Shown here one piece after another: positions 1-60,036 of a DNA stretch of 60,036 bases (its first letter is position 1; each line of letters starts with the position of its first letter). The stretch comes from an archaeon (lineage in GTDB: Archaea > Thermoplasmatota > Thermoplasmata > Methanomassiliicoccales > Methanomethylophilaceae): assembly GCA_024399215.1 (NCBI GenBank), contig JAKSHT010000003.1:1-60036 (forward strand), written 5' to 3'. Under the pieces are notes generated by a model, which saw only the letters and a list, made by a program, of their open reading frames with translations, did not search any database and had not been told where the DNA came from. A program made the position numbers and the translations under genes.

Positions 1-312
1 AAAAGAAATGATAACAGTACGTGTGTTCTCATAACCTCTATGGAGTGGATATTTTGAAGAATGTGATTCTAGTACTGACTGTTTTATTGAGTAGATAATT
101 GAAAGTGAGGGACCGCTATTTCTGTGGCAACATAGTTGTAGCATTACTTGGCATGCATCAGTATTTATGTAAGTAAAGGCTAGTAGGCCTCTACTGTTAC
201 ACCCCGCTTTCTATATATTTGCAACAACAATCTAAAGGTGTTGATACTCACTAAATAAATAGAGCATTGTCCTCTTGGGGCCTGTTTGGTTGTGTATAAG
301 CAAGGTGTCTCG
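1..312. other. Leading intergenic stretch without a recognised gene
   Basis: No frame in this stretch gives a convincing protein and no tRNA fold was found. It probably holds the end of an upstream intergenic region and the promoter of the ferredoxin-reductase pair. An AGGTG ribosome-binding motif at 303-307 belongs to the ferredoxin. Confidence 0.4.
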
Positions 313-486
313 ATGAATGTGAGTTATGATAAATGTCTCCATTGTGGAGGATGTGTGGGCTCGTGTCCGGCAAATGCCATATACTTAAATGATTGCATCC
401 TCGAGTTCTACGATTCATGTACGAGGTGTGGCACGTGTATAAAAATATGTCCGGTAGGTGCATTATCAATGGAGGAATTGGGTTGA
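313..486 (+). CDS. Dicluster 2x[4Fe-4S] ferredoxin, partner of geranylgeranyl reductase
   Basis: This is a 57-residue ferredoxin with two complete cluster motifs, CLHCGGCVGSCP near residue 7 and CTRCGTCIKICP near residue 37, so it should carry two [4Fe-4S] clusters. The ATG at 313 is chosen because AGGTG sits five bases upstream; a longer in-frame reading from 286 adds nothing that looks like ferredoxin. Its stop overlaps the TTG start of the geranylgeranyl reductase by four bases, implying translational coupling. In Methanosarcina acetivorans a ferredoxin encoded beside the reductase is needed for full lipid saturation, so electron donation to the next gene product is the likely role (inference). 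Confidence 0.9.
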   Translation: MNVSYDKCLHCGGCVGSCPANAIYLNDCILEFYDSCTRCGTCIKICPVGALSMEELG

Positions 487-1673
487 GGTACTACTGTGAT
501 ATAGTTGTTGTAGGAGCTGGACCTGGTGGAAGTATGGCTGCAAAATATGCGGCTGAAAATGGGGCAGAAGTAATTCTCATTGAAAAAAAGGCAGAAATAG
601 GGGCACCTCTCAGATGTGCAGAGGGTATTTCGAAGAAAGAGCTTGTAGAATTGGGAATCAAACCGGATCCTACGTGGATATGCTCTAGTATAAAAGGTGC
701 AATTATCAAATCACCATCTGGAATTACTCTCCGATTCGGCGAAAAGAATGGAGATACAGAGGTTGGATACATACTCGAGAGACACATTTTTGATAAATAT
801 CTTGCGGAAGAGGCATCTATGGCCGGGGCTAAAATTATGTTGCGTACTGGCTGTACTGGTATTTTAAAAGATGATAATGGAAAAATTATAGGTATTAGAG
901 CCAGGTCGATGGGAGAAAAAATCGAAATTTATGCAAAGTGTGTCATCGCGGCAGATGGTTACGAATCTCAAGTCGGAAGATGGGCGGGTATCGACACTTC
1001 TATTGATCTTAACGATGTCGATACATGTATTCAGTACAGGATGACAAATATCGTATTCGAAAAAAACTTGTGTGAATTTGTTGTTGGCTCAATGGCTCCT
1101 GGGGGGTACATTTGGATTTTTCCAAAGGGTCGAAATGTGGCCAATGTTGGTATTGGCATTATGGCAAGCAGATGTAAACATAAGGCCGATCCTAAATATT
1201 TTCTGGATAAATTTATCGAAGGAGACCCCCGTTTTAGAAATGGGCAGATTCTTGAGATTACAGGCGGAATGGTATCGACTATTCCTGGATTGGATAGAAC
1301 TACGACAGACGGCCTTATTCTTGTTGGAGATGCAGCAAGAATGATCGATCCGAATACAGGAGGGGGGATAGCACACGCTTGTAAATCAGGAAAATTTGCT
1401 GGGGAGGTTTCTGTTAATTGTCTTAGAAAAATGGATTTTTCTAGAGAGGTGCTTGCTGCGTATGAAAAAATGTGGCGTAATGACATGGAAGATAAGCTTT
1501 GCAGAAATTGGATGGTAAAAGAAAGATTTGTGACACTAACTGATGAAGAATTAGACGATATAATTAAACGAATTGGAGACTTGTCCGCTGAGGAGGTTAA
1601 CATACAAAATCTACTCAAAATAATAAAAGAAAGACTGCCAAATATTATTGCGGGACTGGAGTGCATTATATAA
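483..1673 (+). CDS. Digeranylgeranylglycerophospholipid reductase (geranylgeranyl reductase family)
   Basis: This FAD-dependent reductase saturates the isoprenoid chains of archaeal lipids. The N-terminus has the dinucleotide-binding fold VVVGAGPGGSMAA followed by an acidic residue after the second strand (VILIEKK). The FAD-binding LVGDAARMIDP segment with GGGIAHA lies near residue 285, as in the GGR/FixC family. Length is 396 residues, normal for the family. The TTG at 483 is favoured because GGAGG at 471-475 sits at proper spacing and the protein then starts just before the Rossmann strand. It is coupled to the preceding ferredoxin, its probable electron donor. A role on another isoprenoid, such as a quinone-like lipid, cannot be excluded. 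Confidence 0.88.
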   Translation: MRYYCDIVVVGAGPGGSMAAKYAAENGAEVILIEKKAEIGAPLRCAEGISKKELVELGIKPDPTWICSSIKGAIIKSPSGITLRFGEKNGDTEVGYILERHIFDKYLAEEASMAGAKIMLRTGCTGILKDDNGKIIGIRARSMGEKIEIYAKCVIAADGYESQVGRWAGIDTSIDLNDVDTCIQYRMTNIVFEKNLCEFVVGSMAPGGYIWIFPKGRNVANVGIGIMASRCKHKADPKYFLDKFIEGDPRFRNGQILEITGGMVSTIPGLDRTTTDGLILVGDAARMIDPNTGGGIAHACKSGKFAGEVSVNCLRKMDFSREVLAAYEKMWRNDMEDKLCRNWMVKERFVTLTDEELDDIIKRIGDLSAEEVNIQNLLKIIKERLPNIIAGLECII

Positions 1674-1688
1674 ATATGGCAGGAACTT

Positions 1689-2657
1689 TTAATTCGGTAT
1701 TGGGTTTCCAGATTCTATTCTTATCCCTTCTACACTCGTACTCACGACAAGTGGGATCCCTCCATGGAGGTTAATTATCTGGCATACTTTGCTGGATTCA
1801 TCAGTAAGCGCAATCATACTACCTCCTCCTCCGGAACCAGTTAGTTTAGCTCCATAGGAGTGAACCAGTGAAGCATCTACAAGTTTGTCAAGCTCCCTGC
1901 AAGAAACACCAAGGGCCGATAATAAATTATGGTTTTGTGTCATCAGTCTGCCAAGATGCTCCAGATCATTTTTCGATAATGCTCGTATGCCATCCATCGT
2001 GATATTTCCTATTTCATCAATTAAGTTTTCTGCAAATGAATTTTGTTCCCTGTATTTTCTAACCTTATCGACTAGAGATGCGGTTAAAGACTCTACTCCG
2101 GTATAGCCAATTACAAATGTCATCTTCGGAATAGAGATATCAAAAATGTCCCATGTATTACCATTTTTAGAAGCAGTCCAAAGATATTTACCTAAATTTT
2201 TAGGGCAATTGACAGCGATACCATTTCCGAATGTGCAACATGATGTATCTGTAGGACTTGCTCTACCTTGCACTTTATATTCAGCTTCAAAAGCCTCTGA
2301 TGCTATGTCTTTTTTATTGTATGATTTTCCAAACATGCTTTTTATAGATGTTAATAAAGACGTGCATAGGGCACCGGATGAACCTAAGCCAGAACCAGGA
2401 ATGAGCTCACTTTTTATAGTTATGGAGGCGGTAGCGAGATTATTCGCGGAGAGGATGCTACTGACATATGAGTTGCTATCTAGGGCAATACGAGATCCGT
2501 TAAGTGTAAGTTCAGCACTCTTGCCAATGGTACAAGTAAGACGTTTATTGATTGCTAATGCCACAGCCGGTTTACCATACACAACGGCATGTTCCCCCAT
2601 CAGAATAAATTTTCCTGGTGATGAGGCAGTGAATTTTTTGTACGTTATGTCATTCAT
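1689..2657 (-). CDS. mvk: Mevalonate kinase (GHMP kinase)
   Basis: The enzyme phosphorylates mevalonate to mevalonate 5-phosphate, which both the classical and the archaeal routes to isoprenoids use. The N-terminus reads SSPGKFILMGEHAVVYG, the GHMP motif 1 typical of mevalonate kinases. The phosphate-binding loop GSGLGSSGA lies near residue 90 and motif 3 KLTGSGGGGSMIAL near residue 270. At 322 residues it has the usual archaeal length. The ATG overlaps the end of the upstream gene at 2650-3219 by eight bases, so the two are probably one transcript. The next enzyme, phosphomevalonate dehydratase, is encoded at 13394-15333. Confidence 0.93.
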   Translation of the reverse strand: MNDITYKKFTASSPGKFILMGEHAVVYGKPAVALAINKRLTCTIGKSAELTLNGSRIALDSNSYVSSILSANNLATASITIKSELIPGSGLGSSGALCTSLLTSIKSMFGKSYNKKDIASEAFEAEYKVQGRASPTDTSCCTFGNGIAVNCPKNLGKYLWTASKNGNTWDIFDISIPKMTFVIGYTGVESLTASLVDKVRKYREQNSFAENLIDEIGNITMDGIRALSKNDLEHLGRLMTQNHNLLSALGVSCRELDKLVDASLVHSYGAKLTGSGGGGSMIALTDESSKVCQIINLHGGIPLVVSTSVEGIRIESGNPIPN

Positions 2658-3219
2658 TTAATTTGTACTTCCTTAGCATTTCGATTATAGCATCATTTGC
2701 ACTGCGCATTTCTAATGCGGGTTGCCCAATTGACCACCAATGATCCTCAATAGCCTCAAGTGCCCGGATATAGTCATCATCAGTATTGTAATCCTCTCTT
2801 TTAACAACAGAGATGGCCTTTTCCTCTTCCTCTATAATATTAACGTTATATTGTTTGTTAACTAATGCCATAGCTATGGCATTGTCAAGAAAATATGATA
2901 TTTCAACTGCTAATTCTTCAGGAATGGATCCCATAATTAAGTCTATAACATTATTGACAGTCATAAGAAAGGCAAGGCGATTCTTTATAGTGTCAGTCTT
3001 ATCATTTTTTTCTAGATTTTTTTGCAGATCATCATACCAAAGATCGGCTAGTGCCTGAGATCTATTCGAATTTTTTTCCCAGAGTTGTTTATCAATATTA
3101 ACATCATCGTTTTCAAAGACACGTTCGATTAAACCTGTATTTGGATCAATTTTTATCGTTGGTTCTTTTAATTTAGATGTTTTATCAATGGATCGCTCTT
3201 TATCTCTATTCCTTTCCAT
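2650..3219 (-). CDS. Hypothetical acidic protein co-transcribed with mevalonate kinase
   Basis: I do not recognise a family. The 189-residue product is highly charged, with a polar N-terminal third that looks disordered (ERNRDKERSIDKTSK), followed by probable helices. A possible helical hydrophobic patch (IPEELAVEISYFLDNAIAMAL) lies near residue 100. A C-terminal stretch is rich in Asp, Glu and Trp (EAIEDHWWSIGQPALEMRS). No signal peptide, membrane span or Cys cluster is seen. The end overlaps the mevalonate kinase start by eight bases, so expression is coupled. The soluble helical look would suit a small scaffold or partner protein, but that is only a guess. Confidence 0.7.
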   Translation of the reverse strand: MERNRDKERSIDKTSKLKEPTIKIDPNTGLIERVFENDDVNIDKQLWEKNSNRSQALADLWYDDLQKNLEKNDKTDTIKNRLAFLMTVNNVIDLIMGSIPEELAVEISYFLDNAIAMALVNKQYNVNIIEEEEKAISVVKREDYNTDDDYIRALEAIEDHWWSIGQPALEMRSANDAIIEMLRKYKLNE

Positions 3220-3653
3220 ACTATCGGCTCTCCAGTACGATATGTATATTTTATTGTCTGTTTTGATTTTTCATATGAATGAACCTTGAAGTGCTAATAA
3301 CTACGCATTTACTATGATATTAGCAGAATGCTAGTAAATATTCTCTTGAAGTTAATGTTAAGTATAATGTTCATTGACGTTTATTTCCAGTTATGTTAAT
3401 GATTCGGGAAATTGTCATGCTATCTAAAAGATTCACGGTTAAAAATACATATCATCTACAAATCAGCTAGCAAAGATCGAAATATGCTTCCTAGGAAGGT
3501 AAAAGGTTATAGTGATGTGTGATAAAAGCACAAGGTACGATAAATAGTGCGTTTAATAGAAAATCTAGGATGGAAACTGTCGAAAGTTCAATGTGCACTT
3601 TTTGATAGCCGCTTTCGTAATATTTTTTTCCCACAGGAGTGTTAACAAAGGCT
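3220..3653. other. Divergent intergenic region, no gene seen
   Basis: This stretch of about 430 bases lies between two divergently transcribed genes. It is very AT-rich, no frame of useful length looks coding, and no tRNA fold or clear repeat was found. It should contain the promoters for the mvk transcript (minus strand) and the HD gene (plus strand). Confidence 0.4.
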
Positions 3654-4796
3654 ATGAGTCGGATGTTAAACATGAGCCTAGTTTACTGTTTTTTTGATGC
3701 GGCTAATATACATAGATGGAATGATCATCTGCGTCCAATAGACTTGACAGAAGTAGACAAGCAAGCACATAAAGCTGCTATTGCCTGGATTCTTGGAAAA
3801 TATGAGGAGCATGAAAATAAAGTAAAAATTAACTGGAAGAATTTGATTGAAGATATGATGTTTTCCTTTCTAAAAAGAGTGGTTTTAACTGATTTGAAGC
3901 CCCAGGTTCTTCATAGAATAGAAAAGGAGAGGTCTGAAGAAATTAATAAATATGTTTTATCAGAAGTAAAGGAGGAAGTATTCGACTTTGACCCTGAATT
4001 TTTGAATCGTTTTGTTATGTATCTTCACAATACTAATGAATCGATTGAAAAGAGAATTGTTTCTGCAGCTCATTACCTTGCGACGAAATGGGAGTTCGAT
4101 CTTATATATGAAATGAACAAACATTCGTTCGATATAAACCATACAAAATCTGAATTGAATAGAAAAATAAAGGAATTTGCAGGTATGATCGGAGTAAAAA
4201 AGGTTATGGAGTCTAAATCTAAATCATTCATTGATTTGGTTGGACAACTTAGATTTCAACAAAGGTGGACAAGGGTTCCAAGATATCCAATTACAACAGT
4301 TTTAGGGCATTCATTAATAGTTGCCAATACAATGTTTCTGCACGATTTAGATAGTAATGTTGAGAATAAGCAAATTTATAATGACTATTTCACTGCTCTG
4401 TTCCATGATCTTCCAGAAGTGTTGACTAAAGATGTTATTAGTCCTGTAAAGAATATACATGGACTAGAAAAAATTTTAAACGAGTACGAGTTCGAGCTCG
4501 TCAACTCGAAAATTACGCCGCTTATACCTGAGTGTTGCCGTGATGAGTTTGAATTCTTAGTTTGTAATCCCTTTCAGAATAGATATGATGAGAAATTTGG
4601 ATGTGTGAATGGTGTTGACATCAAACTCTGCGATTTGCTTGGGGCATATATGGAAGCACATGCTTCAATAAAGTGTGGTGTACATCCGTCAAGACTCAAA
4701 AAAGCCAAAAAACTTCTACGTACAAGGTTAGAAAAAGAGGGAGAAAGTATTGGCGCTGCTAACCTCATACGAGAGTTAGAGAGAATTGACATTTAA
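3654..4796 (+). CDS. HD-domain phosphohydrolase, YfbR-like
   Basis: The C-terminal half carries a YfbR/HD_2-type metal phosphohydrolase domain: a first histidine in TTVLGHSLIVANTMFLHDL, then ALFHDLPEVLTKDVISPVK. The HDxxEVxTxDxxxPVK pattern is that of 5'-deoxynucleotidase YfbR. The protein is about 380 residues, roughly double YfbR, with an all-helical N-terminal extension of unknown function. The start is uncertain: GTG 3639 and ATGs 3654, 3663 and 3672 are all in frame, and only a weak AAAGG precedes 3654. A nucleotide or nucleic-acid phosphohydrolase is likely; the substrate cannot be read from the sequence. It converges on serS with three bases between the stops. Confidence 0.75.
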   Translation: MSRMLNMSLVYCFFDAANIHRWNDHLRPIDLTEVDKQAHKAAIAWILGKYEEHENKVKINWKNLIEDMMFSFLKRVVLTDLKPQVLHRIEKERSEEINKYVLSEVKEEVFDFDPEFLNRFVMYLHNTNESIEKRIVSAAHYLATKWEFDLIYEMNKHSFDINHTKSELNRKIKEFAGMIGVKKVMESKSKSFIDLVGQLRFQQRWTRVPRYPITTVLGHSLIVANTMFLHDLDSNVENKQIYNDYFTALFHDLPEVLTKDVISPVKNIHGLEKILNEYEFELVNSKITPLIPECCRDEFEFLVCNPFQNRYDEKFGCVNGVDIKLCDLLGAYMEAHASIKCGVHPSRLKKAKKLLRTRLEKEGESIGAANLIRELERIDI

Positions 4797-4799
4797 GGA

Positions 4800-6065
4800 T
4801 TAGCCACCAATTATTTCCTGTCCGTTCATATAAGGTCTGAGAACTTTCGGAATTTCAATTGTTCCGTCCTCATTTTGATAATTTTCTATGATAGAAACTA
4901 TCGTTCTAGGAAGCGCAAGCCCTGATCCGTTGAGTGTATGAATAAATTCACTTTTTAAGTGTGGCTTTGGCCTGTATTTAATTTTCGCTCTCCGTGCCTG
5001 AAAATCAGTAAAATTAGAGCACGAAGATACTTCTAGCCATTTATTACTTCCCGGCGCGTAAGTTTCAAGATCGTAACACTTGGAACATGAAAAACTCATA
5101 TCTCCGGTACATAGGAGAAGTACCCTGTATGGCAGTTCGAGACCGTTTATTATATCTTCCGCATTTTTTCTAAGTTCCTCAAGTCTTGCATAAGAATTCT
5201 CGGGTAAGACAAAATTAACCATTTCGGTTTTTCTAAATTCATGAACTCGAATAATTCCTCTTGTATCTGCATGTTTTCCGACTTCGCGTCGGTATGACGT
5301 GAGATTTGCTGTATAGTATATAGGAAGTTGTTCTTTTTCAAGGATTTCATTTTGGAAGAGATTTGTGATTGGAACCTCGGCTGTTGGATTGAGAAACATA
5401 TCGTCTTTCTCTAGATAGTACATATCATCTTTGAGATTGGGGTACTGTCCAGTTCCAATAACCGCACTTTTATTAATGAGAGCAGGAACAATGAGTTCAG
5501 TATAGCCCTGTCTATGATGTACATCAAGAAAGTAGTTTATGAGAGCGCGTTCAAGTCTGGCCCCGTCGCCCTTCATAACGTAAAATCCACTTCCCGCAAT
5601 CTTAGCTCCTCTCTCGAACTCGATTATATCCAGCGCTTCCGCAAGTTCCCAGTGTTCTTTAGGCTTGAAATTGAATTTTTTCTTTTTTCCAACTTCATAG
5701 ACAACAACATTTTCTGTATCATCATCGCCAATTGGAACTGATTCATGTGGAATATTAGGAATGTTGAGGAGACAGTCTGTTCTAATGTTTTCAAGCTCTG
5801 CTATTTTTTCATTATTTAATTTAATTTCATCAGAAACCTTGCGCATATCAGAAATTTTGGAATTTCTTTCTTCACCCTTCATCTTAGAAATTTCTAAGGA
5901 AACGCTATTTCGGATTTCTCTAAGACGGTTATTCTCGTTTACAACAGCCCTCCATTTAGAATCTACATCAAGAAACTTATTCAAAGCGGACTCGTCTTTC
6001 TTCCTATTTTTTAGCATAATCCTAATTTTTTCAGGATTTTGTCGGATTAAGTCAATATCTAACAT
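4800..6065 (-). CDS. serS: Seryl-tRNA synthetase, bacterial/eukaryotic type
   Basis: This class II synthetase charges tRNA-Ser. Residues 1 to about 110 form the long antiparallel coiled-coil arm (LDIDLIRQNPEKIRIMLKN onward). The catalytic domain has the TxE loop NPTAEVPITN, motif 2 TSYRREVGKHADTRGIIRVH, and motif 3 LNGSGLALPRTIVSIIEN. This is the common SerRS, not the rare zinc form that many methanogens use (established knowledge). At 421 residues it has normal length. The gene ends an rnp4-yhbY-serS transcript; its ATG overlaps the yhbY stop by one base (TAATG). Confidence 0.96.
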   Translation of the reverse strand: MLDIDLIRQNPEKIRIMLKNRKKDESALNKFLDVDSKWRAVVNENNRLREIRNSVSLEISKMKGEERNSKISDMRKVSDEIKLNNEKIAELENIRTDCLLNIPNIPHESVPIGDDDTENVVVYEVGKKKKFNFKPKEHWELAEALDIIEFERGAKIAGSGFYVMKGDGARLERALINYFLDVHHRQGYTELIVPALINKSAVIGTGQYPNLKDDMYYLEKDDMFLNPTAEVPITNLFQNEILEKEQLPIYYTANLTSYRREVGKHADTRGIIRVHEFRKTEMVNFVLPENSYARLEELRKNAEDIINGLELPYRVLLLCTGDMSFSCSKCYDLETYAPGSNKWLEVSSCSNFTDFQARRAKIKYRPKPHLKSEFIHTLNGSGLALPRTIVSIIENYQNEDGTIEIPKVLRPYMNGQEIIGG

Positions 6066-6382
6066 TAAACCCCCTCAAACTTCTTTTGACACAGAGACTT
6101 CCATGTTCTTTTATCTGTAATAATTGCAACATTGCCGCGAACGTCTACAATAACGGATTGGGTCATTTTTGCGACGTTATCTATGATGCCATCATCTTTA
6201 TCCCTCGCTCTCGATAGTACCCTCATTTTTATTAAACGATTCTTTTTGAGTTGACCTTTAATTTCATCACAAACACTACTCTTAAGACCGCACTTTCCAA
6301 TGTATACTGTCGGTTCAATTTTTAATGCTCGACGCATTACCTCCTTCCTAGCTAACTTTTCCGTCACCCTTTTACCTCTCAT
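6065..6382 (-). CDS. YhbY/CRM-domain RNA-binding protein
   Basis: This small protein has a single CRM (YhbY-like) RNA-binding domain: KEVMRRALKIEPTVYIGKCG, where the Gly-rich loop is the conserved GxxG-type RNA contact, then IKGQLKKNRLIKMRVL. YhbY proteins associate with ribosome precursors; the archaeal role is not well defined. The ATG giving MRGKRVTEK is preferred to an upstream in-frame ATG nine codons earlier because the domain starts just after it. The start overlaps the end of the RNase P gene by eleven bases and the stop overlaps serS, so the three are one translationally coupled operon. Confidence 0.85.
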   Translation of the reverse strand: MRGKRVTEKLARKEVMRRALKIEPTVYIGKCGLKSSVCDEIKGQLKKNRLIKMRVLSRARDKDDGIIDNVAKMTQSVIVDVRGNVAIITDKRTWKSLCQKKFEGV

Positions 6383-6683
6383 TATATGAAAGACGCTTAA
6401 TATTGCCACAGCCTAGACATGTTATTTTCACTCTATTGGCGTTTAATCTAACGCGGCAATTACTTCCGATTATAAGGGGAATATTGCACTTCTTGCAAAA
6501 AATAAATTCTTTTGGGATCGGAACATTTATTCTTTGACTTATACGTTTCATTAGACAAATATACCTCTTGGCCAATTCATTATTACCATTTCTTAAAGAT
6601 TCGAAAGCTAACTTTGACAATGATGCAATACGTAAAGAGGCAATTCTAACGGCTGCTTTTAAGGATATGGGTCTCCTGGACAT
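6372..6683 (-). CDS. rnp4: Ribonuclease P protein component 4 (Rpp21/Rpr2)
   Basis: This is a protein subunit of archaeal RNase P, which removes the 5' leader from pre-tRNA. The N-terminal half is a pair of basic helices (IASLRIASLSKLAFESLRNG). The C-terminal half is a zinc ribbon with CKKCNIPL and CLGCGNIKR, the CxxC...CxxC signature of Rpr2/Rpp21. At 103 residues it has the usual length. It is the first gene of the rnp4-yhbY-serS operon, so all three products act on tRNA or ribosome maturation. Confidence 0.9.
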   Translation of the reverse strand: MSRRPISLKAAVRIASLRIASLSKLAFESLRNGNNELAKRYICLMKRISQRINVPIPKEFIFCKKCNIPLIIGSNCRVRLNANRVKITCLGCGNIKRLSYNER

Positions 6684-6938
6684 CTAAATACTACGGCTAA
6701 TTCACCATTTGAGATAATATATAAAATATTCGGGCCGTCATATAGTAGTAGTCTTCGTTGTTATGTTTAATGAGTAGTTTATAAAGCGAGGCATTAATTT
6801 TCAAAATTATCGTGAATTAGCTGAGGATTTTTGAAAGAACATAATGGAATGTTATTAAGAGCCTAACCGTAAAACACTAAGTCTGGGCATCGTGCGCGCA
6901 TGCGCTTGATATGCTGAATTCTTTTTTAGATCCAATTG

Positions 6939-7871
6939 CTACAAAATAGAAATTTGAGATATACAGTCATTTATTTTCTGTTCGTAGTTAGAAGCTCCCA
7001 TTTCATGTGTTACGTAATCTGGGTTTAGTCTTCGTACTAAATTCGATACGCGTTTTGTAGTAAAAGGTCTATGCTGATCCATCTGGCATACGTGGTTGTA
7101 GGCAAGGTTAACAAGCTCTGTTACTGGCATATCTTCTACATGTGGAGCTTTGTAGTTCTTCAGATAATCATAGCATGTGTTTACATGAAGATGAACTGTC
7201 ATAATAGACTTCAACACATCATCTGAGAATTTATCAATGACATTTTCTAATATGTCTATTGCCTGGCCCTCTGTCCGTGCACCTTTTTTGGCAACTAGAA
7301 GATGTCCTGTGTCGAAGCATAATCCCCAGTTCTCAAATTCAATTTTGTTACAAAGTGTTTTGTAATTGGTATTATCAAGCATTCTTAACCCTGGCCACCA
7401 TTGATTTTCAAATAATATGCGGAAAGGGGGCTCCGGGCTAGGAAACAGAGCAATCACTGAGTTAACAACTTCAATGAAAGCAGATAGGATTTTATCATCG
7501 CTATCGGAATACGTTGGCTTGAGAACTTCTGATATACTTACATTACCTACATGTAAAACTCCATATTTCGGATTTAGTGTTGATGCTAGCCTGAAGGCTG
7601 AGTGTAAATTGTATATAATGTCTTCTTTGTCACGGCCATAGAATATGTATTTTATGTTATCGTCAGAAATTTCTTTAGGTATTTTTTTATTGCCTGACCA
7701 TGCGGAATACCAATCAATTGAGTATGGCAAATGAACAGAAACTACCTTATTTCTAAAAAAAGACTCAGGAATGGAATTGTATCCCGTTAGTAACTCCACC
7801 CCCTCGATTGATTCTGGGAAATTCGTCCCTACAACTTGATCATAAATAGAACTGCTAATAAGGTGCTTCAT
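6939..7871 (-). CDS. Xylose isomerase-like TIM-barrel protein (AP endonuclease 2 / sugar isomerase family)
   Basis: This 310-residue protein has the metal-binding barrel pattern of the AP_endonuc_2 superfamily: GVLHVGNVS (strand 4 His), RILFENQWW (Glu), LCFDTGHLL (Asp and His), and VHLHVNTCYDYLKNYKAPHVED (late His pair). Members include endonuclease IV and sugar isomerases or epimerases, so the substrate is undecided; the short length and absence of the full endonuclease IV ligand set make a sugar or inositol-type isomerase as likely as DNA repair. It is the last gene of a three-gene operon after mat and a winged-helix regulator, two bases after the regulator's stop, which ties its expression to S-adenosylmethionine synthesis. 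Confidence 0.72.
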   Translation of the reverse strand: MKHLISSSIYDQVVGTNFPESIEGVELLTGYNSIPESFFRNKVVSVHLPYSIDWYSAWSGNKKIPKEISDDNIKYIFYGRDKEDIIYNLHSAFRLASTLNPKYGVLHVGNVSISEVLKPTYSDSDDKILSAFIEVVNSVIALFPSPEPPFRILFENQWWPGLRMLDNTNYKTLCNKIEFENWGLCFDTGHLLVAKKGARTEGQAIDILENVIDKFSDDVLKSIMTVHLHVNTCYDYLKNYKAPHVEDMPVTELVNLAYNHVCQMDQHRPFTTKRVSNLVRRLNPDYVTHEMGASNYEQKINDCISQISIL

Positions 7872-7873
7872 AG

Positions 7874-8458
7874 TTATAAGAGGTCAAATGCTGCATCTAG
7901 AGCTGCAACGATCGCTGCGTTTTTATTAGAACCTCCCCCTACAATTAGGGCGTCATCTTCCGTTAGATTTGTAGCCATACGTATTTTTCTAGCAGTTTCA
8001 GGGCGTTGAACATCTAAGTTCCAATCTGGCGGAATCATCAATATACCATTTCTGATGACAATTGTAGTGCAGCCGTTAGCACCTGCTCTGATGCCAACGT
8101 CCCTTTGTTGCATCCCGTTTTCTATCTTACTGCCAGCGCCATAAACCATTATCGCTTGACTAAAGCAGCCAACAACTGCGTCTCCAATATCTACATTCAC
8201 AACTTTGAGTGGTATATTGCCTAGGAAGCTAAGTCCTGTTTTTGTAATGGTAGTACCAGTTCGCTTGACTTGAACCATACCTTTGTCCAGGAGTAGCTTT
8301 AAAATGCGTCGCATACTACCTTCTCCCACACCCGATTCTTCTGCAAGTTTTTTACGGCCTAATTTTCTACCGTCGGAGAGGGTGTAGAGGGCCCAATAGA
8401 CATTGGCATCGGTAAAGCGGGACATCGGTCCATGCTGTGACTTATTAATTATCCTCAT
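7874..8458 (-). CDS. Winged-helix regulator with C-terminal ligand-type domain (DUF4443-like)
   Basis: Residues about 12-75 form a winged helix-turn-helix: a recognition region GRKKLAEESGVGEGSMRRILKL, then a wing VQVKRTGTTITKTGLSFL. Residues about 85-194 form an alpha/beta domain with GCTTIVIRNGILMIPPD and a C-terminal DDALIVGGGSNKNAAIVAAL. This arrangement resembles the archaeal DUF4443 family, from memory. The gene starts five bases after the mat stop and ends just before the TIM-barrel gene, so it is encoded inside a SAM-synthesis operon. I infer a transcription factor that may sense a metabolite of that pathway. An alternative start at the internal ATG giving MSRFTDANV would remove eleven residues. 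Confidence 0.75.
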   Translation of the reverse strand: MRIINKSQHGPMSRFTDANVYWALYTLSDGRKLGRKKLAEESGVGEGSMRRILKLLLDKGMVQVKRTGTTITKTGLSFLGNIPLKVVNVDIGDAVVGCFSQAIMVYGAGSKIENGMQQRDVGIRAGANGCTTIVIRNGILMIPPDWNLDVQRPETARKIRMATNLTEDDALIVGGGSNKNAAIVAALDAAFDLL

Positions 8459-8463
8459 AGCTA

Positions 8464-9690
8464 TCAGAACGTTCTCACTTTGCCGTTTATGACGAGATCC
8501 GTGACCTTGTCAATGTTACCTAACCATTCCTCTGCTATAGATTCTGCTTCAGATTTCCATTTATTAAACTCGCTACTTCTGTTTTTAGATACAAGTTGAA
8601 TGTTGCAATTGAGTGGATCGGATACTGGTTTTCCAATCAATGAAAGGATTCTGACACGGACCTCGACATCTGGAGAAACTTTTCTGGCAACATCCTCAGC
8701 AATGAGTTTTGACATAATATTGTAAAGCTTCCCAACATGAGTTACAGGATTTTTTCCTGAGGCTGCTTCCATGGACATTGGTCTGTATGGGGTAATAAGG
8801 CCGTTGCATCTATTTCCTCTTCCTACAGATCCATCGTCTCCCATCTCTTGAGAGAGACCAGTAACCGTGAGGTAGTAAACATCGTTCGAGTAGTCGTCTC
8901 CTGTGTTTATTCTTAGTTTAAAATTGATGTCTTCCCCGGCTTTGTCTATTATATCAAGTGCATTTTCCCTTACTTTGTCGCATACGTCTCTGATAGCAGA
9001 TTCGTAGTGTGATCTGTCGGGAACATGCCTGCCTACCATTGCACATGCGACTGTCATCGTTAAATCTTTTCCAATCCTGGAACCCATAACCTTGACATCT
9101 TGACCTGTTTCTGGAAACTGGTGTTTGAATGCCTTACTGTTGATAAATTCTTCTGTTTGAAGAACAAGCCTATCCGTAACTGAATATGGGGCGTAGCCAA
9201 CTCCAAATGATGTGTCATTAGCGAGAATACCGGATGCTTTGTAAACTCCTGTGAGATCATCAGATCCCATTCCAAATTTTGCATCAAGGACGACATCTGA
9301 GTCGATATCAAGGTTGGGGGATAAATTCCTCAGATATTCGCGCGCTGCTTTGAGAGCGACGGGTTTGCAAGGAAGTTCTTTAAGAATTTTATTGACAGTC
9401 ACACTTGTTGTTGCGCGACCAACTAAAAGAATGTACGTAGGATCTATGATTGCTCCCCCTCCAAAGTCAGGTGCCGCTCTACCAGCCACGACTTGTGTTT
9501 CATCTGTGTTGTGGTGAAGAATCGCCCCGACCTCCTTTCTGTACAGCTTGCAGAGAGTCCTCGAAACTGTCTCAGCTAACCCGTCCGCTACACTATCAGG
9601 ATGCCCGATGCCTTTTCTTTCAACGATCTCAACATTCTTGAGTGGTGTGGGAATCTCCGTTACGTCCTCTACATAAACATTTCGCGACAC
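8464..9690 (-). CDS. mat: S-adenosylmethionine synthetase, archaeal type
   Basis: This enzyme makes S-adenosylmethionine from methionine and ATP. The whole 408-residue length matches the archaeal MAT family (not the bacterial MetK type): [20 protein letters not shown] near residue 25, a [15 protein letters not shown] segment, and the conserved [18 protein letters not shown] near residue 285. It heads the operon mat - winged-helix regulator - TIM barrel. TATA-like TATTTATATTAG on the minus strand near 9755-9770 would give only a short leader. Confidence 0.96.
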
Positions 9691-10046
9691 GTTCGCCGTT
9701 CTCCTTCACACTGTAGACAAAGAATACGCGTTTTCCCTTGATATATATGGCGCTAATATAAATACTCATACATAGAAAAAATAACAAATTAGAACAAACC
9801 CTAAGTCTTTATGGTCAATGCGAGTGTGCAGCTTTTTTGTTGATTATCACTTGTTACAGTAATGAAAACGTTAGGAGAGAAAAGATTTGTCGGTAAGGAG
9901 TGTAATTGTGGTATCATGGGTTTAAAAGAGAAATCACACAATATAAGGAGGACAGATGTGATTATAGATGTTACGCAGGAATGCCGCGTGCTATCCTTAA
10001 CATAGTGGGGGAGTGCGTGCGGTACCAGGAGTCGATGGGGAACTAT
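9691..10046. other. Intergenic region upstream of mat; probable promoter, rest unexplained
   Basis: The segment next to mat (about 9755-9770) has overlapping TATA-like stretches suitable for an archaeal minus-strand promoter. The remaining 270 bases up to the RNase Z stop contain no convincing gene. A 47-codon open frame at 9862-10005 on the plus strand was considered and not accepted. No tRNA or clear hairpin was found. Confidence 0.4.
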
Positions 10047-11003
10047 TCAGACAAAATTATCTGAATAAAATTCTTCGGTGGTATTATGTGCTGCATCTAT
10101 TCTAAAGCTATTGCGCGATATAGAAACCATGTCAAGATCAGACGGCGCGATGGTATTATTAAATGAGACCTTTGCCTCAAATAGAGACTTCTCATTAGTT
10201 TTATAACGATTACTTATGTGAACCAACGCAAGCATTCGCGCCCCACATGATTTGGCCACTTCCGCAGCGTTTTTTGCAGTAGAATGAAGATTTTTTTCTG
10301 CTAGGTTGGCGTCTTTATCTATGTACGTAGCTTCGTGAATGAGCATATCGATTCCTTTTGCAGCTTCTAATATCGAGCTGCACATTTTTGTGTCTCCCGT
10401 ATACATTATAGAACATCCTTTTCTTGATGGCCCGATAATTTGAGATGGATGGACTCCATTGACTGTTTTTCCAATTTCGATTTTTGCAAAGTCTGGACCA
10501 GGCTTTAAACCAAGATTCAAAGCTGTTTTAACATTAAATAAACCCCTAGCGTCCGGTTCTCTATAGACATATCCCATCGATGGAACGCTGTGTTCAGTTT
10601 TAACCGTCGAAATTAATGCGTAATCAATGTCTAATTTATTACCAGGTTTTGTTTCTATCACATTTATCTTGAATCCCAGCTCTTCATTACAGGCATCTAA
10701 AAGATGGGCCATAGACGCTTTGGTTCCAATTGGCCCATATATTGAAATTGGGTTTACTCTCCCCAATAAATTCATGGTCTGTATTAATCCGGGTACACCC
10801 AAAATATGATCTCCGTGAAGATGTGTAATAAAAATGTTTTCGATCTTCATAATTGAAAATTGGGATCCCAACATTTGTCTCTGTGAGCCTTCTCCACAGT
10901 CAAACATAGTAATGTGATTGCTCTGCCTTATTGCAATGCACGGCGGGGCTCTAGTTTTAGATGGAACGGATGCTCCAGTACCAACGAACAGAACGTCTAA
11001 CAT
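10047..11003 (-). CDS. rnz: Ribonuclease Z (tRNA 3' processing endonuclease)
   Basis: This metallo-beta-lactamase-fold nuclease cuts the 3' trailer from pre-tRNA. The zinc-binding motif HLHGDHILGVPG lies near residue 60, and downstream ligands appear in YTGDTKM and LIHEATY followed by HSTAKNAAEVA. The N-terminus VLFVGTGASVPSKTRAPP is typical of the tRNase Z short form, and 318 residues fits. It follows a 67-residue zinc-type protein by ten bases and is probably co-transcribed with it. Confidence 0.94.
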   Translation of the reverse strand: MLDVLFVGTGASVPSKTRAPPCIAIRQSNHITMFDCGEGSQRQMLGSQFSIMKIENIFITHLHGDHILGVPGLIQTMNLLGRVNPISIYGPIGTKASMAHLLDACNEELGFKINVIETKPGNKLDIDYALISTVKTEHSVPSMGYVYREPDARGLFNVKTALNLGLKPGPDFAKIEIGKTVNGVHPSQIIGPSRKGCSIMYTGDTKMCSSILEAAKGIDMLIHEATYIDKDANLAEKNLHSTAKNAAEVAKSCGARMLALVHISNRYKTNEKSLFEAKVSFNNTIAPSDLDMVSISRNSFRIDAAHNTTEEFYSDNFV

Positions 11004-11013
11004 TGTACTGCTT

Positions 11014-11217
11014 TCAGGGAATGTAATCTAATATGTCTTTCTTGGTGTCTTTTTTCACTATTTTGTAGTGTTGCTTGCATAAGTGTACTTGTCTAATATC
11101 TTTATTTTTAAGATTTAACGACGATTTTGCGATTTTGTTTATGTTTATAGATCGTTCCGCAATGTTGTTACAAGCTTCTGCATCACACGTTTTCTCCTTT
11201 TCCGTATGAGGTGCCAT
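11014..11217 (-). CDS. Small CxxxxC...CxxH protein upstream of RNase Z
   Basis: This 67-residue protein has an N-terminal CDAEAC and a C-terminal HLCKQHYKIVKK, giving a CX4C...CX2H set that could bind one zinc. The rest is basic and polar. The pattern resembles small archaeal zinc-finger proteins, but I cannot name the family. It is the first gene of a pair with rnz, ten bases apart, which suggests an RNA-related job, though that rests on position alone. Confidence 0.7.
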   Translation of the reverse strand: MAPHTEKEKTCDAEACNNIAERSININKIAKSSLNLKNKDIRQVHLCKQHYKIVKKDTKKDILDYIP

Positions 11218-11349
11218 GTTGTCTAGAAGATATTATTTATTTATCAACTTTGAGACGGCAGTCGAGAAAATATGAAATATTTCTGTCGAGTGTAAATAAA
11301 TAGAAATAAAACTTTGGCAGTTGTCTTATTGTTGGTGATGGCTTAAGAC

Positions 11350-11997
11350 ATGGTTAAGGTGTCTCCATCGATGCTAGCTTCAGATTTTTCTAGGCTTGGC
11401 GAGGAAGTTTCCAGAGTTGCAGAAGCGGGTGCAGACTGCGTCCACCTTGATGTTATGGATGGTGTGTTTGTCCCTAGTATAACTATCGGGCCTCCTGTTA
11501 TAGATTCCATCAGAAGATTCACTGATATTCCATTTGATGTACACCTTATGATAGAAAATCCGATACAATATATAGACGACTTCGCAAAAGCGGGTGCAGA
11601 CTGTTTGACTATACATTGCGAGGCGAAGAGCGATGTAACGGATACGATTGATAGGATACATGTATTGGGGAAGAAGGCGGGTATTGCTCTTAATCCCGAA
11701 ACACCTGTGCAAAGGATAGTTCAGTATCTTAATGAGGTAGAATTGGTTCTCGTCATGACTGTACACCCAGGATTTGGTGGACAATCGTTTCTTGGGGAAA
11801 ATCTTACAAAGATTGCATATCTTAGGGAATATGCGGAGGAATATGGACTAAAATATGAAATTTCGGTCGATGGTGGGATAAATCGCGAAACTGGTAGAAT
11901 GTGTGTTAAGGCTGGCGCAACGGTATTGGTATCTGGAAATTATCTGTTTAAAGCGAGTGATTTGACTAGGGAGATAGAGGATTGGCACGTATTTTAG
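11350..11997 (+). CDS. rpe: Ribulose-phosphate 3-epimerase
   Basis: The enzyme interconverts ribulose 5-phosphate and xylulose 5-phosphate. The barrel motifs are intact: SMLASDFSRLGEE at the N-terminus, VHLDVMDGVFVPS with the catalytic Asp, VMTVHPGFGGQSF near residue 140, and SVDGGINRET near residue 175. Length 215 is standard. The stop is TAG. Ribose 5-phosphate isomerase is encoded at 42472-43155, so both interconversion enzymes of the pentose phosphates are in the window. Confidence 0.95.
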   Translation: MVKVSPSMLASDFSRLGEEVSRVAEAGADCVHLDVMDGVFVPSITIGPPVIDSIRRFTDIPFDVHLMIENPIQYIDDFAKAGADCLTIHCEAKSDVTDTIDRIHVLGKKAGIALNPETPVQRIVQYLNEVELVLVMTVHPGFGGQSFLGENLTKIAYLREYAEEYGLKYEISVDGGINRETGRMCVKAGATVLVSGNYLFKASDLTREIEDWHVF

Positions 11998-12181
11998 ATT
12001 TAGAGTTTTCATCCTTTAGGAATTTGTTTACAGAAATGCGGAACTGAAAAGTCTGGTGTGTGAGTTTCTGCTACAGTTTGCTAGTCAAATAAGCTACCCG
12101 TTGGGGCTGATGGTTCCTTCGTTTGAGGGAATGCTATATCTAATACGTGCTTGATCTCTGCCTTGTACGGTGGGATATTAA

Positions 12182-12358
12182 ATGTCTAAACTTTCAGGTA
12201 GTTCACTTTCATTGATTATTTTTGGAGTACTGTCAGTGGCGCTGGTAGTATTAGCGCTCATGAAAATTAATCTTGTGGTTATCTATATAGTAACTCTCCT
12301 AATACTGCTCGATGGGCTATTTGGAGTATTGTTGCATGTGTTCAAGAGTGAAACGTGA
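12182..12358 (+). CDS. 58-residue membrane protein with two hydrophobic segments
   Basis: This short frame begins at ATG 12182 behind the purine-rich GGTGGGAT and ends at TGA 12356-12358, seven bases before the FEN1 start. The product has two long hydrophobic stretches, about residues 10-27 (LIIFGVLSVALVVLALM) and 31-53 (VVIYIVTLLILLDGLFGVLL), with a short KIN turn between and a basic tail HVFKSET. It looks like a two-pass membrane microprotein. I do not recognise a family. Tight spacing to fen1 suggests co-transcription. Confidence 0.65.
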   Translation: MSKLSGSSLSLIIFGVLSVALVVLALMKINLVVIYIVTLLILLDGLFGVLLHVFKSET

Positions 12359-12364
12359 AGTTCG

Positions 12365-13393
12365 ATGGGAGTGAATCTTTCAGGGCTTGTTAAATCGAGA
12401 AATATTGATATTTCAGATCTACGGGGAAAGCCTGTTGCAATAGATGCATACAATACTATTCATCAGTTTCTTTCTGCAATCCGACAGCCGGATGGCCGTC
12501 TTTTAGTAGATAGCAATGGAAGAGTAACGTCACATTTATCTGGCCTTCTTCACAAGATTACAAGTCTTACAGAGGTTGGAATAGAGCCTTCATTTGTATT
12601 CGATGGAAAACCTCATAGGTTAAAATTAAGAACGATCGAAGAACGAAGGAAGAGGAGAGAGGAGGCGATTAAGGAGTGGGAGCGAGCCATAAGCGAAGGA
12701 GATAATAAAAGGGCATTTTCTAAGGCTCAGCAAACATCTAGAATAACAGCTGAGATATCGGATTCTTCTGAAAGACTTTTGAAACTTCTTGGTACACCCG
12801 TAGTGCATGCCATTCATGATGGTGAGGCGCAGAGCGCATACATGTGCTTAAAGGGCGATGTGTGGGCTTCTGCCTCACAAGACTTTGATTCGATACTCTT
12901 TGGAGCGCCGAGACTTGTGAGAAATATAGCAATTTCGGGAAGAAGGAAGATTCTTGGAAAAGACAAATATAGAAACGTCGAAGTCGAAATGATAAACACA
13001 GAAAAGTGCTTTGTAGAGTTGGGGGTGTCGAGAGAACAGCTCGTTGACGTATGTATTCTTATGGGTACTGACTTTAATCCTGGAATTTCTGGGATTGGTC
13101 CAAAGAAAGGTCTTAAGTTGATTAAATATCACAAAAATATAGAGAATGTGTTAAAAAGCCTTAATGTTGAAATTTCAGAATATCAGCAGATTCGTGATAT
13201 TTTCCTTTCTGGCCCTTATGTTGATAATTATAATCTCGAATTTGAAGATGTAGACTATGATGGGGCCATTAATTTTCTGGTTGAATATGGATTTTCGAAA
13301 GAGCGTGTTAAGCTATCGCTAGATAGAATTGAACGTTCTAGAAGAACGAATAGGACCATGAAGCAGCAAAAGTTGCTGGATGCATGGTTATGA
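12365..13393 (+). CDS. fen: Flap endonuclease 1
   Basis: This structure-specific nuclease removes 5' flaps in replication and repair. The N-terminal nuclease block has VAIDAYNTIHQFL near residue 27 and FVFDGKPHRLK near residue 80. The internal block has HDGEAQSAYMC and SASQDFDSILFGAP near residues 150-175, the metal-binding acidic cluster. A helix-hairpin-helix follows in LMGTDFNPGISGIGPKKG. The C-terminus KQQKLLDAWL is a PCNA-interacting (PIP) box. Length 342 is normal for archaeal FEN1. Confidence 0.96.
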   Translation: MGVNLSGLVKSRNIDISDLRGKPVAIDAYNTIHQFLSAIRQPDGRLLVDSNGRVTSHLSGLLHKITSLTEVGIEPSFVFDGKPHRLKLRTIEERRKRREEAIKEWERAISEGDNKRAFSKAQQTSRITAEISDSSERLLKLLGTPVVHAIHDGEAQSAYMCLKGDVWASASQDFDSILFGAPRLVRNIAISGRRKILGKDKYRNVEVEMINTEKCFVELGVSREQLVDVCILMGTDFNPGISGIGPKKGLKLIKYHKNIENVLKSLNVEISEYQQIRDIFLSGPYVDNYNLEFEDVDYDGAINFLVEYGFSKERVKLSLDRIERSRRTNRTMKQQKLLDAWL

Positions 13394-14164
13394 CTATAGA
13401 TTAGACAGCTCCCTTATAACCTTGAGCACCTTGTCATCTATGTCTATATTTGATGTTTTGTCAAGACGGAATGGTTTGTATTCGATATTCTTGCCTTTTA
13501 TACTTGAAATGGGTCGCTCCATGTAGAAAATGAAAAAGTGTACATTCCAAACAGTTTGTCCTTTTCGAATCATAATAGAATCGGGCAATTTTTTGAATGA
13601 TTGGGCATTTTCCTCGAATTTTTCTTTGATTCCTCTTATGGCAGCATGTTCTAGTGTTTCGTTCTTTTTGACATCACTAGTGTAGAGAGCCCATCCTTTT
13701 GGATATAAATCGTGCCATTCTGGCTGTTTAAAGAGTATGATGCTTTTGTCTACGGCTATTATCGACGATATTAGATCCTTCATTTCAACATTCTTTATTT
13801 CTATCACTCCTTCGCTAGCGTTGACTATTACGTAGTCTCCATTCATGATCAAGTCAGTGTTAACAAGATCTATCATGGGAATAGAAGAGATTACGGCACC
13901 AGTGGCTACAATCGTTTCAGCCAATGAATTAATTATGGCCACAGGGGCTCTTCCATGAACTTTAAGATTGTATATAACAAAGGAACCTACAGTGCTTCCC
14001 CTGCCATATGGAAATACAAGAATTTTGTCTTGTATATCTACCTTCTCGGCCTCCATTTTGCCAGTTGATATATTTACATCTCCGAGAAAACTAATCGATC
14101 TGTTAAATTTGAGAACATTGCCTTCGGCACATCCTTTAGAAATCATACGTCCTTTTAGTATCAT
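13394..14164 (-). CDS. Phosphomevalonate dehydratase small subunit fused to a Nudix-like domain
   Basis: Residues 1 to about 128 are the aconitase-X swivelling domain (DUF126): KGRMISKGCAEGNVLKF at the start and FPYGRGSTVGSFVIY at residues 51-65. With the large subunit it dehydrates mevalonate 5-phosphate to trans-anhydromevalonate phosphate. Small subunits are usually only about 130 residues; here another 125 follow in the same frame and resemble a Nudix hydrolase. The box region at residues 163-184 keeps the E-x7-R spacing, but the leading Gly is Ser and the REUxEE acidic cluster reads RGIKEK, so hydrolysis may be impaired. The start is the ATGA overlap at 14164, chosen over an earlier in-frame start because it begins exactly at the domain. 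Confidence 0.87.
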   Translation of the reverse strand: MILKGRMISKGCAEGNVLKFNRSISFLGDVNISTGKMEAEKVDIQDKILVFPYGRGSTVGSFVIYNLKVHGRAPVAIINSLAETIVATGAVISSIPMIDLVNTDLIMNGDYVIVNASEGVIEIKNVEMKDLISSIIAVDKSIILFKQPEWHDLYPKGWALYTSDVKKNETLEHAAIRGIKEKFEENAQSFKKLPDSIMIRKGQTVWNVHFFIFYMERPISSIKGKNIEYKPFRLDKTSNIDIDDKVLKVIRELSNL

Positions 14165-15333
14165 TGTATTATCTTCAATAAATCCACAATATCTCGACAC
14201 ATAACTTTTTGAGAGCAAAGTGTTGAGAGGTAACTTCTTGCTTTACATGAGTTTGTTCCAGTTTTTGAAAATACTCCTTCAATTGGAGAAACTACTACAC
14301 AAGTATCTGCTAATACATGGCCAAATTCTTCCATTATCTTAACGTCATCGGAACATTTTGTTTTGATGGCATCTGATGTACAAAACCATACTTCAACGTC
14401 ACTCTTTTTTTTCTTCCCCTTCAATAATGATGCAATTTCGTGCATTTCTTTTTCTGTAAGATGCGGGCATCCCAATGCTATTAATTGGACGTTGTCTGTA
14501 TTGCTCAGATCCTCATATGCAGCTTTGAGATCTTTTTTTCCAATGCATATAGTATCAATGTCGGATATGTCGAAATCTCTGTATTCTGGCGTAACATTCT
14601 CTACATGAAATAATGCTATTGCTCCTGAAGATGCCATTGAAGCTGCCATGGCCTTTACTTCTTCAATTCCGGGTGTGATTCCTCTATAGTAAGGAATACC
14701 ATTTCCTATCATAGAGCCTACTACATGACCTAACAAAGAGTATTCGAAAACTGAATTGCCGATGTCAGTATCAATTATTACGGTGGGCCTCCTATTTCTT
14801 TTTTGATGAAGCCCATAATTCGCGGTTTTTCCTAAAATTGCGGCTGCTAATGCTCCAGGGCCGCCTTCTCTGTTAGTTCTTGCACCGATGTATGAATTTA
14901 CGAAAGATAGTGCCGATGATTCTGCCCATGCCACATGGTCGTTTAATTTTGGTATGTTTGTATCAACATATGGGATGCATGAGCAAGTAGTTTTGACACC
15001 CATTGCATTGTATAATTCCAGTATTCTGGCCTGTTTCTTTGCAAAAGGCTCAGATATGTGCATTTTGGCCCACTTAGTTCTATCCATTCCGATAGGGTTT
15101 AAAGTTGATATCACCTTGACCCTACCACCTTTTCTTACCATATTTTCAAGGTAAAGAAGTCCCCCATCGCCGATAGTCTTATATGAAGCTCCTGACAGGT
15201 GTGCTGAAGTAATATTTACTAAATTTTCTGCGCCGTAGACTTTTCCTAATGCAACAATAAGTTCCATTGCCTGTTGAGGGCCCTCTCCAAACTCTCCGTC
15301 TAGAGTCTGTTGCTCTTCTCTGCTAAGGTCCAT
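14161..15333 (-). CDS. Phosphomevalonate dehydratase large subunit (aconitase X catalytic)
   Basis: This is the Fe-S catalytic subunit (DUF521/AcnX) of phosphomevalonate dehydratase, the branch enzyme of the archaeal mevalonate pathway. Recognisable segments are ITSAHLSGASYKTIGDGGL near residue 42, a Cys-containing TTCSCIPYVD near residue 113, and IALGCPHLTEKEM near residue 285; these cysteines are candidates for cluster ligands. At 390 residues it has the usual length. Its TGA overlaps the small-subunit ATG by three bases (ATGA), so the two are translated together. Mevalonate kinase and isopentenyl phosphate kinase, the enzymes before and after in the route, are also in this window. Confidence 0.9.
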   Translation of the reverse strand: MDLSREEQQTLDGEFGEGPQQAMELIVALGKVYGAENLVNITSAHLSGASYKTIGDGGLLYLENMVRKGGRVKVISTLNPIGMDRTKWAKMHISEPFAKKQARILELYNAMGVKTTCSCIPYVDTNIPKLNDHVAWAESSALSFVNSYIGARTNREGGPGALAAAILGKTANYGLHQKRNRRPTVIIDTDIGNSVFEYSLLGHVVGSMIGNGIPYYRGITPGIEEVKAMAASMASSGAIALFHVENVTPEYRDFDISDIDTICIGKKDLKAAYEDLSNTDNVQLIALGCPHLTEKEMHEIASLLKGKKKKSDVEVWFCTSDAIKTKCSDDVKIMEEFGHVLADTCVVVSPIEGVFSKTGTNSCKARSYLSTLCSQKVMCRDIVDLLKIIQ

Positions 15334-15453
15334 GATCTGTTGTATCCATTTATTCTTACCTAATCATGCTCCCTTTGGAAAACAATTATAAGGAAAACTG
15401 ACGTAGGTAGTTTCAATTCGAATAAATTAGTTTCGGCATGGGGACGACTCGCG

Positions 15454-18400
15454 ATGATAAAACAAGTTCGTGACAATTATGCGGCGCCAGTAATTGAGAA
15501 AGAGGTTCAGAAGTATTGGGATTCTGTAGATGCATATCGCAAAACCAAAAAACTCCATGAGAATGGAGAGAATTTTTACTTTGTTGATGGCCCCCCGTAT
15601 ACATCCGGTCACGTGCACATGGGAACTGCCCTTAATAAAACTATAAAGGATATATTTCTCAGATATTGGAGAATGAACGGATTTAATGTTAGAGATCAGC
15701 CTGGGTTCGATATGCATGGTCTTCCAATTGAAATTCAGGTAGAAAAAATGATTAGAGTTCCTGGAAGAGTCAACAAAGACGGAAAACCGGATGAAGTTGG
15801 AGTCAGATCCAGAAAGGAGATTGAGAATAAGATTGGAGTGGGTAGCTTTATCAGTGCGTGCAAGCAACGCGCAGTTACACTTCAGGGGGAGATGACTCGA
15901 GAGTTTAAAGAACGTGGAGTGTGGATGGATTGGGAAAATCCATATCAAACAATCAAAAACGAATACATCGAATCTGCATGGTGGACGGTTCAAGAGGCAC
16001 ATAAGAAGGGCATGTTAGATTTATCAAGTAGGGTTGTTACGTGGTGCCCCAGATGTGAAACCGCTCTAGCAGAGGCTGAGGTGGAATATTGGGACGAAAC
16101 CGATCCATCGATTGTTGTTAGATTTCCACTGGCTAATGATTCTGAAACATCACTACTTATTTGGACTACAACGCCGTGGACATTGCCAGCTAATATGGCT
16201 GTCGCAGCACATCCAGACGAAGATTATGTTCGAGTTGTACTTGGCGATGGTGAAAAAAGTGAAAAAGTCATTTGCATGGAATCTCAGATTGAGTACGTGA
16301 AAAATAAGGGGCAGTTCACCGAGTTTAATATTTTAGAACGAATTAATGGTAAAGATCTCGTGGGAGTTGCGTATATTCCTCCCTTTGATATTGATGAAAA
16401 ATATCTTAAGAGAAGTGAGTACGTCTTTAAGATAGTAAATGCAGATTATGTTGAAGCAAGCAATACCGGTCTTGTTCACATTGCGCCCGGATTTGGTCCT
16501 GACGATTACGATACAGGAAAAATGTACAACATGGATCCATTCTGTCCAGTCGAAGAATCTGGGAGATATACGGAAGAATTTCCAATGATGAGTGGTCGTA
16601 AGATAAAGACCGCGAATAATGATGTTATTGAGTATTTAGTAGAGAAGGGATTACTTTTCAATTCAGGGAAAGCTAAACATAGATGCGGGCACTGCTGGAG
16701 ATGTAAGACGCCTGTGATTTATAGAAATACGAAACAGTGGTTCCTCTCAATTCCTAAAGTTAAACAGAAAATGCTTGACGAAGTTGATCGTGTTAAATGG
16801 GTGCCTAGTTGGGCGGGATCTACCAGAGAAAAGAATTGGGTTGGAAATGCGAGAGATTGGTGTATCTCTAGACAGAGATATTGGGGCATACCATTACCAA
16901 TTTGGGAATGCTCTTGTGGGGAAAAGAAAATTATCGGCCAGATTTCCGATCTTAAGGATTGTGATGGGTATTTTGACGGCATGGATGTCCATAGGCCATG
17001 GATTGATGATGTTAAGTTTAAATGTCCAATGTGCGGAGGGGTCATGAATAGAGTGCCGGATATTCTTGATGTCTGGTTTGACTCTGGGATAGCAGCATGG
17101 GCTTCCCTTGGATATCCAGCAAGAAAAGAAGAATTTGATAAATGGTGGCCTTGCAAATTTATTGTGGAGGCGCATGATCAGACTAGAGGATGGTTCTATT
17201 CGCAGCTTGGTGCCGGGGTGTCCTCATTTGATAGAGCACCGTATGATGAGGTCATGATGCACGCCTGGGTGTTAGATACCAAAGGGCAAAAAATGTCTAA
17301 GTCTCTTGGAAATGTAGTAGAGCCCAGGGAGGTTATCTCGGAATTCGGTGCCGATTCTATGAGATTTCATCTGGTAAGGGCAAATGCCCCGTGGGAGGAT
17401 ATGTGTTTTCAATGGGATTTAAGAAAAAATCCTCCACTTAAAGATGGTCCGAAAAATGCGTGGAAAGTACTTAACACTCTTTGGAACGTGGTAAAGTTCG
17501 CGTCGATGTATATGGAAATTGATAAATTTGACCCGGAAAGTACTACGCTCTCAATAATGAAGGATTGTCTTCGGTATGAGGATAAATGGATACTTTCCCG
17601 CACTGAAAAAATGAAGTCTGATGTTGAGGAAGGTATTAAGTCGAGAAATCTTCACAAATCAGCGCGGGCAATTGAGGATTATATTGTTGAGGATCTTTCA
17701 AAGTGGTATGTTAAGATTGTTAGAGGGAGAAGTTGGACGGAAGATGTGGATTTGCAAACGGATAAGTTGGCGTCTTACTGCACGTTATATTATGTGATCA
17801 TGCAAACTGCCCTTGTAATGTCCCCATTTACGCCTTATATTGCTGAGGAAATTTATCAACATATGGGGGGAAAATTGGATACAATACATATGGAAGATTG
17901 GCCAGTAAGAAATGAGTCGTATATTTCTGAAGATATTGAATATGGGATGTCTGTTATTAGGGAACTTGCTGAAATTATTGCTTCTGAAAGAGCGAAGGTG
18001 GGCAGTAAACTTAGGTGGCCTCTGAAACAAATTTATGTTATTGGAAAAGATAAAGGGTCGATTGATGCCATCAAGATGTTTGAGGGCGTGTTGAGACAGC
18101 AATGTAATGTCAAAAAAATTGTTTATACAATAGCTGAAAATGTGCCTGTTGAAAAGACGATGTGTGTATACAGTGGCGGGCAGATAGCCATAGATTTTGA
18201 TATTACACCAGATGTTGAAGCAGAGGGACATGCGAGAGAGATTATCAGAAGAATTCAACAAATGCGCAAGGACATGAAATTTGATGTAGAGCAATTTGTC
18301 GATGTAGAAATTAGTGCGGACGAGAATATTGTTGAAGCCTGCAGGACATTGATGGAATTTATTTGTAAGGAAGTAAGAGCTAAGGATATCAAATTCCCAT

Positions 18401-18474
18401 GTGAGGTTGGAGATGATGCTATGTCTTGGAGCATAGCGGGAAGAACTATTAGAATTCTTATTAGGGCGTCGTGA
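15454..18474 (+). CDS. ileS: Isoleucyl-tRNA synthetase
   Basis: This class I synthetase has the ATP-binding HIGH-type motif in PPYTSGHVHMGTALNK near residue 50 and KMSKSLGNVVEP near residue 612. The CP1 editing domain lies between, with TTTPWTLPANMAVAAHPDEDY near residue 240. Zinc-type CxxC pairs appear in HRCGHCWRCKTP, in WECSCGEKK and in CPMCGG. At 1006 residues it has the length of the archaeal IleRS. It is transcribed away from the dehydratase pair; the 120-base gap has TATA-like ATTATAAGG. It converges on tcdA with nine bases between stops. Confidence 0.96.
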   Translation: MIKQVRDNYAAPVIEKEVQKYWDSVDAYRKTKKLHENGENFYFVDGPPYTSGHVHMGTALNKTIKDIFLRYWRMNGFNVRDQPGFDMHGLPIEIQVEKMIRVPGRVNKDGKPDEVGVRSRKEIENKIGVGSFISACKQRAVTLQGEMTREFKERGVWMDWENPYQTIKNEYIESAWWTVQEAHKKGMLDLSSRVVTWCPRCETALAEAEVEYWDETDPSIVVRFPLANDSETSLLIWTTTPWTLPANMAVAAHPDEDYVRVVLGDGEKSEKVICMESQIEYVKNKGQFTEFNILERINGKDLVGVAYIPPFDIDEKYLKRSEYVFKIVNADYVEASNTGLVHIAPGFGPDDYDTGKMYNMDPFCPVEESGRYTEEFPMMSGRKIKTANNDVIEYLVEKGLLFNSGKAKHRCGHCWRCKTPVIYRNTKQWFLSIPKVKQKMLDEVDRVKWVPSWAGSTREKNWVGNARDWCISRQRYWGIPLPIWECSCGEKKIIGQISDLKDCDGYFDGMDVHRPWIDDVKFKCPMCGGVMNRVPDILDVWFDSGIAAWASLGYPARKEEFDKWWPCKFIVEAHDQTRGWFYSQLGAGVSSFDRAPYDEVMMHAWVLDTKGQKMSKSLGNVVEPREVISEFGADSMRFHLVRANAPWEDMCFQWDLRKNPPLKDGPKNAWKVLNTLWNVVKFASMYMEIDKFDPESTTLSIMKDCLRYEDKWILSRTEKMKSDVEEGIKSRNLHKSARAIEDYIVEDLSKWYVKIVRGRSWTEDVDLQTDKLASYCTLYYVIMQTALVMSPFTPYIAEEIYQHMGGKLDTIHMEDWPVRNESYISEDIEYGMSVIRELAEIIASERAKVGSKLRWPLKQIYVIGKDKGSIDAIKMFEGVLRQQCNVKKIVYTIAENVPVEKTMCVYSGGQIAIDFDITPDVEAEGHAREIIRRIQQMRKDMKFDVEQFVDVEISADENIVEACRTLMEFICKEVRAKDIKFPCEVGDDAMSWSIAGRTIRILIRAS

Positions 18475-18483
18475 GATAAAGCA

Positions 18484-19200
18484 CTAGGTTTCTGTTGCGT
18501 CTTTTATGACTTCGTTCGCAAGGATCATTCCGAATATTGCTGGGATGGTTGGAAGCGATCCTAGTATGCTTTTTCCATGGATGTCCTTGTTCCGTGGCTT
18601 TGTAATTACCTGCTCCTCGCTATAGACACAGGTAATATTTGACGTATCTAAATCCCTTAGGTTATGCCTTATCAGAGATGCCAAAGGACAGACTTTTGTT
18701 TTCTTGAGTGACGAAACTTTTATCATATCAGTATTTGAATGTAGAGCAGCACCCATTGATGAAAACGTTCTAATGTTTCTGCGTACTGCCTCTCTGAGTA
18801 ATACTGTTTTATTTCTGACTGTGTCGACTGCGTCTATGAAATAGTTAGGCTTCCCAGAAAATACTTCATCCAAATTTTCTATTGAGGCCATTGCTTTTAT
18901 TGTTTCGACAGTAATATTCGAATTTATCGTCTTGGCACGTTTCTTAGCAATTTCTACTTTGAAACAGCCGACGGTCTCATCTGTTGCTAAAATCTGTCTA
19001 TTTATGTCAGTTTCGCTAAAAATATCAGGATCAATAACTCTTATATGTCCGACGCCTGCCCTTACTAAACCCTCAAATGCATATCCCCCAACAGCGCCTA
19101 TACCAGCAATAACTGCGAACGAATTTCTTAAACGCTGTATTCCACTATCCCCTAACAGGATCCGTGTCCTATCAAGTACGCTATTTACCGCTCCTATCAT
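18484..19200 (-). CDS. TcdA-like E1 family protein (tRNA threonylcarbamoyladenosine dehydratase)
   Basis: The product has the ThiF/MoeB adenylating fold: nucleotide loop VIAGIGAVGGYAFEGLVRAG near residue 28, then VIDPDIFSETDINRQI with the Asp and NRQ of E1 enzymes. Within the family it matches TcdA/CsdL best: ASMGAALHSNTD-type segment (SSMGAALHSNTD), PLASLIRHNLR and CVYSEEQV correspond to E. coli TcdA segments. TcdA makes cyclic t6A at tRNA position 37. The enzyme is mainly bacterial, so gain by transfer is possible. ATG 19200 is preferred to GTG 19218 because GGGGA lies just upstream. Confidence 0.8.
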   Translation of the reverse strand: MIGAVNSVLDRTRILLGDSGIQRLRNSFAVIAGIGAVGGYAFEGLVRAGVGHIRVIDPDIFSETDINRQILATDETVGCFKVEIAKKRAKTINSNITVETIKAMASIENLDEVFSGKPNYFIDAVDTVRNKTVLLREAVRRNIRTFSSMGAALHSNTDMIKVSSLKKTKVCPLASLIRHNLRDLDTSNITCVYSEEQVITKPRNKDIHGKSILGSLPTIPAIFGMILANEVIKDATET

Positions 19201-19322
19201 GCAAGTTCCCCGGAACACAAAGTATCAGAAATTGTCTGGCGACGATCGAAAAGCGCCGCCACGAGAAAGTGAGACGTACTTGAACTTTAAATGACTCAGA
19301 ATGTATCTTGCTAGATAGGGAC

Positions 19323-19478
19323 TCACCATTGGCTTGTCCATTTAATATCTTTAATGCAAAATGGCACTTTGGTCTTTTTCTCCCTATGAAAAGCGATACA
19401 CTCACAGCACTTGTTGTGTCTAGGACACTCGGGATTGGGGCATGTACATTCGTTAGTTACTGCACTGTATTCGCACAT
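19323..19478 (-). CDS. 51-residue cysteine-rich protein (DUF6485-like)
   Basis: This minus-strand frame gives a compact protein with eight cysteines in CTCPNPECPRHNKCCECIAF and flanks, followed by HREKKTKVPFC. The spacing (a CxCP...C...HxxCCxC...HR...PxC pattern) resembles a family of short Cys-rich cytosolic proteins, DUF6485 as I remember it, found in anaerobic bacteria and archaea. Several Cys pairs and a His suggest metal binding. The start at ATG 19478 is fixed by an in-frame TGA two codons upstream. It lies about 120 bases before tcdA on the same strand. Confidence 0.75.
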   Translation of the reverse strand: MCEYSAVTNECTCPNPECPRHNKCCECIAFHREKKTKVPFCIKDIKWTSQW

Positions 19479-19661
19479 GCTTGGGTCATCAGAAGCACAG
19501 AATAAATAATTTATTAAAAATTACTTATAACTTATATGGGGCATGTCACTGGCCATCTGTTTCAGGCCCGCATAGTCTTTCATGGAAATAGACTCGTGAT
19601 TTCCCATTTGAGCTAGGGAGTGTACTAACGCCAGTGAGAAATAAATCCTAAGTTGGGATGG

Positions 19662-19733
19662 TGCATCCGCCGGGAATCGAACCCGGGCAACAAGCTTGGA
19701 AGGCTTGAATCCTAGCCCCTAGATCACAGATGC
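19662..19733 (-). tRNA. tRNA-Gly (UCC)
   Basis: A complete cloverleaf reads on the minus strand. The acceptor GCATCTG pairs with CGGATGC, the anticodon stem CAAGC pairs with GCTTG around loop CTTCCAA, giving anticodon TCC. The T arm is CCGGG-TTCGATT-CCCGG. Discriminator A is followed by an encoded CCA at 19661-19659. No intron is present. Confidence 0.95.
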
Positions 19734-19758
19734 AACTACCCGCGCTATTTTTGAACCA

Positions 19759-19769
19759 GTATTTAATAG
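19759..19769 (-). promoter_or_regulatory. TATA box of tRNA-Gly
   Basis: On the minus strand the sequence reads TATTAAATAC, an archaeal box A, about 26-30 bases before the tRNA 5' end. No other gene lies on that strand nearby. Confidence 0.6.
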
Positions 19770-19833
19770 TCACTAGGCACAAGCGGCGTGTTTATGTCAC
19801 GTATTTAAGATGTGAATACTTTCAGGTTTATCT

Positions 19834-22236
19834 ATGGATGATTCCACTCCGGTATTCACTAAGAATTCTGATTTTAAGATTTGGAAGACTTTGTGTAATG
19901 TGGAATGCAGTACAGGAAATTTGGCTAACAAAGGGAATAATTTAATAAGCAGATTTATGGCGACAATGTGGAGATCTAGGCTCAAGAAGCAAATTAGAGA
20001 AGTATGCACTAGGCCTGGAGATGTCAACTCTATAATTTTATCAAAAATAATTTCTGTTGTAGATAATTGTCTTGTAGATGACCTTAATAATGTCATTTCT
20101 GATCTCTTGGAGAGATGTAGTAGCAATGATAGTATTTTTAGGATTAATGTTGCCAAATTCCTTATTTCTAAAGGAGAGTATGACCGAGCAGAGGCTATAT
20201 TAGGTAAAATAACTTCTATCTCTAACTTAGCAGAATGTGAATTTGTTCACGGATTGATAGACGTACATCATGGAAACATCAATTCTGCAAAAGAGCACTT
20301 TTGTAAGGCGTATAGATTTGATGGCGGACTTATTTTTGTTTACGATGAATTGTATAAGATTGATGCCAATGATGAGTGGATATTAAGAAAATACATATCC
20401 ATGCTTTTCAATGGAGAAGTGGGGGCTTGTCAGAATAAAACGGAGACTGGGTCTCTGAGCCGGTTGTATAATATTTGTGTCAATATGAAGGACAATTTAC
20501 CTAATGTGATAGAGGCAGTCGTAAACTCTCCGGAATATATATCTGGAAACAAGGATTTTGTACTAGCTGCTGCTAGGCTCTATAAGACTGATGAGGATTA
20601 TCAGAGGTCTATATTTGATTATAAAAGAGTTGTAGGGAAACCGGATGAAACATTTTCTATCTGCCTTGAGCTCGCAGACTCTTATATTTGTGCAGGCATG
20701 ATCAAGGAGGCACTTTTTGTATGTGATGAATTGAGTTCTGTTTGTAGTTATGATCGTAGGCTTCTTGAGATAATGATAAGGGCGTATACCAGGGAGAAAG
20801 ATTGTTATCACTTGACCAGTGTAGTTAACCTATTTTTATCGACAGACTATGCTGACTTGGGAGCATATATAACCTCAATATCAGCTTTTGTTGAAATGGG
20901 AATGCACTCAGAGGCGAATGGATTAATTTCGAAACTAGAAAAATTAGATGATGCTAGGATTTATTATTACCAATCATTGAATGAGTTTAAAGCGACTAGA
21001 TTAAGAAGTGCAGAATCACTAGCGAGGAAAGCCTGTAAAAAAGAGCCGCGTAATGTGATGTATAAAATTCATTACGCCAGAGTATGTATGTCTGCAACTG
21101 GTAGGTTTAGTAAAATAAAAAGGAGTAGGGCGAATAATATAGTTGACACGATTCTTCGGACTGATCCCAAAAACCGTATTGCACTTACTCTTAAGAAGGA
21201 CTTATATGAGTCGTTAAACGATTATCAGGCTGCATATTACATTTGTGAACAAATTCTTATTGATAGCCCAAGAGATACAAGTATTTTGAAAAATTGCGCG
21301 GAACTTCTTAAAAAGATGGGAAGGGAAAGAGATGTCACTGACATGTATAGAAGGGCATTAAACATCAAAAAAGATTCGGTGTTGTTTGTGGAGATAATTT
21401 CGTCTCTGATATCTAGTGGAAGAAATGAAGATGTTGTTAATTTCATTAGTGAATATGACGATTCGTATGGGCATATTGCTAATGTACAGGTCATTAAAGG
21501 TAACGCACTATTCGCACTTAAGAGATATACAGAAGCTGCAGAATCGTATGGAAAGGCGGTTAATACAAAGTATAACAGCCATGCAATATGGCACTCTAAA
21601 GGATTGGCTGAAGAGATGGCAGGAGATTATGAAAATGCAGAGATATCCTTTAATAAAGCAGTTTTAATGGATCTTGAAAATCCAGACTATTGGATTTCTA
21701 AAGCTCTTATTCAGGAAAAGAAGGAAGAGTATGGAAGTGCGATTGATTCATTAAATAATGTCATTGCAGTTTATCCGGACAACATTTTTGCGTTGGTGCG
21801 TAAAGCAATGATTCTGGCCCGAGTAGGATATGAGAAGGATGCGCTGATATTCATTGATATGGCCATTAGTATTGACGCAAACAATGTGAATATTAGAAAA
21901 ATTAAGAGAGATATATGTGTTCATCTGAAGATGCATGATGTAGCTATTGCTACATGCAGAGGCATACTGCGAAACAGTCCTGACGATTTTGACACAATAT
22001 TGCTGTTATCTAAGCTTTATATTGGAAGAAAAATGTACGATAAAGCTATTGATGAGCTTAGTAAGGCGAATCGTCTTGATCCAGATAGTGTGGAGATTCT
22101 AGTATTGATGTATGAGGCGTATAGTGGCTTAGAGAAATATGAAGACGCGGCGAGCGTGTGCAATGCTATATTTGCGCTAGGCTATGATGAACAGTATATT
22201 AAGATAATATTGGAAAACACACGATCGAAACTTTGA
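19834..22236 (+). CDS. Large tetratricopeptide-repeat protein
   Basis: This 800-residue protein is built of helical repeats. The clearest TPR units are in the C-terminal half from about residue 560, e.g. ALKRYTEAAESYGKAV, EMAGDYENAEISFNKAVLMD and KKEEYGSAIDSLNNVIAVYP, each in 34-residue spacing with the A/G-Y-A-F/P positions. The N-terminal half has weaker repeats (SKGEYDRAEAILGKI). No signal peptide, membrane span or enzymatic domain is seen, so it is probably a cytosolic scaffold whose partners are unknown. A TATA-like GTATTTAAG at 19800-19808 is about 27 bases before the ATG, implying a leaderless or nearly leaderless message. Confidence 0.85.
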   Translation: MDDSTPVFTKNSDFKIWKTLCNVECSTGNLANKGNNLISRFMATMWRSRLKKQIREVCTRPGDVNSIILSKIISVVDNCLVDDLNNVISDLLERCSSNDSIFRINVAKFLISKGEYDRAEAILGKITSISNLAECEFVHGLIDVHHGNINSAKEHFCKAYRFDGGLIFVYDELYKIDANDEWILRKYISMLFNGEVGACQNKTETGSLSRLYNICVNMKDNLPNVIEAVVNSPEYISGNKDFVLAAARLYKTDEDYQRSIFDYKRVVGKPDETFSICLELADSYICAGMIKEALFVCDELSSVCSYDRRLLEIMIRAYTREKDCYHLTSVVNLFLSTDYADLGAYITSISAFVEMGMHSEANGLISKLEKLDDARIYYYQSLNEFKATRLRSAESLARKACKKEPRNVMYKIHYARVCMSATGRFSKIKRSRANNIVDTILRTDPKNRIALTLKKDLYESLNDYQAAYYICEQILIDSPRDTSILKNCAELLKKMGRERDVTDMYRRALNIKKDSVLFVEIISSLISSGRNEDVVNFISEYDDSYGHIANVQVIKGNALFALKRYTEAAESYGKAVNTKYNSHAIWHSKGLAEEMAGDYENAEISFNKAVLMDLENPDYWISKALIQEKKEEYGSAIDSLNNVIAVYPDNIFALVRKAMILARVGYEKDALIFIDMAISIDANNVNIRKIKRDICVHLKMHDVAIATCRGILRNSPDDFDTILLLSKLYIGRKMYDKAIDELSKANRLDPDSVEILVLMYEAYSGLEKYEDAASVCNAIFALGYDEQYIKIILENTRSKL

Positions 22237-22641
22237 GCAAATCCGGCAATTATTTTAAAAATTTTTGAAAATAAAGTGAAGTACGGGCCTGACATGCCTG
22301 TCGGTATCATTAGCACTGGAAGATAGAAGATCTGATAATGCACTACGTTAACAAACTACTTCAAGATCGTAAAATTATGTCCTTTGAGAGTGGTTATAGT
22401 GAAATACATATGTCTTGTCTCTAGGTGAAGTGCCTTGAATACAAAAATGTGATATGATTTTTTTATGTATCATGCAGTAGCAAGTTCGAGTGTTATATAA
22501 GTAATAGAGAAGGCAGGTAGGATTTAGATTATCCACATTTGTTAGTTACTATGGCAAATGGATTAAATTACATATTAAGACAGATTAATTTTCTAACATT
22601 TTGAGCGTTCTTTTGGCATATTGTCGTGTATGAATCTAGTG
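22237..22641. other. Convergent intergenic region, no gene seen
   Basis: These 405 bases separate the stops of the TPR gene and truD. A TATA-like TTATATAAG at about 22494-22502 is followed by a 17-codon frame starting ATGGCAAATGG, too short to accept. No structured RNA was identified. Confidence 0.4.
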
Positions 22642-23946
22642 TTAGTAGTTGATCATTTCCGATTTCATAAATTCTCGCATTAAGCATGTCGCGTAATTAC
22701 CTTTAGGTAATGAAAACTTAACGTTGTATCCTTCATCATTTATTTTTGACTCGAAATTCCATATAGGACAAATGATTTCTCTTTTGCTTCCTTTTGAGGT
22801 ACAGTGAGGAAGGCCGGTAGTAATAAAATCATCCCTTGTGATTTTTTGTTGCTCTATAATCTTTTTTTCAACTTCACCCATTTCTCCCTCAGCAAAAACA
22901 CTATTGGCTCCGAAGACAGTGATGGCAATACATGCTCTTCTATTGTAAATTTGGTGTTTTACGAGATCAATATTTTTAGAAGTGGTTAAAATAGGATTTT
23001 CATGCATAGGGCATCCGTTTTCATCCAGTGGTAAAACAGTATCTCCCTCAATTGGATCATTTAATGGAATGTTATGTTCCATTCTTTCGCTAAGCATTAG
23101 ATTAAAAAGATACGATTGGTAAGCATGAACGAACATCATTTGCAGATTAGATGGCATTTTAGCAATGGCCCCCACGTAGTCTTCAGGTTTTTTAGCGAGG
23201 TGTTCTGCAATAATTTTTTCGAATCCCATGGTTTTAGGCATCTCATCGATGACGGACATATAGTTGCCATCACATTCAGCGAGTTTTTTTCTCATAACTT
23301 GTACTTCTGTGTCCTCATCATCAGAATGATGTGATAGATACGTTTCAACAGCCTTCTTTAAATTTCCGCGAATGATGAATTCACCTATAAGATGAGTAAT
23401 TGGCCTATTTACACCAAATCTTTGAACTCCGAAATAATTAGGAAACCCTCCTATCTCAGCAATCTCCGAAGAAATTGTAGAGATAATGGGCGCTATTTTA
23501 TCCGGTCCTGCAGCGCATCTTTTTACATTTATGTCAAACCTATTTCCAATAAGATCTCCGATTTTTACACCTCTATTTGATGTATAGATGCTGCTAAATT
23601 CCACATCCTTTAGATTTACGTATGACATGTTTTCCAATGGACAATCAAAAGACATAGTTTGTGTTGTTATGGCTCTTTTATCCTTTGTGCCCGCAAAACC
23701 AATTTTTTCGCGGGATATTCGCATGGTTCTTGAGAGAAGTCTTATAAGTCTGTTGGTTTCCCAGTTTTTAGAGGTGACTTCTGCTATAACAAAATGACCA
23801 TCAGTTTTTTTTGGTGGATATAGTGACATTTCTTTTACGATAAAATCTTCTGGGCGAGCCTTAATGCGTCCACCTGTGCCATCTGTGTCTGTTAGATAGT
23901 AGCGCATGCCCACAATGGCTTCTTTAGTTGTGCATGTACGATACAT
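22642..23946 (-). CDS. truD: tRNA pseudouridine(13) synthase TruD
   Basis: TruD makes pseudouridine 13 in tRNA. The catalytic block GFAGTKDKRAITTQTMSFD contains the conserved Asp, and GFPNYFGVQRFG with NRPITHLIG is the TruD signature. The insertion domain follows, and GLPHCTSKGSKR is near the C-terminus. At 434 residues the length suits archaeal TruD. It is the last gene of a hef-lig-rpoL-truD run, fourteen bases after rpoL. The ATG at 23946 is used, although a second ATG ten codons in (MRYYLTD) is also possible. Confidence 0.93.
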   Translation of the reverse strand: MYRTCTTKEAIVGMRYYLTDTDGTGGRIKARPEDFIVKEMSLYPPKKTDGHFVIAEVTSKNWETNRLIRLLSRTMRISREKIGFAGTKDKRAITTQTMSFDCPLENMSYVNLKDVEFSSIYTSNRGVKIGDLIGNRFDINVKRCAAGPDKIAPIISTISSEIAEIGGFPNYFGVQRFGVNRPITHLIGEFIIRGNLKKAVETYLSHHSDDEDTEVQVMRKKLAECDGNYMSVIDEMPKTMGFEKIIAEHLAKKPEDYVGAIAKMPSNLQMMFVHAYQSYLFNLMLSERMEHNIPLNDPIEGDTVLPLDENGCPMHENPILTTSKNIDLVKHQIYNRRACIAITVFGANSVFAEGEMGEVEKKIIEQQKITRDDFITTGLPHCTSKGSKREIICPIWNFESKINDEGYNVKFSLPKGNYATCLMREFMKSEMINY

Positions 23947-23959
23947 GTGATTGTCGCTA

Positions 23960-24214
23960 TTACTGTGAAATTGTGCTATAATATTCAGATAAAGAAAGTG
24001 CGGCCTTGATGACGGCGTCTTTAGCGCTGCCCTTGTACATCTTAACGTATATCGCGGGCATGATAAGCTCCGGATGTTCTTCGATAAATCTGACGACCTT
24101 TACGTCTTTGTATGTATTAAGTTCCTCAATGATGGGCATAATGAGTGTTGTATCAGCGTTGATGAGGCCAATTTTAATCGAGTCCTCTGTTTCTTCGATG
24201 AGTTTAAGCTCCAT
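23960..24214 (-). CDS. rpoL: DNA-directed RNA polymerase subunit L (Rpb11-like)
   Basis: This is an 84-residue protein of the RpoL/Rpb11 fold. Strands and helix are recognisable in MELKLIEETEDSIKIGL, TLIMPIIEELNTYKDV, the dimerisation-helix segment VVRFIEEHPELIMPAIYV (where EHP replaces the usual DHP), and a C-terminal helix KDAVIKAALSLSEYYS. RpoL pairs with RpoD in RNA polymerase assembly. Identity rests on pattern and length, so it is less certain than the ribosomal genes. Confidence 0.8.
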   Translation of the reverse strand: MELKLIEETEDSIKIGLINADTTLIMPIIEELNTYKDVKVVRFIEEHPELIMPAIYVKMYKGSAKDAVIKAALSLSEYYSTISQ

Positions 24215-24268
24215 GGACCGCGTATACGATTGTTGTTTTAAATGTTTCTTCGATGGAAAAATGTTCTG

Positions 24269-26032
24269 TTATGTTGATGGGCTGTTATTAGTAAATTGCA
24301 CATTATACATTTGGATCATTTCCGATACTGTTGTACTTTGTTCTGGTTCTTTGTCATATCTGATGCGTCCGGTAAATCTTGGAAATCTTATGCCAATTCC
24401 TGATCCTTCTTTTATAATATTCATGCCCGCAGCATGATTGGGACTTATAGTGACTTCGGCTCCTACAACTTCGAGGATAATACCGGGCTGGAACCAAATG
24501 TCAGGTGTTATCTTTGTGTCTAATAGATGTGGTTTTTCATTTGATTTGTATTTGTTCAGTATACTAGGCATGTTATCTAGGAAGCTATCATCAAAACCTG
24601 TTCCTAATTTACAGACAGTACCGTACCTTCCTGATTCTGAATCGTATGATGCCATAAGCAATGCGCCATATTTCCCTGCACGTTTGCCCATACCGTAAAA
24701 TGCACCAACAACGACGAGATCGAATGAGTCAACAAAGTTTCCGCAGTAATCTTTTTTATATTTTATCCAAAGAAATCCTCTTGATCCAGCTCGATACACC
24801 GACTCATTGCCTATAGATTTTGCAATGATTCCCTCACATCTCTCTTTGATAGCATTGTTAAAAAATTTATCAGCTTCTTCCATCGAGTGTACAATTTTCA
24901 TGCAGGAAATCTGGATGATACCCGTAATGTTGAACCATTTCTCGATCAACTTCCTTCTTTCAGGATATGGTTCTGAAGTGAGGTCTGTGCCATTTAAATA
25001 GAGCATATCAAATATGAAAATTTTGACTGGTATGTCTTTTACCGTTTCAGTTATATTGTATTTCCTTCTCCTACGCACAATCTCTTGAAATGATTGTATT
25101 TGTCCAGTTTCGGAATTGACTGCTACACATTCACCTTCGATTATTACTTCTTCTCCTTTGAACTGATTTGTTAAAGATTTTGTAATATCTGGAAAGTTGT
25201 TTGTGAGGTCTTCTAATCTTCTTGAAAATATTCTAACGTAATTCTTACCAATATGAACTTGCGCTCTAATTCCATCATATTTGTATTCAATAGCACATGT
25301 TCCATCCATTTTGTCTATGATTTCAGAAAGCGATGAAAGACGTTCAGCAAGCATGACTTTTATTGGATTTCCAACTTTGACGTGAATGGCATGTATTCCT
25401 CTCATGCCACTCCTTGCTAGTGTTTCAGCAATAAGGCCGGAGTCACACGTAATATTGAATGCTCTTTCAATTTCGGCCCTCTCCTCTTTTGTGGCAAAGG
25501 TTATGGTTATAGCATCCAATATAGTCATTATTGATGCTCCAGTTCTCATTTTGCCAGAAACTATTCTGCACAAATATTTTGCTTCAACCGGTCCAGAATC
25601 GTGAAGCATACTTGCAAGATATTTTGTTTTCAGTATCTGTGATTCTTTCCCTTCACATGTTTCAATAAGTTTTAAATTTTTGACGACTCTTGCAATTGAC
25701 AAAGCCTCAGAAAACAGAGTTATCTGTTTTTTTTCCTTAATGAGTTTTTCTGCGACTTCCCCTGGGTCACCAATTTTTATCCATAAGTTTTCAACAATCT
25801 CATAAGGTACACCAGATGTAAGGGAAATTGTTTTTAGGACGAGTTTGTCTGCCATTCCAAATTCTATTTGATAGAAATCTGGGTGAAGCTTTCCTTGTAT
25901 AATGTAAATAACATCTCTAAGCTCATTTTTTGGGACAGTTTTGAGGAAATTTGATATAATTGAGGTCATTTCTAAACGTGCTTCGGTCGATTCTAGTACT
26001 CTAAACATTTCCGCAATGTTGGCAAAGTTCAC
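24269..26032 (-). CDS. lig: ATP-dependent DNA ligase
   Basis: This 587-residue replicative ligase has the N-terminal DNA-binding domain (EMFRVLESTEARLEMT onward), the nucleotidyltransferase motif I EYKYDGIRAQVH near residue 248 with the AMP-accepting Lys, motif III FIFDMLYLNG, motif IV CEGIIAKS, motif V LWIKYKKDY, and the OB fold at the C-terminus ending ITPDIWFQPGIILEVVGAE and GIRFPRFTGRIRYDK. All belong to archaeal and eukaryotic Lig1-type enzymes. It follows hef by 30 bases, placing two repair genes together. Confidence 0.96.
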   Translation of the reverse strand: MNFANIAEMFRVLESTEARLEMTSIISNFLKTVPKNELRDVIYIIQGKLHPDFYQIEFGMADKLVLKTISLTSGVPYEIVENLWIKIGDPGEVAEKLIKEKKQITLFSEALSIARVVKNLKLIETCEGKESQILKTKYLASMLHDSGPVEAKYLCRIVSGKMRTGASIMTILDAITITFATKEERAEIERAFNITCDSGLIAETLARSGMRGIHAIHVKVGNPIKVMLAERLSSLSEIIDKMDGTCAIEYKYDGIRAQVHIGKNYVRIFSRRLEDLTNNFPDITKSLTNQFKGEEVIIEGECVAVNSETGQIQSFQEIVRRRRKYNITETVKDIPVKIFIFDMLYLNGTDLTSEPYPERRKLIEKWFNITGIIQISCMKIVHSMEEADKFFNNAIKERCEGIIAKSIGNESVYRAGSRGFLWIKYKKDYCGNFVDSFDLVVVGAFYGMGKRAGKYGALLMASYDSESGRYGTVCKLGTGFDDSFLDNMPSILNKYKSNEKPHLLDTKITPDIWFQPGIILEVVGAEVTISPNHAAGMNIIKEGSGIGIRFPRFTGRIRYDKEPEQSTTVSEMIQMYNVQFTNNSPST

Positions 26033-26062
26033 GAGCGGGGCATGTATATTCTTCCTATAAAA

Positions 26063-27586
26063 TTAGTAGTCGGACAGACGTAATTGTTTTTCAGTACGCT
26101 CTATGTGGATCCACGTGTTGAGGAGCTCCATGTTATTTTTCATATTCTTTTCCATTGCTTGATTGATTTCTTCAAAAATTTCGTCTGCAGTGTCTTTAGC
26201 AATTAATACAAATACCTTTCCAAAATTTTTTCTGCCGGTACGACCTCTTCTTTGGATTGTTCTTATAACAGATGGAACTGGCTCATAAAAAATCACCATA
26301 TCTGTGTTTTCAATATCAAGACCTTCTTCGCCTACGGAAGTTGACACGAGGATGTTAAATACACCATTTCTAAAATCGTCAAGAAGACGTATTTGCTCTC
26401 TTTGTTTTAAGCCACCATTTGATTGTCCAATAAGTTTTGTGACTCTTGCTCCGCATATTTTAGACAGCTTATTTGTAAGAAGCTCGCATGTTTCACGATA
26501 TTGACTGAAAATCATGATCTTGTTATTGACATTTTCCTTGATGCAATCATTTACAAGTTGCATTATTCGTCCAAATTTTGGGTGCTCAATTTTTGTAATT
26601 TTAAGAAGACTTTGCAATTCTTTGTATGGATCGGACGAGGAAATTATCTTGGATACTTTGTTCGTACTTTCATTAATTTTTTTTATGTATGATCGAAGTA
26701 TAGTGGTACCCTGTGTTCCAACAAGACTAATTGCGTGTTGTATTTTTATGCACACTGATTGTGCGATTAATCCATAAATTATTGAAGAGTCTTTTGATTT
26801 CGAAATTCTTTTACGAATAATTTCACCTATGAGCAACATGTGCTTCACTGATGTGAACTTATCAGAGTCTAGAAACCCTAGATGTTTTAAATTTTTAAGA
26901 TAAGGATTCATTGTCTTATTAAGAAGATCAATGGATTTTCTGATATCGTTAGGAAGATCCACAAAAATCTTTTCGACTTGAATTTCAAATATATACGGTA
27001 TGACGTCCGAATCATTTGCACCTCTATATTCTACTTTTTTAATGTTAAGATTCCGGCAGACTTCCTTCATCTTTATCTTACTGGATCCTGGAGATGCAGT
27101 TATCCCCATAAACAACGAATGGCTGTAATTTGCTATGTTGACATATGCGTAGTTGCCAATAGCTCTATGGGCTTCGTCAAATATAATTAGTCCAAATTTG
27201 CTCAAATCATACTTTCCATTTTTAAGATCATTATCAACGACCTGTGGCGTGCATACAACAATGTCATTGTTTCTGACTATTTCTACTCGCTCTGTTGAGT
27301 TAGTATTACCGTTCATTACGCCAATTTTTACATTGACGAAAGAATTACACATTGTTGCATGATGTTGTTCTACCAAAGGTTTTGTTGGAGCAAGTACAAG
27401 TGCGCTCTTTCCAGATTCCAAAACATTTGCTATGGTTAGCACGGCGATGACGGTTTTTCCCAATCCTGTTGGAAGAACTACCAATGTGTTGCTTTCCAGG
27501 CATCTTGCGGCAAGGTCTTTCTGGTATGCCCGTTCTTCAATAGTACTGGGCCTAATTTTAGGGTGCGAAATAAAGCTAATTGACAC
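26063..27586 (-). CDS. hef: Hef-type SF2 helicase lacking the XPF nuclease half
   Basis: The protein is a superfamily 2 helicase with Walker A VVLPTGLGKTVIAVLT near residue 35, DEAH in LIIFDEAHRAIG, motif III MGITASPGS, motif V in GEEGLDIENTDMVIFYEP, and motif VI QRRGRTGRKNFG. The insertion between the helicase cores matches Hef/FANCM, which acts on stalled replication forks. Euryarchaeal Hef is usually about 750 residues with a C-terminal XPF nuclease and HhH; this 507-residue protein ends soon after motif VI, so the nuclease is absent. Truncated Hef is expected in Thermoplasmata, from memory. Confidence 0.9.
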   Translation of the reverse strand: MSISFISHPKIRPSTIEERAYQKDLAARCLESNTLVVLPTGLGKTVIAVLTIANVLESGKSALVLAPTKPLVEQHHATMCNSFVNVKIGVMNGNTNSTERVEIVRNNDIVVCTPQVVDNDLKNGKYDLSKFGLIIFDEAHRAIGNYAYVNIANYSHSLFMGITASPGSSKIKMKEVCRNLNIKKVEYRGANDSDVIPYIFEIQVEKIFVDLPNDIRKSIDLLNKTMNPYLKNLKHLGFLDSDKFTSVKHMLLIGEIIRKRISKSKDSSIIYGLIAQSVCIKIQHAISLVGTQGTTILRSYIKKINESTNKVSKIISSSDPYKELQSLLKITKIEHPKFGRIMQLVNDCIKENVNNKIMIFSQYRETCELLTNKLSKICGARVTKLIGQSNGGLKQREQIRLLDDFRNGVFNILVSTSVGEEGLDIENTDMVIFYEPVPSVIRTIQRRGRTGRKNFGKVFVLIAKDTADEIFEEINQAMEKNMKNNMELLNTWIHIERTEKQLRLSDY

Positions 27587-27663
27587 ATTTTCCCCATTAC
27601 TTTAATTGGAGATGCGACGGCAAACCTATAAACTAAAGTGTATGCGTCGCAGACTTCCAGAAT

Positions 27664-27987
27664 TTAATGACAGCCGCCACCACATGACTCACAACCTTTT
27701 ATGTTGGGGTCACGGATAGTGATACCTGTGCCAAAGTTAACATCGTTGATGAACTCAATAATGCACGGATCTAGAGCCTCTTTAGTTTCATCATCGCAGA
27801 AGAAGTTTAGCCCTCCTACAGATATCGTATTTTCTCCATTCGAAGCCTTTTCCTGAAGTGCCATTCCGAATTGGGGCCCAGAACATGACAAACCTGTCAT
27901 ATACATCCTAATGCCGTACCCCGTTTTGCCGTTCTTTTCAAGAAAGTCCTTGATAAATTTTGAAGCTTCGGGTGTGATTGTTACCAC
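27664..27987 (-). CDS. HesB/IscA-like protein
   Basis: This 107-residue protein has the HesB/IscA fold: ITPEASKFIKDFLEK, then GIRMYMTGLSCSGPQFGM with one Cys, and the core DETKEALDPCIIEF. The C-terminus IKGCESCGGGCH has CxxCxxxC, which differs from the usual IscA CGCG end. IscA-type proteins carry Fe-S clusters or iron during cluster assembly, but the ligand set here is altered, so the exact role is uncertain. It sits between hef and a carboxymuconolactone decarboxylase-like gene on the same strand. Confidence 0.8.
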   Translation of the reverse strand: MVTITPEASKFIKDFLEKNGKTGYGIRMYMTGLSCSGPQFGMALQEKASNGENTISVGGLNFFCDDETKEALDPCIIEFINDVNFGTGITIRDPNIKGCESCGGGCH

Positions 27988-28090
27988 TATACCACCGCAC
28001 TACCCTCACCTTGTCTTTCGTTAAATAATTTCTGACATAGATGCATAAGAGTGCGAGCGCTGAGGACATAACTGGGTTAGTGAAGTGTGC

Positions 28091-28477
28091 CTATTGTTTA
28101 GGGTCGAATATAGACTTGTATTTTCGAAAAGCATACGATTGTGCTTTTGTCATTGTTATAAACGAACCAATCAGGATCGCTTCAAAGATGTCCTCTCTTG
28201 TTGCACCTGCACTAAGTGCGTGTTTTGTTTGTACTTCGAGACAGTATTCGCCTCCGGATGCGGTGGCTGCGGACACTGCACATAGGTATTTTGTTTTGTT
28301 ATCTAATCTTTGATTGTCGTTCTCTAAAACGGCACGTGCGAAATTAACTGAGGGTATGAATATATCAGGACGCTCAGATAGGACTTGGTTTACTAATGGA
28401 ATGAATCCGTACTGTTTTTCTATCACAGCAAGGATTTTATTTACAATTTCGTCCTCCGATAACTTGCCACTGCTCAT
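28091..28477 (-). CDS. Carboxymuconolactone decarboxylase family protein (AhpD-like)
   Basis: This 128-residue protein has the CMD fold, seen in VNFARAVLENDNQRLDNKTK, GGEYCLEVQTKHALSAGATR and DIFEAILIGSFITMTKAQSY. AhpD members carry CxxC with a His at +7; here only the first Cys and the His remain (C-L-E-V-Q-T-K-H), so a thiol-disulfide function is doubtful. The position next to a HesB-like gene hints at a redox or metal setting, without more evidence. Confidence 0.8.
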   Translation of the reverse strand: MSSGKLSEDEIVNKILAVIEKQYGFIPLVNQVLSERPDIFIPSVNFARAVLENDNQRLDNKTKYLCAVSAATASGGEYCLEVQTKHALSAGATREDIFEAILIGSFITMTKAQSYAFRKYKSIFDPKQ

Positions 28478-28899
28478 GTGGGTGCGTATTACTTTGGAAG
28501 TATATCAACAGACAACAGACTCGAATAATTTTCATTTTCTGTGATTTTTGGTGTATATGATATTTTTGAATGTTTATTTTGTGTAGGAAAGACGTTGTTG
28601 ACACAAGCCCGCCGGTCGCTGTACAATAGTTTTTGCTGCTTTGGTATACGAGAGGGTGTCCCTCATGTGCTAACGTATTTTTTCATCGCTCGTTATAAAA
28701 CGGTCTCGAAATATTGACCTGCACAGAGGGCATTTATCGGACCTTAAGTTGGCTTCTGGTCATTGTATATGATGCCTCATCATTACTACCACAAGTTCCC
28801 AATAGGCGTAAGGTCACTATTGGCTGCTCCATACATACGGCAGTCATTGAGTCGTGCCTTTCTGTTAGCGCAGTCAGAGGCTTATCTGTGGATTGGTAC
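28478..28899. other. Intergenic region with a possible plus-strand small RNA
   Basis: No protein fits this 420-base gap. On the plus strand a TATA-like GTATATGATATTT (about 28551-28563) is followed about 95 bases later by a GAGGG-TGT-CCCTC hairpin at 28652-28664 and a T6 run at 28678-28683. That layout could be a short transcript. It may also be chance, since both neighbours read the other way. Confidence 0.35.
28652..28683 (+). terminator. Possible terminator: GC hairpin followed by a T run
   Basis: The stem GAGGG/CCCTC (28652-28656 with 28660-28664) has a three-base loop TGT and is followed thirteen bases later by TTTTTT at 28678-28683. T runs are the usual archaeal stop signal. No plus-strand gene precedes it, so the RNA that it would end is unidentified. 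Confidence 0.3.
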
Positions 28900-29697
28900 T
28901 TATTTTTTCTCGATGATTTCCTCAGGAGCTTTTGCAAAATAGACGAGTGAATATTGTTCCATATAATGTAGATTTCCTGGAAGAATAAGTGTAAATAGCG
29001 GTTCACCTAGGTTCATAGTGATGAGATCTTTGACATATCCTGCAGTAATTTTCTCATTTTGAGATCCAACTTGAGATGCCACTACAAGGAGTGTGTTTTC
29101 ATTTATGAGCCCTGCCTTCCATTTTTTTTCGCCCATGATGAGCCATTCGATCGCCTCCTTAGCCGTCATGTATCTCATTTCGTCGGCATGAATGTCAAGG
29201 AGAATCATTGTATGTAGCCCTCTTTTTTTGTTCTCTAGAATGTGATCGTAAGGAGATCGTGGCTGATAGTTTCCCTCTAAAAAGGGGAGAGTGATAGCCC
29301 TTCCAAATTTGTATGGTTGAAGACCAACAGATGACGGACATGCAGAAAAGATCGATACTCCATGGAAAATACGGACCGGGATGCCAAGTTCCTTCGCTTG
29401 TATCCTAAGATCGACATGAGTTGTAGCCGCCATAACATCACCTGCGGTTATGAATCCGACACACATGGTTTGAGCGTCTTCTATAATGGTGGATTCTTCT
29501 TCAACCTGTTTTCGATGCAGTACTTCAATTTTCTTATCAATTACTTTTTCGATATCCCTAACGTCTGTATTGACAAGAAAAGAAGTATAAAACTCGGCAT
29601 AAATCTTATCACACGACTTTAGTGCTTTCAGAGCTTTTACTGTTATTCCGTCGACACCACTAAGACCAAGACCTACGAGAATAAGTTCCGACGACAT
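28900..29697 (-). CDS. dph5: Diphthine synthase
   Basis: This SAM-dependent methyltransferase acts in diphthamide formation on elongation factor 2. The tetrapyrrole-methylase-like fold begins LILVGLGLSGVDGITVKAL, with the SAM site GFITAGDVMAATTHVDL near residue 85, SIFSACPSSVGLQPYKFGRA near residue 120, and MILLDIHADEMRYMT. The ATG at 29697 is chosen because the fold begins just behind it; an in-frame start 18 codons upstream adds an unrelated leader. The last step of the pathway, dph6, is encoded at 41645-42307. Confidence 0.93.
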   Translation of the reverse strand: MSSELILVGLGLSGVDGITVKALKALKSCDKIYAEFYTSFLVNTDVRDIEKVIDKKIEVLHRKQVEEESTIIEDAQTMCVGFITAGDVMAATTHVDLRIQAKELGIPVRIFHGVSIFSACPSSVGLQPYKFGRAITLPFLEGNYQPRSPYDHILENKKRGLHTMILLDIHADEMRYMTAKEAIEWLIMGEKKWKAGLINENTLLVVASQVGSQNEKITAGYVKDLITMNLGEPLFTLILPGNLHYMEQYSLVYFAKAPEEIIEKK

Positions 29698-29905
29698 CAG
29701 AGCCCCATTATAAACACAACTTAAAAGATATGGATACAAAGTATGTGACAATTATTCTGAGTGTAAAGGTTACAGATACGACTTGGATGCCAGGTTATGT
29801 ATCGAACGGAATAGTGAAATGCCTATAGTCGTTTTCTCTTTGGATACTGCGCTAGTATAGTATTTTCCAGAAAATTATTAAACAGTCTTTCCATTCCGTC
29901 GATCT

Positions 29906-30679
29906 GTGAGGAGAATTGCCATTTACGGCAAGGGAGGAATAGGGAAGTCGACAATTTCTTCTAACGTTACTGCTGCACTTTCTGATATGGGATTTAAGGT
30001 GTTACAGATTGGATGTGACCCAAAATCTGATTCTACGAGCTTGCTGACGGGAAATAGCAAACAGCAGACGGTCCTTGGAGCTGTAAAGAGGTGTAGGAAT
30101 GTCGGTGTGGACGACATCATATCTGTTGGGTATGGAGGTTCATATTGTGTTGAATGTGGAGGCCCTAGTCCAGGTACTGGATGTGCGGGACGAGGTGTTA
30201 TTACAGCATTCGAGACGTTAGAGAAAGTGGGGGCGATAGAAAAGTGTGATCCAGACGTAATAATTTATGATATTCTCGGAGACGTCGTCTGCGGCGGTTT
30301 TGCTATGCCTATGCGGAATGGATATGCAAATGATATATTTATTGTGACGTCTGGAGAACTTATGGCTCTATATGCCGCGAGCAATATTGCGATGGCTATT
30401 AAGAATTTTTCAGGAATAGGGTATGCGCGTTTAGATGGGTTGATACAGAATTCGCGTAATGTTGCGAACGAGGATGAGTTGGTGTCGAAAGCGGCAGTGG
30501 AGATTGGTACTAACGTTATTGCGCGTATTGAAAGATCGCCGGTTGTGCAGGATTGTGAGGCCATACATAAGACAGTCGTGGAGGGGGCACCTGAATCTGA
30601 TCAGGCTTCTGCATATCGTGCGTTGGCAAATATAATACTAGAGAAATCGAGAGATACGGCTGGAGGTATGAAGCTTTGA
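29906..30679 (+). CDS. cfbC: Ni-sirohydrochlorin a,c-diamide reductive cyclase subunit CfbC
   Basis: This NifH-like iron protein passes electrons to CfbD to reduce and cyclise the Ni-sirohydrochlorin precursor of F430. The P-loop is [15 protein letters not shown]. The cluster cysteines are in [17 protein letters not shown] near residue 80 and [16 protein letters not shown] near residue 117, matching the two NifH ligands per monomer. The start is GTG 29906. Nitrogenase NifH is excluded by context, since all four other cfb genes follow directly. It opens the operon, 30 bases before cfbA. Confidence 0.95.
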
Positions 30680-30708
30680 CTTGATAGTAAATAAGGAGTG
30701 GTGATGGA

Positions 30709-31497
30709 ATGACAAAAAGGGCTATATTAATTATCGGGCACGGTTCCAGATATGAGTATAATGAGGTAACCATAGATGAACATAGGAATCGTCTTGAAAA
30801 CAGGGGTTACGAGAATGTCTACATAGGTTTTAATGAGACTTCGCATCCTTTTATTGGGGAGGCTATGATTCAGATGGCTAAAGACGGGATTGAGGAAGTT
30901 GTGGCAATACCGTTTTTTATTACAGCTGGAAGGCATACGATTGAACAGATTCCTAAGAAGCTTGGTCTAAAAGATAACGAGAATGACACATATGTTGAGT
31001 TTGAAGGTCGTAGGATTATGATGCATTATGGTGATCCATTCGGAGACGACCCTGTTCTTGCTGAGATTATAAGAGATAGAATAAACGAGGCTAGAACTCA
31101 TAGAAAAATAGGCATACTTGTGATTGGGCATGGATCTAGATTGCCTTACAATAAGAGGACAATAGAGATTACTGCGCAGCGCCTTATGGATATGGGATTT
31201 GATAATGTTCGTTTTGCGTTTAACGAGTTTGATAAACCGTGCATTGAGGATGAAATGAGGAAGCTTATGTTGACAGATGTTGATGAGATTCTAGTGACCC
31301 CATTATTTATATCGTTAGGTGACCACTTAAAGAATGACGTTCCGACGAAAATTGACGTAGGGACTAGCACCGGTAGAAAGGAAAGGCCTGAAGGCAAATC
31401 CGTGAAGGTGAAGTATTTACAACCAATTGGAAGGGACATTCGTCTGACAGAAGCCTTTGTTACAAAGATTGAGAAGTATTATGGAGTGCGAGAATGA
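30709..31497 (+). CDS. cfbA: Sirohydrochlorin nickelochelatase CfbA, tandem two-domain form
   Basis: CfbA inserts nickel into sirohydrochlorin. The archaeal enzyme is normally a short protein (about 130 residues, CbiX-small) that works as a homodimer; this one is 262 residues with two CbiX domains in a row. Each has a GHGSR with its His (H11 and H141) and a second His in RHT or DHL (H76 and H206), the same 65-residue spacing in both halves. All four metal-centre histidines are therefore kept. It follows the SD GGAGTGGTGATGG and overlaps cfbE by four bases. A cobalt chelatase role is less likely in this operon. Confidence 0.92.
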   Translation: MTKRAILIIGHGSRYEYNEVTIDEHRNRLENRGYENVYIGFNETSHPFIGEAMIQMAKDGIEEVVAIPFFITAGRHTIEQIPKKLGLKDNENDTYVEFEGRRIMMHYGDPFGDDPVLAEIIRDRINEARTHRKIGILVIGHGSRLPYNKRTIEITAQRLMDMGFDNVRFAFNEFDKPCIEDEMRKLMLTDVDEILVTPLFISLGDHLKNDVPTKIDVGTSTGRKERPEGKSVKVKYLQPIGRDIRLTEAFVTKIEKYYGVRE

Positions 31498-32711
31498 AGA
31501 TTCTGATTCTGGATCTCACACATGGTGGAGACATTCTCGCTGAGGAATTTAGAGGGAGGGGGGATAGTGTCACGTGTGTTGATGTTTATCACAACACGTC
31601 GGATGATAAGAGGCTACACTTAATGTCGATTGGAGTCGAGGTGCTCGACGAGGTTTCAGAGGGGTGGTTTGATCTTGTTTTGTCGCCTGCGCACTGTCCC
31701 GACGAATTTCTTAACGGGATGAAGTACAGAGAGAAGAAAACATTTAGTGGCGCTGTGAAAATGCTTGCCGGTGAGGACGTATTTAGGGTAGAGGTTACAG
31801 GTGTTAAGGGTAAGACTAGTACGTGCTACCTTTTAGCACACATCTTGGACTATGCTGGTAAGAAGATATTTTTACATACGTCTAGAGGACAAGGGCCATA
31901 CGTCAATGGTGTACATCGCATAGAAAAAATCATGAGCATTGCTCCTCCGTCGCTGCTTAGGCTTCCAAAGGACGGTTACGATATCAATGTTGCAGAGGTG
32001 TCTCTCGGGGGAAGTGGAAAGGCGAATATTTCTGTAATCACAAACTTGTTAGAAGATTACGGAATAGCTAAGAATACCAGGAGGGCGTCCGGTGCGAAGT
32101 CTGAAATTTTCGGTGATGGGGTTAATATTGTAAGGAGTGATGAGGTTAATATATGGTCTTCCATTAGCAACTATGAATTACGCCCGTTTGATGAAGTCAC
32201 GGGGATCGTCGGTAGCCCACGTATCGGAGAGAAGGTGCAGATAGTTTTTTCATATAACGGTGGGATACATAAAGCTGTTCTGGACTCCTCATACCTATCC
32301 GTTCAGTATGTTCCCTCAATTGATACTGTGCTTAGTGTGTGCAGTGAGTTACGCATTAAGGTTGATCATGTAATAGGCGGGTTAGAATCGTTTAGAGGTG
32401 TTCCTGGTAGAGGAGAAATTTCTAAAGATGGTGATTTGACTTACATAATTGAAAGAAATCCAGGAATTTCTCATATGTCTGTAAGGAAGACTTTAGAGTC
32501 TCTGAAAAAAATGGATGGACTGAACCGTGCGCTTGTTATTGTCAATCCTGTAAGTAAGAAAGTCTGCGATAAGATGAGATGCGACTTAATTTCCGAAGTG
32601 ACTAAGGAATATGGAATTGAGACTATTTTTACAGATGGTGTTGACAATTGCGTGGATATCCCTCCGGAAAAGGAGACAATTATTAAGTTTGTTAAAGAGG
32701 GATTCCAATGA
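31494..32711 (+). CDS. cfbE: Coenzyme F430 synthase CfbE (Mur ligase-like)
   Basis: This ATP-dependent ligase family member closes the last ring step, turning 15,17(3)-seco-F430-17(3)-acid into F430. The Mur ligase P-loop appears as VTGVKGKTSTCYLLAHIL near residue 102. Motifs for nucleotide and substrate follow (NVAEVSLGGSGKANISVITN, then SYLSVQYVPSIDTVLSVCSE). Length 405 is usual for CfbE. The gene overlaps cfbA and cfbD by four bases each (ATGA), so translation is coupled across the operon. Confidence 0.92.
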   Translation: MKILILDLTHGGDILAEEFRGRGDSVTCVDVYHNTSDDKRLHLMSIGVEVLDEVSEGWFDLVLSPAHCPDEFLNGMKYREKKTFSGAVKMLAGEDVFRVEVTGVKGKTSTCYLLAHILDYAGKKIFLHTSRGQGPYVNGVHRIEKIMSIAPPSLLRLPKDGYDINVAEVSLGGSGKANISVITNLLEDYGIAKNTRRASGAKSEIFGDGVNIVRSDEVNIWSSISNYELRPFDEVTGIVGSPRIGEKVQIVFSYNGGIHKAVLDSSYLSVQYVPSIDTVLSVCSELRIKVDHVIGGLESFRGVPGRGEISKDGDLTYIIERNPGISHMSVRKTLESLKKMDGLNRALVIVNPVSKKVCDKMRCDLISEVTKEYGIETIFTDGVDNCVDIPPEKETIIKFVKEGFQ

Positions 32712-33787
32712 GAATTATACATCCACGTCCTAGCCCTGTTGTTGCTGCGATGTATACGTTGAGGGATCTTGATGTGGATGTTATTATTATTCATGGACCG
32801 GCGGGTTGCGGATTCATGGCGTCCAGGATGCTTGAAGAGACAGGTGTCAGGGTCGTAACGACTGCGATGAAAAATGACGATCTTATTTTTGGTGGGTCCG
32901 AATCTTTGGTCTATACACTCAAAGTCGCTGAGGAAAAGTTTCATCCTAAAGTGATGGCAGTGGTTGGAACGTGCTCTAGTATGATAATCGGTGAAGACAT
33001 GGAGTCTTCGATTAGACAGTCTGGTGTTAGTTCTAAAGTGTTTGCTGTAGATTGCAACGGATGCATGGACAATAATACTGAGGGTGCCATTAGAGCTATA
33101 GATTCGGCGTATAAAGCAGGTTTGGTATCTATGGAGGAGAAATTACGCCAATCGATGCTTATGACTGCTGCCACCGAGATGGAGTTAAGGAGTGGCATGG
33201 CTTCTCGAGACTATCTTTCGCCCGTCAAAGGCCCAACAAAGCTATTGGTGTGTAGAAAAATAGCTAGAAGTCTTAAAGATGGGAAGAAAATAGCTTGTGT
33301 GATGTTAGCGAAGAAGGAGTTGGCATATCGATTTTCTGACATTTTTTTGGCTTTAAGAGATGCGCAATCAGTACTTGGCGGAAAGTTATTTTTCATTGGA
33401 AATTTGAGAACTGATGTTGGATTGCCAAGAATTAGAGGATACGCCAAGACAATAACCGACGAGATGTCAAGGCGAGGTGTTCAGTTGAATGATGTTGTTG
33501 GCGGGCTTGACGAATATGCGATAATTGGACCGATGATGAGAGAAAAGGTTGATGCGTTCGGGCCAGACCTTACAATAATTGTTGGTATTCCGCATGGATA
33601 TCCAGGATACTCAACTAGTGATATTTTGATAACCGATCAACCCAGACAGCTGGCGAATTACCTTGCGATGGGGTATGATTTTGCTGTTGGGGAGATATCG
33701 TCTCATTCTATGGTGATGAATACGAAAAGCATAATTCCATTAGAGACAGGTGACACTTTAAGAGAAATTACTAAGGAATTCGTATGA
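32708..33787 (+). CDS. cfbD: Ni-sirohydrochlorin a,c-diamide reductive cyclase subunit CfbD
   Basis: CfbD is the NifD-like catalytic partner of CfbC. The start PSPVVAAMYTLRDLDVD and IHGPAGCGFMASRML supply an N-terminal Cys, and VVGTCSSMIIGEDMES near residue 94 gives a second, as in the cluster ligand region of NifD homologues. At 359 residues it is shorter than nitrogenase NifD, which is normal for CfbD. It overlaps both neighbours by four bases. Confidence 0.93.
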   Translation: MRIIHPRPSPVVAAMYTLRDLDVDVIIIHGPAGCGFMASRMLEETGVRVVTTAMKNDDLIFGGSESLVYTLKVAEEKFHPKVMAVVGTCSSMIIGEDMESSIRQSGVSSKVFAVDCNGCMDNNTEGAIRAIDSAYKAGLVSMEEKLRQSMLMTAATEMELRSGMASRDYLSPVKGPTKLLVCRKIARSLKDGKKIACVMLAKKELAYRFSDIFLALRDAQSVLGGKLFFIGNLRTDVGLPRIRGYAKTITDEMSRRGVQLNDVVGGLDEYAIIGPMMREKVDAFGPDLTIIVGIPHGYPGYSTSDILITDQPRQLANYLAMGYDFAVGEISSHSMVMNTKSIIPLETGDTLREITKEFV

Positions 33788-35115
33788 AGGGAGTTGTTAT
33801 TGCTGGAACTGGGAGCGGTGCTGGAAAAACTTCTATTGCAACTGGCCTCATGTCTGTTATTTCTAAGAGGATGAATGTTCAACCCTATAAAGTTGGACCA
33901 GACTTTATTGATACAATGTATCATTCAGCTGCTACTGGTAATTTTTCACGAAATCTTGATGCGTTTATGAATTCTGAGGATACTATCAGGAACTTGGTAG
34001 GTTACACGTCAAAAGATGCGGATTTGTGTATTATTGAAGGAGTCAGAGGATTATATGAGGGGATTTCAGCAACGTCAGACCAATGCTCTACGGCACAGAT
34101 TGCAAAGATTTTGGGGCTTCCAGTGGTATTAGTGATGGATGTTAGATCCTTGACAAGAAGTACAGCAGCAATACTAAATGGTTTTAGATCTTTTGATAAG
34201 GATGTTAAAATTGGGGGAGTAATATTAAATAATGTATCCGGACCACAGCACGAAGAAAAACTTAGAACAGTACTTAGGGAACATTGTGAAGGCGTCAATA
34301 TTATAGGAGTGGTAGGATACCATAGCGAGTGTGCGCTCAAACAGAGGCATTTAGGACTGAGCGTTATTAAGGGCTCAAAAAAGGAAATTGAGCCCTTGGA
34401 AATTCTTGCGGGAGATATAGATATCGATCAGTTCTTAAGTGTGGCGGAGGACACAGATATTGATCTTCCATCGTTGGACATATACTGTAAACATGATTTC
34501 GGGACTAGTGTGGCTATCCCAATGGATGCTGCGTATTGTTTTTATTATAGGGAAAATATAGAGTGCCTTCAGTCCGCAGGAATGGATGTAAAGTTTTTTA
34601 GCCCACTGAATGGTGATATGTTGCCCAATGCTGACGTATATTACATAGGTGGGGGGTATCCGGAGTTGTATCTTGAAGAGGTTTCTTCTAATAAAGACTT
34701 TATGGATGGCCTAAAAAGTGCCTCTGATGACGGAAAAGCGATTATCGGCGAGTGTGGGGGCCTTATGACAATGTGTCAAAATACAATTGTGGGACATAAT
34801 ATTTACAAAATGTCTGGTATTTTTAACGCTGATGCGAAGATTTGTGGAAGACATGGCCCAAAATATGTAGTTGCAAAGTGCACCGAGTGCAATAAGATGT
34901 TTAATTATCCAGTTATTAGAGGTCACGAGTTTCATTATTCAAGTATTCAACCAAAGCAAGAATACGATTATTTTTACTATATTAGTAGGGGAACGGGTAT
35001 TATTGATAGTATGGATGGCATTACGATTAAGAATTCAGTCGGATCGTACATGTATCAACATTGTCTCTCGATGAGTGATTGGGCTTCTGGTGTACAAAGA
35101 ATTGTGAATAGCTAG
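33784..35115 (+). CDS. cfbB: Ni-sirohydrochlorin a,c-diamide synthase CfbB
   Basis: CfbB amidates Ni-sirohydrochlorin on the a and c acetates. It has a P-loop AGTGSGAGKTSIATGLM at the N-terminus, the Mg/ATP region YKVGPDFIDTMYHSAATG, and a C-terminal triad-type amidotransferase domain with IGGGYPELYLEE and GECGGLMTMCQN, whose Cys is the glutaminase nucleophile. It is homologous to CbiA/CobB, but the four preceding cfb genes decide the role. The stop is TAG at 35113-35115. It overlaps cfbD by four bases. Confidence 0.93.
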   Translation: MKGVVIAGTGSGAGKTSIATGLMSVISKRMNVQPYKVGPDFIDTMYHSAATGNFSRNLDAFMNSEDTIRNLVGYTSKDADLCIIEGVRGLYEGISATSDQCSTAQIAKILGLPVVLVMDVRSLTRSTAAILNGFRSFDKDVKIGGVILNNVSGPQHEEKLRTVLREHCEGVNIIGVVGYHSECALKQRHLGLSVIKGSKKEIEPLEILAGDIDIDQFLSVAEDTDIDLPSLDIYCKHDFGTSVAIPMDAAYCFYYRENIECLQSAGMDVKFFSPLNGDMLPNADVYYIGGGYPELYLEEVSSNKDFMDGLKSASDDGKAIIGECGGLMTMCQNTIVGHNIYKMSGIFNADAKICGRHGPKYVVAKCTECNKMFNYPVIRGHEFHYSSIQPKQEYDYFYYISRGTGIIDSMDGITIKNSVGSYMYQHCLSMSDWASGVQRIVNS

Positions 35116-35531
35116 CGAAAGATTGCATATGTGTATTGTGGTGATTGTATAGTCAAACACCCTACAAAATTAGCCCTTGTTTATGTGTGTGATTTATTAT
35201 TGATTTAGGAATGGATTGCGGTGAAATAAGAACACAGGCTACATTTTTACTTATTTTATAGTAGTACCTATAGATTCGCAAAAGATAAGGAGTGGTGTTA
35301 TTCATCACTCTCAGATTTATTAATGTAACATGTCTCTATCCTAATGGTTAGAAGAAAAGGATTTTAGCCGCAGTTTATTTATTTCCTTTAGAATGTAGCG
35401 GCGAAATGTGTGGAGTTTAGGAAAAAGAAATTTTGTTTGAATATCGATTTCATACCAAAATTTTATCTGAACGGAGCGGGCAGAGCATTTGTATGAAAGT
35501 TGTTTGTTGTTAATAAGTTGGGATGTGAATA
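35116..35531. other. Intergenic region after the cfb operon
   Basis: No gene was found in these 416 bases. It must hold the end of the F430 operon transcript and the trm5 promoter. One hairpin (below) is the only local structure noticed. Confidence 0.4.
35290..35310 (+). terminator. Hairpin downstream of cfbB, possible terminator or RNA structure
   Basis: GAGTGGTG (35290-35297) can pair with CATCACTC (35303-35310) around loop TTATT, with one G-U pair. It lies 175 bases past the cfbB stop and is followed by TCAGATTTATT, only a weak T run, so termination is unproven. Confidence 0.3.
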
Positions 35532-36527
35532 ATGGTTAAGTGTGTTCGTGTGCCCAAAAAGGATGCAAATTCTGTAAGAATTAGGATGAAATTAGATAAC
35601 ATACTCGATCCTTATTATGAAATTAGGGCAGAACAAGATAATATCCTAATCCCTTTAATTGGAAGTTACTATGAAAATTACGATATCGTAGAAGCTGATC
35701 TCAAGGTATTAAAGCGTGAAGAGACAGATTATAAAGCGCTTCTGCCGGTTGATGTCAGGAACCTGCTTCCAAGCTCATATGATAAAATCGGGGATGCAGC
35801 AATCATTAGACTTGTTGACAAACTTCTTCCTTTAAAGTATGAAATTGGCAGAGCATTAATGGAGACTTCATCTAATGTTAGATGTGTTTTCTTGGACTCC
35901 GGCATTGTAGGGAATTTCAGAGTACGAAATCTCGAAATGATAGCAGGAAAGGGTCCGAGTGAAATACAGTACAAAGAATTTGGAGTAATAATGAACACGG
36001 ACTTGACAAAAGTCTACTGTAACCCACGACTGGCAACAGAAAGAAGGAGGGTGGCATCCTTAGTTAAAGATGATGAAGTTATTATTGACATGTTCGCAGG
36101 AATAGCGTCTTTTCCACTGATAATTTGTAAACATGCGCGTCCGAAGACTGTTTATGCAATAGATCTTAATCATACCGCGGTAGAATATGCCAAAAAAAAT
36201 GTTGTCGCTAATCATTTTAACAATGTTGTCGTATTAGAGGGTGACGCAAGGGTTCTTGTTAAAAATTTGCCTCTAGCTGATCGTATAATAATGAATCTGC
36301 CTCAGATTGCGCATAGTTTTTTACCTGATGCACTCGAGAGGACGAAGTCTGGCGGGACGATACACATGTATAAGGTCATGGATCGAAGTCGTTCTGAAGA
36401 ATTTTGTAGTGGCATAGTTTCGGAAATGACGAAAAAAGGACTTCACTGCGAGTTATCGGAGCTTCGTGAGCTCAAGACATATTCATCATCTGCTAGCATT
36501 TATGTTTTGGACATAGTCAAGTGCTAA
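35532..36527 (+). CDS. trm5: tRNA (guanine(37)-N1)-methyltransferase Trm5
   Basis: Trm5 methylates G37 next to the anticodon. The methyltransferase core has IIDMFAGIASFPLIICKHA near residue 182, the acidic strand VYAIDLNHTAVEYAKKN, the VLEGDAR strand, and NLPQIAHSFLPDAL with the N-L-P motif that contacts the base. The N-terminal half carries the D1 segment (VRVPKKDANSVRIRMK) and the tRNA-binding part. At 331 residues it fits archaeal Trm5. It converges on the next gene with no gap. Confidence 0.93.
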   Translation: MVKCVRVPKKDANSVRIRMKLDNILDPYYEIRAEQDNILIPLIGSYYENYDIVEADLKVLKREETDYKALLPVDVRNLLPSSYDKIGDAAIIRLVDKLLPLKYEIGRALMETSSNVRCVFLDSGIVGNFRVRNLEMIAGKGPSEIQYKEFGVIMNTDLTKVYCNPRLATERRRVASLVKDDEVIIDMFAGIASFPLIICKHARPKTVYAIDLNHTAVEYAKKNVVANHFNNVVVLEGDARVLVKNLPLADRIIMNLPQIAHSFLPDALERTKSGGTIHMYKVMDRSRSEEFCSGIVSEMTKKGLHCELSELRELKTYSSSASIYVLDIVKC

Positions 36528-37031
36528 TTACTTCTTCGGATTGAGTGTTAGTCCGTCTTGATGTTGATAGTGCCCACTTCTTTCTTCGTAGTTTTTTTCG
36601 CTTAGAGTGGTAAGATACTCAAAGACTATTTGACAAAATCTTTCTCCGATTAATATTTCAATGATCTTATCCGCAGCGTTAAATGCACCTAAAGTGAGTG
36701 TTCCGTTAAATCCAGCGTCTACTTTTCCAAATGATGCTATTATTCCTTTTCTTATCCAAGACGTTCTGAGCCAAATTTGAGCACAGATATTATCTGGCAT
36801 TCTTATACGCTCAACTGTTGAGACATAAAACATTGTTCTTGGCGGAATTTGGACGGGTCCCTTCTCGTAAGTATTATTGTCACCGTAGATTAGTATCTCT
36901 TTAATACGAAGATCGTAGCCATTGGGTGTAAGGCTGCTATCGTTGTAATTGCCGATCTCAAGATGGCCCAGTTCTAAGTTTCTAATTATGTCTTTATCTG
37001 AGAGTACAGCCACGGCGGCTAGACGTGGCAT
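36528..37031 (-). CDS. DCD-family nucleotidohydrolase, probably a dUTPase
   Basis: The 167-residue protein belongs to the dCTP deaminase/dUTPase superfamily: AVLSDKDIIRNLELGHLEI at the start, SLTPNGYDLRIKEI, PPRTMFYVSTVERIRMPDN, and GERFCQIVFEYL. The block that should carry the deaminase catalytic Glu reads VDAGFNGTLTLGAFN, with Gly at the Glu position (LE in E. coli Dcd). Archaeal DCD-like dUTPases such as MJ1102 lack it, as I recall, so I favour dUTP hydrolysis over dCTP deamination. It follows a peptidase gene by 38 bases. Confidence 0.78.
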   Translation of the reverse strand: MPRLAAVAVLSDKDIIRNLELGHLEIGNYNDSSLTPNGYDLRIKEILIYGDNNTYEKGPVQIPPRTMFYVSTVERIRMPDNICAQIWLRTSWIRKGIIASFGKVDAGFNGTLTLGAFNAADKIIEILIGERFCQIVFEYLTTLSEKNYEERSGHYQHQDGLTLNPKK

Positions 37032-37069
37032 GTATTATAAAAATAGTGTGGGGCGCGCAGGAGATGAGA

Positions 37070-38149
37070 CTAACGGTTGTCGTTGAGGAATGATAAGATG
37101 TTATTTCTGTAAGATTCAAACTGTTCGAATGAAAGGGCATGTCCCGCGTCTTTGACGATTTTTAACTCAGAGTTGTGAATGAGGTTACTATAAAGCTTAG
37201 CAGTTTTTAGTGTAACTTCATCGCTATCACCGACCATTATTTGAACGGGGACATTTATTTTAGAGAGACTATCTATGAGGTTATAGTTTTTCATAGTCCC
37301 TGTACACACCATTTGATTCGATCCCCATAAAGTTTTAAAAACGATGTTTGGCTCTTCCGTACCCGCAGAGAGGCCATTTTCTCTGTTGCATGCTTGGGAA
37401 AAAAGAAAATGTGTGCAATATTCCGACATGAAGTGCTTATAATTTTCTATTGTCCCAATACCATTATTGAAATCGGAAATTTCCTTTTGGTATTCATCTG
37501 AGAGCCTTCTCGTATTTTCAATTTGATCCTCTGTCCATTTTTTGGAACTAAAGAATGGGGATAAGAGAATCATTGATTCAATTTTTTCACAATTTGTCAT
37601 CGTTGCATATCCTACTGCAAGACCTGCACCCCAGGATGCACCTATAATAATGATTTTTCTGAAACCCATTTTGTCTACAAATTCTTTTAACTCGTTGAAA
37701 TAGTCTGTATGGCACCAGGACTTGATGTTAGGTATTGGATCTGATTTCCCACAACCAAGTTGATCGTATAGGTAAATAGGATGATTTAATTTCAAAGACC
37801 TTGCCCGAGTTGTGTTGCTGTTTCCACCTGGTCCTCCATGAAGAAAAATTATGGGGGTGCCTTTAAGATGTGTGTTATATTCGTAATAAGCGAGTCTTCC
37901 GTTCTTACTGTCGAAATATTTTGCGTCTATTCCCACGCTTTTAGTAAGTATATTCCAACATAGATTGTCGATCCAGTCAGCGATTTTCTTAGACAAAGAT
38001 TCGACTCCTTCGTACAAAAAATCTTTTTTTCCGATGTTATGTGAATTTGACTTTGAATGTAGCTCTGCGTAAATTCCTTTTTCATATGATATTGTACAAA
38101 TGAAATCGTTAGCTTCGCCTTGATATTTCTTTTCTCCATTGTACGTCAT
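37070..38149 (-). CDS. Proline iminopeptidase-like alpha/beta hydrolase
   Basis: The core is an alpha/beta hydrolase with the oxyanion loop IFLHGGPGGNSNTTRA near residue 100, YLYDQLGCGKSDP, the nucleophile elbow IIGASWGAGLAVGY with Ser, the Asp in VQIMVGDSDEVTLK, and the His in DAGHALSFEQFES. These match the proline iminopeptidase / tricorn factor F1 group. About 90 residues precede the usual start of the fold and are unassigned. The ATG at 38149 is selected; a GTG at 38200 is also in frame. No SD is evident for either. It would release N-terminal proline from peptides in the cytosol (family knowledge). Confidence 0.83.
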   Translation of the reverse strand: MTYNGEKKYQGEANDFICTISYEKGIYAELHSKSNSHNIGKKDFLYEGVESLSKKIADWIDNLCWNILTKSVGIDAKYFDSKNGRLAYYEYNTHLKGTPIIFLHGGPGGNSNTTRARSLKLNHPIYLYDQLGCGKSDPIPNIKSWCHTDYFNELKEFVDKMGFRKIIIIGASWGAGLAVGYATMTNCEKIESMILLSPFFSSKKWTEDQIENTRRLSDEYQKEISDFNNGIGTIENYKHFMSEYCTHFLFSQACNRENGLSAGTEEPNIVFKTLWGSNQMVCTGTMKNYNLIDSLSKINVPVQIMVGDSDEVTLKTAKLYSNLIHNSELKIVKDAGHALSFEQFESYRNNILSFLNDNR

Positions 38150-38462
38150 TCTAAATATGCCAGTATTTGAGCGAATAAGGAAGTTGTACCCGTATAACAC
38201 GAAGGTAAATACGTGTCTGATTCTAAAACGTTTTTATGTTTTAGATTGAAATAGCAATTCTCGATTTCCAAAGATTAAAATTGAGTTGTAGACAATTTGT
38301 TTGCACACATCTTTACGTATTTGATGGAATTGATGTTTTTAACCTCTTGGTCTTTGGATCATTACGTGACAATGTGATATACCAGTTGAATTAGTTTATT
38401 GTCACAAAAGAGGTTGGATTAGTCATTTATACAGAATTATCTATCATCGCGCTGGCAGTAAA
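38150..38462. other. Divergent promoter region
   Basis: These 313 bases separate two divergent peptidase genes. A TATA-like ATTTATACAG at 38425-38434 suits the plus-strand M18 gene with a leader of only a few bases. No gene or RNA was identified in the rest. Confidence 0.4.
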
Positions 38463-39875
38463 ATGAGCGAGAAGGTTAAAAGTGAGGGAAAAAAGTTAGA
38501 AGAGAAACTCTTTTTAAAGCATGAGAACGCGAGTGAGAAAGGGAAAAAGTTCTTTGACGAAGCACAGGGATTCTGTGAAGGCTATAAGGCTTTTTTGAAT
38601 AACAAGACTGAGCGTGAAGTTATTGATTATGTAATACCGCTTCTCAAGGATAGTGGTTATGTCGAGTTTGAGTTGGGGAGGAAATATTCTCCTGGGGAGA
38701 AGATATTTTATAACAACCGTGGAAAAAGTATTATAATGGCTACAATTGGCAAGAAGTGTATTTGCGAGGGTGTTCGCATTGGGGCAAGCCATATTGATAG
38801 CCCGAGACTTGATTTTAAACCAGTGCCAATGTTTGAAGATACAGAGATAGCGTACTTTAAGACACACTACTATGGGGGAATTAAGAAGTATCAATGGCCG
38901 TCTGTCCCACTGTCGTTACATGGGATCGTAACTCTAAAAGATGGAGAGAATGTTAAAATTGTTATCGGTGAAAACGATTCTGATCCAGTTTTTTGTGTGA
39001 CTGATCTTCTTCCTCATCTGGCAAGGGAGCAAATGAAGAAGCCAGCAGCAGAGGTGATTACGGGAGAGCAGCTTAATATTGTGATCGGTTCGTGGCAATT
39101 TAAAGATGATGATGTCTCACAGAAAGTGAAGTTAAACATTGCAAATATTATTTTCGAGAAGTACGGCATAACTGAGAGTGATTTTCTTTCAGCTGAGCTT
39201 TGCGCGGTACCTGCGTTTAAACCAAGAGACGTAGGATTTGATAGATCGATGATTGGATCGTATGGACAGGATGATAGTGCTTGTGCATATGCAAATATTA
39301 TGGCAGAAGTGGATGCAAAAAATCCTGAGTATACAACTATAACGATATTAGCAGACAAAGAGGAAACGGGTTCGGACGGGCCAACAGGGCTGAATTCTAT
39401 GTTTCTCATGGATTTTATTGAAGATTTGGCGTCTGCATATAATGTAGAGCTCCGTCATGTTCTTAAAAATTCTATGTGCCTGTCATGTGATGTAAATTCA
39501 GCATACGATCCTTCATTTGGTGAGAATTATGATAGGACCAATTGTTCATATCTTAACCATGGACCTTCAATTTCAAAGTATGGAGGCGCAGGTGGGAAAT
39601 ATTCTACCAACGACGCATCTGCAGAAATGGTTGGATTTGTCAGAAGGATTATGGATGAAAGTGGCATTATTTGGCAAACTGGGGAGTTAGGGAAAATTGA
39701 TAATGGCGGTGGAGGGACTGTCGCTATGTATGTGTCATCACATAATGTTGATACTGTAGATCTAGGAGTACCAGTGCTTTCTATGCATTCGCCTTATGAG
39801 ATAACCGCGAAAGCTGATGTGTACATGCTGTATCTTGCGATAAAAGCGTTTTATCTTTATCCTGAGAATAGGTGA
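38463..39875 (+). CDS. M18 family aminopeptidase (aspartyl aminopeptidase)
   Basis: This 470-residue zinc aminopeptidase has the M18 landmarks: IGASHIDSPRLDFKP near residue 101 with the first His-Asp ligand, YGQDDSACAYANIMA, the catalytic Glu pair in ILADKEETGSDGPTG near residue 298, LSCDVNSAYDPSF, and the last His in VPVLSMHSPYEI. M18 enzymes are mostly bacterial and eukaryotic, and this one looks like the clostridial type, so acquisition by transfer is plausible. It would cleave N-terminal acidic residues from peptides. Confidence 0.92.
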   Translation: MSEKVKSEGKKLEEKLFLKHENASEKGKKFFDEAQGFCEGYKAFLNNKTEREVIDYVIPLLKDSGYVEFELGRKYSPGEKIFYNNRGKSIIMATIGKKCICEGVRIGASHIDSPRLDFKPVPMFEDTEIAYFKTHYYGGIKKYQWPSVPLSLHGIVTLKDGENVKIVIGENDSDPVFCVTDLLPHLAREQMKKPAAEVITGEQLNIVIGSWQFKDDDVSQKVKLNIANIIFEKYGITESDFLSAELCAVPAFKPRDVGFDRSMIGSYGQDDSACAYANIMAEVDAKNPEYTTITILADKEETGSDGPTGLNSMFLMDFIEDLASAYNVELRHVLKNSMCLSCDVNSAYDPSFGENYDRTNCSYLNHGPSISKYGGAGGKYSTNDASAEMVGFVRRIMDESGIIWQTGELGKIDNGGGGTVAMYVSSHNVDTVDLGVPVLSMHSPYEITAKADVYMLYLAIKAFYLYPENR

Positions 39876-40220
39876 TGATTATTGGATGTCGTGTTTATCA
39901 CAATTTTGAAAAGGAAATAAACAGGTTTGTTTAGTTTATGCTGTACTGTCAGGAGATGGCCTTATAGATCTGAAATTTTTTTAGGTTCTATCTGGGTTCT
40001 TCTGTCATGTATTGCGATTGCTCGATACTGAAAGGTTTTTTCTTTTCTCTATTGATTTGTCTAGTAGATTTATTATTCTTGAATTTGATTTTTATAAACA
40101 AATTTGAGTTATGACCTATAGACCAATCAAAATTGTATACACCAATTACTAAAAATCTTGGGCGATCACAATTAATAATGGATGGATGCATTACATTGAA
40201 CGACTGGGTAATCGGTGTGG
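39876..40220. other. Intergenic region, no gene seen
   Basis: The 345 bases between the M18 gene and the CDP-alcohol transferase contain no credible plus-strand gene. A 99-codon minus-strand frame runs over part of it and into the transferase; its sequence shows no family pattern, so it is not called. Confidence 0.4.
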
Positions 40221-40793
40221 ATGGCTCGGACGTGTAACTTGAATCTACCAAATAAAATAACAACTGCGAGAGTCGCCCTTGTTCCATTTATGGTTTTCTT
40301 TTTTATGTGTGAAGAAATACCTTACCATCATATTTGGTCACTTATAGTTTTTCTTGTGGCTTCACTAACAGATATACTTGATGGGAAAATTGCTCGGACA
40401 ATGAACATTGTTACCGATTTTGGAAAGTTTCTTGATCCGATAGCAGACAAGATTCTGGTTGTGAGTGCAATGGTGTGTATGATTCCTGATATTTGTCACC
40501 CTCTTATCGTCATTGTTATTTTGTTCCGTGAGTTTATTGTTAGTTCGCTACGCTTGGTGGCTGCATCACAAAACATTGTTATAGCAGCAAGCAAACTCGG
40601 GAAGTTGAAAACATTCAGTCAGATGATATCCATATCTACTATACTTTTCCTTTTAGGCCTGAGGGATTTAGAGATGTATCAGAGGAACCTTGTATATGTG
40701 TCAAATACCCTCTTGGGAATTACAGCAGCGATTGCGATAGTAAGCTGTATAGATTATATTTACAAAAATCGCAGGGTTGTGGGGTACACATGA
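40221..40793 (+). CDS. CDP-alcohol phosphatidyltransferase, PgsA type
   Basis: The protein has the CDP-alcohol transferase motif DILDGKIARTMN...DFGKFLDPIADK (D-x2-DG-x2-AR-x8-G-x3-D-x3-D) near residues 51-78 and several membrane helices (VALVPFMVFFFM, WSLIVFLVASL, MISISTILFLLGL, LLGITAAIAIVSCID). It should transfer glycerol phosphate or another alcohol onto CDP-activated lipid; the near-bacterial PgsA sequence suggests glycerol phosphate as acceptor. ATG 40221 is preferred to GTG 40215. At 190 residues it fits the family. Confidence 0.88.
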   Translation: MARTCNLNLPNKITTARVALVPFMVFFFMCEEIPYHHIWSLIVFLVASLTDILDGKIARTMNIVTDFGKFLDPIADKILVVSAMVCMIPDICHPLIVIVILFREFIVSSLRLVAASQNIVIAASKLGKLKTFSQMISISTILFLLGLRDLEMYQRNLVYVSNTLLGITAAIAIVSCIDYIYKNRRVVGYT

Positions 40794-41169
40794 TACAAAG
40801 AGTTTTCCGATAGTTTATTTGACGGATGGGGGGTGCGGAATGACACTGAGTGGAGAAATAAATTTGGCTTGCATCGAGATAGAAAGATAGTTATGAGTAG
40901 TTCGAAACACGTTTGCCCAGAGGCAGTGATAAAGTTTTGGAGATTTTTCTTTTAAGATGAGAGTATTTTGTGGGACATCATTATAGAAGATGTCGTGCCT
41001 GTTTTTAATAATAGATCGATCAACGGGTGGGGTGTTATGGGTATAAAAAACCTTAGGGCTGTTTAAGTATTTTCGTAATGGAAAGTTCGTTAAGATGATT
41101 TGCTTGAGGTGTTAGTGCTTCTGGCTAGAACTAGTAAATGTTAATCAATACGTGTGTATATTACAGCTC
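40794..41169. other. Intergenic region, no gene seen
   Basis: This 376-base gap has no credible frame; the longest start-initiated frames are under 20 codons. A TATA-like GGTATAAAAAACC at 41039-41051 may promote the next gene, but would leave a leader of about 90 bases. Confidence 0.35.
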
Positions 41170-41640
41170 ATGGTACTGCATGTCGGCGATGAGGCGCCTG
41201 ATTTTACAGCGATTTCTACAGATGGGAGTTACTTCAATTTATACAAAGAACTTGAGGAGGGGCCAATTCTTATTAATTTCTATATTGGAGATTTTGGGAT
41301 TAATTGTACCAATTATATGAAGAAATTTATCGAGTCTTATTCAAAAATTTTGGATCTAGGAGTGAAACTAGTAGCGATTAATAACGATAGCCTCGATAGT
41401 CATATAGTCTTTAAAAATCGACTCAATGCACCATTTGAGTACTTACATGATGAGGATAAGAAGATAGCGATGAGGTATGGGGCAATAGTTGGCCCAGGTT
41501 ATATGACTACTGGATTTACTAATCGTGAGTTTTACCTTGTTGTCAAGGATAGAAAAATAAGATTTATTTGGAAATCTACAACACCAAAGACACTTCCAAA
41601 CCTAGATGAGATAGTTGAGGGTATTAAAAAGAGCTTGTAA
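41170..41640 (+). CDS. Peroxiredoxin-like protein with altered active-site motif
   Basis: The 156-residue product has an AhpC/TSA fold: HVGDEAPDFTAISTDG at the N-terminus, LINFYIGDFGINCTNYMKKF around a single Cys, VAINNDSLDSHIVFKN, and the last strand DRKIRFIWKSTTPKTLPNLD. In peroxiredoxins the Cys lies in P-x3-T-x2-C; here the P and T positions are Ile and Gly, so peroxide reduction may be weak or absent. ATG 41170 starts the fold; an upstream in-frame start adds six residues. Confidence 0.78.
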   Translation: MVLHVGDEAPDFTAISTDGSYFNLYKELEEGPILINFYIGDFGINCTNYMKKFIESYSKILDLGVKLVAINNDSLDSHIVFKNRLNAPFEYLHDEDKKIAMRYGAIVGPGYMTTGFTNREFYLVVKDRKIRFIWKSTTPKTLPNLDEIVEGIKKSL

Positions 41641-41644
41641 ATTT

Positions 41645-42307
41645 CTAAAAATTAATTTCTTTTACAGTCAATGTGCCAGAATCTTTGGTATATTTTTTTT
41701 CATATTCCCTGATAGTAAGTTTCTTCTTGTAAATGGGAGAATCGAGTACCAGAGATTCGTACTCGCCGCCTTCACCCATTATGCTTAAGCCGTATTTTTT
41801 TCTTAAAGAGATGAGTTCTTCTTTAGTACTAAGGTTCAGATGTTTTCCTAACCAATCTTCACTAAATCCGTAGGCAAATGTTCCAACAATGATGGCATCT
41901 ATACCTGCGGACACAATTTCATCATAAATCATATCTTGATTTTTTCTCCAAAGTGGAGCTATTGTTTTCAAATGCAACTCGTCAAATACTGTATTCATAC
42001 GATCCCATTGATAGTCTGACCATAATGTTCCAATTACAACCCCTTCTACTTTTAATCCGTTTATAGCATACTTAAGAGAGTTTATGTCACCGTTTTCTGT
42101 ACCATCACTCTTAACCCGGACTAATGGGATGCCCATATCCCTGGCCATTTTTGGTACCATACTCAGATTTGGTGTATGAAATAGCCATGATGCTTCGTTA
42201 CTTGGAACTACATTTACTAGAAATTTTATTTCATGACCCATTTGCTTTGCGATGTATATCGCAAAGGTGGAATCTTTTCCTCCAGAGTATAAAGCGGCTA
42301 GCTTCAC
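41645..42307 (-). CDS. dph6: Diphthine--ammonia ligase (Dph6, ATP-PPase family)
   Basis: Dph6 forms the amide of diphthamide on elongation factor 2 using ATP and ammonia. The PP-loop is ALYSGGKDSTFAIYIA at the N-terminus, followed by GIPLVRVKSDG, LKVEGVVIGTLWSDYQWDR, KTIAPLWRKNQDM and the family signature GLSIMGEGGEYESLVLDSP near residue 180. Length 220 is normal. Together with dph5 at 28900-29697 it gives two of the three diphthamide steps in the window; dph2 was not seen. Confidence 0.9.
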   Translation of the reverse strand: MKLAALYSGGKDSTFAIYIAKQMGHEIKFLVNVVPSNEASWLFHTPNLSMVPKMARDMGIPLVRVKSDGTENGDINSLKYAINGLKVEGVVIGTLWSDYQWDRMNTVFDELHLKTIAPLWRKNQDMIYDEIVSAGIDAIIVGTFAYGFSEDWLGKHLNLSTKEELISLRKKYGLSIMGEGGEYESLVLDSPIYKKKLTIREYEKKYTKDSGTLTVKEINF

Positions 42308-42471
42308 TGGCGGATGATTATATTACTGTTAATTATTCTTTCTAGATTGGCCCTATTATCGGTTGATAGACTAAACAACATATTTAATAATACAAACGTA
42401 GAAGCTCATAATATGAATCCTCTAAGGATTTATTATAAATTAGAATAGTGTGAGTTTGTATAAGTGGCACA

Positions 42472-43155
42472 ATGACGGATGTAAATCTTAAGAAAATAGT
42501 AGCGGAAAAGGCAGTGGACGATTATGTAGATAGAGACATGATTGTAGGGCTTGGAACGGGATCTACGGTGTACTATGCTATTAAAAAGATTGGGGGGCTT
42601 GTTGCTAGTGGTTATAGGATTACTTGTGTTGCCACGTCTGTACAAAGTGAAGAGCTTGCCAAGAAATGCGGAATTGCTGTAGTTGACCTTAACGAAGTAG
42701 ATTCTATAGATGTTACTATTGACGGGGCTGATGAGGTGGATAATAGTATGCGCATTATCAAGGGTCTTGGAGGAGCTCTTCTTAGAGAGAAAATTGTTGC
42801 TGCAGCTTCAATGAAGGAAGTAATCGTTGTGGATGAATCAAAAAGAGTTTCTGTTCTTGGTGCTAAGTCTTCACTTCCGGTAGAAGTCATTAAATTTGGG
42901 CATCTTAAAACAAAATATGCTCTTGAACTTCAAGGGTGTAAAGCGACACTCCGGATGAGAAATGAAGAACCGTTCAAAACGGATAATGATAACTACATTT
43001 ACGATTGCAAGTTTAATTCTATAGATAACCCATTTTTTCTAGAATCAAGAATAGATGTTATCCCTGGCGTAGTTGAAAATGGTCTATTTCTCAATACTGC
43101 CACCACAGTGTTAATTGCATCTGGTGCAGGCAAAATAGAAAAATTGGGGGAGTGA
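42472..43155 (+). CDS. rpiA: Ribose-5-phosphate isomerase A
   Basis: The enzyme interconverts ribose 5-phosphate and ribulose 5-phosphate. Landmarks are DMIVGLGTGSTVYYAIKKIG near residue 22, VTIDGADEVDNSMRIIKGLG near residue 82, LLREKIVAAASMKEVIVVDE with the catalytic acid region, LPVEVIKFGH, and VIPGVVENGLFLNTAT near the end. Length 227 fits RpiA. It is divergent from dph6 across a 160-base promoter region. Confidence 0.95.
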   Translation: MTDVNLKKIVAEKAVDDYVDRDMIVGLGTGSTVYYAIKKIGGLVASGYRITCVATSVQSEELAKKCGIAVVDLNEVDSIDVTIDGADEVDNSMRIIKGLGGALLREKIVAAASMKEVIVVDESKRVSVLGAKSSLPVEVIKFGHLKTKYALELQGCKATLRMRNEEPFKTDNDNYIYDCKFNSIDNPFFLESRIDVIPGVVENGLFLNTATTVLIASGAGKIEKLGE

Positions 43156-43260
43156 GCTGATCTTATATAGAGTAATACTCAACTTGGCGTTGGATGCTAT
43201 GTGGCATTATCTTATATACGACTTAGATAGTAGGTGGCCTTTGTTCACGTGGTGGACGTT

Positions 43261-43539
43261 ATGAAAATGCCTAGAACGATTAAAACATACTGTCCCTTTT
43301 GTGGATCACATGCAACCCACGATGTAGAAAGGGTTAAGAAGAAGAGAGCGAGTGAACTCAAGTGGGGTCAGAGAAGATTCAGAAAAGTTACTGCAGGTTA
43401 CGGTGGTTTTCCGAGACCAAAACCAGAGGGCAGAGAGAAGCCTACGAAGAGAATCAACATTAGATATAGGTGCGTGCAGTGTAAGAAGGCACATCTGACC
43501 GCTTGTATTAGGGCAAAAAGATTTGAACTCACGGAGTGA
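43261..43539 (+). CDS. rpl44e: Ribosomal protein L44e
   Basis: This large-subunit protein binds near the E site. It begins MKMPRTIKTYCPFCGSHATHD with a CxxC, continues with the basic RKVTAGYGGFPRPKPEGREK, and ends with the second zinc half YRCVQCKKAHLTACIRAKRF. The ATG at 43261 is used because archaeal L44e starts at this methionine; an upstream in-frame start would add nine residues. It begins the cluster L44e-S27e-aIF2alpha-Nop10-PAC2. Confidence 0.96.
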   Translation: MKMPRTIKTYCPFCGSHATHDVERVKKKRASELKWGQRRFRKVTAGYGGFPRPKPEGREKPTKRINIRYRCVQCKKAHLTACIRAKRFELTE

Positions 43540-43544
43540 TCCTT

Positions 43545-43712
43545 ATGGTTAACAAATTTGTTAAAGTTAAATGTGCTGATTGTAGCAACGAGCAGATTAC
43601 GTTCAAGAAGGCGTCAACAACTGTCAAATGTAATGTTTGTGGGGCAGTTCTCGTTAAGCCTAGAGGCGGAAATGCAGAGATTGTGGGCGAGATTGTTGAG
43701 GTATTTAACTAA
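43545..43712 (+). CDS. rps27e: Ribosomal protein S27e
   Basis: This 55-residue small-subunit protein carries a zinc ribbon: VKVKCADCSNEQITFKK and TVKCNVCGAVLVKPRGG, two CxxC pairs 19 residues apart, ending with AEIVGEIVEVFN. All archaeal S27e features are present. The TAA overlaps the aIF2alpha ATG by one base (TAATG), which couples translation. It follows L44e by five bases. Confidence 0.95.
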   Translation: MVNKFVKVKCADCSNEQITFKKASTTVKCNVCGAVLVKPRGGNAEIVGEIVEVFN

Positions 43713-44494
43713 TGTCAAGGACTAGGGGGTTCCCAGAAAGTGGTGAACTCGTAGTTTGCTCTGTCGTTAATGTTAAGAATTTCGGGGTTTTCGTTACTCT
43801 TGATGAATATGACGATAGGGAGGGCTTCATACATGTCAGAGATGTTGCCTCTGGTTGGGTAAAATATATCAGAGACTTCATTAGAGAAGGACAGAAGGTG
43901 GTCTGTAAGGTTCTAGGCGTGGATTCATCAAAGGGCCATATCGATCTCTCGTTGAAGTCTGTTAATGATCATCAGAGGAGAGGGAAGGTTCAACAATGGA
44001 AAAATAGTAAGAAGGCTGAAAAGCTCATTGAAATTGTTTCTGATCGGCTTTCAATTTCTGTTGATGAATCTTATGACATGTTTGGCATTGAACTCGCTGA
44101 GGCATACGGGACACTTTACGATGCTTTTGAATCTGTGGCGGCTAGTCCTGAAGAGTTTCGTAGAGAGTATACTGGTGATTGGGTAGAGAAGTTTGTAGAA
44201 GTAGCATCTGAGAATGTGACTATTCCGTTCGTGAGAATTGATGGTATTTTTGAGATGAAGTCGTTTAAGCCGTCGGGTGTGGATGATATAAGAAGGGCTC
44301 TAACGACAGGTATTGAGGCAGCTGGTGGCGAGGATGTGTCTATAACATCAGTCGGGTCTCCGAGGTATAGGATAGTTGTTACTGCTGATGATTATAAAAG
44401 AGCGGAAGATGTTATGAAGAAAGTTTCCACGGCTGTTATAGAGTCATTTTCCAAAGCTGGTGGGGAAGCAGCTTTAAAACGCGAAAGTAGGTGA
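43712..44494 (+). CDS. eif2a: Translation initiation factor 2 subunit alpha
   Basis: aIF2alpha is part of the trimer that brings Met-tRNA to the ribosome. The S1-type OB fold covers about residues 8-85: GELVVCSVVNVKNFGVFVTL, GFIHVRDVASGWV and GHIDLSLKSV. A helical domain follows, and the C-terminal alpha/beta domain (VTIPFVRIDGIFEMKS, VSITSVGSPRYRIVVTADD) that binds the gamma subunit ends the protein. At 260 residues the length is standard. The gamma subunit is encoded at 49263-50501. Confidence 0.95.
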   Translation: MSRTRGFPESGELVVCSVVNVKNFGVFVTLDEYDDREGFIHVRDVASGWVKYIRDFIREGQKVVCKVLGVDSSKGHIDLSLKSVNDHQRRGKVQQWKNSKKAEKLIEIVSDRLSISVDESYDMFGIELAEAYGTLYDAFESVAASPEEFRREYTGDWVEKFVEVASENVTIPFVRIDGIFEMKSFKPSGVDDIRRALTTGIEAAGGEDVSITSVGSPRYRIVVTADDYKRAEDVMKKVSTAVIESFSKAGGEAALKRESR

Positions 44495-44501
44495 TAATGG
44501 T

Positions 44502-44690
44502 TTGCCCCCCCTTATAAGGAAGTGTCCAAAGTGTGGACGTTATTCTACAGAGGTTGCTTGTGCCGGTTGCAAGACGCGTACTGTGTCAGCGCATCCTCCG
44601 AGATATTCTCCGGATGATAGGTACGGGAAGTATAGAAGAATCAGTATAGTTATGGAGTACGGAGAAAATGGGAAATGGAACGACGATTAA
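44502..44690 (+). CDS. nop10: Nop10, H/ACA RNP protein
   Basis: Nop10 is a core protein of the archaeal pseudouridylation guide RNP. The 62-residue product has the zinc ribbon IRKCPKCGRYSTEVACAGC and the conserved AHPPRYSPDDRYGKYRR segment. The only in-frame start is TTG 44502: GGTGAT at 44490-44495 is at good spacing (six bases), while the nearby ATG 44497 is in another frame and too close to the SD. A run of seven Cs lies between that ATG and the rest, so one indel would give an ATG start. It overlaps the next gene by 23 bases. Confidence 0.9.
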   Translation: MPPLIRKCPKCGRYSTEVACAGCKTRTVSAHPPRYSPDDRYGKYRRISIVMEYGENGKWNDD

Positions 44691-45426
44691 GTTTGATTTT
44701 ATGCCAAATTTGAGGAAGCCAATATTGGTTGAGGGCCTTCCTGGAGTTGGGAATGTTGGAAAAATTGCGGCCGATCACCTATGCGAGAAGCTTGGTGGTA
44801 AAAAGTTTGCCACTGTCTATTCAGAGAGCTTTCCACCTCAAGTTACATTGGATAAGGACGGGGTTGTTAGTTTAGCTTGTAATGAGCTTTACTATGTAGA
44901 AAATGTTAATGGAGAAGACCTCATATTTCTGAGGGGGGAATATCAGGGTTCTACGCCTGAAGGGCAATATCTCATATGTGAAGACATAATGAAAGACGTA
45001 TTCTTGAAGATGGACGTTTCATATATTTATACTCTAGGAGGATATGGTACTGGACAGATAGTTGAGACTCCTCGTGTTTTAGGTGCTGTGTCTGATATTT
45101 CGTTGAAGCAGGATCTCATTGAGAATGGTGTTGTTTTTTCATCTGGAGAGCCTGCAGGCGGTATAGTTGGGGCTTCGGCATTGTTTGTTGCGTTTGGTAA
45201 GATGTATAACATTCCAGCGGCATGTATTATGGGAGAAACATCGGGTTATTTCATCGATCACAAAAGCGCAATAGCAATTCTTGGCGTTCTTGAGTCTATA
45301 TTTGGAGTATCTACTGATAAAAAAGACCTGGAGGCTAAATCCCAACAAATCGATGAGTTAACTGCCAAAGTGAGAGAGATAGAGGGGGCTCAGAATGCAC
45401 CATCTGACCTTAGATACATAGGATAG
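44668..45426 (+). CDS. Proteasome assembly chaperone family 2 (PAC2) protein
   Basis: The 252-residue protein belongs to the PAC2/archaeal PbaB group, as shown by PILVEGLPGVGNVGKIAADH, DLIFLRGEYQGSTPEGQYLI, YTLGGYGTGQIVETPRVLGA and ASALFVAFGKMYNIPAACIM with GETSGYF. The C-terminal 40 residues form a coiled-coil tail (SQQIDELTAKVREIE). It probably helps assemble the proteasome, though other archaeal roles exist for the family. It follows nop10 with a 23-base overlap and ends with TAG. Confidence 0.87.
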   Translation: MGNGTTIKFDFMPNLRKPILVEGLPGVGNVGKIAADHLCEKLGGKKFATVYSESFPPQVTLDKDGVVSLACNELYYVENVNGEDLIFLRGEYQGSTPEGQYLICEDIMKDVFLKMDVSYIYTLGGYGTGQIVETPRVLGAVSDISLKQDLIENGVVFSSGEPAGGIVGASALFVAFGKMYNIPAACIMGETSGYFIDHKSAIAILGVLESIFGVSTDKKDLEAKSQQIDELTAKVREIEGAQNAPSDLRYIG

Positions 45427-45479
45427 TAATGTGTTCTTAGAAAATTAGCGATCTAAAGGTTTTCAGGTATAGCGCTAGG

Positions 45480-45490
45480 TTTAAATAAAG
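45480..45490 (+). promoter_or_regulatory. TATA box of tRNA-Tyr
   Basis: TTTAAATAAAG sits with its centre about 27 bases before the first tRNA base at 45511, the normal archaeal box A distance. Confidence 0.6.
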
Positions 45491-45510
45491 TACGTATATA
45501 GTCAGCCAGT

Positions 45511-45618
45511 CCTCACTTAGCTTAGTCTGGCTAGAGCGGCTGACTGTAGAGTGTTTCCGGCTTAACCGGTACGGCCGTTGATATCAGCAGATCCCCTGTT
45601 CAAATCAGGGAGTGGGGA
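45511..45618 (+). tRNA. tRNA-Tyr (GUA) with an anticodon-loop intron
   Basis: Acceptor CCTCACT pairs with AGTGGGG (C1-G72, as archaeal TyrRS needs), the D arm is GCTT...GAGC, the anticodon stem GCTGA pairs with TCAGC, and the T arm is CCCTG-TTCAAAT-CAGGG. The loop CTGTAG (anticodon GTA) is interrupted after position 37 by a 33-base intron at 45550-45582, the canonical archaeal site spliced by the tRNA endonuclease. CCA is encoded at 45619-45621. Confidence 0.93.
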
Positions 45619-45707
45619 CCATTGTCATTGCGCTTGTTGCTCGGGAGGATTGTGGTGAATGGGATAGGGCTGCCAGTTGTAGTGTGCTTTTAAAGGAGGC
45701 ACTATCA

Positions 45708-47331
45708 GTGGGGAAAGAATTGAGGATGGACATATTAGTGAGCGCGTAGATTCACAGTGTGTAGACGTAAGTGCGGAGGTAGCGGCCCAGCTCAAGAGGG
45801 TGGTCCCCTACGACCACAGGATATATAGGCTTTCAGGTTTCGAATCGATTAGCGGAATGCTGCTGCGTAGTAAGAGCATACTGTTATCTCTGTTACCACA
45901 AGTTGAACCTATTATAAGGGCGGGTGATGACTATTATATTTGTTTGTGCCTGTCAGCGATAGTTAAAGCAGCAGAGTACATGATTAACAAGGGAGAAGAG
46001 GGTTATAAAGAAATAGTTAAGCATGCACATATTGTGCTTAGTAGGTATGATAAAGATGCATTGATAAAATATATTGACTCAGACTTGTCTCGTGTGCTTC
46101 ATCCTAGATGTCCCACGCCCCGTTCCTCAGAAGAAATCATAAAGGAGAATATAACGAAAATTTCTGATGAGTCTGTTGAGTGGCTAATTGATAATTATCT
46201 CATGTATATGGTGGATAGACGCGTAGAAGAAAGAATACAATGCAAGGAATCATTAGTGGACGCGCTTTTGCTTAGAACGATGAAGTTTGATATCTATGAT
46301 GATGGATCGTTGGTAGGGTATTGTGATGTATTGTATGATATATACGAGAGGGCATGTAAAAGGCCTCTGTTTGAAGACTTCAAGAAAGATTTTATCGAAA
46401 AATGCAAGATAATGGCTGATAGAATTAATGAATTAGACTTCTACCAGCCTATACTTCGTTCAAATCTTCTAAGAGTAATGCGTCTTCTCAAGAAGATGAA
46501 TGCAGAAGAGACGAATTATGTTGAAAAAGTATTGAATAATAGAGAGAAGGAAATTGAGTACGTAAAGAAATACGGGGGGCAGACATTTTCTTTCGATTAT
46601 AACATGAGTAAGCAACTTCAGCATGAGTTAAAAAGGACAAGTCTTGAGAAGTTGTTGTTCGAGTTTACGAATGGATCAGAGTCGTTATCTGCGCCTGATG
46701 TTGACCCTAGGGTTCTTTTTCCATATAGCGCGAATTATGAAAATAAATATTTTACAAAGCGAAGGCGGACCGATATCACTATGAAGATTCAATGGTTCTC
46801 ATCATTTTATCACCCTATATGCGGTGATCCAGTATTTGTTGCGGAGTATTTATCCATAAAGGAGTCACAAGTATCGTACCTGCAGGAGAGGGGGTATTTG
46901 ACGACGAGTTTGCCAAGGAAGTGCTCTGTATGTATAATTTTGCGTCCCATTTATTACGTTGTAAAGGTAGTTTTCAGTGCATATATGGTGCATGCATGAA
47001 TATCCTAACCATGACTGAAAAATTGCTCCGAGTTATAGTTGATGGAGACAACTCGGAAAAACCATCAGATCTAAAATTACAAAAATTGTTTGAAGAAGCT
47101 GGGAAGGTGTTGGGAGGGAATTTGTTGAAAAACCTTTCCTTTTTTGTATCACACATGGATAATAGTGAAAATAGATGTAAATTTGGATGTGATTATCGCA
47201 ACAAACTTGCTCACTGGACTGATATCCATATAGATAATGTTAATAACGTTTTGGTAGGCGAGTTACTTTTTGTATTCGAATCGGTGTTTAATTCTGTGTT
47301 GTTGAAGTACGAATATCCTGTGAGGGTATAG
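45708..47331 (+). pseudogene. Frameshifted HEPN-motif protein (DUF4209-like), split in two frames
   Basis: Two overlapping reading frames make one gene. The first, readable from GTG 45800, codes helical sequence through YLQERG at 46889-46894. There the frame must move by -1 (within GGGGG, 46890-46894) to give VFDDEFAKEVLCMYNF, which continues to 47331. The tail holds KFGCDYRNKLAHW, an RNxxxH HEPN-type motif like that of DUF4209, as I remember it. Upstream codons (GERIEDGHISERVDS) also look coding: a GTG at 45708 with GGAGG eight bases before would join them if the G4 run 45710-45713 had one more G. Both shifts are one missing G, so sequencing error or real inactivation are equally possible. 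Confidence 0.7.
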
Positions 47332-47624
47332 AATTAGTGACAGTCTATGCTGCTAGAATGTAGGTGTTTAATGATGACAGGGATCATGAAAGAGGAGGAT
47401 TTCAAATAATCTAGGTAGCTTGTGGATGGCTAATGATTATGGGCTACATTAGGTGTTCATTGCTTGAGTGTGAGGATATGCCATGCTTCACTAGTGTGTT
47501 GAATTTTGTTTGAAATAGCCTGTGACGTTAGAAGACGATTAGGATGGCCAAAGAGAAATAAAGATGGCGAGTGTGATGTCTTGCAAACGTTTCCGAGAAA
47601 TGTCAGCGTGTATGAAGAAAGTAG

Positions 47625-47698
47625 CGGGCCTGAAGGGATTCGAACCCTTGGCACCTCGATTAAGAGTCGAGTGCTCCACCTAGCTGAGCTACAGGCCC
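47625..47698 (-). tRNA. tRNA-Lys (CUU)
   Basis: Minus-strand cloverleaf: acceptor GGGCCTG with CAGGCCC, D arm GCTC...GAGC, anticodon stem CTCGA with TCGAG around loop CTCTTAA (anticodon CTT), T arm AAGGG-TTCGAAT-CCCTT, discriminator G. CCA is not encoded (CTA follows). No intron. Confidence 0.95.
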
Positions 47699-47717
47699 AC
47701 ATTTGCGCCCCATTATG

Positions 47718-47731
47718 TTATATAATATAAA
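47718..47731 (-). promoter_or_regulatory. TATA box of tRNA-Lys
   Basis: On the minus strand GTTTATATTATATAAC lies about 25 bases before the tRNA 5' end at 47698. Confidence 0.6.
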
Positions 47732-47983
47732 CGTTGCCGATAAAAGTGGATACCCTGATGTGTTGCATTATCGAGTATGAGTGTGCGTTTATTGCCCTTT
47801 AATAATTTTCTCAAACTTGCAAAAATTTAACTTTAAAATTGGATTTGTCTTTTATAAGAAATGCATAGGATTTATGACGATGTTGCAAAATTAAAATAAG
47901 GTGGTTTTTATTAATAATGTAAATTGTATATGTCTGAGCAGAGAAGTTCAAGAATAACACGGGGTTTCTTGGAGGGTGTTTAG

Positions 47984-48802
47984 ATGGATAAACATATTAT
48001 CGAAATGTTGGGAAGATCTAAGGTAACAATAGAAAATGGCAGGATTGTTGACGTTACTGACCCTATTGTGAAATACTGCCCTCTTTTTAAAAAGTATCAT
48101 AATATTGATGAAATTAACCGAGGCATAGTAAAGGAAAACTGTGAATTTAGAATGAGAAAATTTGGGATGTGTTCTGAAAATCGTAGTGTTAGGATGAAAA
48201 ATTTTTTGAGTTTCGGAATATCAGAGATGTTAAGTTCAGCTCTAAAAATGCGCATTATTGATGCAGTTGTTATTGCGGCTGATGGTTGTGGAACGGCTGT
48301 TATTGAGGATCCAGAGATAGTCCAGGGAATGGGAGGAAGAATATCTGGTATTATAGAAACGTCTCCTATTGCAAAAGTGATAAATGAGATTGGGTCTGAG
48401 AGAGTTCTTGATGCAAAAAATGTGACGATTGATCAGTTTGAGGGAGTTAAAAAAGCATTTTCGATGTGTTATGATGCAGTTGCAGTTACTATTACATCAG
48501 TAAAAGATGCGGAAAGGATTAGAGAATGCTTCGGAAAGGATGTTATAATTATTGCAGTACATACGACGGGTGCGTCAATGGAAGAGGCAAAGCGGATATT
48601 CGAATTTTGTGATATAATAACGTCCTGTGCGTCTAGATGGATTAGGGAATTTGCAAAAGAGCGCGCGATCCTTCAGGTAGGCACTAAGGTTCCTGTTTAC
48701 GCTTCGACTAGCAACGGTGCAAAGTTAATTAAAGTAAAATTAGATGAGCTAGGTAGAGAACCTGATAGTGTGCTTGAAGATGGACCAAGACCGCTGGTCT
48801 GA
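47984..48802 (+). CDS. Methanogenesis marker protein 8
   Basis: This 272-residue protein matches the methanogen-specific marker 8 family (DUF2099). The family segments I recognise are VDVTDPIVKYCPLF near residue 20, VVIAADGCGTAVIEDPEIV, QGMGGRISGIIETSP, and the C-terminal VPVYASTSNGAKLIK with TSCASRWIREFA. The gene is restricted to methanogens and relatives and has no known biochemical role. Its presence with the F430 operon supports a methanogen. The gene follows a 280-base gap after tRNA-Lys with an AGGGTG ribosome-binding motif (GGAGGGTG) before the ATG. Confidence 0.88.
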   Translation: MDKHIIEMLGRSKVTIENGRIVDVTDPIVKYCPLFKKYHNIDEINRGIVKENCEFRMRKFGMCSENRSVRMKNFLSFGISEMLSSALKMRIIDAVVIAADGCGTAVIEDPEIVQGMGGRISGIIETSPIAKVINEIGSERVLDAKNVTIDQFEGVKKAFSMCYDAVAVTITSVKDAERIRECFGKDVIIIAVHTTGASMEEAKRIFEFCDIITSCASRWIREFAKERAILQVGTKVPVYASTSNGAKLIKVKLDELGREPDSVLEDGPRPLV

Positions 48803-48888
48803 GTTATTCAACAAGGGGATTATACTCCAATAATTAAAAAAATTTGTTGGTTCGGTTTTTTGATGGGACGTATGTTGAGAGAGGTTTG

Positions 48889-49260
48889 CTATTCTTGTAT
48901 TCTCCAACCTTCCTCAACTACTAAATGTGTGCTAGATCTCAGATATATTAGACTTAAACCAAGTTTTCTGAGTCTTTTTTTAAGGATTTTGTCATTTGTT
49001 AAGACGTATCCTTTTGTCTTTAATGCTAATTCAATGACCGAATCATCACCTGTAGCCTTTGTTGAGACGATTTTATAGTTCCTGGATAGACGTAAGGCGG
49101 CTGGTGCATACTTGCTGTTGAGATTTTTTATTTCTCCTATTAAGGGACGGGGAATAACGAAAATCGCATCCCCTAAGAGATTTAAAACGGACAGGTCAAG
49201 GTTAAACCCCATCTCAAAGGGCATAAGCAAAGCATTCGTGTCTAGGACGACAGTCTGCAT
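48889..49260 (-). CDS. PIN-domain ribonuclease-like protein (Fcf1/Utp24-like)
   Basis: The 123-residue PIN domain starts TVVLDTNALLMPFE with the first acidic residue, then VIPRPLIGEIKNLN with a Glu, TGDDSVIELALKTKGYVLTN with paired Asp, and DKILKKRLRKLGL with the last acidic part. The archaeal aIF2gamma-PIN pairing resembles the eukaryotic rRNA-processing Fcf1 family. ATG 49260 follows the aIF2gamma stop by two bases, and an upstream in-frame reading is rejected because it overlaps that gene. Ribosomal RNA processing is the probable role. Confidence 0.85.
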   Translation of the reverse strand: MQTVVLDTNALLMPFEMGFNLDLSVLNLLGDAIFVIPRPLIGEIKNLNSKYAPAALRLSRNYKIVSTKATGDDSVIELALKTKGYVLTNDKILKKRLRKLGLSLIYLRSSTHLVVEEGWRIQE

Positions 49261-49262
49261 AA

Positions 49263-50501
49263 CTACAACTCGACTACACCGTATCCTATTAGTCTCCACT
49301 TATTGGAAATCCTTCTTGAGATGGCAACTCTCTGACCATTAGTTATACAAACTGGAATCTTTAGCACGACTTGAATTAATCCCACTTTTCCACTTTTAAC
49401 TATGCCAACTGTTGTAGCTGTACCAATAGAAAGCATCAAAGGCTCATTGCTTTTGATTTCATCAACTTTGATATCTGCGGTTGATCCGACAACACGGTCC
49501 AACAGGACTGTTTTCATACTAAAGTCGTGTACAACTGGTGGAAGTTTACCTGGGAGCCCAGCCATTCTGCCAGTAAGACCATCAGATTTGGTTACAGCAG
49601 GATCTAATTTTGTACCGATGGATATTAGCCCTCCGGGGTTAACAGATTCAACGCTTCTACCGCCGGAGAAGAGAGATGTTATGGTAGTGGTAATTCTTTG
49701 CCATGACGACTTACCGCAGGATTCCACCTTAATTCCGGGAGCTATTTCTATCTCGTCACCAATCTTGAATGTTCCCTGAATAAGGGATCCTCCTAAAACT
49801 CCTCCTTTCAAGTCATTAGGTTCTGTCCCTGGCGAGTTAATATCAAATGAACGAGCAATATGCATTAGTGGGGCTGAATTCATATCTCTATCAACTTTTG
49901 AGATAATGTGATCTTCGATTGCTTTGATAAGTATATCGATATTGGCTCCATTATTTGCGGATACAGGTATAATAGGGGCATTTTCTGCAATAGTGCCCTT
50001 GACAAAATCTTTTATCTGCTTGAAATTCTTTATGGCCTCTTCCTTGGTAACAATGTCAATTTTGTTTTGAACAATGATAATTTTTTCAATCCCAATGATG
50101 GATAATGCCACAAGATGTTCTTTTGTTTGAGGTTGTGGACATTTTTCATTTGCCGCAATGAGGAGAATGGCTCCGTCCATAAGTGTTGCTCCAGATAGCA
50201 TAGTTGCCATCAGAGTTTCATGACCGGGAGCATCAACAAAAGAAACTGCTTGCATGAATTCCGTGTCGGCATTACAGTTCGGACATTTAGGCTGGGTCCC
50301 ATAAGCTAGTGAGCCACTGCAATTAGGGCATTTATAGAAGGCAACATCCGCGTATCCTAGTCTTATGGATATTCCTCTCTTCACTTCTTCGGAGTGTCTA
50401 TCAGTCCACTCCCCGGAAAGCGCCTTAGTAAGTGTCGTTTTTCCATGATCGACGTGACCAATCATCCCGATGTTAATCTCGGGCTGTCTTTGGACTTTCA
50501 T
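49263..50501 (-). CDS. eif2g: Translation initiation factor 2 subunit gamma
   Basis: This GTPase is the core of aIF2. Motifs are [16 protein letters not shown] (P-loop) near residue 15, the zinc-type [19 protein letters not shown] knuckle, [15 protein letters not shown] (DxxG), [11 protein letters not shown] (NKxD) and SANNGANID (SAx). Domains II and III follow to residue 412, which is the standard length. It overlaps S6e by four bases (ATGA) and precedes the PIN gene by two, as in many euryarchaea. Confidence 0.96.
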
Positions 50502-50896
50502 TGGTTCCCCGCAGGAGTTGTTGTAAGTAATTCTTCAATCGACTTAGGCCCATATTCTGTAACTGCCATGTTGATCTGAGTGATTGCTTGCGAAATTGTG
50601 GATCCGCGAACTGCCACTCTTTTCCTTTCCCCAGGATACTTCTCGTGGAATGAGAGTCCATCGGACATTAGTAATGCTCTCTTTCTGTTTCCGGGCATAT
50701 CCCCTCTCATAGGGACACCGGTACTATCTGATCCACCTGTAATCTTAAGCTTATATCCAGGGAGATTGACGAATATTCCGTCTATAATCTCTCCAATATT
50801 CCTTCCAATCAGCGAATTCGCGTGGTGACCTGACACGGCGACGTTGTATGACTTGCCTGTCTTCACATCATTAACTACGGCTTTGAACTCTACCAT
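50498..50896 (-). CDS. rps6e: Ribosomal protein S6e
   Basis: This is an archaeal small-subunit protein of 132 residues: [17 protein letters not shown] at the start, [20 protein letters not shown], the signature [17 protein letters not shown], and the basic [20 protein letters not shown] followed by [15 protein letters not shown]. It is the first gene of the S6e-aIF2gamma-PIN transcript; TATA-like CTTTTATAA on the minus strand lies about 40 bases upstream. Confidence 0.96.
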
Positions 50897-51158
50897 TTGA
50901 ACGCCTGTGGGGCTGCCTATTAAACATATGATTATAAAAGTATCGCGAAAATTTGAAACCAGACACTATAAATATGTTTGATTTGGACTGGTGCTATTTT
51001 GGTATAGTGCTACTTATAAGCCTTCCGAAAAACTGCGGAAGTATGACGTTAATAGATGCAGTTTGAATGTTGGAAGAATAAACATATGGTGTAGTTAGTG
51101 AGGTGAGACTTTTCTTATGAATTTTGGTGGAATATGCCAGACGGAATTGATATGGAAG

Positions 51159-52904
51159 TTACATTCCCCAGAATCTGTCTTGCTTTCTTTTAATGTCAAG
51201 GTACTCTTGAAGACATAGCTTTTCGTCTTCACTAAGCTCTGTTTCTTGAATTTTTTTGATGTTGGATTCTAGGAGCTCTACGTATATTGTATCTTCAACA
51301 TCGATTTGTCTTCCGACGGTGACGCCATCGATGGCCACAGCGACTTCGTCTCCTTGAGACGCACTTTTCAAAATTTCTTCGCCATCACGTATACTCCGAA
51401 TCTTTCCCGCATCTGAACCGTCAGACTTAATAAGCCCTAAATTTGCTCTTATCTTTCCTGATATAATTCTAATTCCGACGATAGCGGGCTTTGCCATGTG
51501 GAATACGCAATTCGGGAGAATTGTAAACTTTGCAGGAAACGCCATTTCCATTCTCTGGTCTGCATCTTTAGTTCTTTTAATGTCTTTCATCCATTCTTGA
51601 TATTCTTCGATAAGACGGTAGATAATTTGATTTGAAAACATTTTAACGCCAGTACTAGCAGCTTCCATTTCAGCTTCTTTTGATATATCTATATTAAACG
51701 CCAAGAGGACTCTATTCATAGGATCTGTAAAAGCGGCAGTTTCTACGATATCTCTACGCGATATTTCCCCAACGCTATATTTTTTAATGGGTATGTGTGC
51801 TGCCTTTGCCTCATATGCTAAAGCCTCTAAGGACCCTATTGCATCGGCTTTGATTGTAATACCTTGATCTTGCACTTCGATTTTGATTGATGATTCCTCT
51901 GTCATTTCTTCAATTATGGAGTCTTCTTCATTCCTTATAACCCGAACAGGAGCACCTGCAATGACTCCTTCCATATTTTGACATGATAACTTTACGCTTG
52001 CAGCAGCATGAAGCTCTTTCACTGAATCAAATTTGTCTTTTGTATCTCTCTGAGTGAGTAGTTTTGGCTTGAGAATCGCTTTTATTTTCGTTATAATTGG
52101 AGAATTTTTTGTTCCTAACGCTACTGTATCACCCCTTTTCATAATACCGTCATAGAGAATTACATCCAGTGTTTTCCCAAGACCTTTTTCTTCTTTTATC
52201 TCTAAAATAGTGCCTTTTCCTGGGCCCTCATCCTTTTTTAGCTGTGATTCGAGAAAACGCTGTGCTAGGCCTATTAACACTAGTAGTAAATCGGGAATGC
52301 CAATGCCTTCTTTTGCAGAAATGGGAACTAATGCAACGGCTTTAGTGAAGTCATCAATTCGATCATATCTATCTGCAGAGATACCATGTACTGCAAGATC
52401 TCCGATTATTGAATATAACTTCTCGTTAAATGCAGTTATTGTGTGCTCTCGTTGTGTCTTTTCAGAGAGTGCAAAAGGTTTATTCGTTTCAGAAATCCAT
52501 CCTTGAATAGTGTCAATTTTGTTTAATGCAATGACATACGGTGTCTTGTACTGTTTGAGTATTTTTATGGACTCTATGGTTTGAGGCATAATACCTTCCC
52601 TGATATCGATTACTAAGACAGCTATATCTGCCAGGGATCCCCCTCTTGCTCTAAGAGTAATGAATGAATGATGGCCTGGTGTATCTATGAACAATAATCC
52701 TGGAACACTAAACCTTTTTTTTCCTATGAGTGGCCCACACATTTTGTAGATATACTCTATTGGTACCTCGGTGGCACCGATATGTTGTGTTATAGCTCCG
52801 GCTTCCGTTAATTGAATAGATGTTCCCCTGATTGCATCTAAAAGTTTTGTTTTTCCGTGATCAACGTGACCTAATACACTCACAACGGGTTGCCTAATCG
52901 CCAT
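51159..52904 (-). CDS. infB: Translation initiation factor 5B (IF2 homologue)
   Basis: aIF5B is the GTPase that joins the ribosomal subunits. It has [51 protein letters not shown], and SAKEGIGIPDLL, followed by the EF-Tu-like domain 2, a third domain, and the C-terminal domain ending in the LCLQEYLDIKRK helix. At about 580 residues it is the usual archaeal length. ATG 52904 is chosen because GGTGG lies five bases upstream, while GTG 52913 falls in that motif. A TATA-like AATTTAAGTG lies further upstream. Confidence 0.95.
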   Translation of the reverse strand: MAIRQPVVSVLGHVDHGKTKLLDAIRGTSIQLTEAGAITQHIGATEVPIEYIYKMCGPLIGKKRFSVPGLLFIDTPGHHSFITLRARGGSLADIAVLVIDIREGIMPQTIESIKILKQYKTPYVIALNKIDTIQGWISETNKPFALSEKTQREHTITAFNEKLYSIIGDLAVHGISADRYDRIDDFTKAVALVPISAKEGIGIPDLLLVLIGLAQRFLESQLKKDEGPGKGTILEIKEEKGLGKTLDVILYDGIMKRGDTVALGTKNSPIITKIKAILKPKLLTQRDTKDKFDSVKELHAAASVKLSCQNMEGVIAGAPVRVIRNEEDSIIEEMTEESSIKIEVQDQGITIKADAIGSLEALAYEAKAAHIPIKKYSVGEISRRDIVETAAFTDPMNRVLLAFNIDISKEAEMEAASTGVKMFSNQIIYRLIEEYQEWMKDIKRTKDADQRMEMAFPAKFTILPNCVFHMAKPAIVGIRIISGKIRANLGLIKSDGSDAGKIRSIRDGEEILKSASQGDEVAVAIDGVTVGRQIDVEDTIYVELLESNIKKIQETELSEDEKLCLQEYLDIKRKQDRFWGM

Positions 52905-53064
52905 AAATTCCACCCACCGAATATTGTTTATTTGTGCTATTTGTGAATAAAGTGTTTCTTACTTAGGGATATCCGGGCCGGAGAATAAAACACTTAAATT
53001 TTATTCATCCAGCTCGGGTTGTTGTAAATTCAATTTGGACTCCGAGTTATAGACAAAATCCCGT

Positions 53065-53520
53065 TTATTCGTAGATCCACTTATCGATTGATCTGTCGTA
53101 CACGTTTATTTCTTCGGGTTTGAAAAATATGGATATTTCTCTCTTTGCCGATTCGATGCTATCGGAACCATGAACGATGTTTACACCCGTCACCATTCCA
53201 AAATCTCCACGAATCGTCCCGGGTTCTGACTCCTGTGGATTGGTTTTTCCTATAAGATTTCTGCAGACCTGGACGGCATTGTCGCCTTCCCAAATCATTG
53301 CGAGAACCGGGCCCGACGTGATGTAGGATATGAGAGACGAAAAAAACTTTTTGTTCTTATGTTCTGAATAGTGCACCTCTGCTATTGGCCTTGGAATTGT
53401 CATAAGCTTCATTGCAACAAGTTTTAATCCCTTTTTCTCAAACCTTGATACTATCTCTCCACACACACACCTTTGGACACCATCAGGCTTGATCATGACG
53501 TACGTCTGTTCCGTAGCCAT
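53065..53520 (-). CDS. ndk: Nucleoside diphosphate kinase
   Basis: Ndk exchanges phosphate among nucleoside triphosphates and diphosphates. The 151-residue product begins [23 protein letters not shown] and contains the active-site [17 protein letters not shown] with the phosphorylated His, plus PGTIRGDFG and the nucleotide-contacting region [14 protein letters not shown]. The end [12 protein letters not shown] is typical of the archaeal type. ATG 53520 gives the normal length; the upstream in-frame reading overlaps L24e. Four bases separate it from L24e. Confidence 0.95.
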
Positions 53521-53524
53521 TGTC

Positions 53525-53743
53525 TCATTCCTTCTTTTCCACTGTTTTTGTGCGAGCCGCTTTCTCAGATTTTGCTTTATCAGTCCAGGCAACTGTTCTA
53601 GGAATCCGTCTCAGCTTTACCATATTTTTGTAGCACTTACTTGTACAGAAGTTGAGAACTGCCCCATCTTTCTTTACAAACATTTTGCCCGTGCCTGGCT
53701 CAATATCTCTATAGCAAAATGAGCATTTCCTCGTCTCTACCAT
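53525..53743 (-). CDS. rpl24e: Ribosomal protein L24e
   Basis: This 72-residue zinc-ribbon protein begins [19 protein letters not shown] and continues [20 protein letters not shown], giving CxxC and CxxxC ligands, then [12 protein letters not shown], the segment diagnostic of L24e. The tail is lysine-rich. It lies five bases after S28e and before Ndk. Confidence 0.95.
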
Positions 53744-53748
53744 TCGAA

Positions 53749-53961
53749 TTACCTCATTCCGAGTTTTCTGGCCTCTCTGGATGTTTCTCTTAGCATGAGA
53801 ATGTCACCCACTCTTACAGGACCCATGATGTTTCTAGCAATAATTCTACCCTTGTCACGACCATCAAGAACGCGGACTTCAACTTGAGTAGCTTCACCTG
53901 TCATCCCGGTGCGGCCGATTATCTCAACAACCTCAGACGGGATACTATCCGTACTGACCAT
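53749..53961 (-). CDS. rps28e: Ribosomal protein S28e
   Basis: The 70-residue protein has the S28e pattern: [40 protein letters not shown] and the C-terminal [16 protein letters not shown], characteristic of the family. It follows L7Ae by twelve bases in the order L7Ae-S28e-L24e-Ndk-IF5B seen across many euryarchaea. Confidence 0.96.
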
Positions 53962-53973
53962 TTAACTCACCGC

Positions 53974-54339
53974 TTAACTCCTTAATGTCTTGACTGCCGT
54001 TATAATTTCATCGTAAATGGTCTTACCTTTTCCAATATCGGTGATTGCAATCGACGCTGTGGGCTTTTCGAGTCCAATAACATTTCCAAGCTCCGATTTT
54101 GCCGGGACGTATACGTACGGAACGCCCTTTTCATCGCAGAGCGCTGGCATGTGTGCGAGGATTTCTGGGGGCTCAACATCTGCCGCCATAATAACAAGGA
54201 CCGCCTCTCCACGTTCGATAGTTTTGGTTACCTCATTTGTTCCCTTTTTGATCTTGCCACTATTTCGCGCCATTTCTGCTAGATTATAAGCCTTGTCAGA
54301 AATCTCCTTCGGCGTTTCGAATCTTACATATATAGACAT
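53974..54339 (-). CDS. rpl7ae: Ribosomal protein L7Ae
   Basis: L7Ae binds kink-turns in rRNA, snoRNAs and RNase P RNA. The 121-residue product contains KIKKGTNEVTKTIERGEAVL, VIMAADVEPPEILAHMP, and VPYVYVPAKSELGNVIGLEK, the RNA-binding loop region of the family, with a C-terminal helix. It is the first gene of its cluster and has a TATA box about 80 bases before the ATG and a GGAGG ribosome-binding motif just ahead of the start. L7Ae often binds its own leader; a candidate motif is listed in the findings. Confidence 0.96.
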   Translation of the reverse strand: MSIYVRFETPKEISDKAYNLAEMARNSGKIKKGTNEVTKTIERGEAVLVIMAADVEPPEILAHMPALCDEKGVPYVYVPAKSELGNVIGLEKPTASIAITDIGKGKTIYDEIITAVKTLRS

Positions 54340-54417
54340 ACTTACTACCTCCTTCGGACACTCGGGATGCCCTCATCATTCACTGGCTCCGAGAAACAGG
54401 TGGACTATTATGTCTTG

Positions 54418-54425
54418 TTATATAA
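54418..54425 (-). promoter_or_regulatory. TATA box of the L7Ae cluster
   Basis: TTATATAA is a palindromic box A facing the L7Ae gene. A start about 25 bases on would leave a leader of about 54 bases that contains a C-box-like ATGATGA. Confidence 0.5.
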
Positions 54426-54795
54426 GTTGAACGAAAAATGGCGATTACATAAGTGGTCCCCTAAATTAGAGTGGACGAGACAGATTGTGGCATTAACAGC
54501 TCTGATAGTTAATAACCATTCGGAGATGTTTATATGACTCGAAGAAACGAGTCAAGGGCATTGTTATTGAAACTTCACATGGTCTAGTTGAGATCGGTTT
54601 ATGTGGCGCAGGAAACTTAAATGGAAGTTTCATGCGGTAGAATGGAATGATAATTTGAAGGTTAAGTGTATTTTGTTGTTGTATTAGAAAGATAGAATCT
54701 CTAAAAATGTGTTTTTAGCGTGTAGAAAACTTACAGATGAGTGCTACGTACACCTTGAAAAGTATATATCGCAACAGCAGAATCGTGTTGTGCGT
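54426..54795. other. Intergenic region with two perfect hairpins, possible small RNA
   Basis: Between the L7Ae promoter and alaX, 370 bases hold no protein gene. Two hairpins are present: GACTCG/CGAGTC (54536-54541 with 54548-54553) and GAAACTT/AAGTTTC (54612-54618 with 54625-54631). A TATA-like GTTTATATG precedes the first by a few bases. These may be part of a structured RNA, or chance. Confidence 0.35.
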
Positions 54796-55974
54796 ATGAC
54801 TGAGGAGTTTTTTAGAAATGACTGCTATCGTTCGGAGTTTGAGGCGGAGGTTGTGGCAGTTAGTGGAGAGCTCATCATATTGAATAGAACTCTGTTTTAT
54901 CCAGGCGGGGGAGGACAGGTATGCGACACCGGTAGCATTGGTGGATATGCGGTGGTTAACGTAGAGTATAATGAACAGCAGGAGATTGTACATAGAGCAC
55001 CTAGGCACGACCTAAAAATTGGGGATAGAGTACAGTGTAGTGTGGATTGGGAGAGGAGATATGATCTTATGAAGGGTCATACTGCGGAGCATCTTCTATT
55101 TAGCGCTCTTCATCTTCAGGACCCGGCTATCAATATTGTTAAGATTTTCATTTCACCCGAGGACAAACACGTTGTGATTGACAAAGATATGTCATGGGAT
55201 AGCATTGCGGAAGCGACTAGGTTTGCTAATGGCATAATAGAGGAGAATCGTCCAGTTGTTAAGAGTGTAATGTCTAGAAATGACCTAGGTATAAAGAAAG
55301 TAAGAGCCAATCTTGAACGCATAGACGGAGATAGTGTAGGTGTTGTGGAGATAAAAGGCATAGATATTGCGGCATGTTGCGGAATTCATGTTGCCAGTAC
55401 ATCTGAAATTGGGGCGTTGTTTGTCTACAAAAAGACTCGTGCAGGGAAGGATGGAATTAAAATACATTTTAAGATTGGATGTGCCGCTATGGTGTCTTCT
55501 ATAAGCTTTGCTTCGTCATGCTTATCCATAATCGATGCACTGGGAAGCAAACCTAATGACATCGTTAAAACTGTTAGAAATGTGAGATACGAACTTGAGG
55601 TGTTGAGTGGACAGTTAAAGTCCATGGCTGTTTCTTATGCAAAGATCGTCGAACCGAAGGAAGTTAATGGTTCGAAAGTGTACTCTGTCATGTTTCCGAT
55701 ATCTGATCATACGGTTTTGGCCGATGCCGCGAAGATACATGCAAAAAAGGGCGGAGTCGTTGTGTTTGTAGGAAAAGGAAGTAGTCTTGCTGTCTTGGTT
55801 ATGTCAAGCGATTCGAGGGTCGACTGTAAGAGAGTAGTTGACGAAGTGTTGTTAGAATTTGGTGGATATGGCGGGGGCTGTCCTAATTCGGCACGAGGAA
55901 ATATACGAGATGTTACAATTGCGGACGACGTTATGTCGTTATTATTATCAAAAGTTGAGTGCTCTCTTAATTAG
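54796..55974 (+). CDS. alaX: Alanyl-tRNA editing protein AlaX-L
   Basis: AlaX hydrolyses mischarged Ser- or Gly-tRNA-Ala. The 392-residue long form has LFYPGGGGQVCDTGSIGGY, zinc ligands HTAEHLLFSALH and CCGIHVASTSEIG, then a coiled-coil (RNVRYELEVLSGQLKSM) and a C-terminal DHHA1-like domain ending GGYGGGCPNSARGN. These match the editing and C-terminal parts of AlaRS. ATG 54796 starts the fold; an upstream in-frame start gives a 29-residue unrelated leader. Confidence 0.9.
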   Translation: MTEEFFRNDCYRSEFEAEVVAVSGELIILNRTLFYPGGGGQVCDTGSIGGYAVVNVEYNEQQEIVHRAPRHDLKIGDRVQCSVDWERRYDLMKGHTAEHLLFSALHLQDPAINIVKIFISPEDKHVVIDKDMSWDSIAEATRFANGIIEENRPVVKSVMSRNDLGIKKVRANLERIDGDSVGVVEIKGIDIAACCGIHVASTSEIGALFVYKKTRAGKDGIKIHFKIGCAAMVSSISFASSCLSIIDALGSKPNDIVKTVRNVRYELEVLSGQLKSMAVSYAKIVEPKEVNGSKVYSVMFPISDHTVLADAAKIHAKKGGVVVFVGKGSSLAVLVMSSDSRVDCKRVVDEVLLEFGGYGGGCPNSARGNIRDVTIADDVMSLLLSKVECSLN

Positions 55975-56003
55975 TAGAAGACGATGCATGAGGGATTACC
56001 ATT

Positions 56004-56366
56004 ATGCAGGGAATTAAAGGAATTAATCCGCGACAAATGAAGCAAGCTATGCGAAAAATGGGCATTACTAGTAGTTCGATTGATGATGCTATCGAAGTTG
56101 TCATTAAGACGTCTTCAAAGAACATAGTAATAAGTAATCCTGAGGTTACAGTAATGACAGTGCAGGGGATTAACTCATACCAAATTACTGGAAACGTTTC
56201 AGAAAGAGGTGTAGACGAATCATTAGGTGCCGTGGATTCAATTCCGTCGGAGGATATTGATCTCGTTATGTCCCAAACTAGCTGTAGTCGAGAAGAAGCG
56301 ATTGAAGCATTGAAAGAATGTGACGGACAACCTGCAGAAGCGATTCTTAAGATTATGACAAGGTGA
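56004..56366 (+). CDS. nac: Nascent polypeptide-associated complex protein (archaeal NAC)
   Basis: Archaeal NAC is a homodimer that binds nascent chains at the ribosome exit. The 120-residue protein has the NAC domain in PRQMKQAMRKMGIT, DDAIEVVIKTSSKNIVISNP and VTVMTVQGINSYQITGN, and a C-terminal UBA domain in DIDLVMSQTSCSREEAIEAL and KECDGQPAEAILKI. It precedes hypC by six bases. Confidence 0.94.
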   Translation: MQGIKGINPRQMKQAMRKMGITSSSIDDAIEVVIKTSSKNIVISNPEVTVMTVQGINSYQITGNVSERGVDESLGAVDSIPSEDIDLVMSQTSCSREEAIEALKECDGQPAEAILKIMTR

Positions 56367-56372
56367 TACTGA

Positions 56373-56603
56373 ATGTGTCTCGCCATTCCTGGTAAAATTA
56401 TTGCTATTAGCGACGAAGTTGGAGACGTCGACTTTGGTGGTGTGATTAAACGTGTTAATGTTTCCATGGTTGATGCCAAGGTTGGTGACTGGGCTGTTGT
56501 TCATGCGGGGTTTGCAATTGAGATAATGGATGAAGAGGATGCGCGTGAAACTCTCAGGTTATGGAATGATGTTCTTGATCATGATGCTGTATCCTATAAG
56601 TAA
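56373..56603 (+). CDS. hypC: Hydrogenase maturation chaperone HypC/HupF
   Basis: HypC carries the Fe(CN)2CO precursor to [NiFe]-hydrogenase large subunits. The 76-residue product starts MCLAIPGKIIAISDEVGDVD, where Cys2 is the active residue, and continues VDFGGVIKRVNVSMV and VGDWAVVHAGFAIEIMDEEDA. It implies that [NiFe] hydrogenases, such as those of methanogens, are made. It follows nac closely and may share its transcript. Confidence 0.93.
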   Translation: MCLAIPGKIIAISDEVGDVDFGGVIKRVNVSMVDAKVGDWAVVHAGFAIEIMDEEDARETLRLWNDVLDHDAVSYK

Positions 56604-56750
56604 ATGGCGTGCTAACTGAGGCTTACAAGTGTGGCTTCAATCCAAATACTCAATTTGGTTTGTGTGGAAAATTGTTCTACATTACCGTAGACACTACGGG
56701 TCTAGTGTAGGCCTGTTGTTAAATCTATATGAGCGTTGGCTGGTGAAGTG

Positions 56751-57530
56751 ATGATATTGATTAAGCTGGGCGGGAGCGTTATCACAGATAAATCCAGGTA
56801 TCGGACGTTTAATAGGGAATGTACGGCAAGATTGTGTCAAGAGATTAAAAAATCGGGAAAAAGTGTGATTATTATACATGGCGCAGGTTCGTTCGGACAT
56901 ATTATTGCATCGAGGCATTTTCTTAATCTTGGGCTCAGAAGTAAAGAGCAGATTTCTGCATATGTGCAGGCATGCTATGATACACGATGTTTGAGTTTAT
57001 TAGTCGTTAAGGAGCTTAATGATGCAGGACTTCCTGCTGTGTCTATTCCAACTGGTTCTTGTTTTATGACAAGGAATGGGAGGCTTGTTATCAGAGATGA
57101 TTCTGTGCTTAGAGAGATGTTTAAACTTGGAGTTATACCAGTGACATTTGGAGACGTAGTACTTGACACAAAATTTGGGTTAGCTATATGTTCTGGAGAC
57201 CAACTTGTTGAAACGTTTGTGGATATTTTTCATCCATCGAAAGTTGTATTCGTGTCTGATGTCGACGGATTGTATTATGATGACCCAAAATGTAATCCCG
57301 GAGCAGGGTTTGTTAGAATTGTTAGTAAATCCATCTTGAGCGCTGTAAAGACCGACAACGTTACTACGGATGTGACTGGTGGAATGAAAAAAAAGGTGGA
57401 AACTATGCTCAGAATTAGTAGTAAAGGATGTGATTGCGTTCTTGTCAATGGAATTGTTAAAGGGAGGTTACTATCGGTATTGGCTGACGAATGTGTGCCA
57501 TGCACCATTGCTAAAGGACAGATGAAATGA
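56751..57530 (+). CDS. ipk: Isopentenyl phosphate kinase
   Basis: This amino acid kinase family enzyme converts isopentenyl phosphate to IPP, the last step of the archaeal mevalonate route. It has MILIKLGGSVITDKSRYRTF, HGAGSFGHIIASRH with the family His, GDVVLDTKFGLAICSGDQLV, VSDVDGLYYDDPK and VTTDVTGGMKKKVETM. At 259 residues it fits IPK. ATG 56751 is preferred to a TTG fifteen bases upstream because the kinase fold starts exactly there. Its stop overlaps the fni start by four bases. Confidence 0.93.
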   Translation: MILIKLGGSVITDKSRYRTFNRECTARLCQEIKKSGKSVIIIHGAGSFGHIIASRHFLNLGLRSKEQISAYVQACYDTRCLSLLVVKELNDAGLPAVSIPTGSCFMTRNGRLVIRDDSVLREMFKLGVIPVTFGDVVLDTKFGLAICSGDQLVETFVDIFHPSKVVFVSDVDGLYYDDPKCNPGAGFVRIVSKSILSAVKTDNVTTDVTGGMKKKVETMLRISSKGCDCVLVNGIVKGRLLSVLADECVPCTIAKGQMK

Positions 57531-58597
57531 CTGGAATTAAAGAAAGAAAAACCGGGCATGTGAGTATTGCATTGAAACAAAGGGCACATTCGGGGTACAG
57601 ATATTGGGACGACATAAGATTTGTACACGAGGCGTTGCCTGAGATAAATTATGACGATATAGATACCTCGTCATATGTTTTGGGGAAAAAATTGGATTTT
57701 CCTTTTATCGTTACTGCTATGACGGGGGGTTTTAAGGGCGCTAAAAAAATTAATGAAAATATCGCAATTGCATGTTCTGAACTTGGAATTGGTATGGGTA
57801 TTGGGTCTGAGAGAGCGGCAATAGAAGGCATCCACAGAGAAAGTTACTCAATAATCAAAGAATATGATATTCCTCTAGTAATTGGCAACATCGGTGCTCC
57901 GCAGCTTGTTAAGCAGAAAAGTGGCAAGGTATACAATAATGATGATGTATCGTTAGCAATGGAGCTTATTAACGCAGATTTCATGGCAGTTCATCTTAAC
58001 TTCCTTCAAGAGAGCATTCAGCTGGAAGGTGACATGAACGGTAGGGGATGTTATGATGCTATTAAATCTCTAGCACACGATTTTCCAGTAATAGTAAAGG
58101 AGACGGGAACAGGGATATCTCCAAGGACTATTTCAAGGTTAGATGATACTGAAATAAAAGCTATCGATGTTAGTGGAGTGGGAGGTACAAGTTTTTCTGC
58201 AGTAGAAATGCGTAGGGCTGCTGATGAAAGAAATATTATGAAACAAAAATTAGGACGTACATACCTTAATTGGGGGATTCCAACACCAGTGTCACTTGCT
58301 GGTGCAAGTACAAAAATTCCAATAATTTCGTCTGGAGGCATAATTAATGGATTGGATGTCGCAAAGTCGATTGCGCTTGGTGCAATATGTGCCGGTGGAT
58401 CATTTGTCGTACTTCGCGAATCAACAAAATCGGCCAAGGACGTTATGGATGTTCTAAAATGTATAAAAGAAGAGTTTAAAACGGCAATGATGTTGACTGG
58501 ATGCAGGTCTGTAGGCGAATTGGCGAACATAAATTATGTAGTGATTGGAAGGACTAAAGAATGGTTAGAGGGATTTAAGTGGCAGACCCAAAAATAA
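57527..58597 (+). CDS. fni: Isopentenyl-diphosphate isomerase, type II (FMN)
   Basis: This isomerase makes DMAPP from IPP with FMN and NADPH. Type II landmarks: RYWDDIRFVHEALPEINYDD, FPFIVTAMTGGFKGAKKIN, ELGIGMGIGSERAAIEG, VIGNIGAPQLV, VKETGTGISPRTI, and the C-terminal phosphate-binding IISSGGIINGLDVAKSI with ALGAICAGGSF. Length 356 is normal. It overlaps ipk by four bases and the GGPP synthase by nineteen, so the three form one operon. Confidence 0.94.
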   Translation: MTGIKERKTGHVSIALKQRAHSGYRYWDDIRFVHEALPEINYDDIDTSSYVLGKKLDFPFIVTAMTGGFKGAKKINENIAIACSELGIGMGIGSERAAIEGIHRESYSIIKEYDIPLVIGNIGAPQLVKQKSGKVYNNDDVSLAMELINADFMAVHLNFLQESIQLEGDMNGRGCYDAIKSLAHDFPVIVKETGTGISPRTISRLDDTEIKAIDVSGVGGTSFSAVEMRRAADERNIMKQKLGRTYLNWGIPTPVSLAGASTKIPIISSGGIINGLDVAKSIALGAICAGGSFVVLRESTKSAKDVMDVLKCIKEEFKTAMMLTGCRSVGELANINYVVIGRTKEWLEGFKWQTQK

Positions 58598-59568
58598 TTT
58601 TGGCAGAAATATCAAGGGACCTCGACTCCCGAATTAAATTATACATTAAAGACGAGCATCCCAGGAATCTTATCGAGGCGGTAAGGCAGTATCCTTATGC
58701 AGGCGGGAAAAGAATAAGGCCTTCTTTAGTTATCGCTTCATGCGGCGCTGTGGGTGGAGAAAAATCGAAATCCATTCCACTTGCGGTTGCTATTGAGTAT
58801 ATTCATAATTTTACGCTCATTCATGATGACATTATTGATGGAGACAGGGAACGGCGTGGAATGCCAACATCTCATACGAAATACGGGACGCCGACAGCCA
58901 TCTTGGCAGGCGATGCTCTGTTTGGGAAAGCGTTTAATGTATTGTCAGAATTGGATGTCTCTGATAAAGATCTAAGGAGAATTCTGAGGTCTATCACTGC
59001 CGCTGTATGGGATCTTGCTCGTGGACAGCAAATGGATATTAACAATGAGTGTGGTAGGACAGTAACAATAGACGACTATATTGAGACTATCCGTCTCAAA
59101 ACTGGCGTTCTTTTTGCTGCAAGTGCCGTAGGAGGTGCATTGATTGGTGGGGCGGACGATCTAACCATAGAGGCAATTTGTAGGTATGCTACGTCACTCG
59201 GTATAGCGTTTCAAATATTCGATGACATTCTTGGAATCGCAGGCGATCCTATAAAAACCGGAAAATCTGTTGGAAATGATATTCGTAGGGGCAAATATAC
59301 GGCCATAACGTGTCATGCAGCTGAAAGTATCAAAGATGAAAATGAAATGAGAAGATTCTGTTCGATATTTGGAAAAATAGACAGTTCTGAGGAAGAGATT
59401 GGTGTAGTCAGATCTATACTTGAAAGATCTGGTAGTATTGCTTATGCTGTTAGACTGGCCGAGAAGTACTCGAAAGATGCTGTGTCGGAATTGAGTCTTC
59501 TGACATCTAGTGAGGATAAGGATTTTATGATTGACCTTGCGAGGTATGCAGTAACGAGAAGTGTTTAA
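58579..59568 (+). CDS. Polyprenyl (geranylgeranyl) diphosphate synthase
   Basis: The enzyme chains IPP units onto DMAPP to make the C20 lipid precursor. It has the first aspartate-rich motif LIHDDIIDGDRERRG near residue 80, the preceding AGGKRIRPSLVIASCGAVGG, and the second motif FQIFDDILGIAGDPIKTGKS near residue 210, and ends with helices. Length 329 suits GGPP synthase. The start is GTG 58579 inside the end of fni. The product feeds the lipid pathway together with the reductase at 483-1673. Confidence 0.92.
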   Translation: MADPKIILAEISRDLDSRIKLYIKDEHPRNLIEAVRQYPYAGGKRIRPSLVIASCGAVGGEKSKSIPLAVAIEYIHNFTLIHDDIIDGDRERRGMPTSHTKYGTPTAILAGDALFGKAFNVLSELDVSDKDLRRILRSITAAVWDLARGQQMDINNECGRTVTIDDYIETIRLKTGVLFAASAVGGALIGGADDLTIEAICRYATSLGIAFQIFDDILGIAGDPIKTGKSVGNDIRRGKYTAITCHAAESIKDENEMRRFCSIFGKIDSSEEEIGVVRSILERSGSIAYAVRLAEKYSKDAVSELSLLTSSEDKDFMIDLARYAVTRSV

Positions 59569-60035
59569 TAACTTTCAATGCCAGCAGAGACTATGCGGTA
59601 GTTTGCGAATTTACCCTCTGGGAGACTTCGATGTTTTATAATTACCGCGGCGCGCTTGCTGCTGCCTTTTTTATCTAGACGAATAATTGTTTTTGCATTG
59701 TGCTGTAGCGCGTGTCCTCCCAAGAATTCTATGGAGCCAGAGCCTATGTTTGTGTAAACTTGCGAAGTGATGAGGACTGTAATGTCGTTTCGTCTTGCGA
59801 TATTTAAGAGCGCCTCAGTTTGCTTTGTAAGCATGTTTCTGGTAGACATATCGTCAGAATGAAAACGATAGAATATGGAGATAGAATCCACGACTACAAG
59901 CCCGACTTTACCACTAGCCTCCAAAAGCTTACATACCCTTTGGATGCAGTTATTTTGTTCCTCAAAATTGTGTGCCTGGAAGATAAGGAGGTTGTTCGCA
60001 TCACTGTTAGCAAATATCTGTCCAATTCTTTCTGG
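59565..60035 (-). CDS. radB: DNA repair protein RadB, C-terminal part (cut by the window edge)
   Basis: The visible 156 residues are the end of a RecA-fold protein: LLIFQAHNFEEQNN, GKVGLVVVDSISIFYRFHSD, ILITSQVYTNIGSG, EFLGGHALQHNAKTIIRLDK, ending RIVSAGIESY. The sequence matches RadB (the euryarchaeal recombinase paralogue without an N-terminal domain) better than RadA, because the C-terminus is short. The gene continues beyond base 60036. Its stop overlaps the GGPP synthase stop region by four bases, convergently. Confidence 0.85.
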   Translation of the reverse strand, partial: PERIGQIFANSDANNLLIFQAHNFEEQNNCIQRVCKLLEASGKVGLVVVDSISIFYRFHSDDMSTRNMLTKQTEALLNIARRNDITVLITSQVYTNIGSGSIEFLGGHALQHNAKTIIRLDKKGSSKRAAVIIKHRSLPEGKFANYRIVSAGIESY

Positions 60036-60036
60036 A

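Follow-up and report, generated by a model that had tools for sequence, protein, structure and literature searches.

A predicted Nudix domain fused to the small subunit of archaeal phosphomevalonate dehydratase, with a catalytic box that is broken in one lineage

In the 60,036-nucleotide stretch of archaeal DNA analysed here (the window), a gene on the minus strand at 13394-14164 encodes a 256-residue protein in which the predicted small subunit of phosphomevalonate dehydratase is joined to a Nudix domain. Our main reading, to which we give a probability of about 40%, is that this protein descends from an old fusion in the class Thermoplasmata between the swivel subunit and a catalytically competent Nudix pyrophosphohydrolase, that the Nudix half would hydrolyse isoprenoid diphosphates in relatives, and that it has become non-catalytic in the window's lineage. 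A preliminary description had already proposed the fusion from the window's sequence, and this proposal was upheld by PF01989, by Foldseek and by intact orthologues.

The fused gene is open throughout its 256 codons, and its start overlaps the stop of the large-subunit gene as ATGA (stop TGA at 14161-14163), which fixes the start where the preliminary description had placed it. The large subunit itself (aconitase X, type II; 14161-15333, minus strand; PF04412, E = 1e-139) lies directly upstream, and the same pairing was found in most of the loci examined. The remaining neighbours are ileS, fen1 and rpe; in the loci of the order that we examined the fused gene is not beside UbiX or UbiD, and gene neighbourhood was dropped as a direct pointer to these two genes. 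Residues 1-127 (13784-14164, minus strand) make up the swivel domain: residues 24-98 match the Pfam family AcnX_swivel_put (PF01989) at 8.8e-24, TK1248, a solved small subunit (7cnr), aligns with residues 3-123 at 4e-27 (2hi6 also matches), and the conserved G-[KR]-GSTVGS segment is present as GRGSTVGS, with G, S, V and S columns that are invariant across the 58 rows of the alignment. Judged by sequence, this half is a phosphomevalonate dehydratase small subunit (AcnX type II). The preliminary description had also denied any frameshift, and rightly so, because the independent genome of a sister species, G003, the closest relative sequenced, carries the same fusion at 64% identity with the same lost residues; this rules out a chimera or misassembly as well.

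The second half, residues 131-256 (13397-13774, minus strand), has the limits and general character that the preliminary description gave it; that description had named Nudix profiles, structure prediction and a survey of archaeal genomes among the ways to check the domain. The profiles gave a divided answer: the window's C-terminal half alone has no Pfam Nudix match above threshold and is reached weakly by NudI profiles (NCBIfam, 7e-4), but intact orthologues match PF00293 at 1e-17. A profile built from the Nudix halves of 58 fused proteins hits 13403-13771 at 5.6e-38. Structure prediction was clearer. The AlphaFold2 model of the fused protein is confident (mean pLDDT 92), and Foldseek with the C-terminal half returned NudI, MutT and MTH1-type Nudix structures at E-values of 1e-7 to 2e-6 (1.3e-7 for NudI), with TM-scores to target of 0.7-0.8 and the alpha/beta/alpha Nudix fold; rose NUDIX1-GPP was also among the matches. 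On the predicted structure we assign the C-terminal half a Nudix fold, and a chance fold assignment is ruled out by the confident model, the Foldseek matches and the intact orthologues. Type 1 IPP isomerase shares this fold, and a reading of the domain as such an isomerase was not supported: its NCBIfam match (9e-4) is far below the isomerase cut-off, a type 2 isomerase was found in 16 of the 16 genomes tested, and the relatives carry the hydrolase box.

Set against the consensus GX5EX7REUXEEXGU, the Nudix box of the window protein, SDVKKNETLEHAAIRGIKEKFEE (residues 163-185; 13610-13678, minus strand), has lost three positions (G163S, E178G and E182K) and kept E169, R177, E181 and the spacing. 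The preliminary description, which located the box at 163-184 and called the domain degenerate on account of missing key glutamates and a glycine replaced by serine, with the E-x7-R spacing preserved, was therefore correct in substance. The protein does not carry the catalytic Nudix signature with its metal-binding glutamates, and it probably cannot hydrolyse.

This state is exceptional within the family. The metal-binding [E/D]xxEE motif (E-x2-EE) is kept in 94 of the 97 distinct fused copies sampled; a pattern search gave 95, having also picked up EKFEE, a chance match further along the window protein, the box of which reads GIKEK by eye. The three exceptions are the copies of the window genome and of G003, which have RGxxEK in common, and a strongly diverged second copy in G097. 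The last of these (L157:4050-4838) combines a diverged swivel (ARGSTVGP) with a lost Nudix box, adjoins an intact large subunit and a UbiD homologue, and is an independent loss of the box. In many fused copies the box arginine is replaced by lysine or glutamine, or the loop is shorter by one residue.

The survey also showed how far the fusion extends. A match to the fused protein was found in 60 of the 61 genomes of Methanomassiliicoccales, and it is fused in every case but that of G028, where the end of the contig truncates it; the match in G029 (L011) has an open frame with a divergent stretch close to its C-terminus, of the kind that a frameshift would give. The window genome itself has a fragment of methyl-coenzyme M reductase alpha, consistent with a methanogen. 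Across the class Thermoplasmata, 20 families have a full-length match to the fused profile (model positions 1-254); family f18 has an unfused swivel and family f22 is without the dehydratase. Genomes from other classes of the phylum carry both the swivel (positions 2-125, ~130 residues) and the Nudix domain (positions 127-255, 130-155 residues), but as separate genes, and in family f54 they are 1 kb apart. A coiled-coil-like gene lies between the two in f54 (L151:1962-2858, L152:4427-5320). In family f14, G068 (complete) and G125 (94%) are without the large subunit and keep the Nudix domain behind a short swivel remnant. Loci of f14 with a Nudix domain and a decayed remnant are L154:3382-4506, L155:2493-4499 and L156:3507-4247; in the genomes of L154 and L155, which are without a large subunit, the remnant is a molecular fossil of the fusion. 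The preliminary description had called the fusion new to its author. It is not private to the window genome, but we found no published mention of it: among the open-licence literature no paper on a Nudix domain fused to AcnX or DUF126 was found (the one DUF126 match was a plant study), and neither "Nudix" nor "fusion" appears in the main text of a 2024 survey of archaeal isoprenoid genes. Domain-architecture databases may nevertheless include the fusion as an uncommented entry.

Since the Nudix domain stands alone in other classes and is kept in relatives without the dehydratase, it had, or gained, a role independent of that enzyme. Because 94 of 97 copies keep the metal ligands, because the halves are separate elsewhere in the phylum and because the Nudix domain outlives the dehydratase, the ancestral domain probably had pyrophosphohydrolase activity, and metal-dependent activity of this kind is to be expected of the intact relatives. 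These observations bear directly on the explanation offered in the preliminary description, in which a phosphorylated isoprenoid or a nucleotide would bind to the Nudix module and the module would regulate the dehydratase, as we read it allosterically. With E-x2-EE kept in nearly all copies, regulation by a degenerate Nudix domain cannot explain the family and is at most a derived state in the two sister species; nor can it be the original role of a domain that is a separate gene in other classes and persists where the dehydratase is gone. In the two sisters, catalysis must be lost and yet the fold is confident, selection continues and both R200 and W206 are retained, as regulation would have it, but R147 and E225, invariant in relatives, are also gone from the window protein. 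Taking both sides together we regard this explanation as unlikely.

How the dead domain has evolved can be followed in the same two species. In the Nudix tree the starred branch leading to the window genome and G003 has 2.48 changes per site, relative to a median end branch of 0.31. After the two species split, dN/dS was 0.31 for the Nudix half (CI 0.14-0.56) and 0.14 for the swivel (0.07-0.23), with no bootstrap reaching 1, estimates that come from a simple count method applied to one species pair with dS near 1. Identity between the two is 76% in the swivel and 49% in the Nudix half, the latter in line with other family pairs whose swivels are about as similar (53 +/- 7%). The dead Nudix domain thus evolved very fast in the window's lineage and was still constrained afterwards. 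The tree has 127 columns, too few to tell one fusion event from several; the fused group needs at least three changes on starred branches, and as the midpoint root lies close to the fast-evolving lineage of the window we draw no origin from it. Could the tail simply be decaying and functionless, or an artefact of assembly? The long branch, the low completeness of the assemblies (79%, with contamination of ~6%) and the failure of the window half alone to reach the Pfam threshold would fit such an account. However, an independent genome at 64% identity shares both the open frame and the lost residues, the dN/dS ratio stays well short of 1 and the predicted fold is confident, and we consider decay or artefact very improbable and largely refuted already. 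Because the metal ligands have been lost and purifying selection persists, the reading most consistent with the data is that the window protein serves without catalysis, in a structural role or in ligand binding. Hydrolysis would have been lost in the window's lineage and the folded domain kept for such a job, candidates being to hold the two-subunit enzyme together or to bind a ligand.

What the intact domain might do in relatives is suggested by the pathway to which its partner belongs. The archaeal mevalonate pathway was worked out recently; after the dehydratase comes a decarboxylase of the UbiD family, the members of which need prenylated FMN made by UbiX, so that the fourth step depends on a cofactor that itself derives from a product of the pathway. 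To our knowledge, the source of dimethylallyl phosphate (DMAP) for prenylated FMN in archaea is not established. Several pathway genes share the same 60 kb with the dehydratase: mevalonate kinase, an earlier step (1806-2621, minus strand; TIGR00549, 1.6e-65, over cut-off), isopentenyl phosphate kinase, a later step (56754-57530, plus strand; NF040647, 1.5e-63, over cut-off), type 2 IPP isomerase (57527-58597, plus strand; TIGR02151, 6e-104, over cut-off) and a polyprenyl/GGPP-type diphosphate synthase (58579-59568, plus strand; NF040698/NF041003, ~1e-80, below the equivalog cut-offs). With one UbiX and one UbiD homologue in addition, the window genome has the rest of the archaeal mevalonate pathway (mevalonate kinase, UbiD homologue, isopentenyl phosphate kinase and type 2 IPP isomerase). 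UbiX was present in 31 of 33 genomes tested, including those without the dehydratase that keep the Nudix domain and swivel remnant. The shorter type of UbiD tracks the dehydratase in most genomes, being present wherever the latter was found except in G145 and G002, in which no UbiD homologue at all was found, and being absent from the f14 and f22 genomes without the dehydratase, which have only the longer type. In G002 (same genus, 96% complete) UbiX also went undetected, and the fused small subunit is present.

In relatives, the Nudix half may hydrolyse a diphosphate tied to isoprenoid metabolism, the most likely substrate being DMAPP and/or IPP, converted to the monophosphates. We favour such an isoprenoid diphosphate only tentatively, with a nucleotide as the main rival. 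Hydrolysis of DMAPP to DMAP is attractive in view of the prenyl-FMN-dependent family to which the next enzyme of the pathway belongs: the DMAP so made could supply UbiX, and through prenylated FMN the UbiD-family decarboxylase. In E. coli, NudB, NudF, NudJ and NudI dephosphorylate DMAPP, and DMAP from NudJ feeds prenyl-FMN (PMC12359138). Standalone Nudix genes have archaeal lipid genes nearby in two unrelated contexts, one with GGGP synthase and a geranylgeranyl-reductase-like gene and the other with a UbiA prenyltransferase. Carried to its full extent, the proposal would make the Thermoplasmata small subunit bifunctional, its intact Nudix domain making DMAP from DMAPP for UbiX so that one pathway enzyme helps to make the prenylated FMN of the next, with the activity lost and the domain repurposed as a non-catalytic ligand-binding part in the window's lineage; we think this fuller version distinctly unlikely. 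DMAP supply in the two sister species does not require the Nudix domain, because UbiX and the UbiD homologue are kept, the domain is dead and a profile search, on which the paralogue census rests, found no close Nudix paralogue in either genome.

The isoprenoid model has to be weighed against the company that this Nudix subfamily keeps in other phyla, where it occurs with ribose-1,5-bisphosphate (R15P)-isomerase-like, CinA C-terminal and chorismate genes, contexts that point to nucleotides rather than prenyl diphosphates. It could be, then, that the fused domain is a housekeeping nucleotide or ADP-ribose pyrophosphohydrolase, that its fusion to the dehydratase is an accident of co-expression and reflects no metabolic connection, and that loss of the activity cost the small window genome little. 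Related Nudix domains fused to R15P-isomerase-like domains (L185, L216, L223 and L244), or beside CinA-type NMN amidohydrolases or shikimate genes, would be expected on this account, as would the retention of the domain where the dehydratase has been lost. So would its structural neighbours: the closest solved structures to the intact domain are RNA/NTP pyrophosphohydrolases (BdRppH, NudI and Ap4A hydrolases), with prenyl-diphosphate enzymes further down. Yet the fusion has been maintained across 20 families, and purifying selection after catalytic loss is not expected of a dispensable passenger; we judge the housekeeping account somewhat unlikely.

A Nudix domain fused to the enzyme of the third step across much of an archaeal class is a directly testable candidate link to DMAP supply; failing that link, it is a conserved accessory domain that would be missed by studies of the dehydratase from other archaea. 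A natural comparison with a catalytically dead domain is available in the window's lineage. Among known systems, Nudix enzymes of the NudI, RppH and MutT type (PF00293) are alike in predicted fold and box position, and the window's orthologues have their box intact, whereas the window copy has lost G163, E178 and E182, probably does not hydrolyse and is fused to a lyase subunit. Prenyl-diphosphate Nudix enzymes (rose NUDIX1, and E. coli NudJ, NudB, NudF and NudI acting on DMAPP) have substrates that are metabolically adjacent, and 6ypf and 5gp0 are among the top structural matches, but the likeness is one of structure and pathway context, identity being only 10-24%, too low to transfer substrate. 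The Hecatella and Nitrososphaeria fusions (L185:3923-5347, L216, L223:3992-5356 and L244:3992-5329) belong to the same Nudix subfamily and are likewise fused to a metabolic enzyme; they differ in that the Nudix domain is N-terminal and the partner has an IF-2B/R15P isomerase fold. In several bacteria (L201, L204, L217 and L243) the Nudix and R15P-isomerase-like domains are adjacent genes, and in several Chloroflexota (L178:3482-4390 and other Dehalococcoidia loci) the gene immediately before a related standalone Nudix gene encodes a CinA C-terminal protein (nicotinamide-nucleotide amidohydrolase). The closest comparison for the protein's first half is the archaeal small subunit TK1248 (PDB 7cnr; PF01989), which is encoded directly after its large subunit and with which the swivel is alike over its whole length; known solved small subunits end at ~134-141 residues, whereas the window protein continues for 125 more, which form the Nudix domain.
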